Under the pieces are notes generated by a model that had not been told where the DNA came from, did not search any database, and saw only the letters and a list, made by a program, of their open reading frames with translations. A program made the translations under genes and the position numbers. This document shows positions 1 to 64,000 of a stretch of 64,000 nt of DNA, in pieces (position 1 is the stretch's first letter; every line of letters begins with the position of its first letter). This DNA is from Pseudofrankia saprophytica (GTDB lineage Bacteria > Actinomycetota > Actinomycetes > Frankiales > Frankiaceae). The stretch spans positions 831,097-895,096 of the forward strand of contig NZ_KI912267.1 in NCBI RefSeq assembly GCF_000235425.2, in the 5' to 3' direction.

Positions 1-1637
1 CGGGCCGCCGTCTCGGCCGTGAACCCGCCGGGGAAGACCGACAGCGTGCGCATCGCCGCCCGGGCGGGCGGTTCGAGCAGGTTCCAGCTCCACTCGACCA
101 CCGCCGAGAGGGTGTGGTGGCGCTCGGGCGCGTCCCGGGCCGTCCCGCGCAGCAACGCGAACCGGTCGTCGAGCCGGCGGCTGATCTCGGCGACGGACAT
201 GACGCGGACCCGGGCGGCGGCCAGCTCGACGGCGAGCGGCAGCCCGTCCAGGCGGCGGCACAGCTCCTCGACCGCCGCGGTCGACAGGTCGAGCCCGGGA
301 CGGGCGGCCCGGGCGCGCTGGCCGAACAGCTCGGCCGAGGTCGCCGGGTCCAGCTCGGGCAGCGGGTAGACCGACTCCGAGGACAGGCCCAGCGGCGCCC
401 GGCTCGTGGTGAGCACCCGCAGGTTGGGGCTCGCGGAGACCAGCGCCCGCGCCAGGTCGGCGACTCCGGCGACGACGTGCTCGCAGTTGTCCAGGACGAG
501 CAGCACGGTGCCGGAGCCGAGGGCGCGTGCGATCGCCGCCGCGGTGCCCGCCGGACCGACGGCGGCGGCGGTGGCGGTGGAGCTGCCGGCGGTGGCGGTG
601 GAGCTGCCGGCGGTACCAGCGGTGCCGGAGCGGCCCGGCGACGTCCTGGGGTTCTCCGCGATGCCGAGAACGGAGGCGACCGCGGCGGCGACCTCGTCGT
701 CGCCGCTGATCGCGGCCAGTTCGACGACGTGCACGACCCGCTGCTCGGCGAGGCGGCTCACGGCGTGCGCCAGGCGCGTCTTGCCCAGGCCGCCGGGGCC
801 GACGATCGACGTCACCCGCGAGGTCGCGAGCAGGCGCGTCACCGCCCGCACGTCCGCGTCCCGGCCGAGCAGGGGGTTCGGCTCGTTGCGGACACCGCGC
901 CGGACGGGGGGCGCGGCCTGCCCGAGCAGCTGGTCGTAGGCCGCGCGCAGCGCCGCGCCCGGGTCGACGCCGAGCTCCGCGCGCAGCGCGCGCCGGTGCT
1001 CCTCGTAGCGGGCCAGCGCCGCCGCCGGGCCCAGCACCGCCACCTCGCAGCGCAGCAGCTCCAGCAGCACCTCCTCGTCGCGCGGCCGGCGGCCGTACAG
1101 CTGCGCCAGCGGCCGGGCGGCGTCCGACAGACGGTCGAGCCGGGACAACGCCAGGGCGCGGGCGCGCGTGAGCGACCAGTACTCCGGTGCCCGCAGCGCC
1201 CGCAGCGCCGCCAACGGGTCATCCAGCCCGGCGTCGTCCTCCTCCGGAACCCCGTCCCACAGCGCGAGCCCCGCCTCCGCGTCGGCCAGCGCGGCGGCAT
1301 GGTCGCCGGCGCGGGTATGACGTTCGCAGGCGGCGACGCGCAGCGGCACCACGGCCGCGTCCACCTGGTCGCTGCGTAACGTCAGGCAGTAGCCGGTGGG
1401 AGTGCGGACGACGGCCTCCGCGCCCAGTTGCCGCCGGGCCCGCGAGACCAGGATCTGCAACGCCTTGGCGGGGTTCTCCGGCGGTTCGTCCGGCCAGATC
1501 CCGTCCACGAGCCGGGCGAGGCCGCAGCCCGCCGCCAGGTCGCCGGCCAGCAACGCGAGCAGGCTGCGCAGCCGGCGGCCGCTGACCTCCCGATCACGGT
1601 AGGCAACCCGTGACAGCAGTGTCAGCTCGATGCTCAC
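1..1637 (-). CDS. AfsR/SARP-type transcriptional regulator with BTAD and NB-ARC-like ATPase (3' end beyond window)
   Basis: Translation from the GTG at 1637 gives a winged-helix DNA-binding domain (about residues 5-90), a bacterial transcriptional activation domain (about 98-240) and a P-loop ATPase domain with Walker A GPGGLGKTR near 277-285 and the VLLVLDNCEHV Walker B segment. The reading frame is still open at position 1, so the C-terminal part is outside the window. Family members are cytoplasmic activators of secondary metabolism or stress genes. No Shine-Dalgarno sequence precedes the GTG; a -10-like TAGTCT ends six bases before it, so the message is probably leaderless. Two near-identical 21-bp units at about 570-611 add a Ser-Thr-Ala repeat to the ATPase domain. 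It resembles the AfsR-like protein at the other end of the window. Confidence 0.9.
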   Translation of the reverse strand, partial: MSIELTLLSRVAYRDREVSGRRLRSLLALLAGDLAAGCGLARLVDGIWPDEPPENPAKALQILVSRARRQLGAEAVVRTPTGYCLTLRSDQVDAAVVPLRVAACERHTRAGDHAAALADAEAGLALWDGVPEEDDAGLDDPLAALRALRAPEYWSLTRARALALSRLDRLSDAARPLAQLYGRRPRDEEVLLELLRCEVAVLGPAAALARYEEHRRALRAELGVDPGAALRAAYDQLLGQAAPPVRRGVRNEPNPLLGRDADVRAVTRLLATSRVTSIVGPGGLGKTRLAHAVSRLAEQRVVHVVELAAISGDDEVAAAVASVLGIAENPRTSPGRSGTAGTAGSSTATAGSSTATAAAVGPAGTAAAIARALGSGTVLLVLDNCEHVVAGVADLARALVSASPNLRVLTTSRAPLGLSSESVYPLPELDPATSAELFGQRARAARPGLDLSTAAVEELCRRLDGLPLAVELAAARVRVMSVAEISRRLDDRFALLRGTARDAPERHHTLSAVVEWSWNLLEPPARAAMRTLSVFPGGFTAETAA

Positions 1638-1643
1638 CCAGGC

Positions 1644-1649
1644 AGACTA
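1644..1649 (-). promoter_or_regulatory. -10 element of leaderless promoter for the AfsR-type gene
   Basis: On the minus strand TAGTCT lies exactly six bases before the GTG start, the arrangement expected for actinobacterial leaderless transcripts. No convincing -35 hexamer was found. The rest of 1638-1864 holds no gene. Confidence 0.45.
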
Positions 1650-1864
1650 ACCCGGCCGCGGGAGCCCGACGATCACGATCCGGGCACCGGGAGAGCTGCC
1701 CGCAAAGCCGGCCTGTGACGAACCGAACAGATACGATTCCACCCTTCGGGTGATCGTCAGACGCGGCGGACAGAGCGCATGGGAGCGGGCGGGAGGTCAC
1801 CTCGGACTCGGCGGAGCTGCTGGCCCCGGCCGACGACACGCGATTCCGAGACAGGAGCATGCTG

Positions 1865-2407
1865 ATGTTAGGGCGCTCTCCCCAGCCCCAGCCGCGGGCA
1901 ACCACCGGGGCAACCATCACCAGTCGGGAGAGGGTGCTGGCTCTCGCCCTCGTCACCGGCCTGACCGAGACGGGTGCGGGCGTCGGCGGCCAGCCGGAGA
2001 TCAGAGTCAGCCTGCACGTCAGGGGATCGGACTTCTCGTTCGACACGGCGGCCCGGCTGCTTGCCGGCGAGGGCCGCAGAGCGAGTCTGGACGCCGGGAA
2101 GATCGTGGTGCTCGTCGATCCGGCCACGCACGCCGTTCAGATCGACTGGTCCCGCAGCGCGCTGGTGAACGGGCTCGTCCCCGCACGGTTCACCCTGGCC
2201 GAGGACGAGACGAGCTACGACCTCAGCGGGCAGACCGGGCCGCTGATGGAGATCCTCCAGCTTCTCTGGGCGGGCGGCGTCTCGCTGAACCGGGCGGTGG
2301 ACGCCCACTGCGACCCGACCCTGCGCGAACGGCTCCAGGAGATAGTCCGCCGCACGGCCGCCGGGCAGCCGGGACCAGACCAGGCCGAGCCGACACCCGA
2401 CGCCTGA
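1865..2407 (+). CDS. Hypothetical protein
   Basis: This 180-residue frame has protein-like composition: an amphipathic core around DTAARLLAGEG, a strand-rich segment (KIVVLVDP) and a C-terminal helical part (LRERLQEIVRR). I do not recognise a family. Two ATGs lie close together at 1859 and 1865. The AGGAG at 1853-1857 sits one base from the first and seven from the second, so 1865 is preferred. The gene is divergent from the AfsR-type regulator and is followed within 25 bases by a decayed lysA fragment. No signal peptide or membrane segment is visible. Confidence 0.6.
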   Translation: MLGRSPQPQPRATTGATITSRERVLALALVTGLTETGAGVGGQPEIRVSLHVRGSDFSFDTAARLLAGEGRRASLDAGKIVVLVDPATHAVQIDWSRSALVNGLVPARFTLAEDETSYDLSGQTGPLMEILQLLWAGGVSLNRAVDAHCDPTLRERLQEIVRRTAAGQPGPDQAEPTPDA

Positions 2408-2430
2408 GCGGGGCGCTCCCGCGAGGGTTG

Positions 2431-2914
2431 ATGACGACGTGGACATTCACCGCGGAGGATCTCAAGGCGGCCCTCGACTACTCCGTCGGCCGGGTGGTGG
2501 TCGACTCGCATGACGAGCTGCGGCGGCTGGGCCGTCAAGCACCTCCCCGGCGTGCGCACCTTCGTCGCCGTCGACGGTGGCATGAGCGACAACCCGCGCC
2601 CGGCGCTCTACGGCGCCCGCTACACCATCGCGCTCATCGGCCGGCCGCACGCCGCGCCGGCCCGGCCGGTCACGGTGGTGGGACGCCACTGCGAGGCCGG
2701 CGACATCCTCGCCCGGGACGTGCCGCTGCCGGGCGACGTCCAGGCCGGCGACCTGCTCGCCGTCGCCTGCACCGGCGCCTACCACCACAGCCTCGCCTCG
2801 ACCTACAACCTGGTCGGCCGGCCACCGCTGGTCGCCGTCGCCGACGGCGACGCCCGCCTCCTCGTCCGGCGGGAGACCGACGAGGACCTCCTGGCCAGGG
2901 AAGCCGGCCTCTGA
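2431..2914 (+). pseudogene. lysA: Diaminopimelate decarboxylase remnant (internally deleted, frameshifted)
   Basis: Two pieces of a PLP-dependent diaminopimelate decarboxylase lie in different frames. Positions 2431-2525 encode a segment ending VGRVVVDSHDELRRLG, which matches the middle of the TIM barrel. From about 2525 a second frame reads LPGVRTFVAVDGGMSDNPRP and continues through HCEAGD and TGAYHHSLASTYN to the usual C-terminus. The N-terminal part with the PLP lysine and about 140 residues between the two pieces are missing, so the product cannot be active. A functional lysA must lie elsewhere, because the enzyme makes lysine from meso-diaminopimelate. This looks like a decayed duplicate or an old recombination scar. 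Confidence 0.8.
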
Positions 2915-2932
2915 GGCCCGCCCCCACTCTTC

Positions 2933-2980
2933 ACCTGGCCGCCTGGCCGCCTGGCTGCCTGGCCGCCTGGCCGCCTGGCC
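2933..2980 (+). repeat. 8-bp tandem repeat (GCCTGGCC)
   Basis: Six consecutive 8-bp units close to GCCTGGCC, the first starting with A and the third ending in T. They lie in the non-coding gap between the lysA remnant and the nitroreductase-family gene. Confidence 0.85.
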
Positions 2981-3070
2981 GGGCGGCGTGGCCGATGAGC
3001 GCGGTGAGCGACGGGGTGAAGATGGGCACAGGTCTTGTCAGGACGACACAGGCCCTGTGGAGGTAGTCAG

Positions 3071-3526
3071 ATGAGCTTCGACACGCAGAACGGCACCCGC
3101 GGCGCCCGGCAGCCTGGCAAGTGGGTCAATCTGCCGAACAAACTGATGGCGAAGAGGATCCGCAAGGGCGGCCAGGCGATGAACGCCGACGCCCTGGTCC
3201 TGACCACCGTCGGCCGCAGGACCGGCACCGCGCGCGAGACCCCGGTCGCGTGTTTCCCCGGCGGCGAGTTCAGCTGGTTCATCGTGGCGTCGGCCGCCGG
3301 CGCGGCCCGCAACCCGGCCTGGTACTACAACCTCGCCGCGCACCCAGACGAGGTCCAGGTCGAGACGGCCGGCCGCAAGGTGGCCGTGACCGCCGAGCAG
3401 CTCCACGGCAGGGCGCGCGACTCCGCGTGGCAGCAGATCACCGCCGCCTCCCCCCGCTTCGCCCAGTACCAGCAGAAGACCGACCGCGAGCTCCCGGTCA
3501 TCCGCCTAATCCCCCGCGCGACCTGA
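3071..3526 (+). CDS. Deazaflavin (F420)-dependent nitroreductase family protein
   Basis: The 151-residue product matches the Ddn-like split-barrel family: a basic amphipathic N-terminus, then LVLTTVGRRTGTARETPV, the NPAWYYNLAAHPDEVQVE segment and a C-terminal helix ending VIRLIP. Members bind coenzyme F420H2 and reduce quinones or nitro compounds, often at the membrane face. The start at 3071 is chosen because GGAGG at about 3058-3062 precedes it; an upstream in-frame start at 3035 lacks a ribosome site. It is a single gene with no obvious operon partner. The substrate cannot be deduced. Confidence 0.85.
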   Translation: MSFDTQNGTRGARQPGKWVNLPNKLMAKRIRKGGQAMNADALVLTTVGRRTGTARETPVACFPGGEFSWFIVASAAGAARNPAWYYNLAAHPDEVQVETAGRKVAVTAEQLHGRARDSAWQQITAASPRFAQYQQKTDRELPVIRLIPRAT

Positions 3527-3686
3527 CCGCATCCGCCCTTCACCGGGCGCTCTGAGCCGTCTGTCGGATTGCTTACCTGGGGGGTTCTTTACCGTTCCCT
3601 TCTCGGCTTCCCTGCCTACACTCCAGCCACATTGCCGCGGCTGGGATCGCGCCCGTCCCGGCAGCCAGTCGGAGGGACCGGAGATC

Positions 3687-3890
3687 ATGGCAGGAATGGG
3701 GCAGCCTGGGAGCCGTCGCGCCGAGACGGTGTGCTCTCTCGTCATCTTCGTCGGGTTGCAGACCATCGCGATCCTGTTCGTCGAGGACGGCGACAGCCTG
3801 TGGCAGGACGTCGTGGCCGCCCTCGTCGTCGCCGTGATCGCGCGTTCCGTGACGTGGCTGGCCTTCAGCCGTCGCCGGGCACGCCCGTAA
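3687..3890 (+). CDS. Small membrane protein, unknown function
   Basis: The 67-residue product has two hydrophobic segments (VCSLVIFVGLQTIAILFV and VVAALVVAVIARSVTWLAF) joined by an acidic loop EDGDSLW and flanked by basic residues, a plausible two-helix hairpin. GGAG lies just upstream of the ATG at 3687; the ATG at 3696 is an alternative start. No family was recognised. It stands alone between the nitroreductase-family gene and the sigma factor. Confidence 0.5.
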   Translation: MAGMGQPGSRRAETVCSLVIFVGLQTIAILFVEDGDSLWQDVVAALVVAVIARSVTWLAFSRRRARP

Positions 3891-4115
3891 GCGATCAGGG
3901 CTGACCTCGACCATCTATGTCGGACCGTGGCACCTCACCCAGCCAATAGGCCCACTCATCTGACACACACCGACAGCAGTGCCGCGAAGCGTGTCAGTTC
4001 AGGCTGTCCATGGGCTTGCCGAAATGCCACGATCCCATTTCGGAACCAGGGCTAGGTCGAGGGACACTCCAGACTGCCCGTGGCGCGACCCAGGCAGTCA
4101 CACCAGCCGGCCGCG

Positions 4116-4433
4116 ATGGGCCGTCAGCGGCCACCTCAGCCGTATCCTCTCGATTACTCCCCGTATACCATCGCTCTCGACGGCTCATGGCAGGACGAGG
4201 CGGATGGGTATGTGCCTGCCGCACTGGGCGCCACGCTGGGCGCCGCACTGGCGCTCGCCGGTGCCCTGACGCTGTGGTCGACGTCGCCGAGCGGTGGTCC
4301 GCCTGGCACGCCGTCGACAGCCTCCAGGTCGAGCGGACCCGTCGACGGCTCAGGCTTCTCGCCCTGCGGCGTCGCCGTCGGCAGCGGATTCGTCGGCAGC
4401 AGCAGGTCCAATGGCGACCGCCAGTCGGTCTGA
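4116..4433 (+). CDS. Doubtful small membrane-anchored protein upstream of sigma factor
   Basis: A weak candidate in the 664-base stretch (3891-4554) that has no convincing gene. From the ATG at 4116 it would encode a Pro/Tyr-rich head, one hydrophobic helix (GAALALAGALTLW) and a Ser/Gly-rich tail. No ribosome site or family match was seen, and the opposite strand is also open here, so the frame may be chance or a decayed remnant. The rest of the stretch shows nothing recognisable. Confidence 0.25.
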   Translation: MGRQRPPQPYPLDYSPYTIALDGSWQDEADGYVPAALGATLGAALALAGALTLWSTSPSGGPPGTPSTASRSSGPVDGSGFSPCGVAVGSGFVGSSRSNGDRQSV

Positions 4434-4554
4434 CGGCTGAACTCGGCCAGGGGACAGCCGGCCCCGGGCGCGTGACTGCGCCCGTGCGACATTTGTCGTC
4501 CGTCCACGCAACCATGCGCGACCGCTGTGGCCTCTTGTGGGGCGAGGAGGTCGG

Positions 4555-5112
4555 ATGGATACCGAGGACGACGAATTCCGGGACTACTTCGTCCCGCGCC
4601 TACCTGGGCTTCTGCGCTTCGCCTACCTGTTGACCGGCGACTTCGGCGAGGCCGAGGACCTGACCCAGACCGCGCTCGCGCGCACGTTCCGGGTCTGGAA
4701 ACGCGTGCGGTCGCATGACCGGCCCGACGCCTATGTGCGGCGGGTGATGGTGAACGCGAACGCCCGGCGGTTCCGTCGGCGGCGGCCACCACAGGTCCTC
4801 GTCGCCCAGCCGCCGGACCGCCCGGACCGCTCATCGGAGCTGGGGGCGGTGGAGGACCGCGCCGGCCTCGCCCAGGCGCTGGCCAGCCTGCCGCCGCGGC
4901 AACGCGCCGTGGTGGTCCTGCGCTACTGCGAGGACCTGGCCGACACCGAGGTCGCGAGTCTGTTGCGCTGCTCGGTCGGCACCGTGAAGAGCCAGGCATC
5001 GAGGGGCCTGGCGAAGCTGCGGGCCCACCCGGCCCTGATCGGCATTCGCCAACCATCACCGGGCGCGTTCGCCCCGCGACGGGTCACCACCACCAGGAAG
5101 GAGGCACAGTGA
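4555..5112 (+). CDS. SigE-family RNA polymerase sigma factor (ECF)
   Basis: The 185-residue product contains sigma region 2 (LLRFAYLLTGDFGEAEDLTQ, about residues 16-40) and region 4 (SLPPRQRAVVVLRYCEDLADTEVA with the helix-turn-helix SVGTVKSQASRGLAKLR, about 110-165), with a basic linker RRFRRRRPP. This is the SigE-70 subfamily common in Streptomyces and Frankia. AGGAGG at 4545-4550 selects the ATG at 4555 over a GTG at 4537. The stop overlaps the start of the next gene (GTGA), so the two are translationally coupled. That suggests the downstream membrane protein controls the sigma factor. Confidence 0.9.
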   Translation: MDTEDDEFRDYFVPRLPGLLRFAYLLTGDFGEAEDLTQTALARTFRVWKRVRSHDRPDAYVRRVMVNANARRFRRRRPPQVLVAQPPDRPDRSSELGAVEDRAGLAQALASLPPRQRAVVVLRYCEDLADTEVASLLRCSVGTVKSQASRGLAKLRAHPALIGIRQPSPGAFAPRRVTTTRKEAQ

Positions 5113-6317
5113 ACAGCAGCTCGCGGCCGCGGCCGGAACGACAGGCTCTCGAAGACTGGTCTCGCGAGGAGGTCGCGGCCTGGGTCCGGACGACGGCCAC
5201 CCAGGTCAGCGTCCGGCCACGCACCGCCACCTGGGCGGAGACCCGGGCGCGGATCGTCCGGGAACGGCGACGCCACGCGGTCCGACGCGCCGGGCTGATC
5301 GGCGCGGCGACGGTGGCGGTGATCGCCGTCGTCGCCGCCGTCCTGAGCGTCGGACCGCTGGATCAGCGAAACAAACCGGCCGCGGTGGTGCCCGCGGGCG
5401 GAGGGGGAACGACGCCGACACCGACGCCAGGACAGCAGCCAGCGGTACCCACCGAGGTACCCGGGGCGGCCGGGCAGCCACCGATCAAGATCCGGCTGGT
5501 GGACACTCCCCGAGCCGTGCCGCTGACCGAGGGCGACAAGGCGACCCTCAGCCAACGGTGCGGATTTCCGGGAGACACACCAGGCGACACTCGCCGGGTC
5601 CTCGGCGCGATTCAGGACAAGCAGGGAGCCGCTGCCCTGGTCGTGGCCGAGACCTTCATGACGCTGTGCACGATCCCCACCGGGGCGGACGGCCGCCTCG
5701 CTTTCGACCAGGCCACCGCCGAACTAGGGCAAGGCGCGAAACTCTACGAACAGTATCTACTCCCGCCCGATGGTCCGCTCACGTCGTTCAACTTCCAGGG
5801 CGGGGGCTGGTTGTACGACCGGTACGGTGCTGGGCGGGTGTCCCCGGACGTGGCGTTGCTGCTTGCCGTGTTCCCGACCGGTGAGAGCATCGTCGTCCCG
5901 ATCCTCGACGACGGTGCCTTCCTCGCTCGGTTCAAGGTCGAGGGCGAGAACTTCCCCGCCTGGGACCAGCCCCTCGCGTTCTACGCCTTCGACGCCGCCG
6001 GGACGCTCGTCGACCAGCTGGCTGCGTGGAAGGATCCGACCGACATTCCTGAATATCCCTCCCCGGAACGCTCCAACGAGTTGCGTGAGGCGTGCCTCCA
6101 GGCGGCGAGCCGGGCTCCGAACCGGCCCGCGGATCTGTCGGACAAGGGTTATCCCACGGGTGCGCTGCTCCCCGCGGCTCCCGGCCACGACGGTTTCATT
6201 TTGGCCAACCTTGACAGAATTTCGATCAACTGTACCGGCCCCGTTGACGCGTCGGGATTCCCGATCCCCGAGAGACTGACATACCGCGCCTCCTCGACCG
6301 CCAGGCCGCCGGGATAG
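5109..6317 (+). CDS. Single-pass membrane protein coupled to SigE-family sigma factor (possible regulator)
   Basis: The 402-residue product starts with a GTG that overlaps the sigma-factor stop codon. Residues 1-60 are charged and probably cytoplasmic. One membrane helix follows (about 61-84, GLIGAATVAVIAVVAAVLSV), then a Thr/Pro-rich stretch and a large extracytoplasmic domain with several cysteines. Gene order and topology match co-transcribed membrane partners of SigE-type factors. No zinc-binding anti-sigma motif (HxxxCxxC) is present, so an anti-sigma role is inference only. A strong hairpin follows the stop. Confidence 0.75.
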   Translation: MNSSSRPRPERQALEDWSREEVAAWVRTTATQVSVRPRTATWAETRARIVRERRRHAVRRAGLIGAATVAVIAVVAAVLSVGPLDQRNKPAAVVPAGGGGTTPTPTPGQQPAVPTEVPGAAGQPPIKIRLVDTPRAVPLTEGDKATLSQRCGFPGDTPGDTRRVLGAIQDKQGAAALVVAETFMTLCTIPTGADGRLAFDQATAELGQGAKLYEQYLLPPDGPLTSFNFQGGGWLYDRYGAGRVSPDVALLLAVFPTGESIVVPILDDGAFLARFKVEGENFPAWDQPLAFYAFDAAGTLVDQLAAWKDPTDIPEYPSPERSNELREACLQAASRAPNRPADLSDKGYPTGALLPAAPGHDGFILANLDRISINCTGPVDASGFPIPERLTYRASSTARPPG

Positions 6318-6350
6318 GGGTTCGGCTCCGCCGAGCCGGCCTTCCCGTCC

Positions 6351-6386
6351 CGCCGCCGGCTCGGGCAACTGCCCGAGCCGGCGGCG
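6351..6386 (+). terminator. Hairpin terminator after the sigma factor/membrane protein pair
   Basis: A perfect 16-bp inverted repeat with a 4-base loop AACT (arm CGCCGCCGGCTCGGGC), 33 bases after the stop at 6317. It has no U-tract, as is usual for high-GC actinobacterial terminators. Confidence 0.75.
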
Positions 6387-6502
6387 TGGTCTCCGCCCAC
6401 CTCGCCAGTTCGTCCCCAGCCGGAATGGTCACGGCTCCAACCGGCACGACGCGGTGAACGGGAGCCGTGCCTATGGGAACAGCGGCGGACGGGAGGCCGG
6501 GC

Positions 6503-7407
6503 ATGGGGGGCAGGATCCTGGTCGGGACCGCATCCTGGACGGACCCGACCCTGCTGGCGTCGGGATGGTGCCCGCCGGAGGTCACGACACCGGAGCAGCG
6601 GCTGCGCTACCACGCACGGCGGTTCCCGCTGGTCGAGGTGGACGCGACCTACTACGCGCCGCCGAGCGAGAGCACCGTACGCGCGTGGGCCGAGCGCAGC
6701 CCGCGGGAGTTCACCTTCGACATCAAGGCCTTCTCTCTGCTCACGCAGCATCCGACTCGGCCGGCGGCGCTCTACCCGGACCTGCGCGCCGCGGTTCCGG
6801 ACGGCCGTAAGACCGTCTACGCCCGCGGCCTGCCCCCGGTGGCCGTGGACGAGGTGTGGGACCGTTTCCTCGCGGCGCTCGAGCCGTTGGCGAGCGCTGG
6901 CAAGCTGGGCTCGATCCTGTTCCAGTTCCGCGGTGGTTTCCCGTCGGCGCCGCGAACAAGAAATACATCCTGGAATGCCAGCGACGCTGCGCCCCACTGC
7001 CGATCTGCGTGGAGTTCCGGAACCGGACCTGGATGGAGGAGCGCAACCAACGCGAGACGCTCGACTTCCTGGCCTCCCACGCGCTGCCCTATGTCTGCGT
7101 CGACATGCCGCAGGGCTATCCCAGCTCGATACCGCCGGTCGCGGCCGCCACTGCCGACCTCTCGGTCGTGCGCTTCCACGGCCGGCGCGACACCTGGACC
7201 AGCAAGGACGTTCACGAGCGCTTCGGATATCTGTACGACGACCAGGAGCTGCGTGAGTGGGCGCCCAGGCTGCGCCACCTCGCCGAGGAGGCATCCACCA
7301 CCCACGTCCTGATGAACAACTGCTACGCCGACTACGCACAGGTCAACGCGCGGCAGCTGGTCGACATGCTCAGCGCTGATACCGTCGCCGTGCCCGCCGA
7401 GGTGTAG
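6503..7407 (+). pseudogene. DUF72 family protein, disrupted by a one-base deletion
   Basis: The first frame reads ILVGTASWTDPTLL and continues to ILFQF at about 6928. The rest of the family (NKKYILECQRRC, VCVDMPQGYPSS, VVRFHGRRDTW and the C-terminal VLMNNCYADYAQVNA) is in the neighbouring frame. Restoring one C near 6929 gives the expected FQFPRWFP and a continuous protein of about 301 residues. DUF72 proteins are TIM-barrel-like and of unknown activity. The ATG at 6503 is preferred because GGGAGG at 6491-6496 precedes it; 6467 and 6473 are possible earlier starts. A sequencing error is as likely as a real mutation, because both halves are otherwise well conserved. Confidence 0.8.
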
Positions 7408-7458
7408 AAGTCGGCAACGGGGACCGCCGCCGGATTCCGGTCCGAGTCCGAGTCAGCG

Positions 7459-8460
7459 TCAGCGTGGTGCGGCGTTCGCCCGCTCCGGTGGCCAGACGAC
7501 CACCCGCCGCCCGTCCTGCCACTGCACCGTCAGTACCTGGTGCCCGAGCTGCCTTCCGGACTCGTCGACGCGAAACGGACCGAACAGCGTCGTGCACGTC
7601 AGCCGCCGTGCCTCGGCCCGCAGGGCGACGTCATCGGCCGAACCCGCCGAGCGCAGGCAGCGCAGGGCGACGAGTCCCGCGGCGAACGCCTGCGCGGCCG
7701 GGTACGGCGGTTCCACGCCGGCGCGCGCGCGATAGGCGGCGACGAACGACGCCGCGGTGGGCCCCTCGTCCGGTTCGGGCGCGGCTTCGGGCAGCCACTG
7801 CGCCGGGCCCACGAGGCCCTCCCGCGCGTCGCCCAGCTCGGCGAGCACCTCCCGCACCCCGGCCGCGACGAAACCGAGCACCCACAGCCCCGCGCGGTCC
7901 ACCGTGCGCGCGAGCGCGAGCTCCTCGTCGAAGCGAGCCGCCACCAACAACGCGTCGGCTCGCGGCGGCGCGGCGGGCAGCACCGCCTCGCGGACTTCGA
8001 GGCCGTGCCGTTGCGCCCGTTCCGTCGCGCCGGCGGCGACGCCGCGGGCGAATCCGGTGGGGCCGTGCAGCACGCCGACCGTCCGGACACCGGGGAACCC
8101 ACGGCGGATCATCTCCACCGTGCCGGCGAAGTACGTATCCGCGGCGGCGAGGATGCTCACCACGTTGGTCCGTGGCGGAACCTGGGCGCCCCCGTGGTTC
8201 CAGACCAGGCGGCGGGTGGTCGCGGTGACGTCGGCGGCCGGGCGGCTCCCGTACGGACCGAGGAACAGCTCCGGGCGAAGGTCCTCGGCGCGGCGGGCCG
8301 CCCGACGCACGTCCGGATGGGCGTCCACCACCTCGAGGGACACCCGGTCGGGCGCGACGAACTCCTGTGCCCACAGGGTGAGGGCGGTCGCGCCGGACCG
8401 GCCGTATTCCGCCAGGGGCCCGGACAGCGGCGTCACCAGTACCGCTCGCACCGTCGCCAC
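7459..8460 (-). CDS. Periplasmic-binding-protein-like ligand sensor without signal peptide
   Basis: The 333-residue product has the type I periplasmic binding fold of branched-chain amino acid ABC substrate-binding proteins: VTPLSGPLAEYGRSGA, the early ELFLGPYGS segment, a central TVGVLHGPTGFARG and the typical PYPAAQAFAAGLVALRCL near the C-terminus. It starts directly with MATVRAVLVTPLSG, with no secretion signal or lipobox and no transporter genes nearby, so it is probably cytosolic. It lies 31 bases after the PPOX gene on the same strand and may be co-transcribed. Ligand unknown. Confidence 0.75.
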   Translation of the reverse strand: MATVRAVLVTPLSGPLAEYGRSGATALTLWAQEFVAPDRVSLEVVDAHPDVRRAARRAEDLRPELFLGPYGSRPAADVTATTRRLVWNHGGAQVPPRTNVVSILAAADTYFAGTVEMIRRGFPGVRTVGVLHGPTGFARGVAAGATERAQRHGLEVREAVLPAAPPRADALLVAARFDEELALARTVDRAGLWVLGFVAAGVREVLAELGDAREGLVGPAQWLPEAAPEPDEGPTAASFVAAYRARAGVEPPYPAAQAFAAGLVALRCLRSAGSADDVALRAEARRLTCTTLFGPFRVDESGRQLGHQVLTVQWQDGRRVVVWPPERANAAPR

Positions 8461-8491
8461 CGGTCGAAGCCCTGTCGTCAGTGGTCGGTGG

Positions 8492-8914
8492 TCAGTGCTC
8501 GGCGGTCTGCATCCTTCGTCCGGACACCCAGCCGTGCCAGCTCGTCACCTCGATCCACGCGCTCACCCTCCCCCGGTCCCGGGCGGCGTACCGCTGGCCG
8601 GTGTAGTGCGTGGCGATCCGGTCGATGTCGACCAGGTCCGGATCGTCCTTCAGCTCCACCACCCGGCCCTGCAGGCTGACGTGCGTGTACCAGTCGTCTG
8701 CCTTGAGCACGGTGAGCGACACCCGGGGATCGGATCTCAGGTACTCGAGCCGCTTGCGACCTTCGTCCATGTTGACCAGTACCCGGCCGTTCTCCCACAC
8801 GTACCAGGTGGCCACGGAGACTGGCTGGCCATCCGGCCGGATGGTCGTGATCACACACGGATTCGGTTCTGCCAACAGTTCGCTTACCTTCTCGGGCAAC
8901 GGGGGCTTCGTCAC
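8492..8914 (-). CDS. PPOX-class F420-dependent oxidoreductase
   Basis: The 140-residue split-barrel protein shows the actinobacterial PPOX/F420 pattern: ELLAEPNPCVITTIRPDGQPVSVATWYVWENG, KRLEYLRSDPRVSLTV, and the C-terminal HYTGQRYAARDRGRVSAWIEV. Such proteins bind F420 or flavin and reduce small hydrophobic compounds. The GTG at 8914 is chosen because a purine-rich GGAGGGAGGATC lies about eight bases upstream; an earlier in-frame start at 8950 lacks one. It sits between the SDR gene and the binding-protein gene, all on the minus strand. Confidence 0.85.
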   Translation of the reverse strand: MTKPPLPEKVSELLAEPNPCVITTIRPDGQPVSVATWYVWENGRVLVNMDEGRKRLEYLRSDPRVSLTVLKADDWYTHVSLQGRVVELKDDPDLVDIDRIATHYTGQRYAARDRGRVSAWIEVTSWHGWVSGRRMQTAEH

Positions 8915-9025
8915 GGCCAGATCCTCCCTCCGCGTCACCGACGCGCTCACGTCGCGGTGCGGCTTGGTTCTGCCCAGGGCCCGCCCATCGACACCGGGAC
9001 TGGCGGGCCCGGCCTGGGCTGGCCG

Positions 9026-9967
9026 CTACCGGCCGGCCAGCGTCGTGACGGAGACGTCCCACAGCCGCGCGGCGGCCTCGGGGTCGAGGGCGTGGGGCGC
9101 GACGCCGTTGCGGGCGCTGAGCGCGCCGACCTCGGCCTCGTTGCAGTCCTCGAAGTAGCGTCCGCCGACGCCGTCGAGCAGGGGTGACGTCGCGACGAGG
9201 ATCGACGTGGCGGCGCCCTGCTCGGGGGTCTTCCACTTCAGGTCGGCCCCGCCCGCGGCGGCACGCAGCCGCTCCAGGTCCTCCTCGGACACGTAGCGCT
9301 GCAGGTTGGTCCGGATGCCGCCAGGCATCAGCGCGTTGACGGTGATCCCGTCGCCGGCCCACCGCTTGCTGGCCTCGACGGCGAACAGCACGTTGGCGGT
9401 CTTGGACTGCCCGTAGGCGGACCACGGCTCGTACGCCCGGCTCTCGAAGTGGATGTCGTCGAAGACGACCGGCGAGCGGTGGTGCGCGCTCGAGCTGACC
9501 GACACGACCCGGGCGCCGCCCGGGGCCGTGAGCGCGCCGTGCAGCCCGGTGGCGAGGGCGAAGTGGCCCAGGTGGTTGGTGGCGAACTGCAGCTCCCAGC
9601 CTTCCGGTGTCCGCAGGAGCGGCGAGGCCATGATGCCGGCGTTGTTCACCAGGATGTCCAGCGGGCCGTCCCACTGGGCGACGAACGCGGCGACCGACGC
9701 CTGGTCGGCGAGGTCGAGGCGAGCCACGAGGACCTGCTTGTTGCCGGTGCTGGCGATGAGGTCGGCGGCGGTGCGGTCGCCCGCGTCGACGTCGCGAACG
9801 GCCAGGGTCACCTCCGCGCCGGCGCCGGCCAGCGCACGCGCCGTCTCGATGCCGATGCCCGAGGCGCCACCCGTGACGACGGCGCGACGGCCGGAGAGGT
9901 CGATGCCGTCGATCACCTCGGCGGCCGTCGACTCGGCGGTGAACGGGGTGATGATCCGATCGGTCAT
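9026..9967 (-). CDS. Short-chain dehydrogenase/reductase (retinol dehydrogenase-like)
   Basis: This 313-residue classical SDR has the Rossmann motif TGGASGIG (about residues 33-40), NNAG and the catalytic Ser and YGQSK (Tyr-x3-Lys). It is expected to be a cytosolic NAD(P)(H)-dependent alcohol or carbonyl oxidoreductase; the 313-residue length and the NHLGHFALATGL segment fit the retinol dehydrogenase/WW-domain oxidoreductase-like branch. It is divergent from the TetR gene at 10080. The shared 112-base interval holds two palindromes, so the TetR protein probably represses this gene. The substrate is unknown and is presumably related to the TetR inducer. Confidence 0.9.
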   Translation of the reverse strand: MTDRIITPFTAESTAAEVIDGIDLSGRRAVVTGGASGIGIETARALAGAGAEVTLAVRDVDAGDRTAADLIASTGNKQVLVARLDLADQASVAAFVAQWDGPLDILVNNAGIMASPLLRTPEGWELQFATNHLGHFALATGLHGALTAPGGARVVSVSSSAHHRSPVVFDDIHFESRAYEPWSAYGQSKTANVLFAVEASKRWAGDGITVNALMPGGIRTNLQRYVSEEDLERLRAAAGGADLKWKTPEQGAATSILVATSPLLDGVGGRYFEDCNEAEVGALSARNGVAPHALDPEAAARLWDVSVTTLAGR

Positions 9968-9985
9968 GACGCGCTCCCTCTCGAT

Positions 9986-10057
9986 ACTCGGTACGACTCG
10001 GTACGCTCAACCGGAGGAACCTCCGGCTCGTCGAACACTAACCGGAGGAGCCTCCGA
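9986..10057. promoter_or_regulatory. Double TetR operator between divergent SDR and TetR genes
   Basis: Two palindromes lie 31 bp apart centre to centre: CCGGAGG-AA-CCTCCGG at 10011-10026 (perfect) and CCGGAGG-AG-CCTCCGA at 10042-10057 (one mismatch). A separate tandem repeat of ACTCGGTACG occupies 9986-9995 and 9996-10005. Two matching dyads three helical turns apart suggest cooperative binding by the adjacent TetR dimer and control of both divergent genes. Confidence 0.7.
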
Positions 10058-10079
10058 ATCTTTCCGCGAGGGAGGTGTG

Positions 10080-10646
10080 ATGGCCACCACACGACCGCTG
10101 CGCGCCGACGCACGGCGCAATCGGGACCGGCTGCTGGAGGTCGCCGTCCGAGCCTTCTCGCAGGACGGGCCGGACATCGCACTCGAGGCGATCGCGAAGG
10201 AGGCAGGCGTGGGCATCGGCACGCTCTACCGCCACTTCCCTACCCGCGAGGCACTTGTCGACGCGGCGTACCGCAACGAGCTCGACCGGCTCTGCGACTC
10301 CGTCGACGGCCTGCTGGCCACAATGCCGCCCGACCAGGCGCTGCGAGCCTGGATGGAGCACTTCATCGACTACATGAGCACGAAACGCGGCATGGGCGAC
10401 GCCCTGCGCGCGCTCATCGCCTCCGGCGGCGATCCCTTCTCCCACAGCCGCGACCGGCTGACCGGCGCCGTGACGGCGTTGCTGCGAGCCGGTTCGTCGG
10501 CCGGGACGCTGCGCTCGGACGTGCCACCCGACGACGTCCTGATCAGCCTCAGCGGCCTGTCTCTGGCGGCCGCGGACCTGCGGGACCGCGACCAGGCCGG
10601 CCGCCTGCTCGACCTGCTCATGGACGCGCTGCGCGCCCGGCCCTGA
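10080..10646 (+). CDS. TetR/AcrR family transcriptional regulator
   Basis: The 188-residue product has the N-terminal TetR helix-turn-helix (ALEAIAKEAGVGIGTLYRHFPTREALVDA, split as IAKEAGVGIGTLYRHF, about residues 40-60), followed by an all-helical ligand domain of the SbtR-like C-terminal type. GGGAGG just upstream selects the ATG at 10080; the frame is open far upstream but is antisense to the SDR gene there. It is divergent from the SDR gene, and paired palindromes lie between the two, so autoregulation and control of the SDR are likely. The stop lies inside a 21-bp tandem repeat. Confidence 0.9.
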   Translation: MATTRPLRADARRNRDRLLEVAVRAFSQDGPDIALEAIAKEAGVGIGTLYRHFPTREALVDAAYRNELDRLCDSVDGLLATMPPDQALRAWMEHFIDYMSTKRGMGDALRALIASGGDPFSHSRDRLTGAVTALLRAGSSAGTLRSDVPPDDVLISLSGLSLAAADLRDRDQAGRLLDLLMDALRARP

Positions 10647-10681
10647 GCGCCGCTCACCAGGCCCTGAGCGCCGCTCGCCAG
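10640..10681 (+). repeat. 21-bp direct repeat across the TetR stop codon
   Basis: Two adjacent copies of a 21-bp unit beginning GCCCTGAGCGCCGCTC, with one mismatch, and a partial third copy after them. The TGA of the first copy is the stop codon of the TetR gene, so expansion would not change the protein. Confidence 0.8.
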
Positions 10682-10735
10682 GGCCCGAGCGCGCCCAAAG
10701 GCTGGGCGAACGGACGGATGGGACGGGACGTCTCC

Positions 10736-10741
10736 TAGGGT
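10736..10741 (+). promoter_or_regulatory. -10 element, probable leaderless promoter of NUDIX gene
   Basis: TAGGGT lies seven bases before the ATG at 10749, and there is no Shine-Dalgarno sequence between them. Confidence 0.4.
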
Positions 10742-10748
10742 CCTCAAT

Positions 10749-11303
10749 ATGCTCTCCCCTTCCCAGGGTGCCGCCGCCCTGCTCGCCGGCTACCAACCCG
10801 TCGGCGAGGTCGAGACGACGGACGTCACCAGGATCCGGGCGATGGTCGGTGACACCCCCGACCCGTGGTCGCGCGCCGTTCCGCTGCATCTCACGGCGTC
10901 GGCGCTGATCGTGCACCCCGAGTCCGGCCGGGTCCTGCTGCGCTGGCACGACAAGATGGGGAGCTGGCTGCAGGTCGGCGGCCACGGCGACCCAGGGGAG
11001 ATCGACCCGCTGAGCGTCGCCCTGCGCGAGGGCCAGGAGGAGACCGGCCTGGCCGATCTGCGCCCCTGGCCGACCGGGGAGCTGCGGCACGCGGTCGTGG
11101 TCTCGGTACCCGGGACGCCCCGCGAACCCGCGCACGAGCACGCGGACCTTCGCTTCGTCCTCGCGACGGCCACCCCCGACGCGGCCACCCCGGAGAAACC
11201 GACCGCTCCCCTGCGCTGGCTCACCGTGCCCGACGCGCTGGAGCTCGCCGCCGAGGACAACCTGCGCGAGACCCTGGCGCGCACGCGGCGCCTGTTCGGC
11301 TGA
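10749..11303 (+). CDS. NUDIX hydrolase
   Basis: The 184-residue product contains a NUDIX box GGHGDPGE...LREGQEETGL (about residues 77-100). One extra residue lies between the first glutamate and the Arg-Glu pair compared with the canonical G-x5-E-x7-RE spacing. The catalytic REGQEE core is intact, so it should hydrolyse a nucleoside-diphosphate-linked compound with Mg2+. The N-terminal helical region and the insertion HEHADLRFVLAT are typical of actinobacterial homologues. No operon partner; corA starts 131 bases downstream with its own promoter-like signal. Confidence 0.9.
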   Translation: MLSPSQGAAALLAGYQPVGEVETTDVTRIRAMVGDTPDPWSRAVPLHLTASALIVHPESGRVLLRWHDKMGSWLQVGGHGDPGEIDPLSVALREGQEETGLADLRPWPTGELRHAVVVSVPGTPREPAHEHADLRFVLATATPDAATPEKPTAPLRWLTVPDALELAAEDNLRETLARTRRLFG

Positions 11304-11305
11304 CC

Positions 11306-11330
11306 AACCCAACCCAACCCGACCCGACCC
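11306..11330 (+). repeat. 5-bp tandem repeat (AACCC)3(GACCC)2
   Basis: Five pentanucleotide units directly after the NUDIX stop codon. This is a simple sequence tract with no coding role. Confidence 0.75.
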
Positions 11331-11422
11331 GGCCGGTTCGGATTCCGGCCCGCGCGCGCCTGGTGACGTCACGGCCCGCTGGCGGTGCCGATGGGCCAGG
11401 CCTGTGGTTTCCGCCCCGGCCG

Positions 11423-11428
11423 TAGGCT
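11423..11428 (+). promoter_or_regulatory. -10 element, probable leaderless promoter of corA
   Basis: TAGGCT is followed by six bases and then the GTG start of corA at 11435. No ribosome-binding sequence fits in the gap. Confidence 0.5.
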
Positions 11429-11434
11429 TTTCTT

Positions 11435-12610
11435 GTGAACTGGGAGCAGGAGCGTGCGCCGAGACCACGCCGTCCGGTATCCAGCCCGGCTTCCGCGGTC
11501 AGGGACGGTGCCACGCGGCTGGGTGACGCGCTGCGCCGGCCGGTTTCGCTGATCCATCCGCGACGCCGCACGTCCGGCCTGGAAGGACCGCCGCTGGGCT
11601 CGCGGAGCTCGGTCGTGGCCTGCGGGGTGTACCGCCAGGGTGAGCGCGACCCGCATCCGCACGGGTTCGACGCGGCGTTGCGCACCGTGCGCGCCGGGCG
11701 GGACAGCTTCCTGTGGCTCGGCCTGTACGAGCCGTCGGAGGATGACCTGGCCGCGGTGGCGGCCACGTTCGGGCTGCACCCGCTCGCGGTGGAGGACGCC
11801 TCCCAGGACCACGAGCGGCCCAAGCTTGAACGCTACGACGACACCCTGTTCGCCGTGCTGAAGACCATCCGTTATGTCGAGCACGACGACGTCTCCACGA
11901 CCGCGGAGATCGTCGAGACCGGGCAGATCATGGTCTTCCTGGGCCGCGATTTCGTGGTCACCGTCCGTCGTGGCGCGCACGGCGAGCTCCAGACGCTCCG
12001 CGCCCGGCTGGAAGCCCGCCCCCAGCTGCTCGCCCGCGGTCCGGCCACCGTGCTGCATGCCATCGCTGACCACATCGTCGATGACTATCTGAAGGTCGCG
12101 GACCTGGTGGAAACCGACATCGACGCCCTCGAGAGCGCCGTGTTCGACCACCGGGCCCGGTTTCCCGACGCCGGAGCGGTCTACCTGCTCAAACGGGAAG
12201 TGATCGAGTTCAAGCACGCCGTCCTGCCGCTGGCCCCGGCGCTGCGGGTGCTCGCCGACCCGGACGGCGCCGCCGGCCTGGTGCCGCCCGAGGTGCGCAG
12301 CTACTTCCGCGACGTCGAGGGCCATCTGAACCGCGTCACCGAACGGATCGCCGGCTTCGACGACCTGCTCGGCTCCCTCCTGCAGGCCACCCTGGCCCAG
12401 GTCTCCGTCGCCCAGAACCAGGACATGCGCAAGATCAGCGCGTGGGTGGCGATCGCCGCCGTCCCCACCGCGACCGCGGGCATCTACGGCATGAACTTCG
12501 AGCACATGCCCGAGCTGCACCAGGTCTGGGGTTATCCCGCCGCGCTGGCGCTCATGGTCGCGGTCAGCGTTCTGCTCTACAGCGTGTTCAAACGCAACGG
12601 CTGGCTGTGA
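11435..12610 (+). CDS. corA: CorA family magnesium/cobalt transporter
   Basis: The 391-residue product has the CorA layout: a cytoplasmic alpha/beta domain (WLGLYEPSEDDLAAVAATFGLHPLAVEDA, split as WLGLYEPSEDDLA), a long coiled-coil stalk helix, and two C-terminal membrane helices joined by the signature loop GMNFEHMPEL (about residues 350-359). CorA is a homopentameric channel for Mg2+, and sometimes Co2+ or Ni2+, in the cell membrane. The N-terminal 50 residues are Arg/Pro-rich and variable, as in other actinobacterial CorA proteins. The GTG start has a leaderless promoter signal. Confidence 0.95.
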   Translation: MNWEQERAPRPRRPVSSPASAVRDGATRLGDALRRPVSLIHPRRRTSGLEGPPLGSRSSVVACGVYRQGERDPHPHGFDAALRTVRAGRDSFLWLGLYEPSEDDLAAVAATFGLHPLAVEDASQDHERPKLERYDDTLFAVLKTIRYVEHDDVSTTAEIVETGQIMVFLGRDFVVTVRRGAHGELQTLRARLEARPQLLARGPATVLHAIADHIVDDYLKVADLVETDIDALESAVFDHRARFPDAGAVYLLKREVIEFKHAVLPLAPALRVLADPDGAAGLVPPEVRSYFRDVEGHLNRVTERIAGFDDLLGSLLQATLAQVSVAQNQDMRKISAWVAIAAVPTATAGIYGMNFEHMPELHQVWGYPAALALMVAVSVLLYSVFKRNGWL

Positions 12611-12654
12611 GCCGGGGCTGGTTCTAGGCCGGGGCTGGGACCTGGGCCCTCGGT

Positions 12655-12684
12655 GAGCTAGGACGAGCTAGGACGAGCTAGGAC
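12655..12684 (+). repeat. Three 10-bp tandem repeats (GAGCTAGGAC) over a stop codon
   Basis: Three exact copies. Read on the minus strand, the TAG inside the repeat at 12678-12680 ends the epimerase gene, and the further copies repeat stop signals just downstream. Confidence 0.85.
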
Positions 12685-14108
12685 GTGGACTCGATCTGCG
12701 CGAGGAAACGGTTGGCGCCGGCCTGCTTGGCGTAGCCGGCCGTGTCCCTGACGCATTCCGGGCACCAGTGGCCGGCGGTGAGGATGAGCCGGGGACTGCC
12801 GGTGAACTCGTGGCCTTCGGCGCAGCGCCAGCGCAGTGGCGCGGCGACGTCGCCCGTCGGCACCGTTTCGGACAGCAACCGGCCGCCGCGGAAGTCGGCG
12901 GCCGCGGCGAGGTCGGCGCCGTTCCATTCTGCCGGGTCCTTCGACTCGTCGTAGCCGTGGTCCAGCAGGCGCGGGGTCCTGTCGGGGGCCGGCGGCTGGA
13001 AGGTGGACCAGTCCCCGATGGCCTCCCAGTCCGCGCGGGAACCGAAGTAGGCCTGGATCCGTGCCTCGTCGCCCGCGCGGATCCAGGCCATGGTGCCCCT
13101 CGGCTGCCGGGTGAGCGGGCCGATCACGAGATTCTTCACGACCGCCGCCGGGACCTTCCCCGCCAGCCGAACGGCGCGCGGGGCGGCCCGAACGGCGCGG
13201 GCCAGCGCGCCGTCGAAGGTGTCGCGCCGGAAGGGCACGAGGTCTTCCAGGGTGTCCGAGTCGGTGAACCAATGGCCGTGGAAGTTGCGAGTGGCGAACC
13301 AGCCGCGCTCGTACCAGCGGCGCATGTCCTTCACGCCGAGCGCCCTCGCCAGGCCGACCTGGAACTCCCAGTTGGTCAGCCGCCAGGACTCGCCGCCGCC
13401 GATGTTGTACACCCGGCCCCAGAACCGATCGGGCACACCGTCCTCGCAGATGTTGGCGACCAGGCGGGCGGAGTCCTCGGCCGACGCCCATTCCATCACC
13501 CCCGCGAACGGCACGTGGGTCACGATCGCATCGCGGATCTCCAGGACGCCGGGATGAAAGATCCCCGTCTGGCGCAGCCACACCCAGCGCGGCAGCCGGG
13601 ACTCCACCAGCACCCGCTCGGCCATGATCTTGCTCTGGCCGTACTCGTCGAACTGGGAGACCCGCAGCGGGTCGCCGACCCGGCCCCAGTGGTGCGGAGG
13701 GTTGCGGTCGCCGGTCTCGGCGACCGACCCGACCATGACCACGCCGATCGCCGCGGGGTCCTCCTGGGCCAGCACCGCCCTGACGATGTTCTGGACGCCG
13801 CCGACGTTCACCCGGCGGGTGAGCTCGGGATGGTCGTCGGCCAGCGGCGAGACGACGGCACCCAGGTGCAGGACGTGGTCACTGCCGCGCACGCACCGCT
13901 CGACGGCGCCGTAGTCCGTCAGATCGCCCCAGACGACCCGCAGGTTGGGCAGGCCGGCGAACTCGCCGATGATCTCTCGTTCACGCCGGGTCGACGGCAC
14001 CAGGGCGACGACGTCGAAACGGTCGGCGCGGTCGGCGAGCTCACGCAGGACGCAGCGGCCCCAGTTTCCGGTCGCCCCGGTGAGGAACACCTGCCGTCTA
14101 CCGCTCAC
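12678..14108 (-). CDS. NAD-dependent epimerase/dehydratase with C-terminal zinc-ribbon
   Basis: The 476-residue protein has an extended SDR domain: TGATGNWG near residue 10, VGSVAE and YGQSK for the catalytic site, and an epimerase-like tail with YNIGGGESWRLT. The last 50 residues differ: WRCAEGHEF...GHWCPECV, a Cys-x4-His plus Cys-x2-Cys arrangement like DUF4379-type zinc ribbons. A zinc ribbon on a sugar-epimerase-like enzyme is unusual and could mediate protein or nucleic-acid contact. The GTG at 14108 follows a GAGGAG sequence; the longer open frame upstream overlaps the diguanylate cyclase antisense of frame and is not real. It lies 37 bases after the diguanylate cyclase. Confidence 0.85.
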   Translation of the reverse strand: MSGRRQVFLTGATGNWGRCVLRELADRADRFDVVALVPSTRREREIIGEFAGLPNLRVVWGDLTDYGAVERCVRGSDHVLHLGAVVSPLADDHPELTRRVNVGGVQNIVRAVLAQEDPAAIGVVMVGSVAETGDRNPPHHWGRVGDPLRVSQFDEYGQSKIMAERVLVESRLPRWVWLRQTGIFHPGVLEIRDAIVTHVPFAGVMEWASAEDSARLVANICEDGVPDRFWGRVYNIGGGESWRLTNWEFQVGLARALGVKDMRRWYERGWFATRNFHGHWFTDSDTLEDLVPFRRDTFDGALARAVRAAPRAVRLAGKVPAAVVKNLVIGPLTRQPRGTMAWIRAGDEARIQAYFGSRADWEAIGDWSTFQPPAPDRTPRLLDHGYDESKDPAEWNGADLAAAADFRGGRLLSETVPTGDVAAPLRWRCAEGHEFTGSPRLILTAGHWCPECVRDTAGYAKQAGANRFLAQIESTS

Positions 14109-14145
14109 GCCCACCAACTCCTCGGCCCGAAGATGTCCGAGGATG

Positions 14146-15864
14146 TCACAGGGCGTCTGGAATCGGCCGGGCTTCCGGGGCCGACAGCCCGGGTCGGTAG
14201 ACAGCGACCGTCCCACCGACCCGCTTCGCCTCGTACATGGCCAGGTCCGCCTGGTGCAGCACCGTCTCCGGCTCGGTGAGCGTGCCGGACTCCACGATGG
14301 CCAGGCCCACGCTCCCCCGGACCGAGTATGGCGTTCCGACGAGCAGACATGGCGCCGCGACGGCGTCGACGACCCGACGGCCGAGCCGGGCCGGGTCGTC
14401 ATCGCGGCCCTCGAGCAGGATCGCGAACTCGTCGCCGCCGAGCCGGGCGACCGTGTCCACGGCCCGGACGGCCCCGACGAGCCGCGCGGCCGTGACCCGT
14501 AGCAGTTCGTCGCCCGCGGCATGCCCGAGCGCGTCGTTGACGATTTTGAAGTCGTCGAGATCGCAGAACAGCACGGCCAACGACCGCGGGTCGCCGCCTC
14601 GGACGCGTCTCTCGAGCGCGTCGCCCAGACGTTCGCCGAACAGTGTTCGGTTCGCGAGCCCGGTCAGCGGGTCGTGGAACGCCTGGTACCGCAACTGGCG
14701 CTGGCTCGCCCGATAGCGGGCCAGCAGGCTCGCGTTGTCCCAGAGCGTGCCCACCTGCCGCAATAACGCCATGGTCAGCAGGAAGAGGAGCGCGAACATC
14801 TCGCCTCGCTGCACGGGCGCCCAGCTGACCAGCTGCACCAGCGCGAGCACGCCGACCGCGCACAGCGGGAGGTAGGGAAGCATCAGGTGCGCGACCTGCA
14901 GGCGGCTCGGCCGGGCGCCTTCCCCACTCTCGCCAGAGTCGCACGCGGACGGGGGCGGCGGCGCCCGGGCCGGGACGACCGCCGCCAGCCCGATGAGCAG
15001 CAACGAGGCGACGAAGGCCGTCGAGATCGGCGACGGCACCAGGACCCAGCGGCGCACCGCGGCGGCGGCATAGGTGACCGCCACCAACGCCAGGAGGATC
15101 AGTCCCGCGGCGAGCAGGCCGAACGCGGGCCAGTGACGCGGTCGTCGGAACGTGCCGACCAGGAAGACCGCCACCGTGAGCACCAGCGCGCCCAGGGCGA
15201 GCGCCCACGCCATCAGGACGGCTACCAGGCTGAATCCGCCGTGCAGGACGACATCCCCCAGCACCAGCTCCCAGTAGAGCAGCGCCAGCGAACCGACCAC
15301 GATCAGGCTGTCGAGCACGGTCGGGACCAGCCACCTACGGCTGGGTGCCTCAAGGTGCCGATCACCATGTCCACCACCCACGCGTCCGCCCGGCCCTCGA
15401 TCGAGAGAGTCGGTCGGCATGGTCAGCAGCCCCGCCAGAGCCAACGCGTAGCAGGCCATATAGCCAAGATCGGACAGCTGTAACCGCGGCACGTTCGTCC
15501 CGGACACGGCGGTCGACCAGACGCTGAAGCTCACACCGACCATCGTCAGGAGCGCGGCACCGCAGGTCAGCCAACGCCATCGGCGCTCGGCGCCCCGACA
15601 GCGCCAGCCCGCGAACCCGCAGCAGGCCGCCGCCGCTCCGGCCGCGACCGCCCCCGCCGACGCCTCCACCTCGACCCCCAGGTGGGGCTCCAGCGCCAGG
15701 GCGGTCACCAGCACCACGACCAGGAACACACCCGCGCACGCCACCATCCACCCGAAAGCGCGCGCGCTCACCACCGAACCGCCCACCGGGCGCGGCCGCT
15801 CCCCCGCGGGCCTGGCCGATCTGGGAGCCGCCGGCACCACAGCACCGGCTCCCGCGTCGAGCAT
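14146..15864 (-). CDS. Membrane-bound diguanylate cyclase (GGDEF)
   Basis: Residues 1-365 of the 572-residue product form about ten hydrophobic helices in place of a recognisable sensor. A GGDEF domain follows with DPLTGLANRTLF, FCDLDDFKIVND and an intact RLGGDEF (GGDEF at 476-480). The allosteric I-site RxxD (RAVD) lies five residues before GGDEF, so product inhibition is likely. It should make cyclic di-GMP from two GTP at the inner membrane face. No EAL domain. The epimerase follows within 37 bases on the same strand, suggesting an operon. The ATG at 15864 has only a weak purine-rich GGGGGTG upstream. Confidence 0.9.
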   Translation of the reverse strand: MLDAGAGAVVPAAPRSARPAGERPRPVGGSVVSARAFGWMVACAGVFLVVVLVTALALEPHLGVEVEASAGAVAAGAAAACCGFAGWRCRGAERRWRWLTCGAALLTMVGVSFSVWSTAVSGTNVPRLQLSDLGYMACYALALAGLLTMPTDSLDRGPGGRVGGGHGDRHLEAPSRRWLVPTVLDSLIVVGSLALLYWELVLGDVVLHGGFSLVAVLMAWALALGALVLTVAVFLVGTFRRPRHWPAFGLLAAGLILLALVAVTYAAAAVRRWVLVPSPISTAFVASLLLIGLAAVVPARAPPPPSACDSGESGEGARPSRLQVAHLMLPYLPLCAVGVLALVQLVSWAPVQRGEMFALLFLLTMALLRQVGTLWDNASLLARYRASQRQLRYQAFHDPLTGLANRTLFGERLGDALERRVRGGDPRSLAVLFCDLDDFKIVNDALGHAAGDELLRVTAARLVGAVRAVDTVARLGGDEFAILLEGRDDDPARLGRRVVDAVAAPCLLVGTPYSVRGSVGLAIVESGTLTEPETVLHQADLAMYEAKRVGGTVAVYRPGLSAPEARPIPDAL

Positions 15865-15977
15865 CGGCCGTCACCCCCTGACCACCAGGCGGTCACGGCT
15901 CGGGACCATGCGCCCAGGGAACACCACCATCGTACGACCTGTCTAACGAAGAGCATTTGATCGATCACACAAGGTAC

Positions 15978-17252
15978 CTACGGCTTTGGTCGGCTCCGGG
16001 ACCCGACGAGGTGGCGCGACGCGGTGGCCGGGGTGACGCCGTCCACCGCCACCAGGAGCTGACGGGGGCCGCGCAGGAGCGGGCTCGGCCGGTAGGGCGG
16101 CGGGTCGACGACCAGCCGCGGAGCCACCAGTCGCCGCACGAGCTCCGTCAGGGAGATCTGCGCCTCGAGCCGGGCTAGCGGGGCGCCGAAGCAGTAGTGG
16201 ACGCCCCCGCCGAAGCCGAGGTGTTCGAGGTTGCGCCGGTCCGGGTCGAACCGGTCGGGGTCGGCGACGTGGTCGGGGTCGCGGTTGCCGGCGGCGAGGA
16301 CCAGGGTGATGGGCGCGCCACGGGGGACGGTGGTGCCGGCGACCTCGAGATCGTCGAGGGCGCCGCGGTTCCCGAGGAACTGCACCGGTGGTTCGTAGCG
16401 CAGCACCTCCTCCACCACCCGGCCGGCCAGGTCGGGCTCCCGGGCCAGCCGGTACGCGACGTCGGGATGGCGCAGCAGGGTGAGCATGCCGTTCGCGATC
16501 AGGTTGACGGTGGTCTCGTGGCCGGCGATGAGCAGGAGCACGGCGTTGGCCATCAGTTCGCCGCGCGACAGCCGGCCCTGCGCCTCGGTGTCGGTGGCGA
16601 GCCCGGACAGGATGTCGTCGCCGGGGTCGCGCCGGTGGGCGTCGGCCAGGTCGCCGAGGTACTGCCCGAGCTCGGCCGCGGCCCGGACGCGCCGGCCGCG
16701 CCGGGTGGCCAGGTCACCGGTGGCCGGGTCGGTGGCCTCGACCACGGCGTCGGCCCACACCCGGAAGCGCGGTTCGTCCTCGCGGGGCACTCCGAGCAGC
16801 CGGCAGATGACCGTGACGGGCAGCGGGTAGGCGAAGTCCTCGACGAGGTCCACCTGGTCGCGCTCGGCCAGGTCGTCCACCAGGCCGGCGGCGATCTCGC
16901 TGATCTCCGGGACCAGCCGGATGATCCGACCGGGGTTGTGCGGCGGTCCGAAGTGACGGGTCAGCAGCCGCCGGACCCTGTCGTGCTCGGGCGGGTCGAG
17001 GGAGATGAACGCCTGCGGCAGCGTCCCGGCCGTGCCGTCCTCGGCGATGGCGGCGTAGTCGTCGCGGCTACGCGGATCCGAGCTGATCCGAGGATCGTGC
17101 AGCAACGCGACGATCTCGGCGTAGGTGCTCACGACGTAACCGCCGTCGTCCGCCCGGCTGACCGGTGTCCGGCGCAGCTGGGCGTACAACGGATAGGGGT
17201 CGGCGCGGTTGCCGTAGTCGAGAATCTGGTCGAAGACGCTGACCGGTGCCAT
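15978..17252 (-). CDS. Cytochrome P450 monooxygenase
   Basis: This 424-residue soluble bacterial P450 has the I-helix motif AGHETT (about residue 243), the ExxR pair in EEVLRYEPP, and the haem-binding loop FGGGVHYCFGAPLARLE with the axial Cys at residue 354. GGAGGG seven bases upstream selects the ATG at 17252. It lies 37 bases downstream of the ferredoxin-ferredoxin reductase fusion on the same strand, so electrons presumably pass from NAD(P)H through that protein to this haem. Substrate unknown. The hydrophobic PPVQFLGNRGA segment and the short B-C region give no safe subfamily. Confidence 0.95.
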   Translation of the reverse strand: MAPVSVFDQILDYGNRADPYPLYAQLRRTPVSRADDGGYVVSTYAEIVALLHDPRISSDPRSRDDYAAIAEDGTAGTLPQAFISLDPPEHDRVRRLLTRHFGPPHNPGRIIRLVPEISEIAAGLVDDLAERDQVDLVEDFAYPLPVTVICRLLGVPREDEPRFRVWADAVVEATDPATGDLATRRGRRVRAAAELGQYLGDLADAHRRDPGDDILSGLATDTEAQGRLSRGELMANAVLLLIAGHETTVNLIANGMLTLLRHPDVAYRLAREPDLAGRVVEEVLRYEPPVQFLGNRGALDDLEVAGTTVPRGAPITLVLAAGNRDPDHVADPDRFDPDRRNLEHLGFGGGVHYCFGAPLARLEAQISLTELVRRLVAPRLVVDPPPYRPSPLLRGPRQLLVAVDGVTPATASRHLVGSRSRPKP

Positions 17253-17289
17253 GAGACGGCCCTCCGGGTGTCGGCGGGGTGCGGCCGGG

Positions 17290-19056
17290 TCAGCGGCCGG
17301 AGTGGACGAACCGGGCGCGCCGCTCGGACGGGTCATGCCCGGTCACCATGACCGTGGCCTCGCGGAGCAGCACTCGCCGGTCGGGGACCTCCATCGGCAC
17401 GGGACGCCCGGTGGCCTGGTCGACGCACCGGAACTCCGGCGGGAACGGCGCCGCCCGCTCGATCAGGTCCTGGTAGAAGCCCAGCCATTTCCCCTGGTCG
17501 AAGGCGACCGCGGCGGTCACCCGGCCTCGGCGGCCGTAGACGGCGACGAACCGGCGGTCCGCGGTGGAGCCCTGCGTGATGATGACCTCGTCGGCGAAGG
17601 TGGGTACGCCGACGGACTTGATCTCGATGCCGAACTGGGTCGACCAGAAGCTGGGCACGGCCAGGTGCGGCCAGCGCTCCGTCTGCGGACTGATCATGTT
17701 GTGCGCCGCGATCTCGCCCTGCGCGACCGCGTTGCCCCAGTGCTCGAGCGCGAGGAACTGGTAGTCGTAGAGCGGGTGCGGGAACCGCGCCACGTCGCCG
17801 GCGACGAAGACGTCGTCGCAGACCATGCCGTCGACGGTGAAGGCCCGCGCCCCGGTGTCGCAGCCGACGCCCCACGGCCCGGCCGCGAGCCCCGAGTCCT
17901 GGAGCCATTCGACGTTGCGGACGCTGCCGAGCGCGGCGACCGCCACGTCGACGTCGAGCGACGTGCCGTCGGACAGGTGGGCGCGGCGAAGGCGGTCGGC
18001 CTCGTCCCCCTCGAGGGCCGTGACCGTGACGTCGCAGCGCAGGTCGACGCCGTGGTCGCGGTGCAGGTCCGCGGCGACCGCGCCGACCACTCGACCGAGC
18101 GCCCCGACCAGCGGCGCGGGGCCGCGCTCGGCGACCGTCACCGGCAGCCCCAGCCCACGGCACGAGGAGGCGACCTCCGACCCGGTGAAACCCGCGCCGA
18201 TGACCAGCACCCTGCGGGGCCCGGCGGCGAGCCGTTGCCGCAGCCCGGCGGCGTCGTCCCGGCCGCGCAGGACGAACATGCCGTCCAGCGCGGCCTCGGC
18301 TGGCTTGGGCCACGGTCGCGCCCGCGCGCCGGTGGCGATCAGCAGCCGGTCGAACTCGACCTCGGCGCCGTCCGCGAGCAGGACCCGCTTGCGGGCCAGA
18401 TCGAGCCCGGTCGCGCGCACGCCGAGCCGCCACTCGGCGTCGAGGTCATCCGGCCGGGGCAGCGCCGTCCGCCTGCCCGGCACCCATCCGTCGAGGACCT
18501 GCTTGGACAGCGGCGGACGGTCGTAGGGCTCGCACGGCTCGTCTCCGATCAGCGTCAGCGAACCGGAGAAGCCCTCCCGCCGCAACGCCGTCGCGGCTCG
18601 CAGGCCGGCGACCGAGACGCCCACGATGACGATCCGCGCGAAACGCCTCATTCCGTCGCCGTCGCCGGCGCTGCCATTCGTGCTGGCCCTGCCATAGACG
18701 CCGAAGCCGCCATTGACGCTGAAGCCGCCATTGACGCTGAAGCCGCCATTGGCACTGGCGCCGCCATTGGCACTGGCGCCGCCATTGGCGCTCGCGCTGG
18801 AGCCGCCATGGACGCTGGCGCCGTCGCTGGCCGATGTACGCGCGTCGACGCCGGGGCGCCGCGCCTGGATCGGCTCGACCCGCAGGGCCTGGACGGGGCA
18901 GGCCGCCGCCGCCCGGAGAACCTGCTCCCGCTGGGTGTCGTCGGGCTCCGGGTCGTACCAGAGCGCCTCGTCTCCCTGCATTCGGAATACATCCGGCGCG
19001 AGGAAGGCGCACTGCGCATATCCCTGGCAACGCGTGAGGTCGACGACGAGTCTCAC
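17290..19056 (-). CDS. Ferredoxin fused to FAD-dependent ferredoxin reductase
   Basis: The 588-residue product starts with a P450-type ferredoxin: Cys10 and Cys16 in CQGYAQC, then Cys53-Pro, with Tyr13 where a fourth Cys would be, which suggests a 3Fe-4S cluster. A 70-residue Ala/Gly/Asn/Ser linker with five NGG hexapeptide repeats joins it to a complete reductase from about residue 136: FAD motif VIVGVSVAGLRAA, NAD motif VLVIGAGFTGSEVA and the FVAGDVARFPHP FAD-binding segment. A single chain can therefore carry electrons from NAD(P)H to iron-sulfur, feeding the P450 37 bases downstream. GTG start at 19056. Most actinobacterial homologues are two separate proteins. Confidence 0.9.
   Translation of the reverse strand: MRLVVDLTRCQGYAQCAFLAPDVFRMQGDEALWYDPEPDDTQREQVLRAAAACPVQALRVEPIQARRPGVDARTSASDGASVHGGSSASANGGASANGGASANGGFSVNGGFSVNGGFGVYGRASTNGSAGDGDGMRRFARIVIVGVSVAGLRAATALRREGFSGSLTLIGDEPCEPYDRPPLSKQVLDGWVPGRRTALPRPDDLDAEWRLGVRATGLDLARKRVLLADGAEVEFDRLLIATGARARPWPKPAEAALDGMFVLRGRDDAAGLRQRLAAGPRRVLVIGAGFTGSEVASSCRGLGLPVTVAERGPAPLVGALGRVVGAVAADLHRDHGVDLRCDVTVTALEGDEADRLRRAHLSDGTSLDVDVAVAALGSVRNVEWLQDSGLAAGPWGVGCDTGARAFTVDGMVCDDVFVAGDVARFPHPLYDYQFLALEHWGNAVAQGEIAAHNMISPQTERWPHLAVPSFWSTQFGIEIKSVGVPTFADEVIITQGSTADRRFVAVYGRRGRVTAAVAFDQGKWLGFYQDLIERAAPFPPEFRCVDQATGRPVPMEVPDRRVLLREATVMVTGHDPSERRARFVHSGR
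18706..18795 (-). repeat. 18-bp coding minisatellite in the ferredoxin-reductase linker
   Basis: Five in-frame 18-bp units, the first GCCGCCATTGACGCTGAA on the plus strand, encode hexapeptides of the type A/F-S-A/V-N-G-G. The units are nearly identical within two subgroups, which suggests recent slippage; copy number could vary without frameshift. Confidence 0.85.
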
Positions 19057-19438
19057 GAGACATCCCCCCGGGTCACATCGGATCGGGGGCGACCGTGACC
19101 CCGACGCAGCCTGTCCCTTCCCCGGCGCCGCCCGTAAAAACCCTGGCCAGCAGCGCTTCCAAGGCCTCCTTGTTCCCACAGCACCTGCTCGTCGGCCGAG
19201 ACGGAAAGCGACCTTGGTGACCGGCGATATTTTATCGTGGTATAGCGCGCCGTAACGGCGATGATCCCACCTGACTCATGTGAAAACCCCGGGGATCGGC
19301 CCGCCAATTTATAGCTCAGACCTTGCCCGAGGGTATGCATTTCACGTAACGTGGCGTAGTTCATGGAATACAGGCGGCGATCTCCATGGAAACCTGGACG
19401 TCGGCGCCTCCGGAGTCGGAGGGGGCACGGCCTCGACC
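19057..19438. promoter_or_regulatory. Divergent promoter region between ferredoxin-reductase and double diguanylate cyclase genes
   Basis: This 382-base gap is AT-richer than its surroundings in the middle. It holds a perfect inverted repeat CGATA-TTT-TATCG at 19225-19237, followed by GTGGTATAGC, a promoter-like sequence. No gene is supported. Open codons on the plus strand continue from 19280 but lack coding character. Confidence 0.45.
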
Positions 19439-22400
19439 AGGATGGTCTCGGCTAGCCCGTCGGCGAAGCCCGCCGGCGCGAAGTTCTCCGCCTCTTCCTG
19501 GACACGCATCGCGACGGCGCTGGCGCGCAGGCGGCAGACCGACGGCGGCCCCGGCGCGTGTGCAGTCGCCGGGCACGATGGCGATCAGGGCGACGATCAT
19601 GGTGGTGGCCGCCACCACGGCGGCGATGACTGCTCAGACCAACGGCGACGGAGCCGTCCGTGGCGCGCGGGCCGGCTGGGTCGGGCCGCGCCACTCGTCA
19701 CCGGCGCCGTCCTTGCCCTGTTGCTCGCGCTCGCCGCCCTGCTGGTCGGGCGCTGGCAGCTTGGCCACGCCGAGCATGGCCGTCTCGCCAACCGGGTCGA
19801 CCTCGTCGAGAGCATCGCGAACTACCGGTCGCAGACCGACGACCCGCAGATTCTCCAGACGATGGTCGACGGCGCCGGTTTCACCCTGACCGACCCGGCC
19901 CACGACGCCGCTCTGCTCTCGGCCTTCGACCTCACGCCGACGGGCAACCCGACGGCGGCCGTCGCCCTCCTGGATCCGGCCGGGCGGGTGATCGCGGCGC
20001 GTCCGGATGGCGCGGTCATCTCCACCGCCGAGCTGGGCAACGCCTGGACAGAGGCCCTGCGCGGCCAGCCCGGCTGGTCCTCGGCGTTCGACCTGGATGG
20101 CAGGGAGGTCCGGGCCGCGCTCGCCCCGGTCCACGCCGGTGGCGTCCCCACCGGGGGCGCCGCGTCCGGCAGGGACGAGCCACGGGCCGTCCTGGTCTCG
20201 CTGTCCATCGACACCGCCGGTGAGCGGTTCCAGGAGCGGCTCGGCGTGCTCGCCAACGGACCCGATACCGGCGGGCTGTCCCAGGTGGACCGCAACGGGG
20301 TCGCGATCTCCTCGTGGTCATCGACCGAGGTGGGCAGGCGCATCGTCGACCCGGCCCGGGTGGCGGCCCTGCGACCGGGCCATGCCGAGGTCTGGCAGAC
20401 ACATGGCGCCGACGGCCACGAGCAAACCGTCATCGCCGCCGTGCAGCGGACCACCGGCTATGTGACCACGTTCGAGGCCTCGAACGCACAGCTCTACGGG
20501 GACCTGCGCAACCAGCAGGCCAGCCGCAACCACACGCTCATCGGCGTGCTCGGCGGTTCGGTGTTCGGGCTGGTTCTCTTCGGCGCGGTCCGTGAGCTGG
20601 GAGCACGCCGGGCCCACGCCCGGCTGCACCACCTGCTCGGCAACACCCATGACGTGATCATGTTGGTCCGCGACGACTCGACCGTGGTGTTCATGAGCCC
20701 ATCGGCACGATGGTTGCTCGGCCAGGCCGACGCCGAGTGGGTGAAACGTCCGCTGCTCGACCTCGTTCATCCCGGCGACCGCGATCGGGTGGCGGCGTCG
20801 CTCGCCCGCCTTCCGCCCGGCGAGACGACACTCGTCAACGTCCGATTACGCGCTGGGACCGGCGCCGAGCGCGCGCCGACCCGGATCAGCGACACCGACC
20901 CGGAGACGACAGGCGACGCCGAGGCCACCGGGGGCACCGAGGTAACCCGGGACGCCGAGGCAACGGGGGACGCCGAGCCAACCGGGGATGCCGAGCACTT
21001 CCGTTGGTTCGACCTCACCGCCGTCGACGAACGCGGCCCTCACGATCTGGGCGGCGTGGTCATCACCTGTCACGAGGTGGGCGAGCGCAAGGCCCTCCAG
21101 GACCGCCTCGCCCACCAGGCCCGGCACGACCCTCTGACCGGGCTGCCCAACCGCGCGACCTTCCTCACCCACCTCGCCGGCGCGCTCACGACGTCGGCCG
21201 CCGACGGCACCCGGGACGCGCTGCTGTTCATCGACCTCGACGACTTCAAGCCGATCAACGACAGGCACGGCCACGCCGCCGGTGACCACGTGCTGCGCGT
21301 CGTCGCCCAACGCATCGTCGCCGCCCTGCGCCCGAACGACCTCGCCAGCCGGTTCGGCGGCGACGAGTTCGGCGCGCTGCTGCGCGCGGTCGACCCGGCG
21401 ACCGCGCGACTCATCGCCGACCGTCTCGCCACGGCCATCGCCCGGCCGATCAGCATGCCCGCGCCGGACCCTCCAGACGCGGCGACCGCGCCGGACGCCG
21501 CCGTGTCCGCGTACCGGGCCGTCCGCGTACAGGTGAGCGCCAGTATCGGTATCGCGCTGAGCACGCCGTCTCCCGACGGCCGCGCGACCCCCGCCGATGC
21601 CGGTGCCCTGCTGCGCGCCGCGGATCAGGCCATGTACGAGGCAAAGCGATCCGGCGACGGGCCTTGCACGGTGTCCGCGCCGGACACCGTGCTGGTCACC
21701 GGCCCAGCCTCGGCCGTCTCCGCGGCCCGCATGGCAGGCACGGGGAGTGCGGCGACCATCCCGCCGTCACCGCGGGCCGGGTCCGCGCCGGCATCGGGGC
21801 CGGCGGCGCCGACGTCCCGGCGGACCTGGCCCGCCTGGTTACGGTCCCTCGCCCCGATCCTCGCGGTCGCGGCGCTGCTGCTCGGAATCCTCGGGATCGG
21901 CCTGCGCCAGGAGGCCGACGCCCGGAGCATCGCGCGCGCCGTCGCCCTGACCCAGAACCGTGCCGTCGCGGCGGCGTTCAACGACTCCGCCTCGATGATC
22001 CTGGAGCCTGCGCGGCTGGTGCCGTTCGTCTCGGCCGCGCCGTGGACCTTCACGAATCCCGCGGTCGACCGCGGGATCCTGCGCGGGTTCGCCGCCTCCG
22101 CCATCGGCGGGCCGGACACGGATCTGCTGCTGACGTCGCCTGACGGGCAGGTTCTCTCGGCGCTGCCGGCGAAGGCGACGCTGCCGGTCGACACCCGAAG
22201 CGCCCTGTGGCGTTCGGTGGTGGCGGGCCGGGCCCAGTGGACGCCGGTGGTCGCCGACTCCGCCGGGGTCGAGCGGGTGTACGGGCTGGAGCCGGTGATG
22301 CGCGGGGACAGGACCGTCGCGGTGCTGGCCATCGGCCGCTCGGCGCGCCATGGGTTACCGACGGTGATCTTCCAGTCCCTCGCTCCGCTGGGCTCCCTGG

Positions 22401-23737
22401 AACTCGTCGACCAGAACGGACGCGTCGGCTTCGGCTCGGACGTCACGTTCATCGGTCGTCGCGTCGTCGACCCCGCAACGCTGCACAGGCTCCCCCCGCA
22501 GGGCGAGGCGGCCTCCGTCCGCTCGGCCGACCCGGGCCTGATCTCGTTCGCGATGCCGACGGGCACGATTCCCGGCTACTACACGCTCCTGCAACGAAGT
22601 CGGACCGTGGTCTTCGACGACCTCGGCAGCTCGCTGCCCGGGCTCGGGCTCCTGCTCGGCATCGTCGCGTTCACGCTGATCGCCGTGGCCGCCGCCGACG
22701 ACCGCCGCCGGCGCGCCCTGCGCCGTGACGTCGACCGGTTCGAGGCACTGCTGCGCGGCGCCCACGACATCGTCGCCGTCGCCGCCCCAGACGGCCGGAT
22801 CAGCGTGGTCGGCCCGTCCGTGACCCGCCTCCTCGACCAGCGGACCACCGACTGGGCCGGCCACGACGTCGGCGACCTGGCCCATCCGGACGACGCCGCC
22901 CGGCTGCGCGCCTTCGTCCAGACCACCGCCGGCCGGCGGGCGCCGTCGCGACCCGTCACGGCGCCGTCGCCCCCCACCTCGGGGAGACCACCGCCGGTTC
23001 CGGCGGCGGAGCCACCCGGTCCGCGGACGCTGCAGGACGTCCGGCTCCGTACCGCCGACGGCCAACACAGATGGTTCGACGTCACCGCGTCAGCGCTGAC
23101 GACCTCGGCCGGCTCGGCCGTGTCCGGCGTCCTGCTGACCTGCCACGACATCGGCGAGCGCAAGGTGCTCCAGGACGAGCTGACCGCCGCCGCGTATCAC
23201 GACCCGCTCACGGGTCTGCCCAACCGGGCCTCCTTCGCCCAGTGCCTCGACGCGGCCACCTCCCGGGGCACCCATGGGGCGGGCATCGCGCCGTTCGGCG
23301 TCCTGTTCGTCGACCTGGACAACTTCAAACCCGTCAACGACACCTACGGCCACCCCGCCGGTGACGAGGTTCTCGAGATCGTCGCCCTGCGGCTGGAGGC
23401 CACCGTCCGCGCGGGCGACCCCGTGGCGCGGCTCGGCGGCGACGAGTTCGCCATCCTCGTCGAGAACACGGACGAGGGCGAGCTTGTCGAGCTCGCCGAG
23501 CGGATCCTCGCCGCGCTGCGTCAGCCACTGCGGACCCACGGGGCGGTCCTGACCGTCGCGGCGACGATCGGTGCCGCGCTCTCCACCGCCTACCCCGACC
23601 CGGTGCGGGTCGTCCGCGCCGCCGACCTCGCCATGTACGACGCGAAACGTCGCGGTCGCGGGAGCGTCGTGCTCGCCAAAGCCGACGGGTGCCTCCCGCG
23701 CCGACCGGCCGGCGACCAACGACCTGGGGATGCGTAA
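19439..23737 (+). CDS. Giant double sensor-PAS-GGDEF diguanylate cyclase (tandem duplication in one chain)
   Basis: About 1,432 residues arranged as the same module twice. Module 1: membrane helix 86-107, extracytoplasmic sensor, helix 367-387, PAS-like domain about 395-545, GGDEF domain with the motif at 640-644 in SRFGGDEF. Module 2: helix 804-822, second sensor, helix about 1064-1087, PAS-like 1095-1230, GGDEF at 1333-1337 in ARLGGDEF. Both cyclase domains keep DPLTGLPNRA and I-site RxxD motifs (RPND, RAGD), so both should make c-di-GMP with feedback inhibition. No stop or ribosome site separates the halves. The start is uncertain: only ATG 19439 and GTG 19280 are in frame before the first helix, and the sequence before residue 80 is not protein-like. 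A TGDAE-type acidic repeat sits in PAS 1. Confidence 0.85.
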   Translation, partial: RMVSASPSAKPAGAKFSASSWTRIATALARRRQTDGGPGACAVAGHDGDQGDDHGGGRHHGGDDCSDQRRRSRPWRAGRLGRAAPLVTGAVLALLLALAALLVGRWQLGHAEHGRLANRVDLVESIANYRSQTDDPQILQTMVDGAGFTLTDPAHDAALLSAFDLTPTGNPTAAVALLDPAGRVIAARPDGAVISTAELGNAWTEALRGQPGWSSAFDLDGREVRAALAPVHAGGVPTGGAASGRDEPRAVLVSLSIDTAGERFQERLGVLANGPDTGGLSQVDRNGVAISSWSSTEVGRRIVDPARVAALRPGHAEVWQTHGADGHEQTVIAAVQRTTGYVTTFEASNAQLYGDLRNQQASRNHTLIGVLGGSVFGLVLFGAVRELGARRAHARLHHLLGNTHDVIMLVRDDSTVVFMSPSARWLLGQADAEWVKRPLLDLVHPGDRDRVAASLARLPPGETTLVNVRLRAGTGAERAPTRISDTDPETTGDAEATGGTEVTRDAEATGDAEPTGDAEHFRWFDLTAVDERGPHDLGGVVITCHEVGERKALQDRLAHQARHDPLTGLPNRATFLTHLAGALTTSAADGTRDALLFIDLDDFKPINDRHGHAAGDHVLRVVAQRIVAALRPNDLASRFGGDEFGALLRAVDPATARLIADRLATAIARPISMPAPDPPDAATAPDAAVSAYRAVRVQVSASIGIALSTPSPDGRATPADAGALLRAADQAMYEAKRSGDGPCTVSAPDTVLVTGPASAVSAARMAGTGSAATIPPSPRAGSAPASGPAAPTSRRTWPAWLRSLAPILAVAALLLGILGIGLRQEADARSIARAVALTQNRAVAAAFNDSASMILEPARLVPFVSAAPWTFTNPAVDRGILRGFAASAIGGPDTDLLLTSPDGQVLSALPAKATLPVDTRSALWRSVVAGRAQWTPVVADSAGVERVYGLEPVMRGDRTVAVLAIGRSARHGLPTVIFQSLAPLGSLELVDQNGRVGFGSDVTFIGRRVVDPATLHRLPPQGEAASVRSADPGLISFAMPTGTIPGYYTLLQRSRTVVFDDLGSSLPGLGLLLGIVAFTLIAVAAADDRRRRALRRDVDRFEALLRGAHDIVAVAAPDGRISVVGPSVTRLLDQRTTDWAGHDVGDLAHPDDAARLRAFVQTTAGRRAPSRPVTAPSPPTSGRPPPVPAAEPPGPRTLQDVRLRTADGQHRWFDVTASALTTSAGSAVSGVLLTCHDIGERKVLQDELTAAAYHDPLTGLPNRASFAQCLDAATSRGTHGAGIAPFGVLFVDLDNFKPVNDTYGHPAGDEVLEIVALRLEATVRAGDPVARLGGDEFAILVENTDEGELVELAERILAALRQPLRTHGAVLTVAATIGAALSTAYPDPVRVVRAADLAMYDAKRRGRGSVVLAKADGCLPRRPAGDQRPGDA

Positions 23738-23940
23738 CCGGGCCAGATGGCCAGGTCATCGCGCACCCAGACGGGCGTTACGATCCGGCGTAGTTCGCGT
23801 CGTATACGTCGCAATCGGGGATAGGTTACGAGTCAGGGCGGGGCTCGCCGATGATCGGATCGGCGGCGTCGGTGCGGTGCGCGGCGCGCGGGGCGGCGCG
23901 CGGAAGAGTCCGACGGGCGCAGGAGAGGAACGGGGAGTCA

Positions 23941-24825
23941 GTGACCGACAGCGACGGTGCTGGAGACGGATCGTGGAACTTCGAGTCGGTGGTCCCAGCG
24001 GGCGGGTCGGTGCTCGGGTCGGACGGTGAGCCGATCGACCTGCGCACCGAGGTTCCGCACATCGCTCGGGTCTACGACTACTGGCTCGGTGGCAAGACCA
24101 ACTACCCGGCCGACCGGAAGGTCGCCGAGGCGGTCATGGCGGCCATGCCCGCCGTCACCGAGAGCGTCCAGGCCAACCGCGCCTTCCTGCGCCGCGCCGT
24201 GCACCTGCTCGCCGCCGAGCACGGCGTCCGCCAGTTCCTCGACATCGGCACCGGCCTGCCCGCTTCGGACAACACCCACGAGGTCGCCCAGCGCGCCGCC
24301 CCGGACGCCCGGATCGTCTACGCGGACAACGACCCGATCGTGCTGGCACACGCGCACGCGCTGCTCACCAGCACACCCGAGGGCAGCACGACCTATGTGC
24401 ATGGCGATGTCCGCCGGCCGGACGAAATCCTCGCCAAGGCCGCCGAGGTCCTCGACTTCAGCCAGCCGATCGCGCTGATGCTGATCGCGATCATGCACTG
24501 CGTACCGGAGGATCAGGACCCGTACTCGATCGTGCGCACCCTCGCCGACGCGATGCCCCCCGGCAGCTTCCTCGTCCTCACGCATCCGGCCGTCGCGACC
24601 GACGCCCCCTCGGGAAACGTCCCGGCGGAGGACCTGGCGGCGGCGTACGCCCTGATGCAGGAGGCGTCCACCGGCAGCTTCCACGCGCGGACGCAGGAAC
24701 AGATCGGCCGGTTCTTCGACGGCTGGGACCTGCTCGAGCCCGGCGTCGTGCTGGCGACGAAGTGGCGCGCCGACGAGCCCGAGTCCACCGTGATCTGGGT
24801 CGGGATCGGGCACAAGCCCGCCTGA
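23941..24825 (+). CDS. SAM-dependent methyltransferase, SAV2177/DUF574 family
   Basis: The 294-residue product carries the family hallmarks: IARVYDYWLGGKTNYPADR, the SAM-binding strand FLDIGTGLPASDNTHEVAQ, IVYADNDPIVLAHAHALL and the C-terminal RTQEQIGRFFDGWDLLEPGV. These methyltransferases are expanded in Streptomyces and Frankia; their substrates are mostly unknown. The GTG at 23941 follows a GGGGAG sequence. The 203 bases upstream separate it from the double diguanylate cyclase. A paralogue lies at 48027-48824. Probably cytoplasmic and monocistronic. Confidence 0.9.
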   Translation: MTDSDGAGDGSWNFESVVPAGGSVLGSDGEPIDLRTEVPHIARVYDYWLGGKTNYPADRKVAEAVMAAMPAVTESVQANRAFLRRAVHLLAAEHGVRQFLDIGTGLPASDNTHEVAQRAAPDARIVYADNDPIVLAHAHALLTSTPEGSTTYVHGDVRRPDEILAKAAEVLDFSQPIALMLIAIMHCVPEDQDPYSIVRTLADAMPPGSFLVLTHPAVATDAPSGNVPAEDLAAAYALMQEASTGSFHARTQEQIGRFFDGWDLLEPGVVLATKWRADEPESTVIWVGIGHKPA

Positions 24826-24934
24826 CCCGACCGCCAAGGCGCCTGCCAGCCGGCGTTTCGTCGGCGCGCGGCCGGTCGAGCGTGGTAAGTAAGCGCCCGC
24901 TCAGCAGAAGTGGCCCCGTCGCCGGGTGCGCTGG

Positions 24935-24940
24935 TAGCGT
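24935..24940 (+). promoter_or_regulatory. -10 element upstream of epimerase
   Basis: TAGCGT lies eight bases before the ATG at 24949, with no ribosome-binding sequence, so a very short or absent leader is likely. Confidence 0.35.
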
Positions 24941-24948
24941 CCGCGGCC

Positions 24949-26052
24949 ATGCGCGTGCTGGTCGTCGGTGGTACCGGCCCGTCCGGCCCGCACGTGGTGC
25001 GCGGGCTCGCCGAGCGCGGCCATGAGGTCACGATCTTCCATCGCGGCACGCACGAGCCGCCCGAGGCACGCGACCACGAGCACCTGCACGGCGACCCGCA
25101 CTTCCGCGAGTCCATCGACGAGGCGCTGGGCACCCGGACGTTCGACGCCGTGCTCGCCATGTACGGCCGCGTCCAGCACCTCGCGCCCGCGCTGCGCGGA
25201 CGCTGCGACCAGTTCGTCAGCGTCGGGGGCGTCCCCGTCTACCGCGGCTACTTCCCCCGACCGGGCTCGAGGCTGGCCATCCCGGTCGAGGAGGACGACC
25301 CGCTCGTCGACCCGGCAAGCGACGATCCGGCGCTCCGGTTCTCCGGACGGCTGGCGGAAGCCGAGCGGGCGGTCTTCGCCGAGCACCCGCGCGGCACCGT
25401 CCTGCGCTACCCGATGCTGTACGGGCCCAACAACGCCCGGCCGCACGAGTGGTCCGTCGTCCGCCGGATCCGGGACCGGCGCCCGTTCATGATCCTCCCC
25501 GACGGCGGCATCCAGGTGCACACCCGCTGCGCCGTCCGCAACGCCGCGGCGTTCGTCCTGGCGGCGGTGGACCGCCCGGCCGCCGCGGCCGGCCAGGTCT
25601 TCAACTGCGGCGACCCGGTCAGCTGGTCGTTCCGCGACTGGGCGCAGCTGGTCGCGCGGCTGATGGGCGCGGAGCTCGACATCGTCGCGCTGCCACGCGA
25701 CGTCGCCATCGAGGCGACCACCTCGATCCTGCCGCTCGCCGGCACCACCGCTGAGCACTGCGTCCTCAGCACGGAGAAGGCCCGCCACGTCCTCGGCTAC
25801 CAGCCCGCGGTCGACCCGGTGGCGGCCATGGCGGAACTGCTCGCCTGGTACGACGAGCGGCCGGACTTCGAACCCGGCGCCAACCCGTCGTTCACCGACC
25901 GCTTCGACTACGCCACCGAGGATGCTCTCGTCGCCCACTACCGGGCGGCGCTGCGCCGCCTGGGCGACGCCGTCGAGCAGCGCCCCGCGGCCCCGGCCCA
26001 CTCCATGCCCCACCCACAGCGACCCGGGCTGGTCGACGACCGCGGCCGGTGA
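24949..26052 (+). CDS. NAD-dependent epimerase/dehydratase family protein
   Basis: The 367-residue extended SDR-like protein has the N-terminal nucleotide motif VLVVGGTGPSGPHVVRGL and the downstream RYPMLYGPNNARPHEW typical of atypical SDRs. The catalytic YxxxK is not evident, which is common in the isoflavone-reductase-like and RNA-binding (CSP41-type) branches. FNCGDPVSWSFRDWAQLV resembles epimerase substrate loops. It is cytoplasmic. The last 45 residues are Pro/Ala-rich and variable. Reaction unknown. Confidence 0.85.
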   Translation: MRVLVVGGTGPSGPHVVRGLAERGHEVTIFHRGTHEPPEARDHEHLHGDPHFRESIDEALGTRTFDAVLAMYGRVQHLAPALRGRCDQFVSVGGVPVYRGYFPRPGSRLAIPVEEDDPLVDPASDDPALRFSGRLAEAERAVFAEHPRGTVLRYPMLYGPNNARPHEWSVVRRIRDRRPFMILPDGGIQVHTRCAVRNAAAFVLAAVDRPAAAAGQVFNCGDPVSWSFRDWAQLVARLMGAELDIVALPRDVAIEATTSILPLAGTTAEHCVLSTEKARHVLGYQPAVDPVAAMAELLAWYDERPDFEPGANPSFTDRFDYATEDALVAHYRAALRRLGDAVEQRPAAPAHSMPHPQRPGLVDDRGR

Positions 26053-26182
26053 CGCACCCGTTTCGGCCGCGCGGCGCCAGGCCGTGTCTGACGGCCTCCG
26101 GCCACGCGAGGCTCCGCCATCATCGCCGCGGGGGTCCCCGGGAGGTCGGCGCCAGCCGATCTTCCGGGGGAGCGACTTTGGC

Positions 26183-27802
26183 CTAGCCCTCCGCGAACGG
26201 GGCTGAACAGGCCGCGCAGGTCGCGGCGGGGCTGGCGGTGGCCGAGGCCGCTCGAAGCCGCCGTGACGGCGGGCGGCCCGCGCGGATCTGGCTGAGGACG
26301 GGCGTGCCGATCTCGTTGATGACGACACGCGCGCCGTCGTGGCGGCGGGCCCGGGTCCAGCTGTCGAGCAGTTCGTAGGCGGCGTGGTCGAGGTAGTCGA
26401 CCGCGAGGTCGAGCTGGACCGGCGCGGCGGCGGGCAGCCGGGCGAGCTGGCGGGCCAGCCGGGGCAGCGACGGGAAGGCCAGCGTTCCCTCGATGACCAC
26501 CCGCCACGGCGAGCCCGCGCCAGCCGGCGGGTGCACGTGGACGGGCGCGACGAGCGCGCGCCGCAGCGTCTGCAGCACCGCGACGCCCACGCCGAGCGCC
26601 ACTCCTTCCAGGAGGTTGAGGACCACGACGCCGCCCGCCGTGACGAGGTAGGTGGCGAGGTCCCCGTGCCGGGACAGGACCCGGACTCCGGCCAGGTCTA
26701 CGAGCTTCACGCCGATCACGACGAGCAGCCCGGCAAGGACCGCGAGCGGGATCTGACGCAGCAACGGCGCGAGCAGCAGGGCGAACGCGGCCATCCACAG
26801 CCCGTGCAGGATGGCCGACGCGCGGGTCCGGGCGCCGGCCCGGACGTTGGTGGCGCTGCGGACGATCACGCCGGTGACCGGCAGCCCGCCCGCGAGCCCC
26901 GACACGGTGTTCGCGGCGCCCTGCGCGACCAGCTCCCGGTCCAGGTTCCCGCGAGGACCGCCGTGCATGTTGTCCACGGCGACGGCGGACAGCAGGGACT
27001 CGATGCTCGCGATCAGCGTGACGGTGAGGACGGCGGTCGCGATTCCCGTCATCGACCCGCCAGGCAGCTCCGGCAGCGCGAGCGAGCCGAGAATGTCATG
27101 GGGCAGCCCGACCCGGGGCACGTCGGAGGCGAGCGACGCCACGGTCGTGAGGGTCACCGCCGCGAGCGGCGCCGGAATGCTCGCGAGCGGGCGCGGCAGC
27201 CGCGGCCACACCAGCATCAGGACGACGGTCGCCAGCCCGAGCACGGCCGCCACCGGGATGTGGACGGTCCCGAACTGGCGGCCGAGCTCGACGATGTTGT
27301 CGAGCGCCGAGGACCGCGCGGCACCACCGAGCACGACGTGGACCTGGCCGACGACGATCGTGATCCCGATACCCGCGAGCATCCCCTGCACGACGGCCGG
27401 GGAGATCGCGAGCACGCCGCGGGCGACCCGGCTGGCACCGAGCAGCACCTGCAGGACGCCCGCGGCGGCGGTCACGAAACAGGCGGCCCGCCAGCCATAG
27501 GTGGCCACGACCGTCGCGACGACGGAGATGAGGCCCGCCGCCGGGCCCGAGACCTGCAGGGGCACGCCGCCCAGCGCGCCCGCCACGACACCCCCGACGA
27601 CGGCGGCGATGACGCCGGAGGCGACCGGCGCCCCGGAGGCGACGGCGATGCCCAGTGAAAGCGGCAGCGCGACGAGGAAGACGACCAGCGACGCCTCGAC
27701 GTCGACGCGCCAGCGGGAACGCGCGTCGCGACGGCCGGGGCTGGCCAGTGATCGGGACTCGCGCGGGTCGCGCGTGTCGGGCGCAAAGATCTCGTCAGGC
27801 AC
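26183..27802 (-). CDS. SulP family inorganic anion transporter with STAS domain
   Basis: The 539-residue product has the SulP core with about ten to twelve membrane helices: ASLVVFLVALPLSLGIAVAS, GGVPLQVSGPAAGLISVV and NLDRELVAQGAANTVSGLAGGLPVTG (signature, split as ELVAQGAANTVSGLAGG). A cytoplasmic STAS domain follows at about 415-505 (VQLDLAVDYLDHAAYELL). SulP proteins move sulfate, bicarbonate or related anions. The GTG at 27802 is chosen because GGAG lies seven bases upstream and the first residues match SulP N-termini; the ATG at 27856 is an alternative. It is divergent from a sulfite-oxidase-like gene, which favours a sulfur oxyanion. Confidence 0.9.
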   Translation of the reverse strand: MPDEIFAPDTRDPRESRSLASPGRRDARSRWRVDVEASLVVFLVALPLSLGIAVASGAPVASGVIAAVVGGVVAGALGGVPLQVSGPAAGLISVVATVVATYGWRAACFVTAAAGVLQVLLGASRVARGVLAISPAVVQGMLAGIGITIVVGQVHVVLGGAARSSALDNIVELGRQFGTVHIPVAAVLGLATVVLMLVWPRLPRPLASIPAPLAAVTLTTVASLASDVPRVGLPHDILGSLALPELPGGSMTGIATAVLTVTLIASIESLLSAVAVDNMHGGPRGNLDRELVAQGAANTVSGLAGGLPVTGVIVRSATNVRAGARTRASAILHGLWMAAFALLLAPLLRQIPLAVLAGLLVVIGVKLVDLAGVRVLSRHGDLATYLVTAGGVVVLNLLEGVALGVGVAVLQTLRRALVAPVHVHPPAGAGSPWRVVIEGTLAFPSLPRLARQLARLPAAAPVQLDLAVDYLDHAAYELLDSWTRARRHDGARVVINEIGTPVLSQIRAGRPPSRRLRAASATASPAATCAACSAPFAEG

Positions 27803-27962
27803 GTGCGGACTCCAGTCGTAGGCCGGCTGCAGACACCCACGACAACGCGTAGCCATAAAGCTACGTTCCGAGGTTGATTGGGTTGGTGGTGTCGAAGATG
27901 TGGGCGCACAGTGGCCGAGTGTCGACCGTTTGTCGATCACACATCCGGGCACACCGGCCCGC

Positions 27963-29105
27963 GTGGCGGCATGGGACAAGCGAGCTGACATGATCGTTTA
28001 CGAGGAGGAGCCGTTCAACGCGGAGCCTCCCGCGGCGGCGCTCGCCGACAGACCGGTCACGCCTCTGGACACCTTCTACAGCCGCAACCACGGCCCGATC
28101 CTTCAGATCGACCCGGACTCGTGGCGCCTGCGGGTCGACGGAGTCGTCCGCCGTCCCCTGGTGCTCTCCCTGGCGCAGCTTCGTGCCCGTTTCCCCGAGC
28201 GGACGGTGGTGGCGACGCTGCTGTGCGCCGGCAACCGCCGGGCCGAACTGGCCGCCGTCCGCCCCATCCCCGACGAGGTCCCGTGGGGACCGGGCGTGGT
28301 CTCCACGGCACGGTGGACCGGCGTCAGCCTCGCCGACGTGCTGGCCTCGGCGGAGCCGTGGCCCGACGCGGCGCATGTCGCCTTCGGCGCGGCGGACGTC
28401 TCCGAGCTCGCCGATCCTCCGCAGCCGTTCGGCGGGTCGGTGCCGATGTCGAAGGCGATGGCCGGCGAGGTCCTGCTCGCGTGGGAGATGGACGGCGCAC
28501 CGCTGCCGCCGGCGCACGGCGCCCCGGTCCGGGTGGTGGTGCCCGGCTACATCGGCGCGCGCAGCGTCAAGTGGGTCGAGCACATCCACGTGCAGGAACG
28601 GCCGTCGGACAACTACTTCCAGGCCACCGCCTACCGGCTGCTACCGGCGGACGCGGACCCGGCGGACGCGCCCGGCACCGGGTTGTCCCTCGGGCCGCTC
28701 GCCGTCAACGCCGCGATCCTCACCCCCGGGCAGGGCCAGACGCTGCCGCCCGGGCCGAACCGGATCAGCGGGTACGCCATCGCCGGGGACGGCCGCGGCG
28801 TGGCACGCGTCGACGTCCGGGTGGAGACGCCGGGACCGGGCCGGGACACCGGCACCGGCACCGGCCCGGACGCGAACGGTGCCAGCCCTTGGCGGCAGGC
28901 CGACCTCGGCCCGGCGCCGAGCCCCTGGGCCTGGCGGCTGTGGGAGACGACCGTGCGGATCCCGCCCGGGCCGGTGGACATCGTCGCGCGCGCCTGGGAC
29001 ACCAGCGCCACCGTGCAGCCGGAACAGCCCGCGACCCTGTGGAACCCGAAGGGCTACGGCAACAACGCCTGGACCCGGGTACGGGTCACCGGCCGAGCCG
29101 CCTGA
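27963..29105 (+). CDS. Sulfite oxidase-like molybdopterin-dependent enzyme
   Basis: The 380-residue protein begins with the family's WDKRADMIVYEEEPFNAEPP, then FYSRNHGP, the Mo-ligating Cys88 in LLCAGNRR, and GYIGARSVKWVEHIHV. The C-terminal Mo-co dimerisation domain ends with WNPKGYGNNAWTRVRV. No Tat signal or haem domain is visible, so it is likely a cytosolic member of the SUOX/YedY group that oxidises sulfite or reduces an oxyanion. The GTG at 27963 keeps the conserved WDKR; the ATG at 27990 is the alternative. It is divergent from a SulP transporter across 160 bases. Confidence 0.9.
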   Translation: MAAWDKRADMIVYEEEPFNAEPPAAALADRPVTPLDTFYSRNHGPILQIDPDSWRLRVDGVVRRPLVLSLAQLRARFPERTVVATLLCAGNRRAELAAVRPIPDEVPWGPGVVSTARWTGVSLADVLASAEPWPDAAHVAFGAADVSELADPPQPFGGSVPMSKAMAGEVLLAWEMDGAPLPPAHGAPVRVVVPGYIGARSVKWVEHIHVQERPSDNYFQATAYRLLPADADPADAPGTGLSLGPLAVNAAILTPGQGQTLPPGPNRISGYAIAGDGRGVARVDVRVETPGPGRDTGTGTGPDANGASPWRQADLGPAPSPWAWRLWETTVRIPPGPVDIVARAWDTSATVQPEQPATLWNPKGYGNNAWTRVRVTGRAA

Positions 29106-29132
29106 CCGAAGCGGAAGGGCGCGTCGGCGGCC

Positions 29133-31517
29133 TCAGGCGCAGGTGGCCCGGTAGGGCAGGTTCGGGAGGTAGCGGGTCCACTCCGCTTCGGTGAGGCGGT
29201 CGGTCGGGATGGCGCAGGCACGCTGGGCGAGCTCTGCGGGGTCGACGGTCCACAGCCGGACGGTCCGGTCGGCGCTGGTGGTGGCGAGGTGCCTGCCGTC
29301 GGGGCTGAACGCCACCCCGTAGACGTGGTCGTCGTGACCGGCGAGGGTCGCCAGCGGCCGGGGCTGGCGGGGGTTGGCTACGTCCCACAACCGGGCGGTC
29401 TGGTCGCGGCTGGTCGTCGCCAACGTCTTGCCGTCCGGGCTGTATGCCACCCCGTAGAGCGCGTTGGTGTGGCCGGTGAGGGTGGACAGCGGCGCCGGCT
29501 TCCGGAGGTTGGTGAGATCCCACAGCCGGATGGTCCGATCACCGCTGGTGGTGACGAGGACCTTGCCATCCGGGCTGAACGCCAGGTCCAGGACGAAGTC
29601 GGTGTGGCCGGTGATGGTAGCGAGCAGCACCGGATTGGCAGGGTCGGCGATGTCCCACAGCCGGGCTTTCTGGTCGGTGGCGGCCGTGGCGAGGGTCCTA
29701 CCGTCCGGGCTGAACGCGACACCCCAGACGGCGCCGGTGTGGCCCGTCAGGGTCGACACCGGCGTCGGCTGGCTCGGGTTGGTCACATCCCACAGGCGGG
29801 CCGTGCGATCGAGGCCCCCCGTGCTCGCCAGCAGCCGGCCGTCCGGGCTGAACCTGACGCCGTACACGTTCGCGGTGTGGCCGGTGATGGTCGCGAGCGA
29901 CACCGGCTGGCTCGGGTTGGTCACATCCCACAGGCGGGCCGTGTGGTCGGTGCTGCCGGTGGCCATCGTCTTCCCGTCGGGGCTGAACGCCACCCCGTTG
30001 ACCTCGTCGGTGTGCCCGGTGAGGGTGGCGATCGTGGTCGGCTTCTCCGAGTCGGTCACGTCCCACAGGCGGACCGTGTGGTCGTCGCTGGTGGTGGCGA
30101 GCACCTTGCCGTCGGGGCTGAACGCCGTGTAGATGACGTTGTCGGTGTGGCCGGTGAGGACCGACAGGGTGGCGAGCGGGGTGTCGGCGGCGGCCAGGAG
30201 CGCCGCGCGGGCCTCCTGGGTCGGGGCCAGCCGGTAGGCGGCCGTCGCCAGCCGGAGCGACAGCCCGCGGTCGGTCGGTTCGGCCGCCGTGGCCTGCGCG
30301 GCGAGTGCCCGGGAGCCGGCGGCCAGGTTCTCGGTCGACGGGCTGTTTCCGTCGCCCGAACGGTTGAGCAGGGCGACGGTCGTGACCGCCGCGGCCACGG
30401 CAAGGGCGAGGCCCGCCGCGACCAGCATCCGGCCGCGGCGTCGCCGGCGGCCCCACGGGACGATGCCGTGCCGATCGGTACCCGCGGGTGCCTGCGCGCC
30501 CTCGGGCCGGCCGGCCGGAGGGACCGAGCCACCCGGCGGGACCGAGCCACCCGGCGGGACCGACATGGTGAGTGGCGGGATGGTCGGCGGCGGTGTCCGC
30601 GGTACGGCCGAGATGAGGGTGGCCTCGGGTTCGGCGTCCCCTGGAAGTCGCGGCGCGGCGCGCTCCGGCACGACGGGCACCGACGAGCCCAACAGCATGC
30701 CGTAGAGCTCGGCGGCCGTCGGCCGGACCGCCGGGTCCTTGCGCATCGCCATCTCGACGATGTCCCGCAGCGGCGTGGGCAGGCCGGACAGGTCGGGCGG
30801 CTTCGTCTCGATACGGTAGAAGATCACATCCGTGGGACCGTCCCCGAAGGGCAGGCGGCCGGTGCCGGCATGCACGACGATGCCGCCCCAGGCGAAGATG
30901 TCGGCGGCCGGCGTCAGGTCCGTGCCCGCGACCTGTTCCGGCGCCATGAACGCGGGGGTGCCGACGCGCCTGATCTCCCGGGACAGGGCGGTGGCCGCGT
31001 CGAGCGCACGGGCGATCCCGAAGTCGATGACCCGCGCGCCGGTCGACGAGAGCAGGACGTTCTCCGGCTTGAGATCCCGGTGGACCACACCGGCGCTGTG
31101 GATGACCGTCAGCGCCGTAGCCACGCTGATCGCCAGCTGCTCCAGGTCTGCACGGGCGAGCGGCCCGCGCTCCCTGATCGCCTGGGCGAGCGTCGGGCCC
31201 TGGACGTAGTCGGTGACCAGGTAGGCCAGCTCGCCGTCCGGGTCGGCGTCGAGAACCTCGGCTGTGCAGAATCCCCGGACTCGGCGGGCGTTCGCCACCT
31301 CGTGGCGGAACCGGGCTCGGAACTCGCGGTCGGCGGCGACCTCGGGACGGATCACCTTCACCGCGACCGGGCGTCCCTGCGGGCTGAGGCCGTAGTAGAC
31401 CACTCCCATCCCGCCGCGGCCCAGCCGGCGAAGCAGGGTGTAGGAGCCGACCTGGCGCGGGTCGGTCTCGGTCAGGGGCGCGCCAGCCGTGCCGCTCCCC
31501 GGCGTGTCCAGGGTCAC
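29133..31517 (-). CDS. Transmembrane Ser/Thr protein kinase with seven-bladed WD40 domain (paralogue A)
   Basis: This 794-residue PknB-like protein has a kinase domain at about 27-285 with GRGGMGVVYYG, the AVKV lysine, HRDLKPEN, DFGIAR and GTPAFMAPEQ. A Pro-rich linker (SVPPGG repeats) and one membrane helix (about 363-385) follow. An outer part carries seven WD40 repeats (about 445-765), each ending in RLWD or RLWT, giving one complete propeller. A short C-terminus ends in Ala after Cys. The kinase should face the cytoplasm and the propeller the exterior, where it may sense ligand or cell-wall state. The GTG start aligns with the ATG of the neighbouring paralogue. Confidence 0.9.
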   Translation of the reverse strand: MTLDTPGSGTAGAPLTETDPRQVGSYTLLRRLGRGGMGVVYYGLSPQGRPVAVKVIRPEVAADREFRARFRHEVANARRVRGFCTAEVLDADPDGELAYLVTDYVQGPTLAQAIRERGPLARADLEQLAISVATALTVIHSAGVVHRDLKPENVLLSSTGARVIDFGIARALDAATALSREIRRVGTPAFMAPEQVAGTDLTPAADIFAWGGIVVHAGTGRLPFGDGPTDVIFYRIETKPPDLSGLPTPLRDIVEMAMRKDPAVRPTAAELYGMLLGSSVPVVPERAAPRLPGDAEPEATLISAVPRTPPPTIPPLTMSVPPGGSVPPGGSVPPAGRPEGAQAPAGTDRHGIVPWGRRRRRGRMLVAAGLALAVAAAVTTVALLNRSGDGNSPSTENLAAGSRALAAQATAAEPTDRGLSLRLATAAYRLAPTQEARAALLAAADTPLATLSVLTGHTDNVIYTAFSPDGKVLATTSDDHTVRLWDVTDSEKPTTIATLTGHTDEVNGVAFSPDGKTMATGSTDHTARLWDVTNPSQPVSLATITGHTANVYGVRFSPDGRLLASTGGLDRTARLWDVTNPSQPTPVSTLTGHTGAVWGVAFSPDGRTLATAATDQKARLWDIADPANPVLLATITGHTDFVLDLAFSPDGKVLVTTSGDRTIRLWDLTNLRKPAPLSTLTGHTNALYGVAYSPDGKTLATTSRDQTARLWDVANPRQPRPLATLAGHDDHVYGVAFSPDGRHLATTSADRTVRLWTVDPAELAQRACAIPTDRLTEAEWTRYLPNLPYRATCA

Positions 31518-31643
31518 CGCGACCGCCGCCGCGCCGCGCCGTCCGCGTCCGGACTCGTGCCCACCTTGTCTCCCTGCGTAGCTCGCTACGCGGACATGCT
31601 GGCAGGAATCGGCGGACTCCCGGCGAGGGTGGAAACTTACTGA

Positions 31644-31681
31644 CATCCCAGTGCTGGCCGGCCATCCCAGTACTGACCGGC
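31644..31681 (+). repeat. 19-bp direct repeat between the paralogous kinase genes
   Basis: Two adjacent 19-bp units (CATCCCAGTGCTGGCCGGC and a copy with two G-to-A changes) lie in the 205-base gap between the two WD40 kinase genes, upstream of paralogue A. Confidence 0.7.
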
Positions 31682-31722
31682 GACAGGTCGATCGCGACGA
31701 GGAGTGCCTGTCGGCGGCGGTC

Positions 31723-34149
31723 TCAGGAGCAGGTGGCGCGGTAGGGCAGGTTCGGGAGGTAGCGGGTCCATTCCGCCTCGGTGAGGCGGTCGGTCGGGTC
31801 GGCGCAGGCACGCTGGGCAAGCTCGGCCGGGTCGACCGTCCACAGGCGCGCGGTCCGGTCCGCGCTGGTGGTGGCCAGATGCCTGCCGTCCGGGCTGAAC
31901 GCCACCCCATAGACGTGATCGTCATGGCCGGCGAGGACGGCCAGCGGCCGCGGCTGCCGAGGGTTGGCGACGTCCCACAGCCGGGCGGTCTGGTCACGGC
32001 TGGTGGTCGCGAGCGTCCTACCGTCCGGGCTGAAGGCCACCCCGTAGAGCGCGTTGGTATGACCGGTAAGGGTCGCCACCGACACCGGCTTCCGGAGGTT
32101 CGTGACGTCCCACAGGCGGATGGTCCGATCGCCGCTGGTGGTCGCGAGCGTCCTACCGTCCGGACTGAACGCCAGGTCCAGGACGAAGTCGGTGTGGCCG
32201 GTGAGCGTCGCGAGCAGCGCTGGGCTGCGCGGGTCGGTCAGGTCCCACAGCCGGGCCTTCTGGTCGGTGGCCGCCGTGGCAAGGGTCCTGCCGTCCGGGC
32301 TGAACGCGACGCCCCAGACGGCACCGTCGTGACCGCTGATCGTCGCCAGCGGCGTCGGCTGACGCGGATTGGTCACATCCCACAGCCGGGCCGTGTGGTC
32401 GAGGCTGCCGCTACTCGCCAGCAGCCGGCCGTCCGGGCTGAACTTGATACCGAACACGGCCTCGGTGTGGCCGGTGAGGGTGGCCAGCGACACCGGCTGG
32501 CGCGGGGTGGTGACGTCCCACAGCCGGATCGTGTGGTCGCCGCTGGCGGTGGCGAGCACCTTGCCGTCCGGGCTGAAGGCCACTCCGTTGACCTCGCCGG
32601 TGTGCGCGGTCAGCGTGGCGATCGTCGTCGGTTGGCCGGGACCGGTGAGATCCCACAACCGGGCGGTTCCGTCGTCACTGGTGGTCGCGAGAATCTTCCC
32701 GTCCGGGCTGAACGCCGTGTAGATGACGTTGTTGGTGTGACCGGTGAGGACCGCCAGCGTGGTCAGTCTGCCGTCCACGGCGGCCAGCAGCGCCGCGTGG
32801 GCCTCGGACGTCGGCGCCAGCCGGTAGGCCGCCGTCGCCAGCCGGAGCGACAGCCCACGGTCGGTCGGTTCGGCCGCCGTGGCCTGCGCGGCGAGCGTCC
32901 GAGAGCCCGTCGACAGGTCCTCGGTCGGCGCCCCGCCCGCGCCTCCCCCGCGGCTCAACAGCACGACGGTCGTGAGCGCCGCGGCCACGGCGAGGGCGAC
33001 GCCCGCCGCGACCAGCGTCCGGCCGCGCCGGCGCCGCGGTGGCGTGCCGGCGCCAGGAGGTCCGGTAGGCGGAGGATGACTCACAGCGCCGGGTCGGCTG
33101 TCCCTGGCCGGAGAGACCCAACCGGCTGGGCGGATCGGACCGCCTGGAGAGATCGGACCAGCTGTCGGAGCAGCTGGAGGCACCGAGACGCCAGAAGGCA
33201 CCGGCGGGGCCCAGGGCGGGATGGTCCACGGTGGTAGGCCGGGAAGGGCCGAGATGACCGTGGTCTTGGGCTCGTCGTCCGCGGACGACTCAGGCGGCTC
33301 CGGCGCGGCGGGCACCGAGGCCCCGAGCAGCATGCCGTAGAGCTCGCCGGCCGTCGGCCGGACCGCCGGATCCTTGCGCATGGCCACGGCCACGATGTCC
33401 CGCAGCGGCATGGGCAGGCCGGACAGGTCGGGCGGCTTCGTCTCGATGCGGTAGAAGATCACATCCGTGGGGCCGTCCCCGAACGGAAGGCGACCCGTAC
33501 CGGCATGCACGACGACACCGCCCCAGGCGAAGATGTCGGCGGCCGGCGTCAGATCGGTGCCCGCGACCTGCTCCGGCGCCATGAACGCCGGCGTGCCGAT
33601 ACGCCGGATCTCCCGGGACAGCGCCGTCGCCGCGTCGAGCGCGCGGGCAATTCCGAAGTCGATGACCCGCGCACCCGTCGGAGAGAGCAGGACGTTCTCC
33701 GGCTTGAGATCCCGATGGATCACACCGGCGCTGTGGATGACCGTCAGCGCCGTCGCCATGTTGATCGCCAGCTGTTCGAGGTCGGCACGGGCGAGCGGCC
33801 CGCGCTCCCTGATCGCCTGGGCGAGCGTCGGGCCCTGGACGTAGTCGGTGACCAGGTAGGCCAGCTCGCCATCCGTATCGGCATCAAGGACCTCCGCCGT
33901 GCAGAATCCCCGCACCCTGCGCGCGTTGGCGACCTCATGGCGGAACCGCGCCCGGAACTCCCGGTCGGCGGCGACCTCCGGGCGGATCACCTTCACGGCG
34001 ACCAGGCGTCCTTCGTGGCTTCGGCCGTAATAGACCACACCCATACCGCCGCGGCCCAGCCGCCGCAGCAGCGTGTACGAGCCGACCTGACGTGGGTCAG
34101 TGGCCAGCAGGGGCACGCCAGCGGTGCCCCCCGGCGTGTCCAGGGTCAT
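31723..34149 (-). CDS. Transmembrane Ser/Thr protein kinase with seven-bladed WD40 domain (paralogue B)
   Basis: The 808-residue product is a close copy of the downstream gene. Kinase motifs are all present (GRGGMGVVYYG, HRDLKPEN, DFGIAR), with a longer Pro/Gly linker, a membrane helix near 376-398 and seven WD40 repeats at about 465-773. The C-terminus YLPNLPYRATC is shared. The linker and juxtamembrane parts differ most, while the propeller blades are nearly the same, pointing to tandem duplication with possible gene conversion. The ATG at 34149 opens MTLDTPGG. An identical AGTTTCCA element lies 120 bases upstream of both starts. Confidence 0.9.
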   Translation of the reverse strand: MTLDTPGGTAGVPLLATDPRQVGSYTLLRRLGRGGMGVVYYGRSHEGRLVAVKVIRPEVAADREFRARFRHEVANARRVRGFCTAEVLDADTDGELAYLVTDYVQGPTLAQAIRERGPLARADLEQLAINMATALTVIHSAGVIHRDLKPENVLLSPTGARVIDFGIARALDAATALSREIRRIGTPAFMAPEQVAGTDLTPAADIFAWGGVVVHAGTGRLPFGDGPTDVIFYRIETKPPDLSGLPMPLRDIVAVAMRKDPAVRPTAGELYGMLLGASVPAAPEPPESSADDEPKTTVISALPGLPPWTIPPWAPPVPSGVSVPPAAPTAGPISPGGPIRPAGWVSPARDSRPGAVSHPPPTGPPGAGTPPRRRRGRTLVAAGVALAVAAALTTVVLLSRGGGAGGAPTEDLSTGSRTLAAQATAAEPTDRGLSLRLATAAYRLAPTSEAHAALLAAVDGRLTTLAVLTGHTNNVIYTAFSPDGKILATTSDDGTARLWDLTGPGQPTTIATLTAHTGEVNGVAFSPDGKVLATASGDHTIRLWDVTTPRQPVSLATLTGHTEAVFGIKFSPDGRLLASSGSLDHTARLWDVTNPRQPTPLATISGHDGAVWGVAFSPDGRTLATAATDQKARLWDLTDPRSPALLATLTGHTDFVLDLAFSPDGRTLATTSGDRTIRLWDVTNLRKPVSVATLTGHTNALYGVAFSPDGRTLATTSRDQTARLWDVANPRQPRPLAVLAGHDDHVYGVAFSPDGRHLATTSADRTARLWTVDPAELAQRACADPTDRLTEAEWTRYLPNLPYRATCS

Positions 34150-34373
34150 CGCGACCGCCGCCGCGCCGCCCCGCCCGCCTCCGGATTCGTGACCAACGTG
34201 TCCCCCCGTGTCACCGCGTTAGGAACATCGTCGCAGGACACCGACCAGACGTCGACGGAGTTGGAAACTCGCCACCGCCACCTCGGGTGTGCCAGAGGGG
34301 CCTAATGTCCCCGCCACCCGGTTTGCTACTGTTACTCCTGTTCCTGGGGAGGGGTGCCCGAGGGAGTGTTCTC

Positions 34374-35087
34374 ATGGCCTCTGTCTCCAGAACCTTTACC
34401 GGCCTTGCGGCCGCCGTCGGCTTGGCCGCGGTTCTTGCCTCCTGCAAGCCGGGTTCGTTCCCGCCCCCATCCGGCGGTGGAAACCCCCGCCCGACGGCCA
34501 CCGCGAGCCCGGCGACCTCATCACCGGCCGTGAGCCTGTCCCCCACGAGCTCACCCTCGTCCGCCCCGACGCCGCCGGCCACGTCGCCCGCCGCCCCGCC
34601 GGCACCGACGACGACCCCGCCGAGGACGGTCCCCACCACCCGGCCGCCGACGACCCGACCGGCGACGACGTCACCCGCCGCCCCGCCACCCCCGCCCGCC
34701 ACTGGCACGAAGGCCGACGAGGTCGTCCGGCTCACCAACGTCGAACGGGCCAAGGCCGGGTGCAAGCCGCTCGCCGTCGACGCCCGCCTCACCAGCGCGG
34801 CACAGGCGCACACGGCGGACATGGCCCAGAAGAACTACTTCAGCCACACGAGCCTCGACGGCCGCTCGTTCGCCGACCGGATCCGCGCGACCGGCTTCCC
34901 GGGCACCTCCATCGCGGAGAACATCGCGGCCGGCGGGACCACGCCGGCGCAGACCGTCGAGATGTGGATGAACAGCGAGGGGCACCGCGCGAACATCCTC
35001 AACTGCTCGTACACCCACATCGGCGTTGGCTACGCCGAGGGCGGCTCCTACCGCTTCTACTGGACGCAGGACTTCGGCCGCCTCTGA
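34374..35087 (+). CDS. CAP (SCP/PR1)-domain lipoprotein
   Basis: The 237-residue protein has a lipoprotein signal (GLAAAVGLAAVLASC, lipobox LASC, Cys24), a Thr/Pro/Ser-rich wall-spanning spacer (about 30-115) and a C-terminal CAP domain with VERAKAGCKPLAVD, AHTADMAQKNYFSHTS, IAENIAAG and SEGHRANILN. Bacterial CAP proteins (YkwD family) are exported and of unclear function; the His and Glu of the cavity are present. GGGAG six bases upstream selects the ATG at 34374. It stands alone, divergent from the kinase gene, and is followed by a long hairpin. Confidence 0.9.
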   Translation: MASVSRTFTGLAAAVGLAAVLASCKPGSFPPPSGGGNPRPTATASPATSSPAVSLSPTSSPSSAPTPPATSPAAPPAPTTTPPRTVPTTRPPTTRPATTSPAAPPPPPATGTKADEVVRLTNVERAKAGCKPLAVDARLTSAAQAHTADMAQKNYFSHTSLDGRSFADRIRATGFPGTSIAENIAAGGTTPAQTVEMWMNSEGHRANILNCSYTHIGVGYAEGGSYRFYWTQDFGRL

Positions 35088-35114
35088 CGCCGGACTTCGT
35101 CGGCGACCGCTGAC

Positions 35115-35191
35115 GTCACCCACGCCGTTCCTCGACGGCCGCCCGTGTTCGCGACCGGGGCGGTCGCCGAGGAACGGCGCCAGCGGGTGAC
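35115..35191. terminator. Long stem-loop between convergent CAP and ECF41 genes
   Basis: Nested inverted repeats: outer GTCACCC/GGGTGAC (35115-35121, 35185-35191) and inner GCCGTTCCTCG/CGAGGAACGGC (35124-35134, 35168-35178). It lies between two convergent genes and could terminate both. Confidence 0.6.
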
Positions 35192-35229
35192 GCCGGCCGA
35201 GTCACCCGGGCCGGGTCACGCCAGCCGGG

Positions 35230-36120
35230 TCAGCGGAGAAGCGCTGTCAGGTCCAGCCTCCGCAGCCGGTCGGGGTCGGCGAACACGTCGATCTCGGTGA
35301 TCCTGCCAGCACGCACCACGAAACCGAGGATCGCGGACGGCGTCATGCCGGTCGGGACGACCACGATTCCCGGGGCTCCGTTGACCAGCGCCGGGCGCCC
35401 GAACGGAGCCATCGGCGCGAACGTCGACACCTGGGCGGCGACCGCCCGAGCGCCGCGAACCTCGCCCGACGCACCCAGCCGGTTACCGCCGTCGGCGCGC
35501 AGCACGACCTCCGGGTCCAGCACGGCGAGCAGGCGGTCGAGGTCGCCGTCGCGCGCCGCGGCCTGGAACGCGTCGACGAGCTCCCGCTGCCGGGCGCGGT
35601 CGACGTCCGAGGCCGCGCCGGCGCCCCGCACCCGGCGCCGGGCGCGGCTGGCGAGCTGCGTCGCGGCGGCAGGTGAGCGCTGGACCACCCGGCCGACCTC
35701 GTCGAACGGCACCCCGAACAGGTCGTGCAGCACGAACGCGATGCGCTCGGCGGGGGTCAGCGTGTCGAGCACCACCAGCAGCGCGAGCCCGACGGCGTCG
35801 GCGAGCAGCACCTCCTGCTCGGGGTCGGTGGTGTCCTCGCGGCTCACCAGGGGCTCGGGCAGGTGGACCCCGAACTGGTCCTCCCGCCGGGCCCGGCGCG
35901 CCCGGAGCATGTCCAGGCAGATCCGCGCCACCACCGTCGTCAGCCAGCCGGGCAGGTTCGCCACGTCCGCGCGGTCGGCGCGGGTGAGCCGTAGCCACGC
36001 GTCCTGCACCGCGTCGTCCGCCTCGCTGAGGGAACCCAGCATGCGGTAGGCAACCGCCCGCAGGCGTGGCCGATGGGTCTCGAACTGTTCGGTGAGCGGG
36101 TCGCCGCCGCCGTCGGTCAT
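35230..36120 (-). CDS. ECF41-family RNA polymerase sigma factor with SnoaL-like C-terminal domain
   Basis: The 296-residue product has sigma region 2 (AYRMLGSLSEADDAVQDAWLRL), region 4 (LTPAERIAFVLHDLFGVPFDEV) and a C-terminal SnoaL-like domain. ECF41 signatures are present in slightly altered form: HLPEP after region 2, DGGN near residue 209 and ADPDRL near 281. ECF41 factors have no separate anti-sigma; the C-terminal domain regulates them. They are typically linked to a carboxymuconolactone decarboxylase, oxidoreductase or epimerase gene, and such a gene is divergent at 36192. An ECF41-type promoter lies just upstream. Confidence 0.92.
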   Translation of the reverse strand: MTDGGGDPLTEQFETHRPRLRAVAYRMLGSLSEADDAVQDAWLRLTRADRADVANLPGWLTTVVARICLDMLRARRARREDQFGVHLPEPLVSREDTTDPEQEVLLADAVGLALLVVLDTLTPAERIAFVLHDLFGVPFDEVGRVVQRSPAAATQLASRARRRVRGAGAASDVDRARQRELVDAFQAAARDGDLDRLLAVLDPEVVLRADGGNRLGASGEVRGARAVAAQVSTFAPMAPFGRPALVNGAPGIVVVPTGMTPSAILGFVVRAGRITEIDVFADPDRLRRLDLTALLR

Positions 36121-36149
36121 GGTTCCCCCTCTGGATCCGTCATACCGAT

Positions 36150-36176
36150 GACGAACCGCGATGGGCGGAGCTGACA
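36150..36176 (-). promoter_or_regulatory. ECF41-type autoregulatory promoter
   Basis: On the minus strand TGTCAGC (36170-36176) is followed by exactly 16 bases and CGTC (36150-36153), 30 bases before the sigma-factor ATG. The published ECF41 consensus is TGTCACA-N16-CGTC, so this differs by two positions in the -35 part and has the right spacing. Confidence 0.7.
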
Positions 36177-36191
36177 CGTCTGGGAGTGACG

Positions 36192-36860
36192 ATGAAACTA
36201 GCGATCTTCGCAGCGACCGGTGGCATCGGACGGCATCTCCTCGCGCAGGCGGCGGCCGCCGGCCACGAGGTGACCGCCGTCGTGCGCCGCCCGGACGCGC
36301 TGCCGCCGGTCCCGGCGCGGGTCGTCGCCGCCGATCTCGCGACGGCCGATCCCGCGACGCTGGCGGACGCGCTCGCCGGCGCGGACGCGATCCTGTCCGG
36401 TCTCGGCGCCCGGGGGAAGAAGGACGCCGGGGTCGCCTGGCGGGGCACGACGGCGATCGCCTCGGCGATGCGCGCGAGCGGCGTCCGGCGCGTCGTCGTC
36501 GTCAGCGCGGCGCCGATCGGCCAGGTCCCGTCGCCGGGCCGGCCGCGCCCGCCCCGGCACGACCCCGGCGACGGTTTCTTCACCCGTTTCCTGCTCTCCC
36601 CCGGCATCAGGACCGTCCTGCGCGCGCACTACGCCGACCTCGCCCGGATGGAGGAAGTACTGCGCGACAGCGACCTGGACTGGACCGTCGTCCGGCCGCC
36701 GCGGCTGACCGACGGCCCGTCGACCACCGCCTATCGCACCGCCCTCGACCAGAACCTGCGCGGCGGCGTCTCCATCTCTCGGGCCGACGTGGCGCACTGC
36801 ATGCTGGGCGCCCTCGACGAGCCGCACACGATCAGGCACACCATCGGCGTCGCCGACTGA
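36192..36860 (+). CDS. NAD(P)-binding protein (NmrA/SDR-like), probable ECF41 target
   Basis: The 222-residue atypical SDR has FAATGGIGRHLLAQA at the N-terminus, RVVVVSAAPIG, and RDSDLDWTVVRPPRLTDG near the C-terminus, as in flavin-reductase/NmrA-like NAD(P)H-binding proteins. GGGAG five bases upstream selects the ATG at 36192; a GTG at 36186 is less likely. It is divergent from the ECF41 sigma factor, matching the conserved pairing of ECF41 factors with an epimerase or oxidoreductase gene. No ECF41 motif was seen pointing toward it. Function unknown. Confidence 0.88.
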   Translation: MKLAIFAATGGIGRHLLAQAAAAGHEVTAVVRRPDALPPVPARVVAADLATADPATLADALAGADAILSGLGARGKKDAGVAWRGTTAIASAMRASGVRRVVVVSAAPIGQVPSPGRPRPPRHDPGDGFFTRFLLSPGIRTVLRAHYADLARMEEVLRDSDLDWTVVRPPRLTDGPSTTAYRTALDQNLRGGVSISRADVAHCMLGALDEPHTIRHTIGVAD

Positions 36861-36869
36861 GCCCGCCGG

Positions 36870-38403
36870 TCACAGGTAGCCGCCGCAGGTCGGGACGCCG
36901 GGGATCGCCTGGTTCCGGCCGCCCTGGGCGGCGGCGGTGGCTGGCAGGTACCCCCAGGCGCGCGTGTAGCCGAAGGCGTTGTCACGGGCGACGTCGCCCT
37001 TGGTGTAAAGCCACCAGGTGTTGGTGTCGCCCTGGATCGTCGGGTTGGCGCGGCCCTGGTACTGGCAGATCACCCACGCCTGGCTGGCGGCATTCATATA
37101 GCCGGAGTCGTCGAGCGGCCCGTCGCTGGTGCTGACGTTCGCGTAGACCGCCGAGCCGGCAATGCTCTGGCAGACCGTAGCGGCTGGTCCAGCTCCGGCC
37201 CAGGTAGTCGATGGTCGTCACCGCCGACCGCGCGCAGGCCTCGCCGGCGGACGCCGTCGCGGGTGGTGACGCGGACGGCGACGTGGGCGGCGACGCGGTT
37301 GCCGCCGATGGCCCGTTCCCGCCGTTCTTGGCCGCCGCCTCGGCCGGGCTGTCGGTCACGCCCCCGCCGGCCGGTACGTCGCCGCCGTCCGTCCATGGCC
37401 GCATCACCAGGACGGCGACCAACGCCGCGAGCGCCGCGACGGCGACGGCTGGCAGGACGAGGGAAAGCGCGCGCCGGCGGGTGGCTCCGCCCGTCCAGCC
37501 CGCGGCCGACGGATCCACTCCCGACGGATCCACCTCCGGTCGAGTCGGCCTCGGGCCGGACGGATCGGCCAGTGGCACCCGGCCCGCGACCGCCGCGCCG
37601 CCGGATCCGTCGATCCCGGTCAGCGGGACCAGCCGAGCGGAGACCTCCTCCCAGCTCGGGCGCTGGCGAGGATCGGCGGCCAGCAGCGAGCGCACGAGCG
37701 CCGCGCCGTCCGGCGGCAGATCCGGACTGTCGAGGGGTGCCATGTCGCCGGCGAGGATGCGCGGCAGGACCTGGAAGACCAGCTTTCCCGGAAAGGGCGG
37801 GCCGGCCGTGAGCAGGGCGAACAGGGTGGCGCCGAAGGCGAACAGGTCGACGGCCGGACCGAGCTGGTCGCCGGACAACACCTCGGGCGCCGCGTAGCCA
37901 GGGGTGTAGGCCGTCGACATCGTGGCGGCGCTCTCCGCGTCGAACACGCCCGCGATGCCGAAATCAGACAGGACCGGGTCGGCGGGGCCGCGCAGCAGGA
38001 TGTTGGCCGGCTTCAGGTCTCGGTGCAGGATGCCTGCCTGGTGGGCGGTCGCGAGCGCGTCGGCGATCGGGAGCATCAGGCTGGCCGCGGTCGCGACCGG
38101 CAGCGGTCCCCGCGCCCGCAGGGAGTCGCCGAGCGAGCCGCCGGGAAAGTACTCCATCGCGAGATACGGCCGGTTCTCCCTGGTGGTGCCGGCGTCGAAC
38201 ACGGTGACGATATGGGGATGCCCGGTCAGCCGGCCCGTCGCGCGGCACTCGCGCAGGAACCGGCGCCGCGCGTCGTCGTCGTGCAGGTCGGCATGCAGGA
38301 CCTTGACCGCGACCTGCCGGTCGAAGACCTCCTGGTAGGCGCGGTAGACGGTACTGAACCCACCGCCCCCGACCCGCTCGAACGAACTGTAGCCATCAAT
38401 CAC
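36870..38403 (-). pseudogene. Transmembrane Ser/Thr protein kinase, frameshifted in its extracellular domain
   Basis: The intact part is a PASTA-less kinase: GGGGFSTVYRA, the AVKV lysine, HRDLKPAN, SDFGIAG and APEV, a membrane helix at about 310-333, then a Pro/Ser/Thr-rich stretch. Just after DYLGRSWTS, near 37182, the frame becomes Arg-rich nonsense, while the neighbouring frame reads a sensible domain (VCQSIAGSAVYANVS, QAWVICQYQGRANPT, ending VPTCGGYL at 36873). Removing one base joins them into about 510 residues with paired cysteines. The cytoplasmic kinase would be unaffected; the sensor would be altered. It may be a sequencing error. Start is GTG 38403. Confidence 0.8.
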
Positions 38404-38573
38404 GGAGTAACTCCACGCGGTGACCGGTTCTCGCCGATCACGCTATACCGGCCCAGGTAGGTCTATACCGGGCGCGCCGCGCGCCCTCTTCGCTCGACCG
38501 GATGACGGACGCCTCGGCGCTGGCGGCGCGGCGGTCCGGTCGATCGGCGCGCCGATGGCCGCACCCCGGGAGA

Positions 38574-39548
38574 TCAGGTGGCGAGGACACCTGTCAGCGC
38601 GTCCAGGAACGCGGCCGGCCGGGTGCAGGCGCAGAAGTGGCCGGCGCCGTCGATGAGGATCAGCTTCTTCGCCGGCGCCCGCACCTGCTCGAAGTAGGCG
38701 ACGGCTGGCGCCGTCAGGGTGACCACGTCCTGGGCACCCTGGATGAGAAAGAAGGGCACCTCGAACGACGTGCCGACCAGGCGCGCGTCGAACCGCATGA
38801 ACTCCGTGAACATCGCGTCGCGTATCTCGCGGAATCCACGCAGCCAGTTCCAGGCGTCGACGAGCGAGTAGTCCGGGTTGCGCAGCAACAACGGGAAGAT
38901 CAGCTTGAAGATCACGTTGGGGCTGGCCGGGTCGGTCGCCATCGACCACTGCATCCGGGTACCCCACTGCTTCACCGTCCAGCGGGCCGGGTCGTCGCCG
39001 ATCCGCTCCAGCGCGGCGACGCCGCGGCGGTTGCCCGCCGCCTGCAGCCGCTCATGGGTGTCCCGCCACCCGAGGCGCTCGTTGGCGACCATGTCCACGT
39101 AGAGATCGGTGCCGACGTACGCCGAGAACAGGTCGGGGCGCCGCAGCGCCATCGGCAGGCCGAGGATGGTCCCCATCGAGCCGGCCATCAGGACGATCTG
39201 CTCCTTGTCGAGACGCCGGCGCAGATGCTCGGCGACCTCGATCCCGTCCGCCACCTGCTGCTCGAACGTCAGTTCCGTGAGCTCCGCCCGTTTCGGCGCG
39301 CCGCCGCGGCGCCTGGTCCGCCCGCAGCCGCGACGGTCCCAGTGGACCACCGTGAACGTCCGCTCCCAGTCCCGCAGCACCGGAGTGAACACGGAGTAGG
39401 GCGAGCCCGGGCCGCCATGGACCACCAGCAGCACCGGATTGGACCGGTCCTCGCCGCGGATCTGCAGCCACTGCTCGACACCGTTGATCGTGGCGTAGTG
39501 GTCGTCCCGCACCGCCACCACCTGAGAACCGGTCACCTGGCTCCGCAT
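38574..39548 (-). CDS. Alpha/beta hydrolase (proline iminopeptidase-like)
   Basis: The 324-residue hydrolase has the oxyanion loop VVHGGPGSPYSVF, the nucleophile elbow AGSMGT (Ser, with Ala in place of the first Gly of GxSxG), and an acid/His end IQGAQDVVT...DGAGHFCACTRPAAF. The HGGPG motif is typical of the peptidase S33 prolyl-aminopeptidase group, though the natural substrate may be an ester or other small molecule. GGAGGAAACG before the ATG at 39548 supports the start. It is divergent from a TetR gene with several dyads between them, so TetR control is likely. Cytosolic. Confidence 0.88.
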   Translation of the reverse strand: MRSQVTGSQVVAVRDDHYATINGVEQWLQIRGEDRSNPVLLVVHGGPGSPYSVFTPVLRDWERTFTVVHWDRRGCGRTRRRGGAPKRAELTELTFEQQVADGIEVAEHLRRRLDKEQIVLMAGSMGTILGLPMALRRPDLFSAYVGTDLYVDMVANERLGWRDTHERLQAAGNRRGVAALERIGDDPARWTVKQWGTRMQWSMATDPASPNVIFKLIFPLLLRNPDYSLVDAWNWLRGFREIRDAMFTEFMRFDARLVGTSFEVPFFLIQGAQDVVTLTAPAVAYFEQVRAPAKKLILIDGAGHFCACTRPAAFLDALTGVLAT

Positions 39549-39597
39549 CGTTTCCTCCTCCGGTCGCCGATGTCCCCGCGCCACCAACTGTACGACC

Positions 39598-39653
39598 GTC
39601 TTGCACAGATGTACAAGACATTCGTGCAATACATATGTGCCAGACGTTCGTCT
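39598..39653. promoter_or_regulatory. Dyad-rich operator region between hydrolase and TetR genes
   Basis: Overlapping dyads: GTCTTG-N10-CAAGAC (39598-39619), TTGCAC-N17-GTGCAA (39601-39629) and AGACG-TT-CGTCT (39642-39653). AGACATTCGT and AGACGTTCGT recur 27 bases apart. The interval is AT-richer than the genes. These are good candidates for binding by the adjacent TetR protein. Confidence 0.6.
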
Positions 39654-39659
39654 CAGACG

Positions 39660-39665
39660 TAGGGT
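39660..39665 (+). promoter_or_regulatory. -10 element, leaderless promoter of TetR gene
   Basis: TAGGGT is followed by six bases and the GTG start at 39672. The nearest operator dyad ends seven bases upstream, consistent with autorepression. Confidence 0.5.
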
Positions 39666-39671
39666 GAGTGC

Positions 39672-40241
39672 GTGGGCAACCGGGAGAAGCTGCTGGACGG
39701 AGCGCTCGCCTGCCTCTTCGAGAAGGGCTACGCCCGGACGACGGCACGGGACATCGCCTCGGCCGCGGGGGTGAGCCTCGCCGCCATCGGCTACCACTTC
39801 GGCTCGACCGAGGCGCTGCTGAGCACCGCCCTGCTCCAGGCGGTCCAGCGGTGGAGTGAGGAGTTCGAACACGCGCTGGTCGACGGCGACGACGCCGCGC
39901 TGCCGCCCGAGGCGCGGCGCGCGGCGATCTGGGGCCGCGTCATCGCGTCAGCGCACGCCAACCCGGCGCTGTGGGCCGTGCAGTTCGAGCTCGTCACCGA
40001 GATACGCCGCAGGCCCGACCTGGCGGAGCACTTCGCCGGCGCGCAGGTCGCCGCGCGCGAAGGACTGGCGGCGCTGTTCGACGGGATAGACCCGGTGGCG
40101 GAGCCGGAGCGGGCGCGACGCGTGGGTGCGTTCTACCAGGCGCTGCTCACCGGCGTGGTCGCCCAGCACCTCATGGACCCTGCGCACGCCCCACGCGCCG
40201 AGGATCTCGCCGCCCAGTCCGACGATCTCCACCCGCGGTGA
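39672..40241 (+). CDS. TetR/AcrR family transcriptional regulator
   Basis: The 189-residue product has a standard TetR N-terminus (LLDGALACLFEKGYARTTARDIA, HTH GVSLAAIGYHFGSTEALL) and a helical C-terminal ligand domain with a Trp-rich segment (ALWAVQFELVTEI). It is likely a repressor of the divergent hydrolase gene and of itself through the dyads at 39598-39653. The GTG start has a leaderless promoter signal. A hairpin follows between it and the convergent reductase gene. Confidence 0.9.
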   Translation: MGNREKLLDGALACLFEKGYARTTARDIASAAGVSLAAIGYHFGSTEALLSTALLQAVQRWSEEFEHALVDGDDAALPPEARRAAIWGRVIASAHANPALWAVQFELVTEIRRRPDLAEHFAGAQVAAREGLAALFDGIDPVAEPERARRVGAFYQALLTGVVAQHLMDPAHAPRAEDLAAQSDDLHPR

Positions 40242-40284
40242 CCGGCCGCCTTACCGAAGAACACAGGCCCCAAGGCCGGTCGCC

Positions 40285-40315
40285 CCGCCGCGGGCCATCC
40301 GTCCGCCCGCGGCGG
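40285..40315. terminator. Bidirectional hairpin between convergent TetR and siderophore-interacting genes
   Basis: A perfect 11-bp inverted repeat CCGCCGCGGGC/GCCCGCGGCGG with a 9-base loop. Four copies of CGTCAGCC follow at 40329, 40337, 40352 and 40371. Confidence 0.65.
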
Positions 40316-40372
40316 CCGCAGCCGGTCCCGTCAGCCCGTCAGCCCGCCGGCCGTCAGCCGCCGGCCCGTCCG

Positions 40373-41224
40373 TCAGCCGTCGTCCCCGTAGTCGTGGTCG
40401 GGATGGTTCGTGGTTCCGAGCCGCCAGTAGCCGCGGGTCGTCAGGGCGCTGGCTGGGACGCCCTTCTCGGTCAGTAGGTGCCGGCGGATGGTGCGGACGG
40501 CTCCCGTCTCGCAGGCGGCCCAGGCATGGGTGCCCGCGGTGAAGGCGGAGCTGGCCGCGGCCTCGACCAGTTCGGCGCCGTATGCCGTCGCGTCCCGCCG
40601 CTGGTGCCAGGTGACGGACGTCCGCGCCGGGCCTGGCAACGGGATCACGTCGGCGTCGGCCGCTATCTCGAGATGCACCTCGACCTGGGCCGTGGGCGCA
40701 AGCGCCTCCAGCAGGGTCGCGACCGCCGGAACCGCGCTCTCGTCGCCGGCGATCCACCAGCGCTCCGCTCCCGGGTCGAGCTGGAACCGCCCGCCTGGGC
40801 CGGCGACGGCCACCCGGTCGCCCGCCTTGGCCCCCTCGGCCCAGGACGCGGCGGGCCCGGGGCCGTGCAGGGCGAACTGCACCTCGAGCGTGCCGGTGGC
40901 CGGGTCGAACCGGCGCGGAGTGTAGGTGCGCAGCACCGGTCGCGGAGCGTCCGCCGGCCAGACGAGCCCGTCCGACCCGGGAGTGGGCAGCACCAGGGCC
41001 TCACCAGGCGGCGGGATGAGCACCTTGATGTGCGCGGTGGGCGCCTCGACCGCGAACCCCGCCAGGGCGTCGCCACCGAGCGACACCGACAGGAGCCACG
41101 GCGCCAGGCGCTCGACGCCCACCACCTCGACAGGTCGCGGCGGCGGGCGCCGCCGCCCCGGGCCAGGCGGCCCCGCGCGCCTGGTCTCGCCGCTTCCGCT
41201 TGGCCCGCTTCCTTGCGTCACCAT
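40373..41224 (-). CDS. Siderophore-interacting protein (FAD-dependent ferric-siderophore reductase family)
   Basis: The 283-residue product has the SIP/ViuB layout: a FAD-binding barrel with VLRTYTPRRFD and GPGPAASWAEGAKAGDRV, then a NAD(P)H-binding half with WWIAGDESAVPAVATLLE and HAWAACETGAVRTIRRHLL, ending YWRLGTTNHPDHDYG. Such cytosolic enzymes release iron from imported ferric siderophores. GGAGG precedes the ATG at 41224. The N-terminal 30 residues are Gly/Pro-rich. No siderophore transport or synthesis genes are nearby and no IdeR-type box was found upstream. Confidence 0.9.
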   Translation of the reverse strand: MVTQGSGPSGSGETRRAGPPGPGRRRPPPRPVEVVGVERLAPWLLSVSLGGDALAGFAVEAPTAHIKVLIPPPGEALVLPTPGSDGLVWPADAPRPVLRTYTPRRFDPATGTLEVQFALHGPGPAASWAEGAKAGDRVAVAGPGGRFQLDPGAERWWIAGDESAVPAVATLLEALAPTAQVEVHLEIAADADVIPLPGPARTSVTWHQRRDATAYGAELVEAAASSAFTAGTHAWAACETGAVRTIRRHLLTEKGVPASALTTRGYWRLGTTNHPDHDYGDDG

Positions 41225-41273
41225 GGACGACCTCCATCGCTCAGCCGCCAGTCCTCAACAGACGACATGCTCA

Positions 41274-41283
41274 CGATATATCG
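41274..41283. promoter_or_regulatory. Short palindrome upstream of siderophore-interacting gene
   Basis: CGATATATCG is a perfect 10-bp palindrome in a locally AT-rich stretch, 50 bases before the gene start. It could be part of a promoter or operator; it is not an IdeR/DtxR consensus. Confidence 0.3.
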
Positions 41284-41415
41284 CGAATGCGGTCACGGGA
41301 GAGGCCGAGCGATGTCCTGTGAGGAGCGGCTCAGCGGCGCCGGGGGCGGTGCGGTCGGCGCGCGTCCGGAGGTGTGCGCGGCGGGCCGTTCGCCGTTACC
41401 GGTCCAGGCGCGCGA

Positions 41416-42039
41416 TCAGGCGCCGGGTTCCAGCGCCGAGACGTAGGTGCCGGGATGGGTCGCGCCGTCCTGCCGCACGAGCGGCCCGCCCTTCCACGGG
41501 ACCACGAGCTGGGTCCGCTCGTCGGGCGGCGTCAACGCGACGGTGGCGGGGGTGAAGGCAGGATTGCCGGTGCCGTCGGAGGGGCTCGTCGGCAGATAGG
41601 TAAGCGTCGCGTGCGCCCGGTCACCGGGAGCCAGGACGATCAGTGTGCGGGCGACCAGCGGCGACCGCACGAGATCCCAGACGTCGCCGCCCGCCTCCCT
41701 GAGCTCAACGCCGGGATATCCGTACAGGCTGCACCGGGCCGAGGAACGGTTCCGAAACGTCACGTGCACGGTGCTCTGCGACGTCCCCGCGGGCGGGGGC
41801 GCGGAGAGGGCGGCGGCGAGATCCGCCGTCCCGCACCGGCCGACGGCGGACGTCGGGCTCGGGCTGGGCGCCGTGGACGCCGCCGCCGTCCCGGTCTGCC
41901 CGCCGGCCGGCGGGGCGTTGCCGCCGGTGTTGCCGCCGGCGGAGCTGGCGGGGCTGTCACACGCCGACAGCCCGGCGACGGTCGCGAGCGCCAGGCCCGC
42001 CACCCATCGGTGACGCGGCACGAACGGCACCTGGCGCAC
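41416..42039 (-). CDS. DUF4232 domain lipoprotein
   Basis: The 207-residue product has a lipoprotein signal (LALATVAGLSACD, lipobox LSAC, Cys27), a Gly/Ala/Thr/Ser-rich linker, and a C-terminal DUF4232 domain with paired cysteines (GRCGTADL...SARCSLYGYPGVEL) and the immunoglobulin-like VHVTFRNRS. DUF4232 proteins are exported actinobacterial proteins of unknown function. The GTG at 42039 opens a basic n-region. It lies upstream of the siderophore-interacting gene on the same strand, with 191 bases between. Confidence 0.85.
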   Translation of the reverse strand: MRQVPFVPRHRWVAGLALATVAGLSACDSPASSAGGNTGGNAPPAGGQTGTAAASTAPSPSPTSAVGRCGTADLAAALSAPPPAGTSQSTVHVTFRNRSSARCSLYGYPGVELREAGGDVWDLVRSPLVARTLIVLAPGDRAHATLTYLPTSPSDGTGNPAFTPATVALTPPDERTQLVVPWKGGPLVRQDGATHPGTYVSALEPGA

Positions 42040-42129
42040 AGGGCCTCCATCCGGAACGACGGCCGGCGACCGAGGCGGTTGCCGACCGCGCCATCCTCAC
42101 GACCGCCGGCGCGACCGCGCAACCTGGGC

Positions 42130-42606
42130 TCAGGGACCCACGATCGGGGGTTGGGTGCTCCACGGGAAGTTGATCCACCGGTCGGTGCGCCGCCATACGT
42201 ACTCGCACTTGACCAGCGAACGGGGCTTCTCGTAGACCACCGCCGACCGCACCTCCGCCACCTGGTGCTGAATGAAGTCCCGCACCAGCACGAGCGTCTT
42301 GCCGCTGTCCGCCACGTCGTCGGCGATCAGCACCTTCTTGGCGGAGAAGTCGACCGTGCTCGGCACCGGCGGCAGCATCACCGGCATGTTCAGGGTGGCG
42401 CCGACGCCGTTGTAGAACTCGACGTTCATCACGTGCAGGTTCTTCACCGACAGCGCGTAGCCGAGCGCCCCCGCGACGAACAGGCCGCCGCGCGCGATCG
42501 ACAGGATCAGATCCGGCCGGAACCCGTCGTCGGCGACCAGCTGGGCCAGTTCCCTGGAGGCGACACCGAAGGTCTGCCAGTCCAGAACCTCACGCTCGTC
42601 CGTCAT
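42130..42606 (-). CDS. Phosphoribosyltransferase family protein
   Basis: The 158-residue type I PRTase has the PRPP-binding loop VLIADDVADSGKTL (about residues 90-103) and an N-terminal LILSIARGGLFVAG. The size and hood region (YEKPRSLVKCEYVWRRTDRWINFPW) match the xanthine/hypoxanthine phosphoribosyltransferase-like proteins found in actinobacteria and archaea. It probably salvages a purine base using PRPP. It is a single cytoplasmic gene; TACCGT lies eight bases before the ATG and there is no clear ribosome site. Confidence 0.88.
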   Translation of the reverse strand: MTDEREVLDWQTFGVASRELAQLVADDGFRPDLILSIARGGLFVAGALGYALSVKNLHVMNVEFYNGVGATLNMPVMLPPVPSTVDFSAKKVLIADDVADSGKTLVLVRDFIQHQVAEVRSAVVYEKPRSLVKCEYVWRRTDRWINFPWSTQPPIVGP

Positions 42607-42671
42607 GCGATTGAACGGTACAGATCTGTCCGCCCAGACCGAGCGGACGGCGGCGACGCCTCCGGGGATGC

Positions 42672-43736
42672 TCAGGTCCGGGCGGCGGCGGCGAACGCCT
42701 CGATCTCGGCAGGGACGTCGGGGCCGGACGGCGTGTAGACCACCTCGGTGACACCCGCGGCGCCCGCCTCGCGCGCCCGGGCTCGGATCGAGGCGGCGTC
42801 GCCGGTCCAGCCGGTGCCCAGGATGGCCGGGCCGGCGGCGGCTATGCCGGCACGATCGGCCTCGGTGAGGGTGACGACGTGCCCCTCGTGCACCGCGAGG
42901 TGGCGCTGGTCAGCCGGCCGGCTGGCCTCCATCGCGGCCCGCCACTCCGGACCGCCGGGGAGGCTGTCGAGGACGTCCGGGTAGAGCTCCCAGACGCCGT
43001 GGAAGCTGGTCGCGAACCACGGCCCGACGGCCTCGACGAGCCGAGGGCTGGTGTGGTCCTCGCCGGGGCGCAGGACGGTTCCGTGCGCGAGCAGCGCCCG
43101 CGACTTCCAGTCGGTGAGCGGTACGTCGGGAACGCCGGGGAAGATGACGCCGTCGACGCCGAGGTCCCGCGCGGTCGCGAACCCCTTGGGGCCCATCGGC
43201 GCGGCCCACAGCGGTGTGGCCAGCGGGCGGGGCGGCCCCCAGCCGGGAGGGTGCAGCATCTGCGCCGGCGCTCCGTCGATCTCGGTGACCTCGCCGGCGA
43301 GCAGCGCACGCACCTGGCGGACGTAACGAGCGAGGTCCGCCCACCTCATCGCGGGGCGGCCCAGCGCCACCCGGGCGGTGAAGCCGGTCCCGAACGCGCA
43401 GGTGAGACGCCCGGGCGCGAGCTCCTCCACCGTGGCGATGGCGGCCGCGGTGACCATCGGATGGCGCAGGCTGGGCACCGCCACCCCGGTTCCGAGCCCG
43501 ATGCGTTCGGTCGCCTCGGCGACCCGGCCGAGCGCGATCCACAGATCGCCATACAGCGCGGGCGAGTCGAACAGCCACAGCCGGTGGTAACCGAGCCGCT
43601 CGGCCAGCCGGGCGTACTCGACGACCCGGACGCTCGGCGGAAGCCCGAGCGACAGAACCGGCTCGGCCTGCGCCACCTGCGCCACCTGCGCCACCTGCGC
43701 CGTCGACTCCTCGCCGTGCATCGGTGTCTGGGACAT
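42672..43736 (-). CDS. LLM-class flavin/F420-dependent oxidoreductase
   Basis: The 354-residue luciferase-like TIM-barrel protein has LSLGLPPSVRVVEYARLAERLGYHRLWLFDS (split as YARLAERLGYHRLWLFDS), IGLGTGVAVPSLRHPMVTAAAIATVEELAPGR (split as TVEELAPGR), and a long flavin-binding region. Many actinobacterial members use F420 and act on alcohols or methylene-tetrahydromethanopterin-like substrates; the substrate here is unknown. The ATG at 43736 follows GGAAGG by eleven bases. The N-terminus has a repeated AQV tripeptide from a 9-bp repeat. Confidence 0.85.
   Translation of the reverse strand: MSQTPMHGEESTAQVAQVAQVAQAEPVLSLGLPPSVRVVEYARLAERLGYHRLWLFDSPALYGDLWIALGRVAEATERIGLGTGVAVPSLRHPMVTAAAIATVEELAPGRLTCAFGTGFTARVALGRPAMRWADLARYVRQVRALLAGEVTEIDGAPAQMLHPPGWGPPRPLATPLWAAPMGPKGFATARDLGVDGVIFPGVPDVPLTDWKSRALLAHGTVLRPGEDHTSPRLVEAVGPWFATSFHGVWELYPDVLDSLPGGPEWRAAMEASRPADQRHLAVHEGHVVTLTEADRAGIAAAGPAILGTGWTGDAASIRARAREAGAAGVTEVVYTPSGPDVPAEIEAFAAAART
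43672..43698 (-). repeat. 9-bp coding repeat (GCCACCTGC)3
   Basis: Three exact units encode Ala-Gln-Val repeats in the N-terminal tail of the LLM oxidoreductase. Gain or loss of a unit keeps the frame. Confidence 0.8.
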
Positions 43737-43954
43737 GGACGTCGTCACCTTCCGGCGTGCCAGCGGGTCGGCTCCGAAGTCTGACACAACGGACCTGACG
43801 GCGCGTCAGATCGGCTGCCCGGCGCCGCTCCGCCGATGGCTGCCCGTCAGCCCGCGACCGTAGATCACCAACTCCGGGTCGGCACGGTTGTGAATCCGGT
43901 CAAGTCGCAACCGTGACAACAGGTCCGTGGCGATCATGAATGATCGGACCTCCG

Positions 43955-44908
43955 TCAGCGGCGGGCGGCGTAGATCCGGCGGACGACGTCCTCGATGTCG
44001 GGCTCCTCGACGGTGAAGTCGAGGACCTCGACCCGCTCGGCGATGGCCGCGAACACGCGGGCGGCGGTGGTCACCTCCGCGTCGAAGGCGAGCCGCTGGC
44101 GCAGGCCGTGCGCCTCGCTCGACACGTGCCGGGCCGCGGGGATCCCGGTCAGGTCCGGGGACGGCCCGCTGAGGTCGACGACGAGCACCCGCTCGGCGCC
44201 GGTCGTCCGCCCGAGCCCGGCCAGGTCGCCGTCGTAGGCGAGCCGGCCATGGTCGATGACGAGCACCCGGTCGCACAGGCGCGCGACGTCGCCCATGTCG
44301 TGCGTGGTCAGCAGCAACGTCGTGCCGTGGGTACGGCGCTCGGCGACAAGGAACTCCCGCAGGCGCTGCTTGGACAGAACGTCGAGGCCGATGGTGGGCT
44401 CGTCGAGGATCACCAGGCGCGGGGCGTGCAGCAGCGCGGCGGCGACCTCGGCGCGCATCCGTTGGCCCAGCGACAGCTGCCGGACCGGGGTGGTGAGGAA
44501 GTCGGCCAGCTCGAGCCGCTCCACCAGTTCGTCGGTGCGGGCACGCTCGGTGGCGGCGGGCAACGCGTGAATGGCCGCGAGGATCCGGAAGGACTCACGG
44601 ACGGGCAGGTCCCACCACAGCTGGGAGCGCTGCCCGAACACGACGCCGACCTGGCGGGCGAGCCGGCGCCGGTCCTTGACCGGACGCAGGCCGCAGGTGG
44701 TCACCGTGCCGCTCGTGGGCACGAGGATGCCGGTCAGCATCTTGATCGTGGTGGACTTGCCGGCCCCGTTGGCGCCGATGTAGCCGACGGCCTCGCCGGG
44801 TTCGATGCGCACGGTCAGGTCGTCGACGGCGGTCAGCCGCCGTCGGCGCCGCCCGTCACGGACGAAGAACTCCCTGGTCAGCCCCCTGGTCTCGACGATC
44901 GCGCTCAT
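43955..44908 (-). CDS. ABC transporter ATP-binding protein (ABC-2 exporter)
   Basis: The 317-residue ATPase has Walker A GANGAGKST, signature LSLGQRMRAE, Walker B LVILDEPTIGLD and the H-loop TTHD. The signature reads LSLGQ in place of LSGGQ, as in viologen-exporter-like and Nod-type subfamilies. The extended C-terminal domain ends with DIEDVVRRIYAARR. It is the last gene of a three-gene cluster after two ABC-2 permeases, 40 bases from the second. The complex should export a small lipophilic compound across the cell membrane. The ATG at 44908 is preferred. Confidence 0.92.
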   Translation of the reverse strand: MSAIVETRGLTREFFVRDGRRRRRLTAVDDLTVRIEPGEAVGYIGANGAGKSTTIKMLTGILVPTSGTVTTCGLRPVKDRRRLARQVGVVFGQRSQLWWDLPVRESFRILAAIHALPAATERARTDELVERLELADFLTTPVRQLSLGQRMRAEVAAALLHAPRLVILDEPTIGLDVLSKQRLREFLVAERRTHGTTLLLTTHDMGDVARLCDRVLVIDHGRLAYDGDLAGLGRTTGAERVLVVDLSGPSPDLTGIPAARHVSSEAHGLRQRLAFDAEVTTAARVFAAIAERVEVLDFTVEEPDIEDVVRRIYAARR

Positions 44909-44948
44909 CCGCTCATCCGCCCGCCGGCCATGCCCTCGTCCGCCTCCC

Positions 44949-45770
44949 TCATCCGCCGCCACCGCGGTAGTGCCGGACGCCCCAGCGCCAGCACAGCAGC
45001 GCCATGGCCCACGCCCAGAGCGCGGCGAGGGGCCCGCACCACCCCAGCCAGCTTGGCAGCCACGCGGGCGCCGGCAGATCGAGCAGCCGCAGCGTCGGCA
45101 GGAAGCCGGTGAAGGCCATCGGGAAGACGAACCCGAACACCACCTTGAGGGGGCGCGACCACACCGACGCCGGCTGGGTGGCGGCATAACGGCCGCCGTA
45201 GACGAACGCGTTGGTCATCTCCGCGCCGTCGATGAGGAAGAACTGCAGGGCGCCCGCCCAGACGAACATCGCCGCGAACGTCGCGCAGCCGCTGACGAAC
45301 GCGACTGTCAACAGGGCGACGGCGCCGACGTCCCAGGCGATGTCGTTGACGGCGAGACCGGCGATGACCGCGACCAGGCCGACGGCCGCGCGGGCCAGCC
45401 GCCGCAGGGTGATGTCGCTGGTGACCAGCTGCAGCAGCAGCGGCTGCGGCCGCAGGTAGAACACGTCGAGGGTGCCGGCGCGCACGTAGGCGGGCAGGTT
45501 GTCGCAGTGCCCGACGGCGAGGTCGGCGAGCGAGAAGGCCAGGTCGGCAAGACCAAACACCAGCAGGATCTGGTGGAACTCCAGCCCACCGAGCCGGGTG
45601 ACGGCGTGGAACAGCACCCAGACCTCGGCCAGCTCGACGAGGGCGGCCAGGAACGAGCTGATCAGGTCGAGGGCGAAGTTCGCCCGGTAGGAGGTCTGGG
45701 ACCTGGCCCGGGAGGCGAGCACCGCCCGGTAGGGCCGCAGCCGGGCCCGCGGCGCAAGCCCCTCAGCCAT
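44949..45770 (-). CDS. ABC-2 family permease (DUF990-like), second subunit
   Basis: The 273-residue protein has six predicted helices (SFLAALVELAEVWVLF, LVAVIAGLAVND, VALLTVAFVSGCATFAAMFV) and the family segment VRAGTLDVFYLRPQPLLLQLV. It pairs with the upstream permease to make the membrane part of the exporter. It starts 39 bases after the first permease and is followed by the ATPase. Substrate unknown; related systems export dyes or viologens. Confidence 0.88.
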   Translation of the reverse strand: MAEGLAPRARLRPYRAVLASRARSQTSYRANFALDLISSFLAALVELAEVWVLFHAVTRLGGLEFHQILLVFGLADLAFSLADLAVGHCDNLPAYVRAGTLDVFYLRPQPLLLQLVTSDITLRRLARAAVGLVAVIAGLAVNDIAWDVGAVALLTVAFVSGCATFAAMFVWAGALQFFLIDGAEMTNAFVYGGRYAATQPASVWSRPLKVVFGFVFPMAFTGFLPTLRLLDLPAPAWLPSWLGWCGPLAALWAWAMALLCWRWGVRHYRGGGG

Positions 45771-45809
45771 GCTGTACCTCAGGAGGCCGCGCCTGCGCCA
45801 CCCTGCGCC

Positions 45810-46646
45810 TCATCCGCCCTGCACCTCCAGATGGCGCCGGCCGGCGCGGGTCAGCATCTGGCCGAGGCCGCCGATGGCGGCCAGCCACGCGGCCTGCGCC
45901 GCGAGCAGGGTCAGCGCGCCCGTCGGGCCGACCCGACCCGCGAGGATGTCGATCGGGTACATCATCATCGACGGGAACGGCGTCGACTGAGCGGCGAGCT
46001 CCAGCCAGCGCGGAAACAGCCGGATAGGGACGAACAGCCCAGCCAGGAATCCCGAGACCACCATGTAGCAGATCTGCAAGCCACGGGTCTCCACCAGCCA
46101 GAAACCTGCGACTCCGACAAGGTAGGCGGTCGCGATGGAGATCACGATTCCGAGCAGCAGGCTTACCGCGCCGAGCGGGTACGCCGTGGCCGAGGCGGGC
46201 AGCGCCATCCCGACGAACGTGCCGATCACGAGCATCGGGATCCCGCGCGGGACCAGCGCGAACAGTGCTCGCCCGAGCTCGGTCGTGACCTCGGCGGCCT
46301 GCACGTCCAGCGGGCGCAGGAAGTCGACCGAGACCTGGCCATTCTTGATCCGTTCGGCGATGTCCGTCCGACCGGAGAGGTTGATCGAGCCGAGCAGCGC
46401 CTGGGAAAGCCAGATGTAGGTGCTCATCCGACCGATGTCGTACCCCGCGACGTCACCGCCCGCCGCACGCACCGTCGCGAACAGGACCGCCACTTTGAGA
46501 AGCCCGAACGTCGCGTTCGCGACGAGCCCGCCCAACGCCGCCAGACGGTAGGTGGACTGGCGACGAAACCCCGCCACCAACAGACGCCAGTACACCCGGG
46601 CCATCGCACGCATCGGAGAGCGGACGGTACGACCGGTCGCGACCAT
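45810..46646 (-). CDS. ABC-2 family permease (DUF990-like), first subunit
   Basis: The 278-residue membrane protein has six helices and the DUF990 pattern STYIWLSQALLGSINL, IKNGQVSVDFLRPLDVQ and FPSMMMYPIDILAGRV. It forms a heterodimer with the next permease and the ATP-binding protein. It lies 49 bases downstream of the XRE-DUF5753 regulator on the same strand, so the regulator may be co-transcribed with the exporter. Confidence 0.88.
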   Translation of the reverse strand: MVATGRTVRSPMRAMARVYWRLLVAGFRRQSTYRLAALGGLVANATFGLLKVAVLFATVRAAGGDVAGYDIGRMSTYIWLSQALLGSINLSGRTDIAERIKNGQVSVDFLRPLDVQAAEVTTELGRALFALVPRGIPMLVIGTFVGMALPASATAYPLGAVSLLLGIVISIATAYLVGVAGFWLVETRGLQICYMVVSGFLAGLFVPIRLFPRWLELAAQSTPFPSMMMYPIDILAGRVGPTGALTLLAAQAAWLAAIGGLGQMLTRAGRRHLEVQGG

Positions 46647-46695
46647 CCCACGACCCGGCGCAGCCTGGCCGGTTGTCAGTCTGATGGCCCGCCGC

Positions 46696-47559
46696 CTACA
46701 GGGCGGCGGCGATCCTCCGGAGGACCTCGATCGTCCGTTCCGGAGTGCAGCTGTCGAGGCTCAGCTGGTTCATGGCGATCGTGTACCGGTCCACGTCCTC
46801 GCGCTTGTCCAGGTAGGCGGCGCCGGACAGCCGTTCGAGGTAGACGACATCCGTCATGTCGACGTCGGGGAAGCGCAGGATGCTGAACGCCCCGCCGTCG
46901 GCGGCGTGGCTGCCGACGTCGAACGGCATCACCTGCAGGGTCAGCTGCGGCTGGTCCGTCAGTTCGAGAAGATGCTCGATCTGCGTCCGCGCGACCTTCG
47001 CGCCGCCGATGGGTCGACGCAGCGCGGCCTCGTCGATCACGGCCCACAGGCGCGGGGCGTCCGGCCGGGTCAGCAGCTTCTGCCGGTTCATCCGGACGTC
47101 GACGCGCCCGTCGATGACCTCCCGGGGCATCCCCCGGTTGCCGCCGGCGATGACCGCGCGCGCATAGCCCTCGGTCTGGAGCAGGCCGGGAACGAACTGG
47201 AGCTCGTAGGTCCGGATGAGCGAGGCCGACTCCTCCAGGCCGATATAGGGCTGGAACCAGCTGGGAAGGACGTCGGAGTAGGGCTGCCACCAGCCCTGCT
47301 CGTTGGCCGCGCGAACCAGCGCCAGCACCTGCTCGCGCTCGGTCTCGCCGGTCACGCCGTAGAGCGTCAACAGGTCCTCGACGTCGCGTTTCTTGAAACT
47401 GACGCGGCCCAGCTCCAGCCGGCTCATCTTCGACTCGGAGGCACGGATGTGGTACCCCGCCTCCTCGCGGCCGATCCCCCTGCTCTCCCGGAGCCGCCGC
47501 AACTGGGAACCGAGCAGGATGCGACGCACGGTCGGCCCGCCACCCCCAGGAACAGACAC
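46696..47559 (-). CDS. XRE family regulator with DUF5753 domain
   Basis: The 287-residue protein has an N-terminal HTH_31/XRE domain (LGSQLRRLRESRGIGREEAGYHI...SKMSRLELGRVSF) and a C-terminal DUF5753 sensor (EESASLIRTYELQFVPGLLQTEGYARAVI, split as ELQFVPGLLQTEGYARAVI; TLQVMPFD). Hundreds of such regulators exist in Streptomyces and Frankia, often paired with a small DUF397 gene; none is present here. The GTG start at 47559 follows a purine-rich GAGGGAAG. It is upstream of an ABC exporter and divergent from a methyltransferase. Confidence 0.92.
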   Translation of the reverse strand: MSVPGGGGPTVRRILLGSQLRRLRESRGIGREEAGYHIRASESKMSRLELGRVSFKKRDVEDLLTLYGVTGETEREQVLALVRAANEQGWWQPYSDVLPSWFQPYIGLEESASLIRTYELQFVPGLLQTEGYARAVIAGGNRGMPREVIDGRVDVRMNRQKLLTRPDAPRLWAVIDEAALRRPIGGAKVARTQIEHLLELTDQPQLTLQVMPFDVGSHAADGGAFSILRFPDVDMTDVVYLERLSGAAYLDKREDVDRYTIAMNQLSLDSCTPERTIEVLRRIAAAL

Positions 47560-48026
47560 GGCCGCTTCCCTCGATCCCGATCGCCCAGAAGTTCAGGTGT
47601 CAGCATATCGGAATGCCGTGGTTCCCCGTTGTCACCGGTACACCGGAAGTGGTGGAAACGGCGCCGTGTTCACAGCATGACGGGCCGGGGGTCGGCGAGA
47701 GCCGCGCCCGATCGCGGGAACGCACCGGTCCGGCCGCGGGAAGAAATGAGCCGCGCGGTTTCGTTCCGCAACTTCGCAGCACACGACACAAATACTGTGC
47801 GTGCAATCACAACGCGCGACGCGTGTTCACGCGCAGGGCCGCTCACGCAAGTGCCGGAGGTCCCGCCACACCGTCTCCGCTGGCCACGCAGCGTCGACCG
47901 GCCAAGCGCTGTCAGCCATGGACGCGACGCGCTGGGCGTCGGTACAGTCGCTTTCCGGGCACCTGGTGACGCAAGCGGGCGCGCCAGGCCTGTCGGCACG
48001 TCCCGTCCCCAGCACTGGAGCGGTCC
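47560..48026. other. Gene-free interval between divergent XRE regulator and methyltransferase
   Basis: This 467-base stretch holds no supported gene. It is less GC-rich around 47755-47830, where short inverted GC-rich words such as CGCGCGACGCGTGTTCACGCG-like half-sites (ACGCG repeated four times near 47811-47833) occur. Promoters for both flanking genes must lie here. Confidence 0.5.
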
Positions 48027-48824
48027 ATGAGCACCGACGAGCGGACGGCCGTCGAGGCCGACCCGAGCTACGACCCGCACATTCCGCACGGCGCCAGGAT
48101 CTGGAACTACTGGGTGGGCGGGAAGGACAACTTCCCGGCGGACCGGGAGGTCGCCGAGGCGGCCATCGCCGCGTACCCCGGAATCGTGGCGATCGCCCGC
48201 GAGTCCCGCAACGCGCTGGCCCGGGTCGTGCGCTTCCTCGTCGAGGAGGCGGGTATCCGCCAGTTCCTCGACGTCGGGACCGGGCTACCGACCGAGAACA
48301 ACACGCATGAGGTCGCCCAGCGGATCGCCCCGGAATGCCGGATCGTCTATGTCGACAACGACCCGCTGGTACTGAGGCAGGCCCGCGCGTTGTTGACCAG
48401 CACACCCGAGGGTACGACGACCTATCTCGAGGCCGACGTGCGCGAACCCGAGACGATCCTTGAGCAGGCCGCCGCGACGCTCGACTTCGAGAAGCCGGTC
48501 GGCCTGATTCTGTTCGGCGTTCTCGGGGCGGCCGTCAAGGATACCGACGAGGCCTACGGCATTGTCCGTCGCATCCTCGCGAGCCTGGTCCCGGGAAGCT
48601 ACGTCGCCATCAACGACAGCGTGCACGGCGACGCGGACAAGGCGGCCGACGCCGTCGCCGAGGGCGGATATGAATACACCGTCCGCGACTACCAGGAAAT
48701 AATGCGTTTCTTCGACGGCACGGAGCTCGTCGAGCCGGGCCTGGTTCCGAACCCCCAGTGGCGACCGGACGTTCCGGGCGCCGAGCCGCTGCCGTCCCAC
48801 TGCGGGGTGGGACGCAAGCTCTAG
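48027..48824 (+). CDS. SAM-dependent methyltransferase, SAV2177/DUF574 family (second copy)
   Basis: The 265-residue protein has IPHGARIWNYWVGGKDNFPADREVA, split by the family into ARIWNYWVGGKDNFPADR, then FLDVGTGLPTENNTHEVAQ, VYVDNDPLVL and YQEIMRFFDGTELVEPGL. It is a paralogue of the 23941 gene with a shorter N-terminus. A GGAGC sequence precedes the ATG. It is divergent from an XRE-DUF5753 regulator, a neighbour often seen for this family. Substrate unknown. Confidence 0.9.
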   Translation: MSTDERTAVEADPSYDPHIPHGARIWNYWVGGKDNFPADREVAEAAIAAYPGIVAIARESRNALARVVRFLVEEAGIRQFLDVGTGLPTENNTHEVAQRIAPECRIVYVDNDPLVLRQARALLTSTPEGTTTYLEADVREPETILEQAAATLDFEKPVGLILFGVLGAAVKDTDEAYGIVRRILASLVPGSYVAINDSVHGDADKAADAVAEGGYEYTVRDYQEIMRFFDGTELVEPGLVPNPQWRPDVPGAEPLPSHCGVGRKL

Positions 48825-48828
48825 GCGG

Positions 48829-48850
48829 CCGCCGGGGGCGGACCCGGCGG
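48829..48850. terminator. Hairpin between convergent methyltransferase and glycosyltransferase genes
   Basis: A perfect 8-bp inverted repeat CCGCCGGG/CCCGGCGG with a 6-base loop, four bases after the methyltransferase stop. Confidence 0.55.
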
Positions 48851-48868
48851 TTCTCGTCCGCGAGCAGG

Positions 48869-50161
48869 TCAGGCGGAGACGAGCTCGAAAAGCCGGGCCG
48901 CGACGTCGACCGGCGTCGGCATGGCGCGCATCTCCGCCCGGACCTCCTGGGCACGCCCGCGCAGCTGCTCGTCACCCACGAGCGCGTCGAGGACGCTGGC
49001 CGGCAGGTCGGGGTCGACCGCCAGGTCGAGCGCCATGCCCACGCCGCGCTTCACCACCAGGTCGGCCGTGTGCTGGTGGTCGAACAGGTGCGGGATGACC
49101 AGCTGCGGTATGCCGGCGTCGAGCGCGCCCATGCAGGTGCCGGCACCGCCGTGGTGGACGACCGCCGCGCAGGTGGGCAGCAGCTGGGTCAGCGGCGTGT
49201 ACCCGATGACCCGCACGTTGTCGGGGAGCTTGCCGAGAACCCCCGGGTCGAGCGCGCCCAGTGCCAGCACGAACTCGGCGTCGACGCTGTCCGCCCGATC
49301 GATGATCCGCCCGACCACGCCATGCTCGCCGGACCGCACCAGCTCCGGAATCAGGTTGCCGAGCGTCACGGCCACCCGGGGGCGCGACGGCGGCTCGCTG
49401 AGCCAGTCGGGCACCCGGGCGCCGCCGTTGTAGGGGATGTAACGCATCGGCCAGCCCTGTGGCTCCTCGAGAAGCATGCTGGGCGGCGCGACGTCGATCG
49501 CGTACCGGCTCGCGGGCAGGTCCACCCCGTGCCGGTCGAACACCTCGCTGCCGAGGGTCCGCAGCAGCGGGTCGATGCCCGCGGTGCGCAGGAATCCGAA
49601 GCCATGCTCGACGGCGGGGACGTCCAGTTTCGCGGCCGCGGCCAGCGCACCGACGGTCATCGGCCCGTAGACGATCACATCGGGCCGCCACTGCTCGGCG
49701 AGCGCGACGAAGCGATGCATCATCTCGAAGAGCTCGGCGATGTCCGCCTCGGGCAACAGCTCGCTGACGCGCGGCAGGAAGCCGGCGTACGAGGGAGCCT
49801 CGGCGAGCGGGTCCGGCGTGGGCGTGGGCGTGGGTGCCGGCGACGGCGCGGCGGGCCCGGTCCGGGCCGACGGCGTCTCGGCGGGCCTCGGCTGGGCGGC
49901 CTGCCCCTGCTGAGCGGGCGGGTCCGCGTCCGGACCGCCGTCTGGAGCGGCGAGCGCGGACAGGTCGAAGGCCCTCAGGAAGTCCGCGATGCCACGGCCA
50001 GGCAGGAGATCGGCCATCGGTAGGCCGGCTTCGGTCACCTTCACCACGTCGCCGCCGCTCGCCACCAGAACGTCGGCGCCGGCAGCCCGCAGTGCCCAGC
50101 ACAGCGGCACCGTCGGAAGGGCATGGCTCAGCTCGGGAAGTGTCGCCACCAGCACTCGCAT
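48869..50161 (-). CDS. MGT/GT1-family glycosyltransferase with proline-rich insertion
   Basis: The 430-residue GT-B protein starts MRVLVATLPELSHALPTVPLCWALRAAG (split as VLVATLPELSHALPTVPL). It has the acceptor-domain core VIVYGPMTVGALAAA, and the NDP-sugar domain with VIGYTPLTQLLPTCAAVVHHGGAGT and the conserved IPQLVIPHLFDHQHTADLV. It resembles macrolide and polyketide glycosyltransferases. A low-complexity stretch rich in Pro, Ala and Thr (about residues 75-125, with a PTPTPTP run) is inserted in the acceptor domain. AGGTAAAG before the ATG at 50161 sets the start. No polyketide or sugar-nucleotide genes are near, so the acceptor is unknown. Confidence 0.9.
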   Translation of the reverse strand: MRVLVATLPELSHALPTVPLCWALRAAGADVLVASGGDVVKVTEAGLPMADLLPGRGIADFLRAFDLSALAAPDGGPDADPPAQQGQAAQPRPAETPSARTGPAAPSPAPTPTPTPDPLAEAPSYAGFLPRVSELLPEADIAELFEMMHRFVALAEQWRPDVIVYGPMTVGALAAAAKLDVPAVEHGFGFLRTAGIDPLLRTLGSEVFDRHGVDLPASRYAIDVAPPSMLLEEPQGWPMRYIPYNGGARVPDWLSEPPSRPRVAVTLGNLIPELVRSGEHGVVGRIIDRADSVDAEFVLALGALDPGVLGKLPDNVRVIGYTPLTQLLPTCAAVVHHGGAGTCMGALDAGIPQLVIPHLFDHQHTADLVVKRGVGMALDLAVDPDLPASVLDALVGDEQLRGRAQEVRAEMRAMPTPVDVAARLFELVSA

Positions 50162-50412
50162 CTTTACCTGCCGTCTGTCCCGGTTCGCATCGCTACCACC
50201 ACCGACCCTATGAGCAGCGCCGCGCCGGCTCACACGGGCCTCCGGACACCGGCGCGGGCCGCAGCGAGGGCCGGATGCGCACCGCTCTGTCGACCATGGA
50301 AAGATTGGCACGCTTGACCGTTTTGTGAGTGTTCGCGCCGAAGGGGCATCGCCCCCGGGGCCTGGGGTCGGCCGGATGCACAGCCAGTTCGTCACCAAGG
50401 TGAGGAGAGGCT

Positions 50413-51597
50413 ATGCAGGAAAGCGATGAGTCTGGCACCCGCCCGGAGCGCGCCGCGGACGGCGCACAGGAGCTGCCGGCAGAGGGCCGCGTCGTGCCCG
50501 CGACGGCGCACGGGACGCGCGCCCGGCCTCGCCGGCGCTGGTCGGGGCAGGCCGGCGGGGCTCGGCTGGGGCTGAGCGCCGCCGTCGCCGCCGTCGCCAT
50601 CGCCGTCGCGGGGTGCCTGCCCAGCGCCGGGACGCCCGGTGGGTCAGGCCCGGGCACGACGACCACTCCCGGCGGTACGGGGTCGGCGCCGGCGGCATCC
50701 GGCACCGCGCCGGTCCCGGCAACCTCGTCGGCGGGAGCCACGCCGCCCGGCTCGGCTCCGTCCTCGGCATCCCCGACGGCGTCGGTGAAACCGACCGCCC
50801 CGGCCCCGAGCCCCTCCACCGCCGCCCCTTCGCCGGCGCCCCCCGCCGCGGGCTCGGCCAGGAAGGGCACCAGCATCTGGAACTTCGGTGGCCTGCAGAA
50901 GGCGCTGGGCGATGTGGGAGTGTCCTGGTACTACAACTGGGCCGCGGCTCCGGGAAATGTCACGGCTCCGGCGGGAGTCCAGTTCGTGCCCATGATCTGG
51001 GGCGCGGGGTCGGTGACCACCACGACGCTGCGGCAGGCGTCCGCCCAGGGCGACACCCTGTTGGGCTTCAACGAGCCGGACCTCGGCGGCCAGGCGAACA
51101 TGACGGTCGAAGCGGCGTTGGACCTCTGGCCGCAGCTCCAGGCGACCGGCAAGCGGCTGGGCAGCCCGGCCGTGGCCTATGGCGGGGCGGACCAGGGCGG
51201 CTGGCTGGACCGCTTCATGACCGGGGTAAAGCAGCGCGGCTATCGGGTCGACTTCATCACGCTGCACTGGTACGGCGGTGACTTCAACACGTCCCGCGCG
51301 ACGGATCAACTCCGGACATATCTGCAGGCCGTCTACAACCGTTACCACCTGCCGATCTGGCTGACCGAGTACGCATTGATGGACTTCTCCAGTGGAACCG
51401 CCAAGGCACCCTCGACGCAGCAGCAGGCGGAATTCGTGACCGCCTCGACGACGATGCTGGAAAGCCTGCCGTTCCTGAGCCGGTATGCCTGGTTCGCCCT
51501 TCCCGCGACCTCGGGCAGCCTTACCGGCCTGTACGACGAGCAGGGCAACCCGAACGCCGCCGGACTCGCCTACCGCCGGGCCGGTTCCACCGGGTAG
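50413..51597 (+). CDS. GH128-like (Asl1-type) glycoside hydrolase lipoprotein
   Basis: The 394-residue protein has a long Arg-rich leader, a hydrophobic segment ending VAVAIAVAGC (possible lipobox), a Ser/Thr/Pro/Gly spacer (about 70-150) and a catalytic core of the Asl1/GH128 beta-1,3-glucanase type. The core has NFGGLQKALGDVGVSWYYNW, LLGFNEPD (general acid/base Glu), HWYGGDF and the nucleophile Glu in PIWLTEYAL, then YAWFALP. It should cleave fungal or plant beta-1,3-glucan outside the cell. GAGGAGAGG precedes the ATG. It is divergent from the glycosyltransferase and is followed by a hairpin. Confidence 0.85.
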   Translation: MQESDESGTRPERAADGAQELPAEGRVVPATAHGTRARPRRRWSGQAGGARLGLSAAVAAVAIAVAGCLPSAGTPGGSGPGTTTTPGGTGSAPAASGTAPVPATSSAGATPPGSAPSSASPTASVKPTAPAPSPSTAAPSPAPPAAGSARKGTSIWNFGGLQKALGDVGVSWYYNWAAAPGNVTAPAGVQFVPMIWGAGSVTTTTLRQASAQGDTLLGFNEPDLGGQANMTVEAALDLWPQLQATGKRLGSPAVAYGGADQGGWLDRFMTGVKQRGYRVDFITLHWYGGDFNTSRATDQLRTYLQAVYNRYHLPIWLTEYALMDFSSGTAKAPSTQQQAEFVTASTTMLESLPFLSRYAWFALPATSGSLTGLYDEQGNPNAAGLAYRRAGSTG

Positions 51598-51619
51598 CCG
51601 GCCGGGAGCAGGCGGGCGG

Positions 51620-51638
51620 CGATCCCGTCCCGGGATCG
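51620..51638 (+). terminator. Hairpin after the GH128-like gene
   Basis: A perfect 8-bp inverted repeat CGATCCCG/CGGGATCG with a 3-base loop TCC, 22 bases after the stop. Confidence 0.55.
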
Positions 51639-51704
51639 GGAGGCTGGCGCCGGAGCCGGAGCCGGGCGCGATGAGTTCGGGCGTCCGACGGAGTCGAAGG
51701 AGTC

Positions 51705-52235
51705 ATGGAAGCCACCAACCTTGCCGACCTGTACGAACTGCCCACGCTCGACTGGTCCGGGATCGAGGCCCGGCTCGAGGCGGGACTGAGTCAGGCCCCG
51801 GGAAGCGGGGGCCCGGACCGTCACACCTGTTGGCTGGCCACGATCAACCCGGATGGCAGTCCGCACGTCACCGGCCTGGGCGCGCTCTGGGTCGACGGCT
51901 GTTTCTGGTTCGAGACCGGCAAAGGCACTCGCAAGGGCCGCAACCTCGCCCGTGACCCGCGCTGCGTGCTCAGCGTGGCCGCCCGGGAGTTCGATCTCAC
52001 CGTGACGGGTGAGGCCGATCTGGTCACCGATCCGGGGACCGTCGCCGATCTGGCGGCGCACTGGGTGGCGCAGGGCTGGCCAGCCCGGGTCGACGACACG
52101 GGTCTGGCCCTCACCGCCGAGTTCAGCGCGCCCTCGGCCGGGCCACCCCCCTGGCACGTCTACCGCCTGGCGCCACGCGCGGCGACGGCGCTGGCCACCG
52201 TCGACCCAGGCGGCGCGACCCGGTGGCGGTTCTAA
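51705..52235 (+). CDS. Pyridoxamine 5'-phosphate oxidase family protein
   Basis: The 176-residue split-barrel protein has CWLATINPDGSPHVTGLGALWVDGCFWFETGKGTRKGRNLARDPRCVLSV in family order (split here as CWLATINPDGSPHVTGLGA and TRKGRNLARDPRCVLSV). This is the pattern of FMN-, haem- or F420-binding PPOX proteins. GGAG lies upstream of the ATG. It sits alone between two hairpins. The cofactor cannot be told from sequence; the Trp/Arg C-terminus matches actinobacterial homologues. Confidence 0.85.
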   Translation: MEATNLADLYELPTLDWSGIEARLEAGLSQAPGSGGPDRHTCWLATINPDGSPHVTGLGALWVDGCFWFETGKGTRKGRNLARDPRCVLSVAAREFDLTVTGEADLVTDPGTVADLAAHWVAQGWPARVDDTGLALTAEFSAPSAGPPPWHVYRLAPRAATALATVDPGGATRWRF

Positions 52236-52260
52236 CCAAGGTCTCGCCGCTCTGGCCAAA

Positions 52261-52308
52261 GTCGTCGCCCACTCAGTCGGCGCTGGCGCCGACTGAGTGG
52301 GCGACGAC
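52261..52308. terminator. Perfect 48-bp palindrome, bidirectional terminator
   Basis: Arms of 23 bp (52261-52283 and 52286-52308) are exact reverse complements with only TG between them. It lies between the PPOX gene (stop 52235) and the convergent GGDEF remnant, whose last codons are inside the palindrome. No U-tract follows on either strand. Confidence 0.8.
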
Positions 52309-52600
52309 CAGCCGGCCCTTGCCTTTGCGCTTGGCCGCGTACATCGCCGCGTCCGCACGGCGCAGCAGATCCTCGGCGTCGACCGGCCCGGGACCATCCG
52401 CGACGGCCAGCCCGACACTGACCTGAACCCGGCAACGCCGGCCACCGATCTCGAACGGCCGGCCCATCGCCGCCACGACCCGCCGCGCCACCCGCGCGGG
52501 CAGGTCACCCTGGACCTCAGCACCCGCCACCACACCGCCCACGGCACCTACGGCGTCCGCGGCGACCGCCATGTCGCGATCGGCCAGGACCGTCGCCCCG
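52273..52600 (-). pseudogene. Truncated GGDEF domain remnant
   Basis: The frame encodes only the end of a GGDEF domain: RVVAAMGRPFEIGG, CRVQVSVGLAVADG, DLLRRADAAMYAAKRKGKGR and a short tail. The first half with the DPLTGL and GGDEF motifs is missing, and the sequence before about 52560 has lost family similarity (a possible trace reads VGDGATVLADRD). It cannot make c-di-GMP. The upper boundary is approximate, and nothing coding was found from there to 52912. Confidence 0.7.
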
Positions 52601-52874
52601 TCGCCGACGATCGGCGCCTCCCCGCGCTGACCACGCCGGCGACGCCCGGCCCAGGTCTGGCCCGCCGGCGCCACCTCGGCGGGCCCGGCTCACGCACCCG
52701 CCGTCCCGTAACCGCCATGTCCCCACGCTTGGCGCTTTCGGGCCGCTGGGCAAGCCGACCCTGGACGGACGCGGATCAACGCGGCGGACCGGCCTCGGCC
52801 AGCCACCGAGGTCCGCCCGGTTCGGTATCGACATCCCGCATATCCCCGCCTGGCCGGGCCGGCCACCATCACGA

Positions 52875-52908
52875 CCAGTCGTACGGCCCCCGGCCACCGT
52901 ACGACTGG
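52875..52908 (-). terminator. Hairpin after the TIGR03085-like gene
   Basis: A perfect 12-bp inverted repeat CCAGTCGTACGG/CCGTACGACTGG with a 10-base loop, four bases beyond the stop codon at 52913. It should end the Ohr operon. Confidence 0.75.
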
Positions 52909-52912
52909 CCCG

Positions 52913-53641
52913 CTACAAGGAGGCGATGGCCGCCGGATCACCCCGGAGCTCGACCCTCGCCGCCGAGCGGCGGCCGAAGGCGTGCAGCAACAGCTCTTCC
53001 GGCAGTCCGGCGACGACGACGGTCGAGGCCCCGCGCCGAAGCACCCGCCGGGCGCCGGTGTCGGTGCGTTGCGCGACCACTTCCGCGTCGGTCCGCCGAT
53101 ATCCAGTCCGGCCGAGCAGCCGAAGCGCCGACCAGATGCGTTCCCGGACGACCGGGTCGACCTCCCGTGGCGTGAATCCCGGAACGACCCGGTCCACGTC
53201 GGCGTAGTGGACGTAGAACTCGTTGACGTTCGTGGCGTCGTCGAACCGGCGAAGCCGGGCCGGACTCCATCGTGGTGGTCCGGCGCGGAACGTCTCGACC
53301 AGCTCCGAGAAGGAGTGCGCCCGGCCCGTCGACCGCTCGGCTCGCTCGGTGAGGCCGTGCAGCGCCGGGATCACGAGCCCGGGCCCGGCGTAGGGGACGC
53401 GCTCCCGGGTGACGAGGTGGGCGACGAGGTCGTGCGTGGTCCACCCGGCGCACAGCGTCGGCCGGTCCGGACCAACGTCGGCCAGCAGGTCCGCCAGCAG
53501 CGCGCGCTCGGCGCGGGCGTACCCGGCGCCACCCGCGCCACGGGCGCCAGCGGTGCCAGCGTCGCGCGCGGGCCCGGCACTCTCCTTGGCGGTGACCGCG
53601 GCGTCCTTGGCGGTCACGGCGACGTCGTCGTCAGACGACAT
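52913..53641 (-). CDS. TIGR03085/maleylpyruvate isomerase-like (DinB-fold) protein, coupled to ohr
   Basis: The 242-residue protein has the four-helix DinB/MDMPI-type domain: ERALLADLLADVGPDRPTLCAGWTTHDLVAHLVTRE (split as LCAGWTTHDLVAHLVTRE), NEFYVHYADVDR and a C-terminal SCP-like half. The His and Asp residues of the metal site are present. Related enzymes depend on mycothiol. The N-terminal 40 residues are an Ala/Gly-rich extension. Its ATG at 53641 lies inside the end of the ohr gene (11-base overlap), so it is translated after it. A role in thiol-linked peroxide detoxification is inferred from this coupling. Confidence 0.85.
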   Translation of the reverse strand: MSSDDDVAVTAKDAAVTAKESAGPARDAGTAGARGAGGAGYARAERALLADLLADVGPDRPTLCAGWTTHDLVAHLVTRERVPYAGPGLVIPALHGLTERAERSTGRAHSFSELVETFRAGPPRWSPARLRRFDDATNVNEFYVHYADVDRVVPGFTPREVDPVVRERIWSALRLLGRTGYRRTDAEVVAQRTDTGARRVLRRGASTVVVAGLPEELLLHAFGRRSAARVELRGDPAAIASL

Positions 53642-54047
53642 CGAGCGTGACCTCCACGTTGCCCCTGGTCGCGTTCGAGTAGGGGCATACCTCGTGTGCC
53701 TTGCGGACGAGCGCCGTGGTGGTCTCGAGGTCGAGTTTGGGCGCGTGCACGACGATCCCGACGGCCAGGCCGAATCCACCCTGCGGCAGCGCGCCGATGG
53801 ACACGCTGGTGGAGACCTGCGAGTCGGTCAGGTCGGCCGACTCGGCCTGGCCGACGAGCTTGAGGGCCGAGTGGAAGCAGGCCGCGTAGCCCGCGGCGAA
53901 CAGCTGCTCGGGGTTGGTCGCGCCGCCGGGGCCGCCCATCTCCTTCGGGATCCGGACGTCGAGCGCGAGCACGCCGTCGTCGCTCTCGGTGCGGCCGTTG
54001 CGGCCGTCGCCCGAGGCGGTGGCGGTGGCGGTGTAGAGGGCGTCCAT
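53631..54047 (-). CDS. ohr: Organic hydroperoxide resistance protein, Ohr/OsmC family
   Basis: The 138-residue protein has the Ohr pattern: [52 protein letters not shown] (split as [18 protein letters not shown]) with the first redox Cys, and [16 protein letters not shown] with the second Cys. Ohr reduces organic hydroperoxides with thiol electrons. AAGGAG precedes the ATG at 54047. It is divergent from ohrR, overlaps the next gene by 11 bases, and has the expected operator upstream. Confidence 0.95.
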
Positions 54048-54078
54048 CAGGTCCAGCTCCTTCCCAGATATATCGTGC

Positions 54079-54127
54079 GCAATACTATTGCGTGCTATCT
54101 GACGGCGCAAGAGGAGCCTGCTACCGT
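54079..54127. promoter_or_regulatory. ohr/ohrR operator and ohrR promoter
   Basis: GCAATA-C-TATTGC (54079-54091) is a perfect 13-bp palindrome midway between the divergent genes. An ohrR promoter reads CTGACG (54099-54104), 17 bases, TACCGT (54122-54127), then six bases to the ATG, so ohrR is probably leaderless and autoregulated. Confidence 0.7.
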
Positions 54128-54133
54128 CTGACC

Positions 54134-54580
54134 ATGGCGGATCGCCTGCCCCAGCTGGAACTCACGAACCAACTCTGCTTCGCGCTGTACAGCGCCAGCC
54201 GGGCCTCGATCCGCGCCTACGGCCCGCTCCTCGCCGAACTCGGGCTCACCTACCCCCAGTACCTGACCATGCTCGTGCTCTGGGAAGCGCCCGAACCACT
54301 CACGGTCGGTGACATAGGGACGCGGCTGCACCTCGACAGCGGCACCCTCACCCCGCTGCTCAAACGGCTGGAAGATCTCGGCTTGGCCGACCGGGCCCGC
54401 GACCCGGCCGACGAACGCCGGGTCCTCATCTCCCTGACCGAGCCGGGACGGGCGATGCGCGCGAAGGCCGCCGGCATACCCGAGCGCGTCTTCCCGCTGT
54501 ACGGCATCGACGTGGCCACCGCGCAGCGGCTCATCCGGGAGCTGACGGAGATCGCGAACTCGCTGAAGCACCCTCGGTAG
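54134..54580 (+). CDS. ohrR: Organic hydroperoxide-sensing MarR-family repressor OhrR
   Basis: The 148-residue MarR protein has the OhrR signature [13 protein letters not shown] with the reactive Cys near residue 14, and the winged helix [27 protein letters not shown] with DERRVLI at the wing (split as [18 protein letters not shown]). Only the one N-terminal Cys is evident, so it is the one-Cys type that is regulated by mixed disulfide formation. It should repress ohr and itself until organic peroxide is present. The start at 54134 has a leaderless promoter signal. Confidence 0.95.
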
Positions 54581-54732
54581 AGCTCGACGCCGCGGTGCCG
54601 ATGCGCCACAGTGCCGATGCGCCAATGCGCCGGCCGATGAGACCGATGAGTCTGGATGGGTCACCCGGTCTGAGTAGGTGAGCTTGCCGGCGTAGCGCCG
54701 GCGGGCACCTAGACAAGAGCGGGAGCCGCACG

Positions 54733-54954
54733 ATGGCCAGCGAAACCACCGCCAGCAAGGTCAAGGGACCGGCGTCCTACTTCCCGTCGATCGAGAAGAA
54801 GTACGGCCGGCCCATCGCCGAGTGGAAGACGATCATTCGAGCCAGCGACCGCACCCGGCACATGGAGCTGGTCAACTGGCTCAAGGCGGAGTACGGCCTC
54901 GGCCACGGACACGCCAACGCCCTCGTCGCCGACACCCTCGCGGAACGGGCCTGA
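54733..54954 (+). CDS. DUF4287 domain protein
   Basis: The 73-residue protein contains the whole DUF4287 domain: GPASYFPSIEKKYGRPIAEW, a central ELVNWLKAEYGLGHGHANALV and a short C-terminus. The domain is found alone or at the N-terminus of DUF5655-like proteins and its role is unknown. GGGAG lies upstream of the ATG. It is convergent with the NmrA-SnoaL gene. Confidence 0.9.
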   Translation: MASETTASKVKGPASYFPSIEKKYGRPIAEWKTIIRASDRTRHMELVNWLKAEYGLGHGHANALVADTLAERA

Positions 54955-54976
54955 CACCCGTCCGGGCGTCACCCGG

Positions 54977-56227
54977 TCACGCAACCGTCTCCGCCCCAGC
55001 GCCACCCCCGGCCGGCGGGTCGAAGTAGAACACCTCTTCCCGGGTGATCCCGCCGTCGGCGACGGTGTAGAGGCACATCTTCATCGCGGTGCTCCGGCGT
55101 CCGGTCGGTGTGTGGGTCTCGTCGAAGGAGAAGCGGACGGCGAACCTGTCGCCGTCGAGGAACGGCCCGTCGACCTCGACGCCATGGATTCGCAGGTTCT
55201 GGTTGAGCCGCTCGCTGTTCGCCATGATCTCGGTGAGCCCGCGCAATTCCCGGCGCTCACCACCGGTCTCCATCGGCGCCACCCGCACCACGCCGGGGGA
55301 CATCAGTCCCAGGGCCACATCCATCCGTCCCTGCCGGAACGCCGACACGTAGCGCTCGGCGATATCGGGCACGGAGGTCGGCCGCAGGTCGCCGGCGTGG
55401 TCGCCGGCCCACTGTTCGAAGGTGCGGGCCGGCGCCCCGGTGAGCTCCTCGACCGTCCTGGTCACCGGTTCCGGGGTGTCGACCAGCGAGGCCCAGTAGC
55501 TCAGCGCGGTGTCCGCGAAGTCCGCGTCGGCCCAGGTCAGCATCGAGGCACGCGCCTCGGCGGGCGCGATCTCCTCGACCCGCGCCGGCTGGCCGGCGAC
55601 CACGCCGAGAACGCGCACCTGCTCGGCCTGAGTGATGGCGGCGGGGCCGGTGAGCAGATACACGGCCCTCGCGTGCCCTTCCTCCGTCAGCGCCCGCAGC
55701 GCCACCTCGGCGATGTCCTTCTCGTGGATCAGTGACCTCGCCGCGCGCGGGTACGGGACGCGGACGGGCTCGCCGCCCCTGACGGCCCCGGCCCAGGCGA
55801 GGGTGTTGGTGGCCAGCCCGCTGGCCCGCAGGAACGTCCAGTCGAGGTCGGTGCGCCGGATGGCGGCCTCGATCTGGCCCCAGACCCCGTTCGCCGCCGG
55901 TGCGCGGTCGTCGCGCACGTTGATCGCCGAGACGTAGACGACGCGGCGGGCGTGGCGGGCGATGGCCTCGACGACCGCGGGCGCACCGTCGGCTGTCAGG
56001 AACGGCCACGGCAGAAACACCGCGTCCACACCGGCGAGCGCGTGTTCGAAGGTGTCCGGAGCCGTCAGGTCACCGACGACGGTCTCGACGCCGGCCGGAA
56101 AACGGCCCGCGGCCGGAGAGCGGGACATCGCCGCGACGGCGGCACCGCGGGCATGGAGTCCGGCCACGACGTGGTGGCCGATGTTTCCCGTGGCGCCGAC
56201 GACGAGGATCTTGTTGGAGTCCGTCAT
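54977..56227 (-). CDS. NmrA-like NAD(P)-binding domain fused to SnoaL-like domain
   Basis: Residues 1-275 of the 416-residue protein form an NmrA/SDR5-like domain: LVVGATGNIGHHVVAGL, VVYVSAINVRDD, LDWTFLRASGLATNTLAWA and LIHEKDIAEVALRAL. Residues about 290-405 form a SnoaL-like (NTF2-fold) domain with IAERYVSAFRQGRMDVALGLM and a C-terminal ITREEVFYFDPP. Each half is common alone; the fusion is not. NmrA-like proteins act as redox sensors or reductases, and SnoaL-like domains as small-molecule binding or cyclase domains. The ATG at 56227 is preferred. A transcription or metabolic role cannot be assigned. Confidence 0.85.
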   Translation of the reverse strand: MTDSNKILVVGATGNIGHHVVAGLHARGAAVAAMSRSPAAGRFPAGVETVVGDLTAPDTFEHALAGVDAVFLPWPFLTADGAPAVVEAIARHARRVVYVSAINVRDDRAPAANGVWGQIEAAIRRTDLDWTFLRASGLATNTLAWAGAVRGGEPVRVPYPRAARSLIHEKDIAEVALRALTEEGHARAVYLLTGPAAITQAEQVRVLGVVAGQPARVEEIAPAEARASMLTWADADFADTALSYWASLVDTPEPVTRTVEELTGAPARTFEQWAGDHAGDLRPTSVPDIAERYVSAFRQGRMDVALGLMSPGVVRVAPMETGGERRELRGLTEIMANSERLNQNLRIHGVEVDGPFLDGDRFAVRFSFDETHTPTGRRSTAMKMCLYTVADGGITREEVFYFDPPAGGGAGAETVA

Positions 56228-56284
56228 GCCACCAGGCTCGAACCTCAACCAAACTTCAAGTCAAGCGCCGACGGTGGCGCGAGG

Positions 56285-56689
56285 TCACGGCCGGCGGCCG
56301 GCCGGCCCCGTGCTCGCGTCGACGACGGCCGCCAGGCGCGACAGCAGCCCACGCCAGCCGAGCGCGGTCTGCTCCGCCTGCTCGGGTGCGACGCCATCGT
56401 CCAGGAGCCTTACCCGGCTGCCACCGGCCGTCGCGCTGACGGTGAAGTCGTGAGCCCGGCCCTCCTGGCCCGGCGCCGCGCCGAAGCGGAACCGCGACGG
56501 CGGCGACCACTCCACGATCGGCATCGTGCCGGCGGCACCCGGGGCGAACGTAAGAGTCACCGATCCCGCCGCTCCGGGCTCGACGGTCGCCGACACGAAC
56601 CAGGCCGACAGCCCGGGGCCGGTCGCGATCCATTCCCATGCCTCGTCCGGGGAGGCGGACACCTCGACTGACTCCTCGATGCTGGCCAC
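56285..56689 (-). CDS. SRPBCC/AHSA1-like lipid or ligand-binding protein
   Basis: The 134-residue START-fold protein begins SIEESVEVSASPDEAWEWIATGPGLSAWF (split as VEVSASPDEAWEWIATGPG), with WSPPSRFRFG and a C-terminal helix LGWRGLLSRLAAVVD. AHSA1-like proteins bind hydrophobic ligands or chaperones. The GTG at 56689 is the likely start. It lies 57 bases upstream of the NmrA-SnoaL gene on the same strand and may be in its operon. Confidence 0.85.
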   Translation of the reverse strand: MASIEESVEVSASPDEAWEWIATGPGLSAWFVSATVEPGAAGSVTLTFAPGAAGTMPIVEWSPPSRFRFGAAPGQEGRAHDFTVSATAGGSRVRLLDDGVAPEQAEQTALGWRGLLSRLAAVVDASTGPAGRRP

Positions 56690-56764
56690 GGTGTTCAGAT
56701 CCCTCCCCTGCGTGATGTGCCAACATCATCCCACCGGCGCCGCCCGCGCGGCCCGCGGCCGGGG

Positions 56765-57622
56765 TCAGGTGCTGGCCACCAGCAGGTCCTCGCCGCTCGA
56801 TGGGCGCAGGCCGTCGGCCCGGTCGGCGAAGTAACGCGTGCCGAGCAGCGTTCCCGCCACGTGCCGCACGTCCCTGAAACCGGCCTTGCGCCCCAGCGCC
56901 AGCATCTCGGCTGGGGCGTAGAAGCTCACGAACGGTGTTCCTGACCCTTGCGCGCCCTTCTTCGAGGCCTCCAGCCCGGCGCGATCGGCCTCGTCGACCA
57001 GGTCGATCGGCAGCAGGAACGTCATCGCGAACGTCGATCCGGGGGCGAGCGTGGCGATCTGGCGCAGGGTCGCCGCGGTGGCCTGCCTGGTGAGGTACAT
57101 GGTGACGCCGGTGGAGACGACGACCGCCGGCTGGCCGGGATCGAAGCCGGCGACCGACAACTGCCTCAACCAGTCCCCGTCCACCTCGAAGTCGACCGGC
57201 ACCAGCCGCAGCCAGTCGGGGATGCCGTAGCCGAGCTCGATCAGGCGCCGGCGTTTCCAGGCCTGAGGACCGGGCCGGTCCACCTCGAACACCGTCAGCC
57301 GATCGGCGGCCGTGGGCTCGCGCTGGGCGAAGGTGTCCAGTCCGGCCCCCAGGATGACGTACTGGGAGACACCGTGGCGGGCCCGCTCGGCGAGCAGGTC
57401 CTCGATGAACCGGGCACGAGCCACCATGGACGCCCGGAAGCCGCTGGTGGCCCGCTGGTCCATGTCCGGGCGGGCACGCCAGTCGTCACCGGGAGCCACC
57501 AGTCGCAGGCCGACCTCGTCTGCGAGCACATGCGGCGGCGCGTCGACCTGGACGTGCATCGCCCGCCAGAGCGCCGTCCGCACCGCGGTGCTGTCCGGCT
57601 CCTCGGCCTGAGTGTCCGCCAT
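56765..57622 (-). CDS. Class I SAM-dependent methyltransferase (TIGR00027-like, O-methyltransferase)
   Basis: The 285-residue protein has STAVRTALWRAMHVQVDAPPHVLADEVGLRL at the start (split as TALWRAMHVQVDAPPHVL), RARFIEDLLAERARHGVSQYVILGAGLDTFAQR with the SAM-binding motif (split as QYVILGAGLDTFAQR), and EVDRPGPQAWKRRRL. This is the leucine carboxyl/TIGR00027 methyltransferase group expanded in mycobacteria and actinomycetes. Substrate unknown. The ATG at 57622 follows GAGAGGAGGG. The VOC gene is 38 bases upstream on the same strand. Confidence 0.92.
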   Translation of the reverse strand: MADTQAEEPDSTAVRTALWRAMHVQVDAPPHVLADEVGLRLVAPGDDWRARPDMDQRATSGFRASMVARARFIEDLLAERARHGVSQYVILGAGLDTFAQREPTAADRLTVFEVDRPGPQAWKRRRLIELGYGIPDWLRLVPVDFEVDGDWLRQLSVAGFDPGQPAVVVSTGVTMYLTRQATAATLRQIATLAPGSTFAMTFLLPIDLVDEADRAGLEASKKGAQGSGTPFVSFYAPAEMLALGRKAGFRDVRHVAGTLLGTRYFADRADGLRPSSGEDLLVAST

Positions 57623-57660
57623 GACGACGTCCCTCCTCTCTTCCGACGTCTCCTCGCGGG

Positions 57661-58005
57661 TCAGTTCCTGACAGGGGCCTGAAGGCTCCAGAGCCGCCCG
57701 TCGGGATCCCGGACGGTCATCATGGTGGTCCCGAAATGGGTCTCCTCGAACGGAGTGACCACCTCGACGACGGGGTCGGGCCGGAATGTCTCCGCGTCGG
57801 GCACCTTCAGCACGACCTGCATCTGGGGCTCCCGGTTCTCGGGGATCTCCGCGATGAACACAGAGGGGCCGTCGCCGTTACGGAGCTGGCCGGAGTTGTG
57901 GTCGGTCGAGAACTCGAGCTCGAATCCCAGGGCTTGGAAGAATTTCGCCGCCTTGCCCCAGTTATGGGTCTCCAGGAACACGGCCTCAATACCTTCGGTC
58001 GTCAT
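57661..58005 (-). CDS. VOC family (glyoxalase/bleomycin resistance-like) protein
   Basis: The 114-residue protein has one VOC unit: IEAVFLETHNWGKAAKFFQALGFELEF (split as ETHNWGKAAKFFQALGFE), a central DGPSVFIAE and MTVRDPDGRLWSLQAP at the end. It probably dimerises to make a metal-binding barrel for an unknown small molecule. GGAG precedes the ATG at 58005, and the ATG starts one base after the stop of the small RHH gene, so the two are co-translated. Confidence 0.9.
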   Translation of the reverse strand: MTTEGIEAVFLETHNWGKAAKFFQALGFELEFSTDHNSGQLRNGDGPSVFIAEIPENREPQMQVVLKVPDAETFRPDPVVEVVTPFEETHFGTTMMTVRDPDGRLWSLQAPVRN

Positions 58006-58006
58006 G

Positions 58007-58186
58007 TCAGGTCTCCGTTCCAGACGATTGCTGTCGTGACCTCTGGGCGTCGTCGAGGTAGGCACGCAACGCTTCGGCGACCAGTGCCGACAGGGACAGG
58101 CCCGATTCGATGGCATGGTGCTTGACCTGCTTGATCAGCCCGATCGGCAGGTACACGTTGAACTGCTTGACGTCCTCATCGCCCAC
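58007..58186 (-). CDS. Ribbon-helix-helix (CopG/Arc-like) small regulator
   Basis: The 59-residue protein encoded from the GTG at 58186 reads [20 protein letters not shown], then [20 protein letters not shown], ending RQQSSGTET. The short beta strand, two helices and the [14 protein letters not shown] pattern match RHH DNA-binding proteins. It is followed one base later by the VOC gene. There is no Shine-Dalgarno sequence; TAGTAT six bases before the GTG points to a leaderless transcript, and a perfect palindrome overlaps that element. It is probably an autorepressor of this two-gene operon, or an antitoxin without a toxin partner. Confidence 0.8.
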
Positions 58187-58192
58187 AGGTCG

Positions 58193-58207
58193 ATACTAGC
58201 ATGCTAG
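58193..58207 (-). promoter_or_regulatory. Leaderless promoter and overlapping operator of the RHH-VOC operon
   Basis: TAGTAT (58193-58198, minus) is followed by six bases and the GTG. CTAGCATGCTAG (58196-58207) is a perfect 12-bp palindrome that shares three bases with it. An RHH dimer bound here would block RNA polymerase. Confidence 0.65.
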
Positions 58208-58255
58208 CAACCTAGGTAGTCGACGTCGCGGCGAGGCAACGGCCGGTCGGCGGCC

Positions 58256-58591
58256 TCAGACGCGAGCGGGCTGGTCGTCCAGCTCCGGGGCCAGGACGGC
58301 GGCGAGCAGGCCCGGGAAACGCGCCTCGAGATCCTGATGGCGGATCGTGACGACCCGGCGGCGCCCCTCCACGGTGGTCGTGGTGAGGCCCGCCTCGCGC
58401 AGCACCCGGTAGTGGTGGGAGATCGTCGGCGCGCCGACCTCGATCCCGTCGGCGACGGCGGCACAGTCGTCCGCGCCCGGTCGCGCGTACATCGCCCGCA
58501 TCAGCGTGAGCCGGACCGGGTCGGCCAGCGCCGCCAGGATCGTGATCAGGTCGAGCGAGTCACGGCTTGGCTGCGGAAGCTGTCGAGGCAC
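58256..58591 (-). CDS. ArsR-family transcriptional regulator
   Basis: The 111-residue winged-helix protein has ILAALADPVRLTLMRAMYA, the recognition helix region GAPTISHHYRVLREAGLTTT and a wing VEGRRRVVTI. It lacks the CxC metal-binding motif of classical ArsR/SmtB sensors, so it may sense an organic ligand. The GTG at 58591 starts it. It is divergent from the MFS gene across 89 bases and probably represses it. Confidence 0.9.
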   Translation of the reverse strand: MPRQLPQPSRDSLDLITILAALADPVRLTLMRAMYARPGADDCAAVADGIEVGAPTISHHYRVLREAGLTTTTVEGRRRVVTIRHQDLEARFPGLLAAVLAPELDDQPARV

Positions 58592-58644
58592 GGTGGGCCG
58601 CCCCGGTCAGCCGCTCGGTCGGCCGATGCGCCGACCCAAACACT

Positions 58645-58704
58645 TTGACATCCATCGAACGTTACCCCTAGCCTCACACTGTGACGATTCGACAAGCATC
58701 GAAT
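58645..58704 (+). promoter_or_regulatory. Leaderless promoter of MFS gene with inverted repeat in its start
   Basis: TTGACA (58645-58650), an 18-base spacer and TAGCCT (58669-58674) are followed by six bases and the GTG at 58681, so transcription should begin at the start codon. ATTCGA-N6-TCGAAT at 58687-58704 is a perfect dyad within the first codons; a related half-site ATCGAACG lies in the spacer. It is a likely ArsR operator. Confidence 0.65.
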
Positions 58705-59946
58705 GAACGTGCCGCCGCCCCCGCCGACGGCGGGCTGCGCGGCTGGCAGCTCGGCGTGCTGGCGGCCGGCACCTTCGTCCTGGGCGTCGACGGGTTCGTG
58801 CTCAGCGGCCTGCTCCCCGGGATCGCCACCGACCTGTCCGTGAGCGTGTCCACGGCCGGCCAGCTCACCACGATCTTCTCGATCACCTACGCGCTCGGGT
58901 CGCCGGTCATCGCGACCCTCACCGGCCGCTGGGACCGGCGTGTCCTGCTCGGAGGCGGGCTGGCGCTGTTCCTGCTCGGCATGGCCGGCCAGGCGCTGGC
59001 CACCTCGTTCGCCGTCATGGCCGCTGGTCGGGTCGTCGCGGCCGTCGGCGCCGCCGCGTTCCAGTCCAACGCCTACGTCATGGCCGGCCTGCTGGTCAGT
59101 GCGCAGCGGCGTGGCCGCGCGCTGGCCGCCGTCACCGCGGGCACCTCGCTGTCGACGGTGCTGGGAGTCCCGTTCGGCGTACTGATCGGGCAATGGTGGG
59201 GATGGCGGGTGGTGCTCTGGACCATCGCGGCACTCGCGGCACTCACCGCGGTCGCCGTGCCGAGGCTGCCCAGGGCGCACGTCCCGCCGACGTCGATGCG
59301 CACGCGACTGGGCGTGCTGACCCGGCCGGCGGTGCTCGCGGTCCTGGCCGCGACGGTCGCCGTCGTCGCGCCGGCGTTCGTGCTGCTCTCCTATCTTCCC
59401 GCGGTGCTCGGCGGGTCCGGCACGGGCGGCCGGCTGGTGGCGGTCCTGCTGGCGTCCGGGCTGGGGGCCGTGCTCGGCAACCGGCTGGTGGGAGGCCTGG
59501 TCGACGGTCGCGGCGCGCTGCCGGTGCTGCTGGTCGGCGTCGGTGGGGTCGCCGTGCTGGACGGTGCGCTGACGCCGGCGCATTCCTGGTACGTGCCGGC
59601 ACTGGTTCTCATCTTCGCCATCGGGGCCTTCGGCGGGCTGACCATCACGCCGCAGCAGCACCGGCTGTTCGTCGTCGCCCCGGACGTCGCCACCGTCGCC
59701 CTCGGGCTCAACGGGTCCGCGATCTACCTCGGAGCCGCGCTCGGCGCGGCCATCGGTGGCGTGACCCTCGACCTGGCGGGCGCCTCGGCGCTACCGGCCG
59801 CGGCCGCGCTCCTCGCCGCGGCGGCATTCCTGCTCATAGCCGTCACGGCCCCGGAGCGGCGGGTGCGGGCTGTCCAAAACCCCGGAAACCCCGGCGCGGA
59901 GCTGGCCGGACCGGCCGTAACCGCGCCGCCGGCGAAGCTTCCATGA
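58681..59946 (+). CDS. MFS transporter (drug-efflux type)
   Basis: The 421-residue protein has twelve predicted helices and the MFS loop between helices 2 and 3 (GSPVIATLTGRWDRRVLLGGG). The 14-TMS family is excluded by length. VLGVDGFVLSGLLPGIATDLSVSVSTAGQLTT (split as VLSGLLPGIATDLSVSVSTA) is typical of DHA1 arabinose/chloramphenicol-type exporters. It sits in the cell membrane and should export a small molecule by proton antiport. It is divergent from an ArsR gene and upstream of drrAB on the same strand. Confidence 0.92.
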   Translation: MTIRQASNERAAAPADGGLRGWQLGVLAAGTFVLGVDGFVLSGLLPGIATDLSVSVSTAGQLTTIFSITYALGSPVIATLTGRWDRRVLLGGGLALFLLGMAGQALATSFAVMAAGRVVAAVGAAAFQSNAYVMAGLLVSAQRRGRALAAVTAGTSLSTVLGVPFGVLIGQWWGWRVVLWTIAALAALTAVAVPRLPRAHVPPTSMRTRLGVLTRPAVLAVLAATVAVVAPAFVLLSYLPAVLGGSGTGGRLVAVLLASGLGAVLGNRLVGGLVDGRGALPVLLVGVGGVAVLDGALTPAHSWYVPALVLIFAIGAFGGLTITPQQHRLFVVAPDVATVALGLNGSAIYLGAALGAAIGGVTLDLAGASALPAAAALLAAAAFLLIAVTAPERRVRAVQNPGNPGAELAGPAVTAPPAKLP

Positions 59947-60012
59947 ACCGACCAGGCTTCCGTGAAGCCGGGCCGGCGGCCGTGAAACCGTGCTGAGGTC
60001 ACGGTGAAACCG
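59944..60012 (+). promoter_or_regulatory. Phased direct repeats upstream of drrA
   Basis: Four copies of TGAA(N)CCG occur at 59944 (TGAACCG), 59963 (TGAAGCCG), 59983 and 60005 (both TGAAACCG), spaced 19, 20 and 22 bases. The last ends 62 bases before the drrA ATG. Direct repeats about two helical turns apart are typical of activator sites, including those of SARP-type proteins. Confidence 0.5.
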
Positions 60013-60074
60013 GTCGCCCACAGAGTCGTTCCCAAGGGCCGGCCATCAGAGCACGGTCCGGAAGGAGCATCTCC

Positions 60075-61100
60075 ATGACAGCCGCGGTCACCGCGCATGG
60101 CCTGGTCAAGGCATTCGGCGACGTCCGAGCCGTCGACGGCATCGACCTCGATATTGGTGAAGGTGAGATCTTCGGGGTGCTCGGCCCCAACGGCGCAGGC
60201 AAGACGACCATGCTGAAGATGCTGGCCACGCTACTCAAGATCGACGAGGGCGACGCGGCCATCTTCGGCGTCGACGTCCGCCGCGAGCCGCACCGGGTCC
60301 GGCAGCTGATCGGTGTCACCGGCCAGTACGCCTCCGTCGACGAGAACCTCACCGCCACCGAGAACCTCTGGATGTTCGGGCGCCTCCAGGGCCTGAGCTC
60401 CCGGAGGTCTCGCGACACCGCGGCCCAGCTGCTCGAGCAGTTCGGCCTCACGGACGCCGCGGACAAGCGGATCGCCCAGTTCTCCGGCGGGATGCGGCGC
60501 CGGCTCGACCTGGCCGCGAGCCTGATCACCCGCCCCCCGCTGATCTTCCTCGACGAGCCGACCACCGGACTCGACCCCAGGACGCGCGGGCAGATGTGGG
60601 AGACCATCCGCGACCTGGTCGCCGGCGGGTGCACCGTCCTGCTGACCACGCAGTACCTCGACGAGGCCGACCAGCTCGCCGGCCGGATCGCGGTGATCGA
60701 CCGCGGCCGCAAGGTGGCCGAGGGCACGCCCGACGAGCTGAAGACCTCCGTGGGCAACCTGACGCTGCAGCTGCGGCTGGCCCCCGGCGCGGACTTCTCC
60801 CTGGCCGCGGACGTGGTGCGCCGCCAGCTCGGCGAGGAGCCGGTGCTCACCCCGGAGTCCGGCCAGCTCAACGTCGCGCTCGAGACGGCCGACCGGGTGG
60901 CCGACGTGCTGATCGGGCTGCGCCAGGCCGGCGTCCACATCGCCTCGGTCGGCGTCGACAAGCCGACGCTCGACGAGGTGTTCCTCGCTCTCACCGGCCA
61001 CGACACCGGCGAGGACGACAACAAGAGCGAGCAGACGCAGGCGGACGCGACCGTGCCCGGCCCCATACACAAGGAGACCCCCCAGGAGGTGGCCCGATGA
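60075..61100 (+). CDS. drrA: DrrA-type ABC exporter ATP-binding protein
   Basis: The 341-residue ATPase has Walker A GPNGAGKTT, the Q-loop VTGQYASVDENLTATENL, signature FSGGMRRRLD, Walker B LIFLDEPTTGLD and the C-terminal domain with VGVDKPTLDEVFLALTG typical of daunorubicin-resistance ATPases. It works with the membrane protein encoded next. The stop overlaps the following ATG (ATGA). GGAAGGAG lies upstream of the ATG at 60075. It probably exports a secondary metabolite or lipid. Confidence 0.94.
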   Translation: MTAAVTAHGLVKAFGDVRAVDGIDLDIGEGEIFGVLGPNGAGKTTMLKMLATLLKIDEGDAAIFGVDVRREPHRVRQLIGVTGQYASVDENLTATENLWMFGRLQGLSSRRSRDTAAQLLEQFGLTDAADKRIAQFSGGMRRRLDLAASLITRPPLIFLDEPTTGLDPRTRGQMWETIRDLVAGGCTVLLTTQYLDEADQLAGRIAVIDRGRKVAEGTPDELKTSVGNLTLQLRLAPGADFSLAADVVRRQLGEEPVLTPESGQLNVALETADRVADVLIGLRQAGVHIASVGVDKPTLDEVFLALTGHDTGEDDNKSEQTQADATVPGPIHKETPQEVAR

Positions 61101-61915
61101 CCACGATCACCATCGACTCCCGCGCGGCGGTCGCCCGCGCCCAGAGCCGGCCCAGCCCGGCGGACACGCTCCGCCAGATCATGACCATGGCCTGGCGCGC
61201 CACCAAGAAGATGCGGCGCAACCCGGAGCAGTTCTTCGACGTGACCCTGCAGCCAATCCTGTTCACGGCGATGTTCGCCTACATCTTCGGCGGGGCGATC
61301 TCCGGCAGCGTGAAGAGCTACCTGCCGCTGATGATCCCCGGCATCCTCGCGCAGACGGTCCTGACGACCAGCATGGCCACCGGCACCCAGCTGCGCGAGG
61401 ACATCGACAAAGGCGTCTTCGACCGGTTCCGGTCGCTGCCGATGGCCCGGATCGCGCCGCTGGCGGGGCCGATGGTCGCCGACCTGCTCCGCTACACGAT
61501 CGCGGCGACGATCACCTTCGGCATGGGCCTCGCGCTCGGCTACCGGCCCGGCGGCGGCGTGCTCGGCGTGATCGGGGCGATCCTGCTCGCGGTCTTCACC
61601 GGCTGGTCGCTGGCCTGGGTGTTCACCTGCCTCGGCACCGTCGCGCGCAGCGCCCAGAGCGTCCAGGGCATCTCCATGATGATCATGTTCCCGCTGACGT
61701 TCCTGTCGAACGCGTTCGTGCCCGTCGACACGCTGCCCGGCTGGCTGGCCGCGTTCGTCAAGGTCAACCCGGTCTCCCACCTGGTCTCCGCCGACCGGGA
61801 CCTGGCCAACCACGCGCACGTGTCCGTCGAGGCGGGCTGGACGCTGGTCGCCTGTGTGATCGTCATCGCGGTGTTCGCGCCGCTGTCCGTCAAGCTCTAC
61901 AAGCGGCACCTCTAA
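61097..61915 (+). CDS. drrB: DrrB-type ABC exporter permease
   Basis: The 272-residue ABC-2 permease has six helices and the family segments NPEQFFDVTLQPILFTAMFAYIFGG (split as TLQPILFTAMFAYIFGG), GTQLREDIDKGVFDRFRSLPMARIAPL (split as DIDKGVFDRFRSLPMAR) and FLSNAFVPVDTLPGWL. It completes a daunorubicin-type exporter with the ATPase upstream, with which it is translationally coupled. A hairpin follows 12 bases after the stop. Confidence 0.94.
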   Translation: MTTITIDSRAAVARAQSRPSPADTLRQIMTMAWRATKKMRRNPEQFFDVTLQPILFTAMFAYIFGGAISGSVKSYLPLMIPGILAQTVLTTSMATGTQLREDIDKGVFDRFRSLPMARIAPLAGPMVADLLRYTIAATITFGMGLALGYRPGGGVLGVIGAILLAVFTGWSLAWVFTCLGTVARSAQSVQGISMMIMFPLTFLSNAFVPVDTLPGWLAAFVKVNPVSHLVSADRDLANHAHVSVEAGWTLVACVIVIAVFAPLSVKLYKRHL

Positions 61916-61927
61916 GGGCCAAGGGTG

Positions 61928-61950
61928 CGCGAAGATGCTCTGCCTTCGCG
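61928..61950 (+). terminator. Hairpin after drrAB
   Basis: A perfect 7-bp inverted repeat CGCGAAG/CTTCGCG with a 9-base loop, 13 bases after the drrB stop. Confidence 0.6.
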
Positions 61951-61999
61951 AACCCGGCGGCCGCCTCCGCCCGAGTCACGGGAGGCGATGGTGCCGGGC

Positions 62000-64000
62000 T
62001 CAGCCGACCTGACCGACGAGGCGACGTGCCTCGTCGGTCAGGTCTGGCCCGCGCCGGGCGCCGTACTCGGCCCGCAGCTCGGCGATCCGGCCCGGCGCGC
62101 GCTCCTCGGCGCAGGACGCGATCTTCTCCCAGGACATCGTCGGAATGGTCCGGCTGTAGGCGAACCGCTCGGCCAGCACCAGCAGCCGGACCGCCTCGGC
62201 CGGTGGCGTCGCCGACCGCAGCAGACCCCACACCCCCAGGGCGAACAGCGCCATGCCGCACACCGGGTAGTCGAGGTAGGGGTCGACCAGGCCCAGGACG
62301 CGTTCCGTCCGGGCCAGGCACGCGCGGAACACCTCCGCCCCCTCGGCGACCTCCTCGCCGGTGCCGTGATACGCGAGCGCGGTCAGCAGGCTGGCGTCGG
62401 CGAACATCAGCCAGGGCTCCACGCCGGTCCGCTCCTGACCCGGAAAGACGAAGGCGCGCATGCGCGCGGAGGCCCGCCGGAACGCCGCCAGCCCGGCGAC
62501 CACGTCGCCCCGCGCGAGCGCGATCTCCCCCGCGACCGTCCCGAGGGCCAGCAGGCCACCGAGGACGTTGTCCGACTCCAGCAGTCGGTCCACCACGTGG
62601 ACCTGCTCATCAGCCTCGTCAAGGCGGCCGGCGGCGACCGCGCACAGCCCGAGCACCGAGCGCAGCTGGATCAGGTCGTCGAGGGCGCCGAGCCGTTCGA
62701 GCACAGGCAGCGCGGCCCGCGCGTGCGGGCGGGCGACGGCCGGACGCCCCAACTGCATGTGCAGGCCGGCGAGGTGCGCGTGCAGCATCGCGACGGCCCA
62801 CGGGCCCTCAGCCGTCCCCTGCACCAGTGCGAGCGCCCGCTCGGCCGCGTCGATCGCGGCGGCCGGGTCGCCGGCGTTCTCCAGCAGGTAGCTGCGCCAC
62901 TGCAGGGCGGCGACCGCGACGCCCGGATCCGCCGAGGCGACCAGCTCGTCCAGCCGCTCATCCAGGCAGGGCTCCGCGTCGGGCTGGTCCGGGTCGAACG
63001 CGAGCAGCACCGTCATCATGGCGTTGATCCGCGGGTCACCGCGGTCGTCCGTCCCGAGTTGGACGAGCAGGTCGCGGACCGGTCTGGCCCGGTCCCCCGG
63101 CGTTCCGATCATCGCGTTCTGCAACACGATCACCATGGCCGCCCGGGTCGTGTCGGCCAGCTCGTCCGGCGGCTGCCAGCCGGCCATCGTCTCCGCGACC
63201 GTGCCGGCCAGCGTGGCCACTCTGGTGTGGTCGCCGCGCAGCGACCACAGCCCGCCCAGACCGCGCAGCACCTCGACGACGACCTCCCGGTCGGCGTGCG
63301 CGAGCGCGTGGCGCAGGACGTCCGCGAGGTTCGCCTCCTCCTCGGCGAGCGCGTCGATGCCGGCGAACTGGTCCGGCCCGAACAGCAGCCCCGCCGCGGC
63401 GTCGGCGTGACGGATCGCCCAGGCCCGCCGGGCCGCCAGCGCCCGTTCCTCCTCGCCGGCCTGCGCGAGCCGCATCCGGCCGAACTCGCGCACCGTCTCC
63501 AGCATCCGGTACCGCACGCCGGCGCTCGTCTCGGCGACGGTCAGCAGCGAATGGTCGACCAGCACCTGCACCGCGCCGAAGGCGTCCGCGCCGAGCACGT
63601 CCTCGGCCGTGGCCAGCGTCACCCCGTCCTGGAAGACCGACAGCCAGCGCAGAGCGCGGCGCTCCCGCTCGGCCAGCAGGTTCCATGACCAGTCGATGAC
63701 GGCGAGCAGGGTCTGGTGCCGGTCCGGGGCGTTTCTGACCCCGCCGCGCAACAGCGCGAACCGGTCCGCCAGCCGTCGGCGGATCTCGTCGACGGACATC
63801 ATCCGCGTCTTCGCGGCGGCGAGCTCGATCGCCAGCGGGAGGCCGTCCAGCCGGGTCACGATGTCGGTCACGGCGTCGGCGGGAAGCTGCGCGTCGGGGC
63901 GGGCCGCGACGGCCCGTGCCCGGAACAGCTCGACCGACGCCGTCGGGCCGAGCGCGCCGAGCGGGTAGACCCGTTCCGCGCTGATCGCCAGCGGCGACCG
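62000..64000 (-). CDS. AfsR/LuxR-like ATPase regulator, C-terminal part (5' end beyond window)
   Basis: The window holds the end of a NB-ARC-like ATPase and its helical-repeat tail: DIVTRLDGLPLAIELAAAKTRMMSVDEI, split as RLDGLPLAIELAAAKTRM, then RHQTLLAVIDWSWNLL and about 450 residues of TPR-like helices rich in Ala and Leu. The ATPase core matches the AfsR-type regulator at the left edge closely in order and motifs. The DNA-binding part lies outside. It is probably a transcriptional activator. Its last codons lie in a perfect hairpin shared with the convergent drrB. Confidence 0.88.
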   Translation of the reverse strand, partial: RSPLAISAERVYPLGALGPTASVELFRARAVAARPDAQLPADAVTDIVTRLDGLPLAIELAAAKTRMMSVDEIRRRLADRFALLRGGVRNAPDRHQTLLAVIDWSWNLLAERERRALRWLSVFQDGVTLATAEDVLGADAFGAVQVLVDHSLLTVAETSAGVRYRMLETVREFGRMRLAQAGEEERALAARRAWAIRHADAAAGLLFGPDQFAGIDALAEEEANLADVLRHALAHADREVVVEVLRGLGGLWSLRGDHTRVATLAGTVAETMAGWQPPDELADTTRAAMVIVLQNAMIGTPGDRARPVRDLLVQLGTDDRGDPRINAMMTVLLAFDPDQPDAEPCLDERLDELVASADPGVAVAALQWRSYLLENAGDPAAAIDAAERALALVQGTAEGPWAVAMLHAHLAGLHMQLGRPAVARPHARAALPVLERLGALDDLIQLRSVLGLCAVAAGRLDEADEQVHVVDRLLESDNVLGGLLALGTVAGEIALARGDVVAGLAAFRRASARMRAFVFPGQERTGVEPWLMFADASLLTALAYHGTGEEVAEGAEVFRACLARTERVLGLVDPYLDYPVCGMALFALGVWGLLRSATPPAEAVRLLVLAERFAYSRTIPTMSWEKIASCAEERAPGRIAELRAEYGARRGPDLTDEARRLVGQVG
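62008..62042. terminator. Perfect hairpin overlapping the 3' end of the AfsR-like gene
   Basis: Arms of 15 bp (62008-62022, 62028-62042) with a 5-base loop GACGT. It codes for the LTDEARRLVGQ end of the minus-strand protein and lies between convergent genes. Confidence 0.7.

Follow-up and report, generated by a model that had tools for sequence, protein, structure and literature searches.

A single gene in a window of 64,000 nucleotides (the whole stretch of DNA that was analysed) from Pseudofrankia saprophytica encodes a membrane protein in which a complete sensor-PAS-GGDEF module occurs twice, as the earlier note had proposed. The protein forms one 1,431-residue frame with the order TM helix, sensor, TM helix, PAS, GGDEF repeated, and its sequence makes it most likely a two-input diguanylate cyclase. 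We lean towards the view that this membrane-bound, two-module cyclase functions as a single unit, with GGDEF-A and GGDEF-B as a putative cis pair. The features, all on the + strand, are as follows.

19442..23737, +, complete gene for a protein of 1,431 aa with two TM-dCache-TM-PAS-GGDEF modules (start codon unproven)
19685..19750, +, TM helix 1, approximate ends (hydropathy, peak 2.66)
19751..20524, +, sensor A, double-Cache fold by modelling (AF2 and Foldseek)
20528..20596, +, TM helix 2, approximate ends (hydropathy, peak 2.13)
20621..21073, +, PAS domain A, approximate ends, with a low-complexity insert inside (Pfam PAS/PAS_4)
21119..21673, +, GGDEF domain A (Pfam E 1.6e-36; gamma-phosphate Arg position is Asp)
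21329-21340, +, RPND I-site of GGDEF A
21356-21370, +, GGDEF motif of GGDEF A (residue 640 of P0001)
21674..21838, +, variable inter-module linker, 55 aa
21839..21904, +, TM helix 3, approximate ends (hydropathy, peak 2.56)
21905..22621, +, sensor B, homologous to sensor A (blastp and hhalign)
22622..22687, +, TM helix 4, approximate ends (hydropathy, peak 2.44)
22736..23158, +, PAS domain B, approximate ends (Pfam PAS/PAS_9)
23192..23662, +, GGDEF domain B (Pfam E 1.3e-42; gamma-phosphate Arg kept)
23408-23419, +, RAGD I-site of GGDEF B
23435-23449, +, GGDEF motif of GGDEF B (residue 1333 of P0001)

The reading frame is open from a GTG at 19280 to the stop codon at 23735-23737. The codon at 19439 reads AGG, and the closest ATG in the frame is at 19442; the Met encoded there is aligned in two orthologues. 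Hydropathy analysis finds four hydrophobic helices in the 1,431-residue protein, and a Pfam search of the halves recovers PAS and GGDEF domains in both. The halves are 31% identical over 632 aligned columns (E 4e-63). The junction at ~21,730 is free of stops, and two named Pseudofrankia assemblies read through it as well, with frames of 1,511 and 1,515 residues.

We surveyed 35 genomes of the family containing Frankia and Pseudofrankia and found the sensor in 33 of them. Both modules lie in one frame in 34 genes from 27 of the 35 genomes, so the halves are not always split into two genes in relatives and the fusion is no one-off event. The inter-module linker ranges from 55 to 181 residues across these 34 genes. 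Additional copies within a genome are also of the two-module kind, one G013 copy being divided between contigs, and an intact single-module gene was found in none of the 35 genomes. Lone halves occur in six further genomes, each of them either at the end of a contig or in a frame that is broken; the frames of G031 and G032 are broken inside a module. Since most of the relatives examined have kept the double module, one chain may serve to combine two external signals. The sensor search of G004 (one contig, 99% complete) gave no match, so the gene has been dispensable at least once. A weak partial sensor match (E 4e-4) lies in a frame of 1,305 residues at G015:C154.

In the sensor tree the A sensors form one group (support 100/96) and the B sensors another (98/95), and the GGDEF tree likewise separates A and B groups (89/89), with branching that by eye is similar in the two trees. 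This phylogeny, including that of the two GGDEF domains which the earlier note had singled out, points to a single old duplication: because A halves and B halves fall into two groups, one duplication appears to have preceded the radiation of the family.

Sensors A and B share 23-27% identity (blastp E 4e-17 to 4e-11; hhalign probability 97%) and are homologous, so it is the whole module that was duplicated. The two sensors had been described as clearly different; their sequences have indeed diverged, but they are copies of one domain, and the idea that they are unrelated is ruled out by this homology. The AF2 model of sensor A (74 sequences; pLDDT 86.0, pTM 0.76) predicts the hallmark of an extracytoplasmic dCache domain, a long N-terminal helix followed by two PAS-like subdomains, and we assign sensor A a double-Cache fold on the strength of this model. 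Its 50 listed Foldseek matches in the PDB (E 8e-10 to 3e-7; TM-score by target 0.31-0.68, some with rmsd >10 Å) are mostly ligand-binding domains of chemoreceptors and kinases. Some carry Cache or dCache in their titles, and we take the remainder to be Cache/dCache domains too. The prediction for sensor B, built from 7 sequences, is unusable (pLDDT 40.4). Against Pfam, sensor A matches no family above cut-off, neither sensor matches a Cache family above it, and dCache_1 has no match in the window protein up to E 1; the relative L206 scores 21.1 bits against dCache_1, for which the cut-off is 45.

Both GGDEF motifs and both RxxD motifs (RPND and RAGD) are intact, as first noticed, and the metal, guanine and GGDEF catalytic residues are complete in both halves of the window protein. 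By DgcR numbering, Asp174, Lys179, Asn182, Asp191, Lys289 and the GDEF residues are present in 37 of 38 A rows of the family (all 38 in the case of Lys289) and in 37-38 of 38 B rows; the rows that deviate are one frame fragment and one contig-truncated row. A half killed by decay of its core motifs is thereby ruled out. The I-site is not a fixed family feature: in the alignment-based tables used for motif and I-site counts, RxxD is present in both halves of 13 of 37 pairs and in neither half of 18. In both halves the dN/dS ratio lies between 0.27 and 0.48 for the sensor, the PAS domain and the GGDEF domain. Of the matched rows, 30 of 33 for A and all 32 for B have 18 residues between PAS and GGDEF, an equality that is expected for duplicates.

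The DgcR report gives K289/R293 as the contact to the gamma-phosphate (PMC8041772). The R293 position is non-basic in A only in 25 of 37 pairs, in B only in 5, in neither in 7 and in both in 0. Judged by eye on the GGDEF tree, the basic residue was lost about four times in A and once or twice in B, and the pattern rests on few independent events. Loss of R293 is no marker of inactivity, because among 24 other GGDEF domains of the same genome the position is basic in 12 and non-basic in 11, with 1 gap.

The mechanism that we propose begins before the radiation of the Frankia/Pseudofrankia family, when one tandem duplication would have turned a dCache-PAS-GGDEF gene into one with two modules in each chain; the pair would have been inherited together since then. 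Each diverged extracytoplasmic sensor would bind its own ligand, and its state would reach its own GGDEF domain by way of the TM helix, the PAS domain and a fixed-length coil. It is plausible that GGDEF-A pairs with GGDEF-B inside one chain. Such an asymmetric pair, each domain contributing one GTP, would make both inputs converge on one c-di-GMP-forming site, and the c-di-GMP formed may, going by the literature, act downstream through BldD-type developmental control.

The two modules could instead be tethered homodimeric cyclases, pairing A-A' and B-B' between chains to give two independent sites and an additive output. A complete catalytic core in each half would suit this arrangement, the linkers of 55-181 residues would permit it, and the conservation described above fits A-A' plus B-B' pairing of two chains equally; according to PMC8041772, diguanylate cyclases almost invariably have a dimeric coiled coil between the input and the catalytic domain. 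We nevertheless consider it less likely, as it leaves the absence of intact single modules from 35 genomes unexplained and does not predict that R293 loss should be mutually exclusive. Still less probable is a purely regulatory half, in which GGDEF-A (B in one clade) would bind GTP or c-di-GMP without catalysis and gate the other half. R293 is non-basic in one half of 30 of 37 pairs, 24 of the 37 have lost the I-site in at least one half, and inactive domains are known as regulators from GGDEF-EAL hybrids (PMC7825114). The metal, guanine and GGDEF residues are, however, undecayed in both halves. In degenerate GGDEF domains these residues decay, unlike in either half here. An assembly artefact or a recent fusion of two adjacent genes, for which little speaks beyond the frames broken within a module in G031 and G032, is refuted by the identical fusion in 27 genomes and two named assemblies and by the age of the A and B groups.

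In its fullest form, the cis-pair reading describes an intramolecular pseudo-heterodimer with GGDEF-A/GGDEF-B as the active pair and two dCache gates, fixed in the family ahead of its radiation and increased in abundance in root nodules; we advance this composite tentatively. The nodule element comes from FRAAL0771 (WP_011602011.1), which is reported to be 7.17-fold over-abundant in alder nodules and is likely the F. alni copy of the two-module gene. If so, the enzyme is tied to the nitrogen-fixing symbiosis. In diguanylate cyclases two GGDEF domains are brought together, as a rule from two identical chains. A conserved natural chain that carries a pair of diverged sensors together with two intact GGDEF domains makes within-molecule switching of a cyclase testable, as well as a simultaneous response to two ligands.

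The 27 GGDEF matches in this genome share a frame only in the case of this gene's two; among loci L012-L088 one of 96 GGDEF frames is double (L035), and a stricter motif scan of 88 loci finds double GGDEF only in L001, L009 and L010. The Thalassotalea MAG protein at L035 (PAS-GGDEF-GAF-GGDEF-EAL) shares the two GGDEF domains per chain but differs in its other domains, its terminal EAL, the altered motifs (by reading) of its second GGDEF and its lack of a duplicated module. No doubled dCache-PAS-GGDEF protein is named in the titles and opening abstract lines covered for double-GGDEF proteins and Frankia cyclases, a scope that took in passages of some papers and few subscription papers. A related sensor (E 4e-21 to 3e-28) followed by GGDEF occurs in L203, L204, L205 and L206, which belong to other families of the class; unlike the window gene, they carry one module in frames of 442-562 residues (L204 runs off its contig), and L203 and L206, the two scanned with Pfam, have no PAS match.

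Membrane dCache-GGDEF diguanylate cyclases with one dCACHE1 each include SpdE of Aeromonas, STM1987, GcbC and rpHK1S-Z16 (PMC8846402). The window protein resembles them in joining a dCache-type outer sensor to a diguanylate cyclase, and 7k5n, the dCache domain from a diguanylate cyclase of Aeromonas caviae, is among the Foldseek matches of sensor A. SpdE, STM1987, GcbC and rpHK1S-Z16 are single-module proteins, whereas here the module is doubled, a PAS domain lies between sensor and GGDEF, and the sensors lack a Pfam Cache match above cut-off. In mammalian transmembrane adenylyl cyclases a TM block and catalytic domain are duplicated in the chain and catalysis is pseudo-heterodimeric, with decayed residues in one half. 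The likeness to the window protein lies in this in-chain duplication and is an analogy only: the mammalian enzymes have a class III domain, absent here among Pfam matches up to E 1, rather than GGDEF, they produce cAMP and lack outer dCache sensors, and cis pairing is known in them but only proposed here. If the proposal is true, the pseudo-heterodimer would be a c-di-GMP equivalent of the plan seen in transmembrane adenylyl cyclases.

The doubled-module predicted diguanylate cyclases form a real and conserved family, one that we did not find in the portions of the literature consulted. In the window, 19280-23737 (+) is one open reading frame. The start proposed in the earlier note, 19439, falls on an AGG codon, which is no start; the nearest is the ATG at 19442, and its Met is aligned in the two named Pseudofrankia relatives. 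The resulting protein, P0001 (1,431 residues), carries four hydrophobic helices:

P0001 ~83-104, first hydrophobic helix
P0001 ~364-386, second hydrophobic helix
P0001 ~801-822, third hydrophobic helix
P0001 ~1062-1083, fourth hydrophobic helix

A Pfam search of each half returned PAS and GGDEF in both modules, A and B. As the earlier note had it, the two GGDEF motifs are intact (residues 640 and 1333) and both I-sites are present, RPND in A and RAGD in B, each five residues ahead of GGDEF.

A protein scan of genome contigs gave three strong relatives: two Pseudofrankia proteins in single frames of 1,511 and 1,515 aa, and one from Frankia nepalensis whose contig stops after module A. Searches with modules or sensors covered the genus (8 genomes), the family (35) and the order (the same 35), and the sensor is present in 33 of the 35 family genomes. 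When 42 fetched regions and the window were examined for reading frames, two sensors and two GGDEFs shared one frame in 34 genes from 27 genomes (frames of 1,180-1,739 aa, with the genes of G009 and G022:C281 running off the contig end). Five genomes have two such genes each (G012, G022, G024, G026, G029) and G028 has three. Six genomes are partial: in G003 and G017 the halves lie at the ends of two contigs; G007 and G034 each show a single half, next to where a contig stops; and in G031 and G032 the frame breaks inside a module, away from the junction. A second copy in G013 is likewise divided between contigs. That relatives are mostly fused, and that no stop separates the halves in the window, upholds the reading of both halves as one chain. 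No intact single-module gene was found among the fetched regions, a weak partial match (G015:C154, E 4e-4) being left out. The module and sensor searches of the 35 genomes gave no match in G004 or G021; the gene can thus be absent, G004 being assembled as a single contig with 99% completeness.

In a class sample of 393 genomes, at least 39 had a match, 33 of the family and six others; scoring stopped at six candidates in each genome, and more distant relatives may have escaped it. Among the outside matches, four are sensor-GGDEF proteins (L203-L206), with no Pfam match to PAS in L203 and L206, and the other two (L207, L208) look from their sequences like sensor-histidine kinases. A Thalassotalea MAG encodes a PAS-GGDEF-GAF-GGDEF-EAL chain (L035:5710-8496) with altered motifs in its second GGDEF.

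The A and B halves align at 31% identity over 632 columns (E 4e-63), sensors included. Trimmed of their transmembrane helices, the sensors match each other at 23-27% identity (main matches E 4e-17 to 4e-11), with an hhalign profile probability of 97%. The two sensors, described earlier as clearly different, have therefore diverged in sequence but are duplicates of one domain. In the sensor tree (79 rows), for which the program warned of long branches meeting, the outgroup branch included, A forms one group (support 100/96), B another (98/95) and the outside sensors a third. The GGDEF tree (97 rows) has one change each for A and B (89/89), with four A rows (L146, L163, L167, L169) drifting beside other GGDEFs; these groups fit the single duplication that the earlier note had raised. 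By eye, genera branch in similar order inside A and inside B. The trees are explained by a single duplication that predates the radiation, after which the two modules were inherited together.

Catalytic sites were numbered after DgcR (from the part of PMC8041772 consulted), whose Asp174-to-Glu218 spacing matches the window; Lys289 and Arg293 were located through their spacing of four. Across 38 A and 38 B rows, the metal and guanine residues, those of GDEF, and Lys289 are conserved; the exceptions are a fragment from L171 and the B row of L141, which is truncated. SGDEF stands in three A rows, and Leu replaces Phe178 in one B row. Position 293, a basic residue contacting the gamma-phosphate in DgcR, is non-basic in A only in 25 of 37 pairs, in B only in five, in neither in seven and in both in none. 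Loss of the basic residue is mutually exclusive between the halves, but few clades lie behind the pattern. Among 24 other GGDEFs of the window's own genome, 12 have a basic residue at this position, 11 a non-basic one and one a gap; of 97 GGDEFs from L012-L088, 79 are basic there. Both halves retain the I-site in 13 of 37 pairs and neither half does in 18; three pairs have it in A only and three in B only. Between the window and two relatives, dN/dS is 0.27-0.48 for the sensor, PAS and GGDEF domains of either half; the N-terminus and linker give 0.44-0.65. Five loci (L160, L162, L164, L166, L168) have a long insertion between the N- and C-terminal parts of GGDEF-B, where position 293 is non-basic, and retain the Arg in GGDEF-A.

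Divergent from the two-module gene lie a reductase fusion and a P450, with a further GGDEF gene beyond:

17290-19179 (-), single frame joining a ferredoxin domain to pyridine-nucleotide reductase domains
15978-17336 (-), P450, beside the reductase fusion
14146-15864 (-), another GGDEF protein, 572 aa, ~3.6 kb from the two-module gene

The fusion and P450 possibly form a self-contained electron-transfer set, and a Methyltransf_19 gene follows the two-module gene. From ORF lists, the two Pseudofrankia relatives, L009 and L010, share the P450 and reductase on the upstream side; L009 also has a similar methyltransferase on the downstream side, and L010 has none among its ORFs of at least 300 aa. 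An EAL phosphodiesterase-like protein was read close to the P. asymbiotica orthologue (L010:12813-14030). Elsewhere in the window, a GGDEF fragment at 52315-52497 (-), matching positions 100-160 of the profile and set in an open frame of 138 aa, is perhaps a remnant.

G008, taken as F. alni ACN14a, has its two-module gene at 836,225-840,775, the only GGDEF gene found in 800,000-870,000. The part of PMC10252897 consulted places FRAAL0757 at 818,794 and FRAAL0911 at 981,382, which puts FRAAL0771, whose product is reported 7.17-fold over-abundant in alder nodules, roughly near 834 kb, and we infer that FRAAL0771 is this gene. BldD is said to occur in Frankia (PMC4151990, consulted in part), which makes it a possible c-di-GMP target.

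The bold part of the interpretation is that GGDEF-A could pair in cis with GGDEF-B of the same chain. Eighteen residues separate PAS from GGDEF in 30 of 33 matched A rows and in all 32 matched B rows (three rows unmatched), and the linker up to the third helix is 55-181 aa. Two equally long coils standing next to each other on the same membrane could bring the two domains face to face; spacing and linker length permit such pairing, without proving it. The main rival is pairing in trans, A with A and B with B between two chains.

The sensor A model (74 sequences) has a mean pLDDT of 86.0 and a pTM of 0.76. Searched against the PDB with Foldseek, it matched ligand-binding domains of chemoreceptors and kinases, such as Mlp24, PctA and mmHK1S-Z3. 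Also matching by fold is 7k5n, the proline-bound tandem PAS/dCache domain of an Aeromonas caviae diguanylate cyclase. Some of all these alignments superpose poorly (rmsd over 10 Å).
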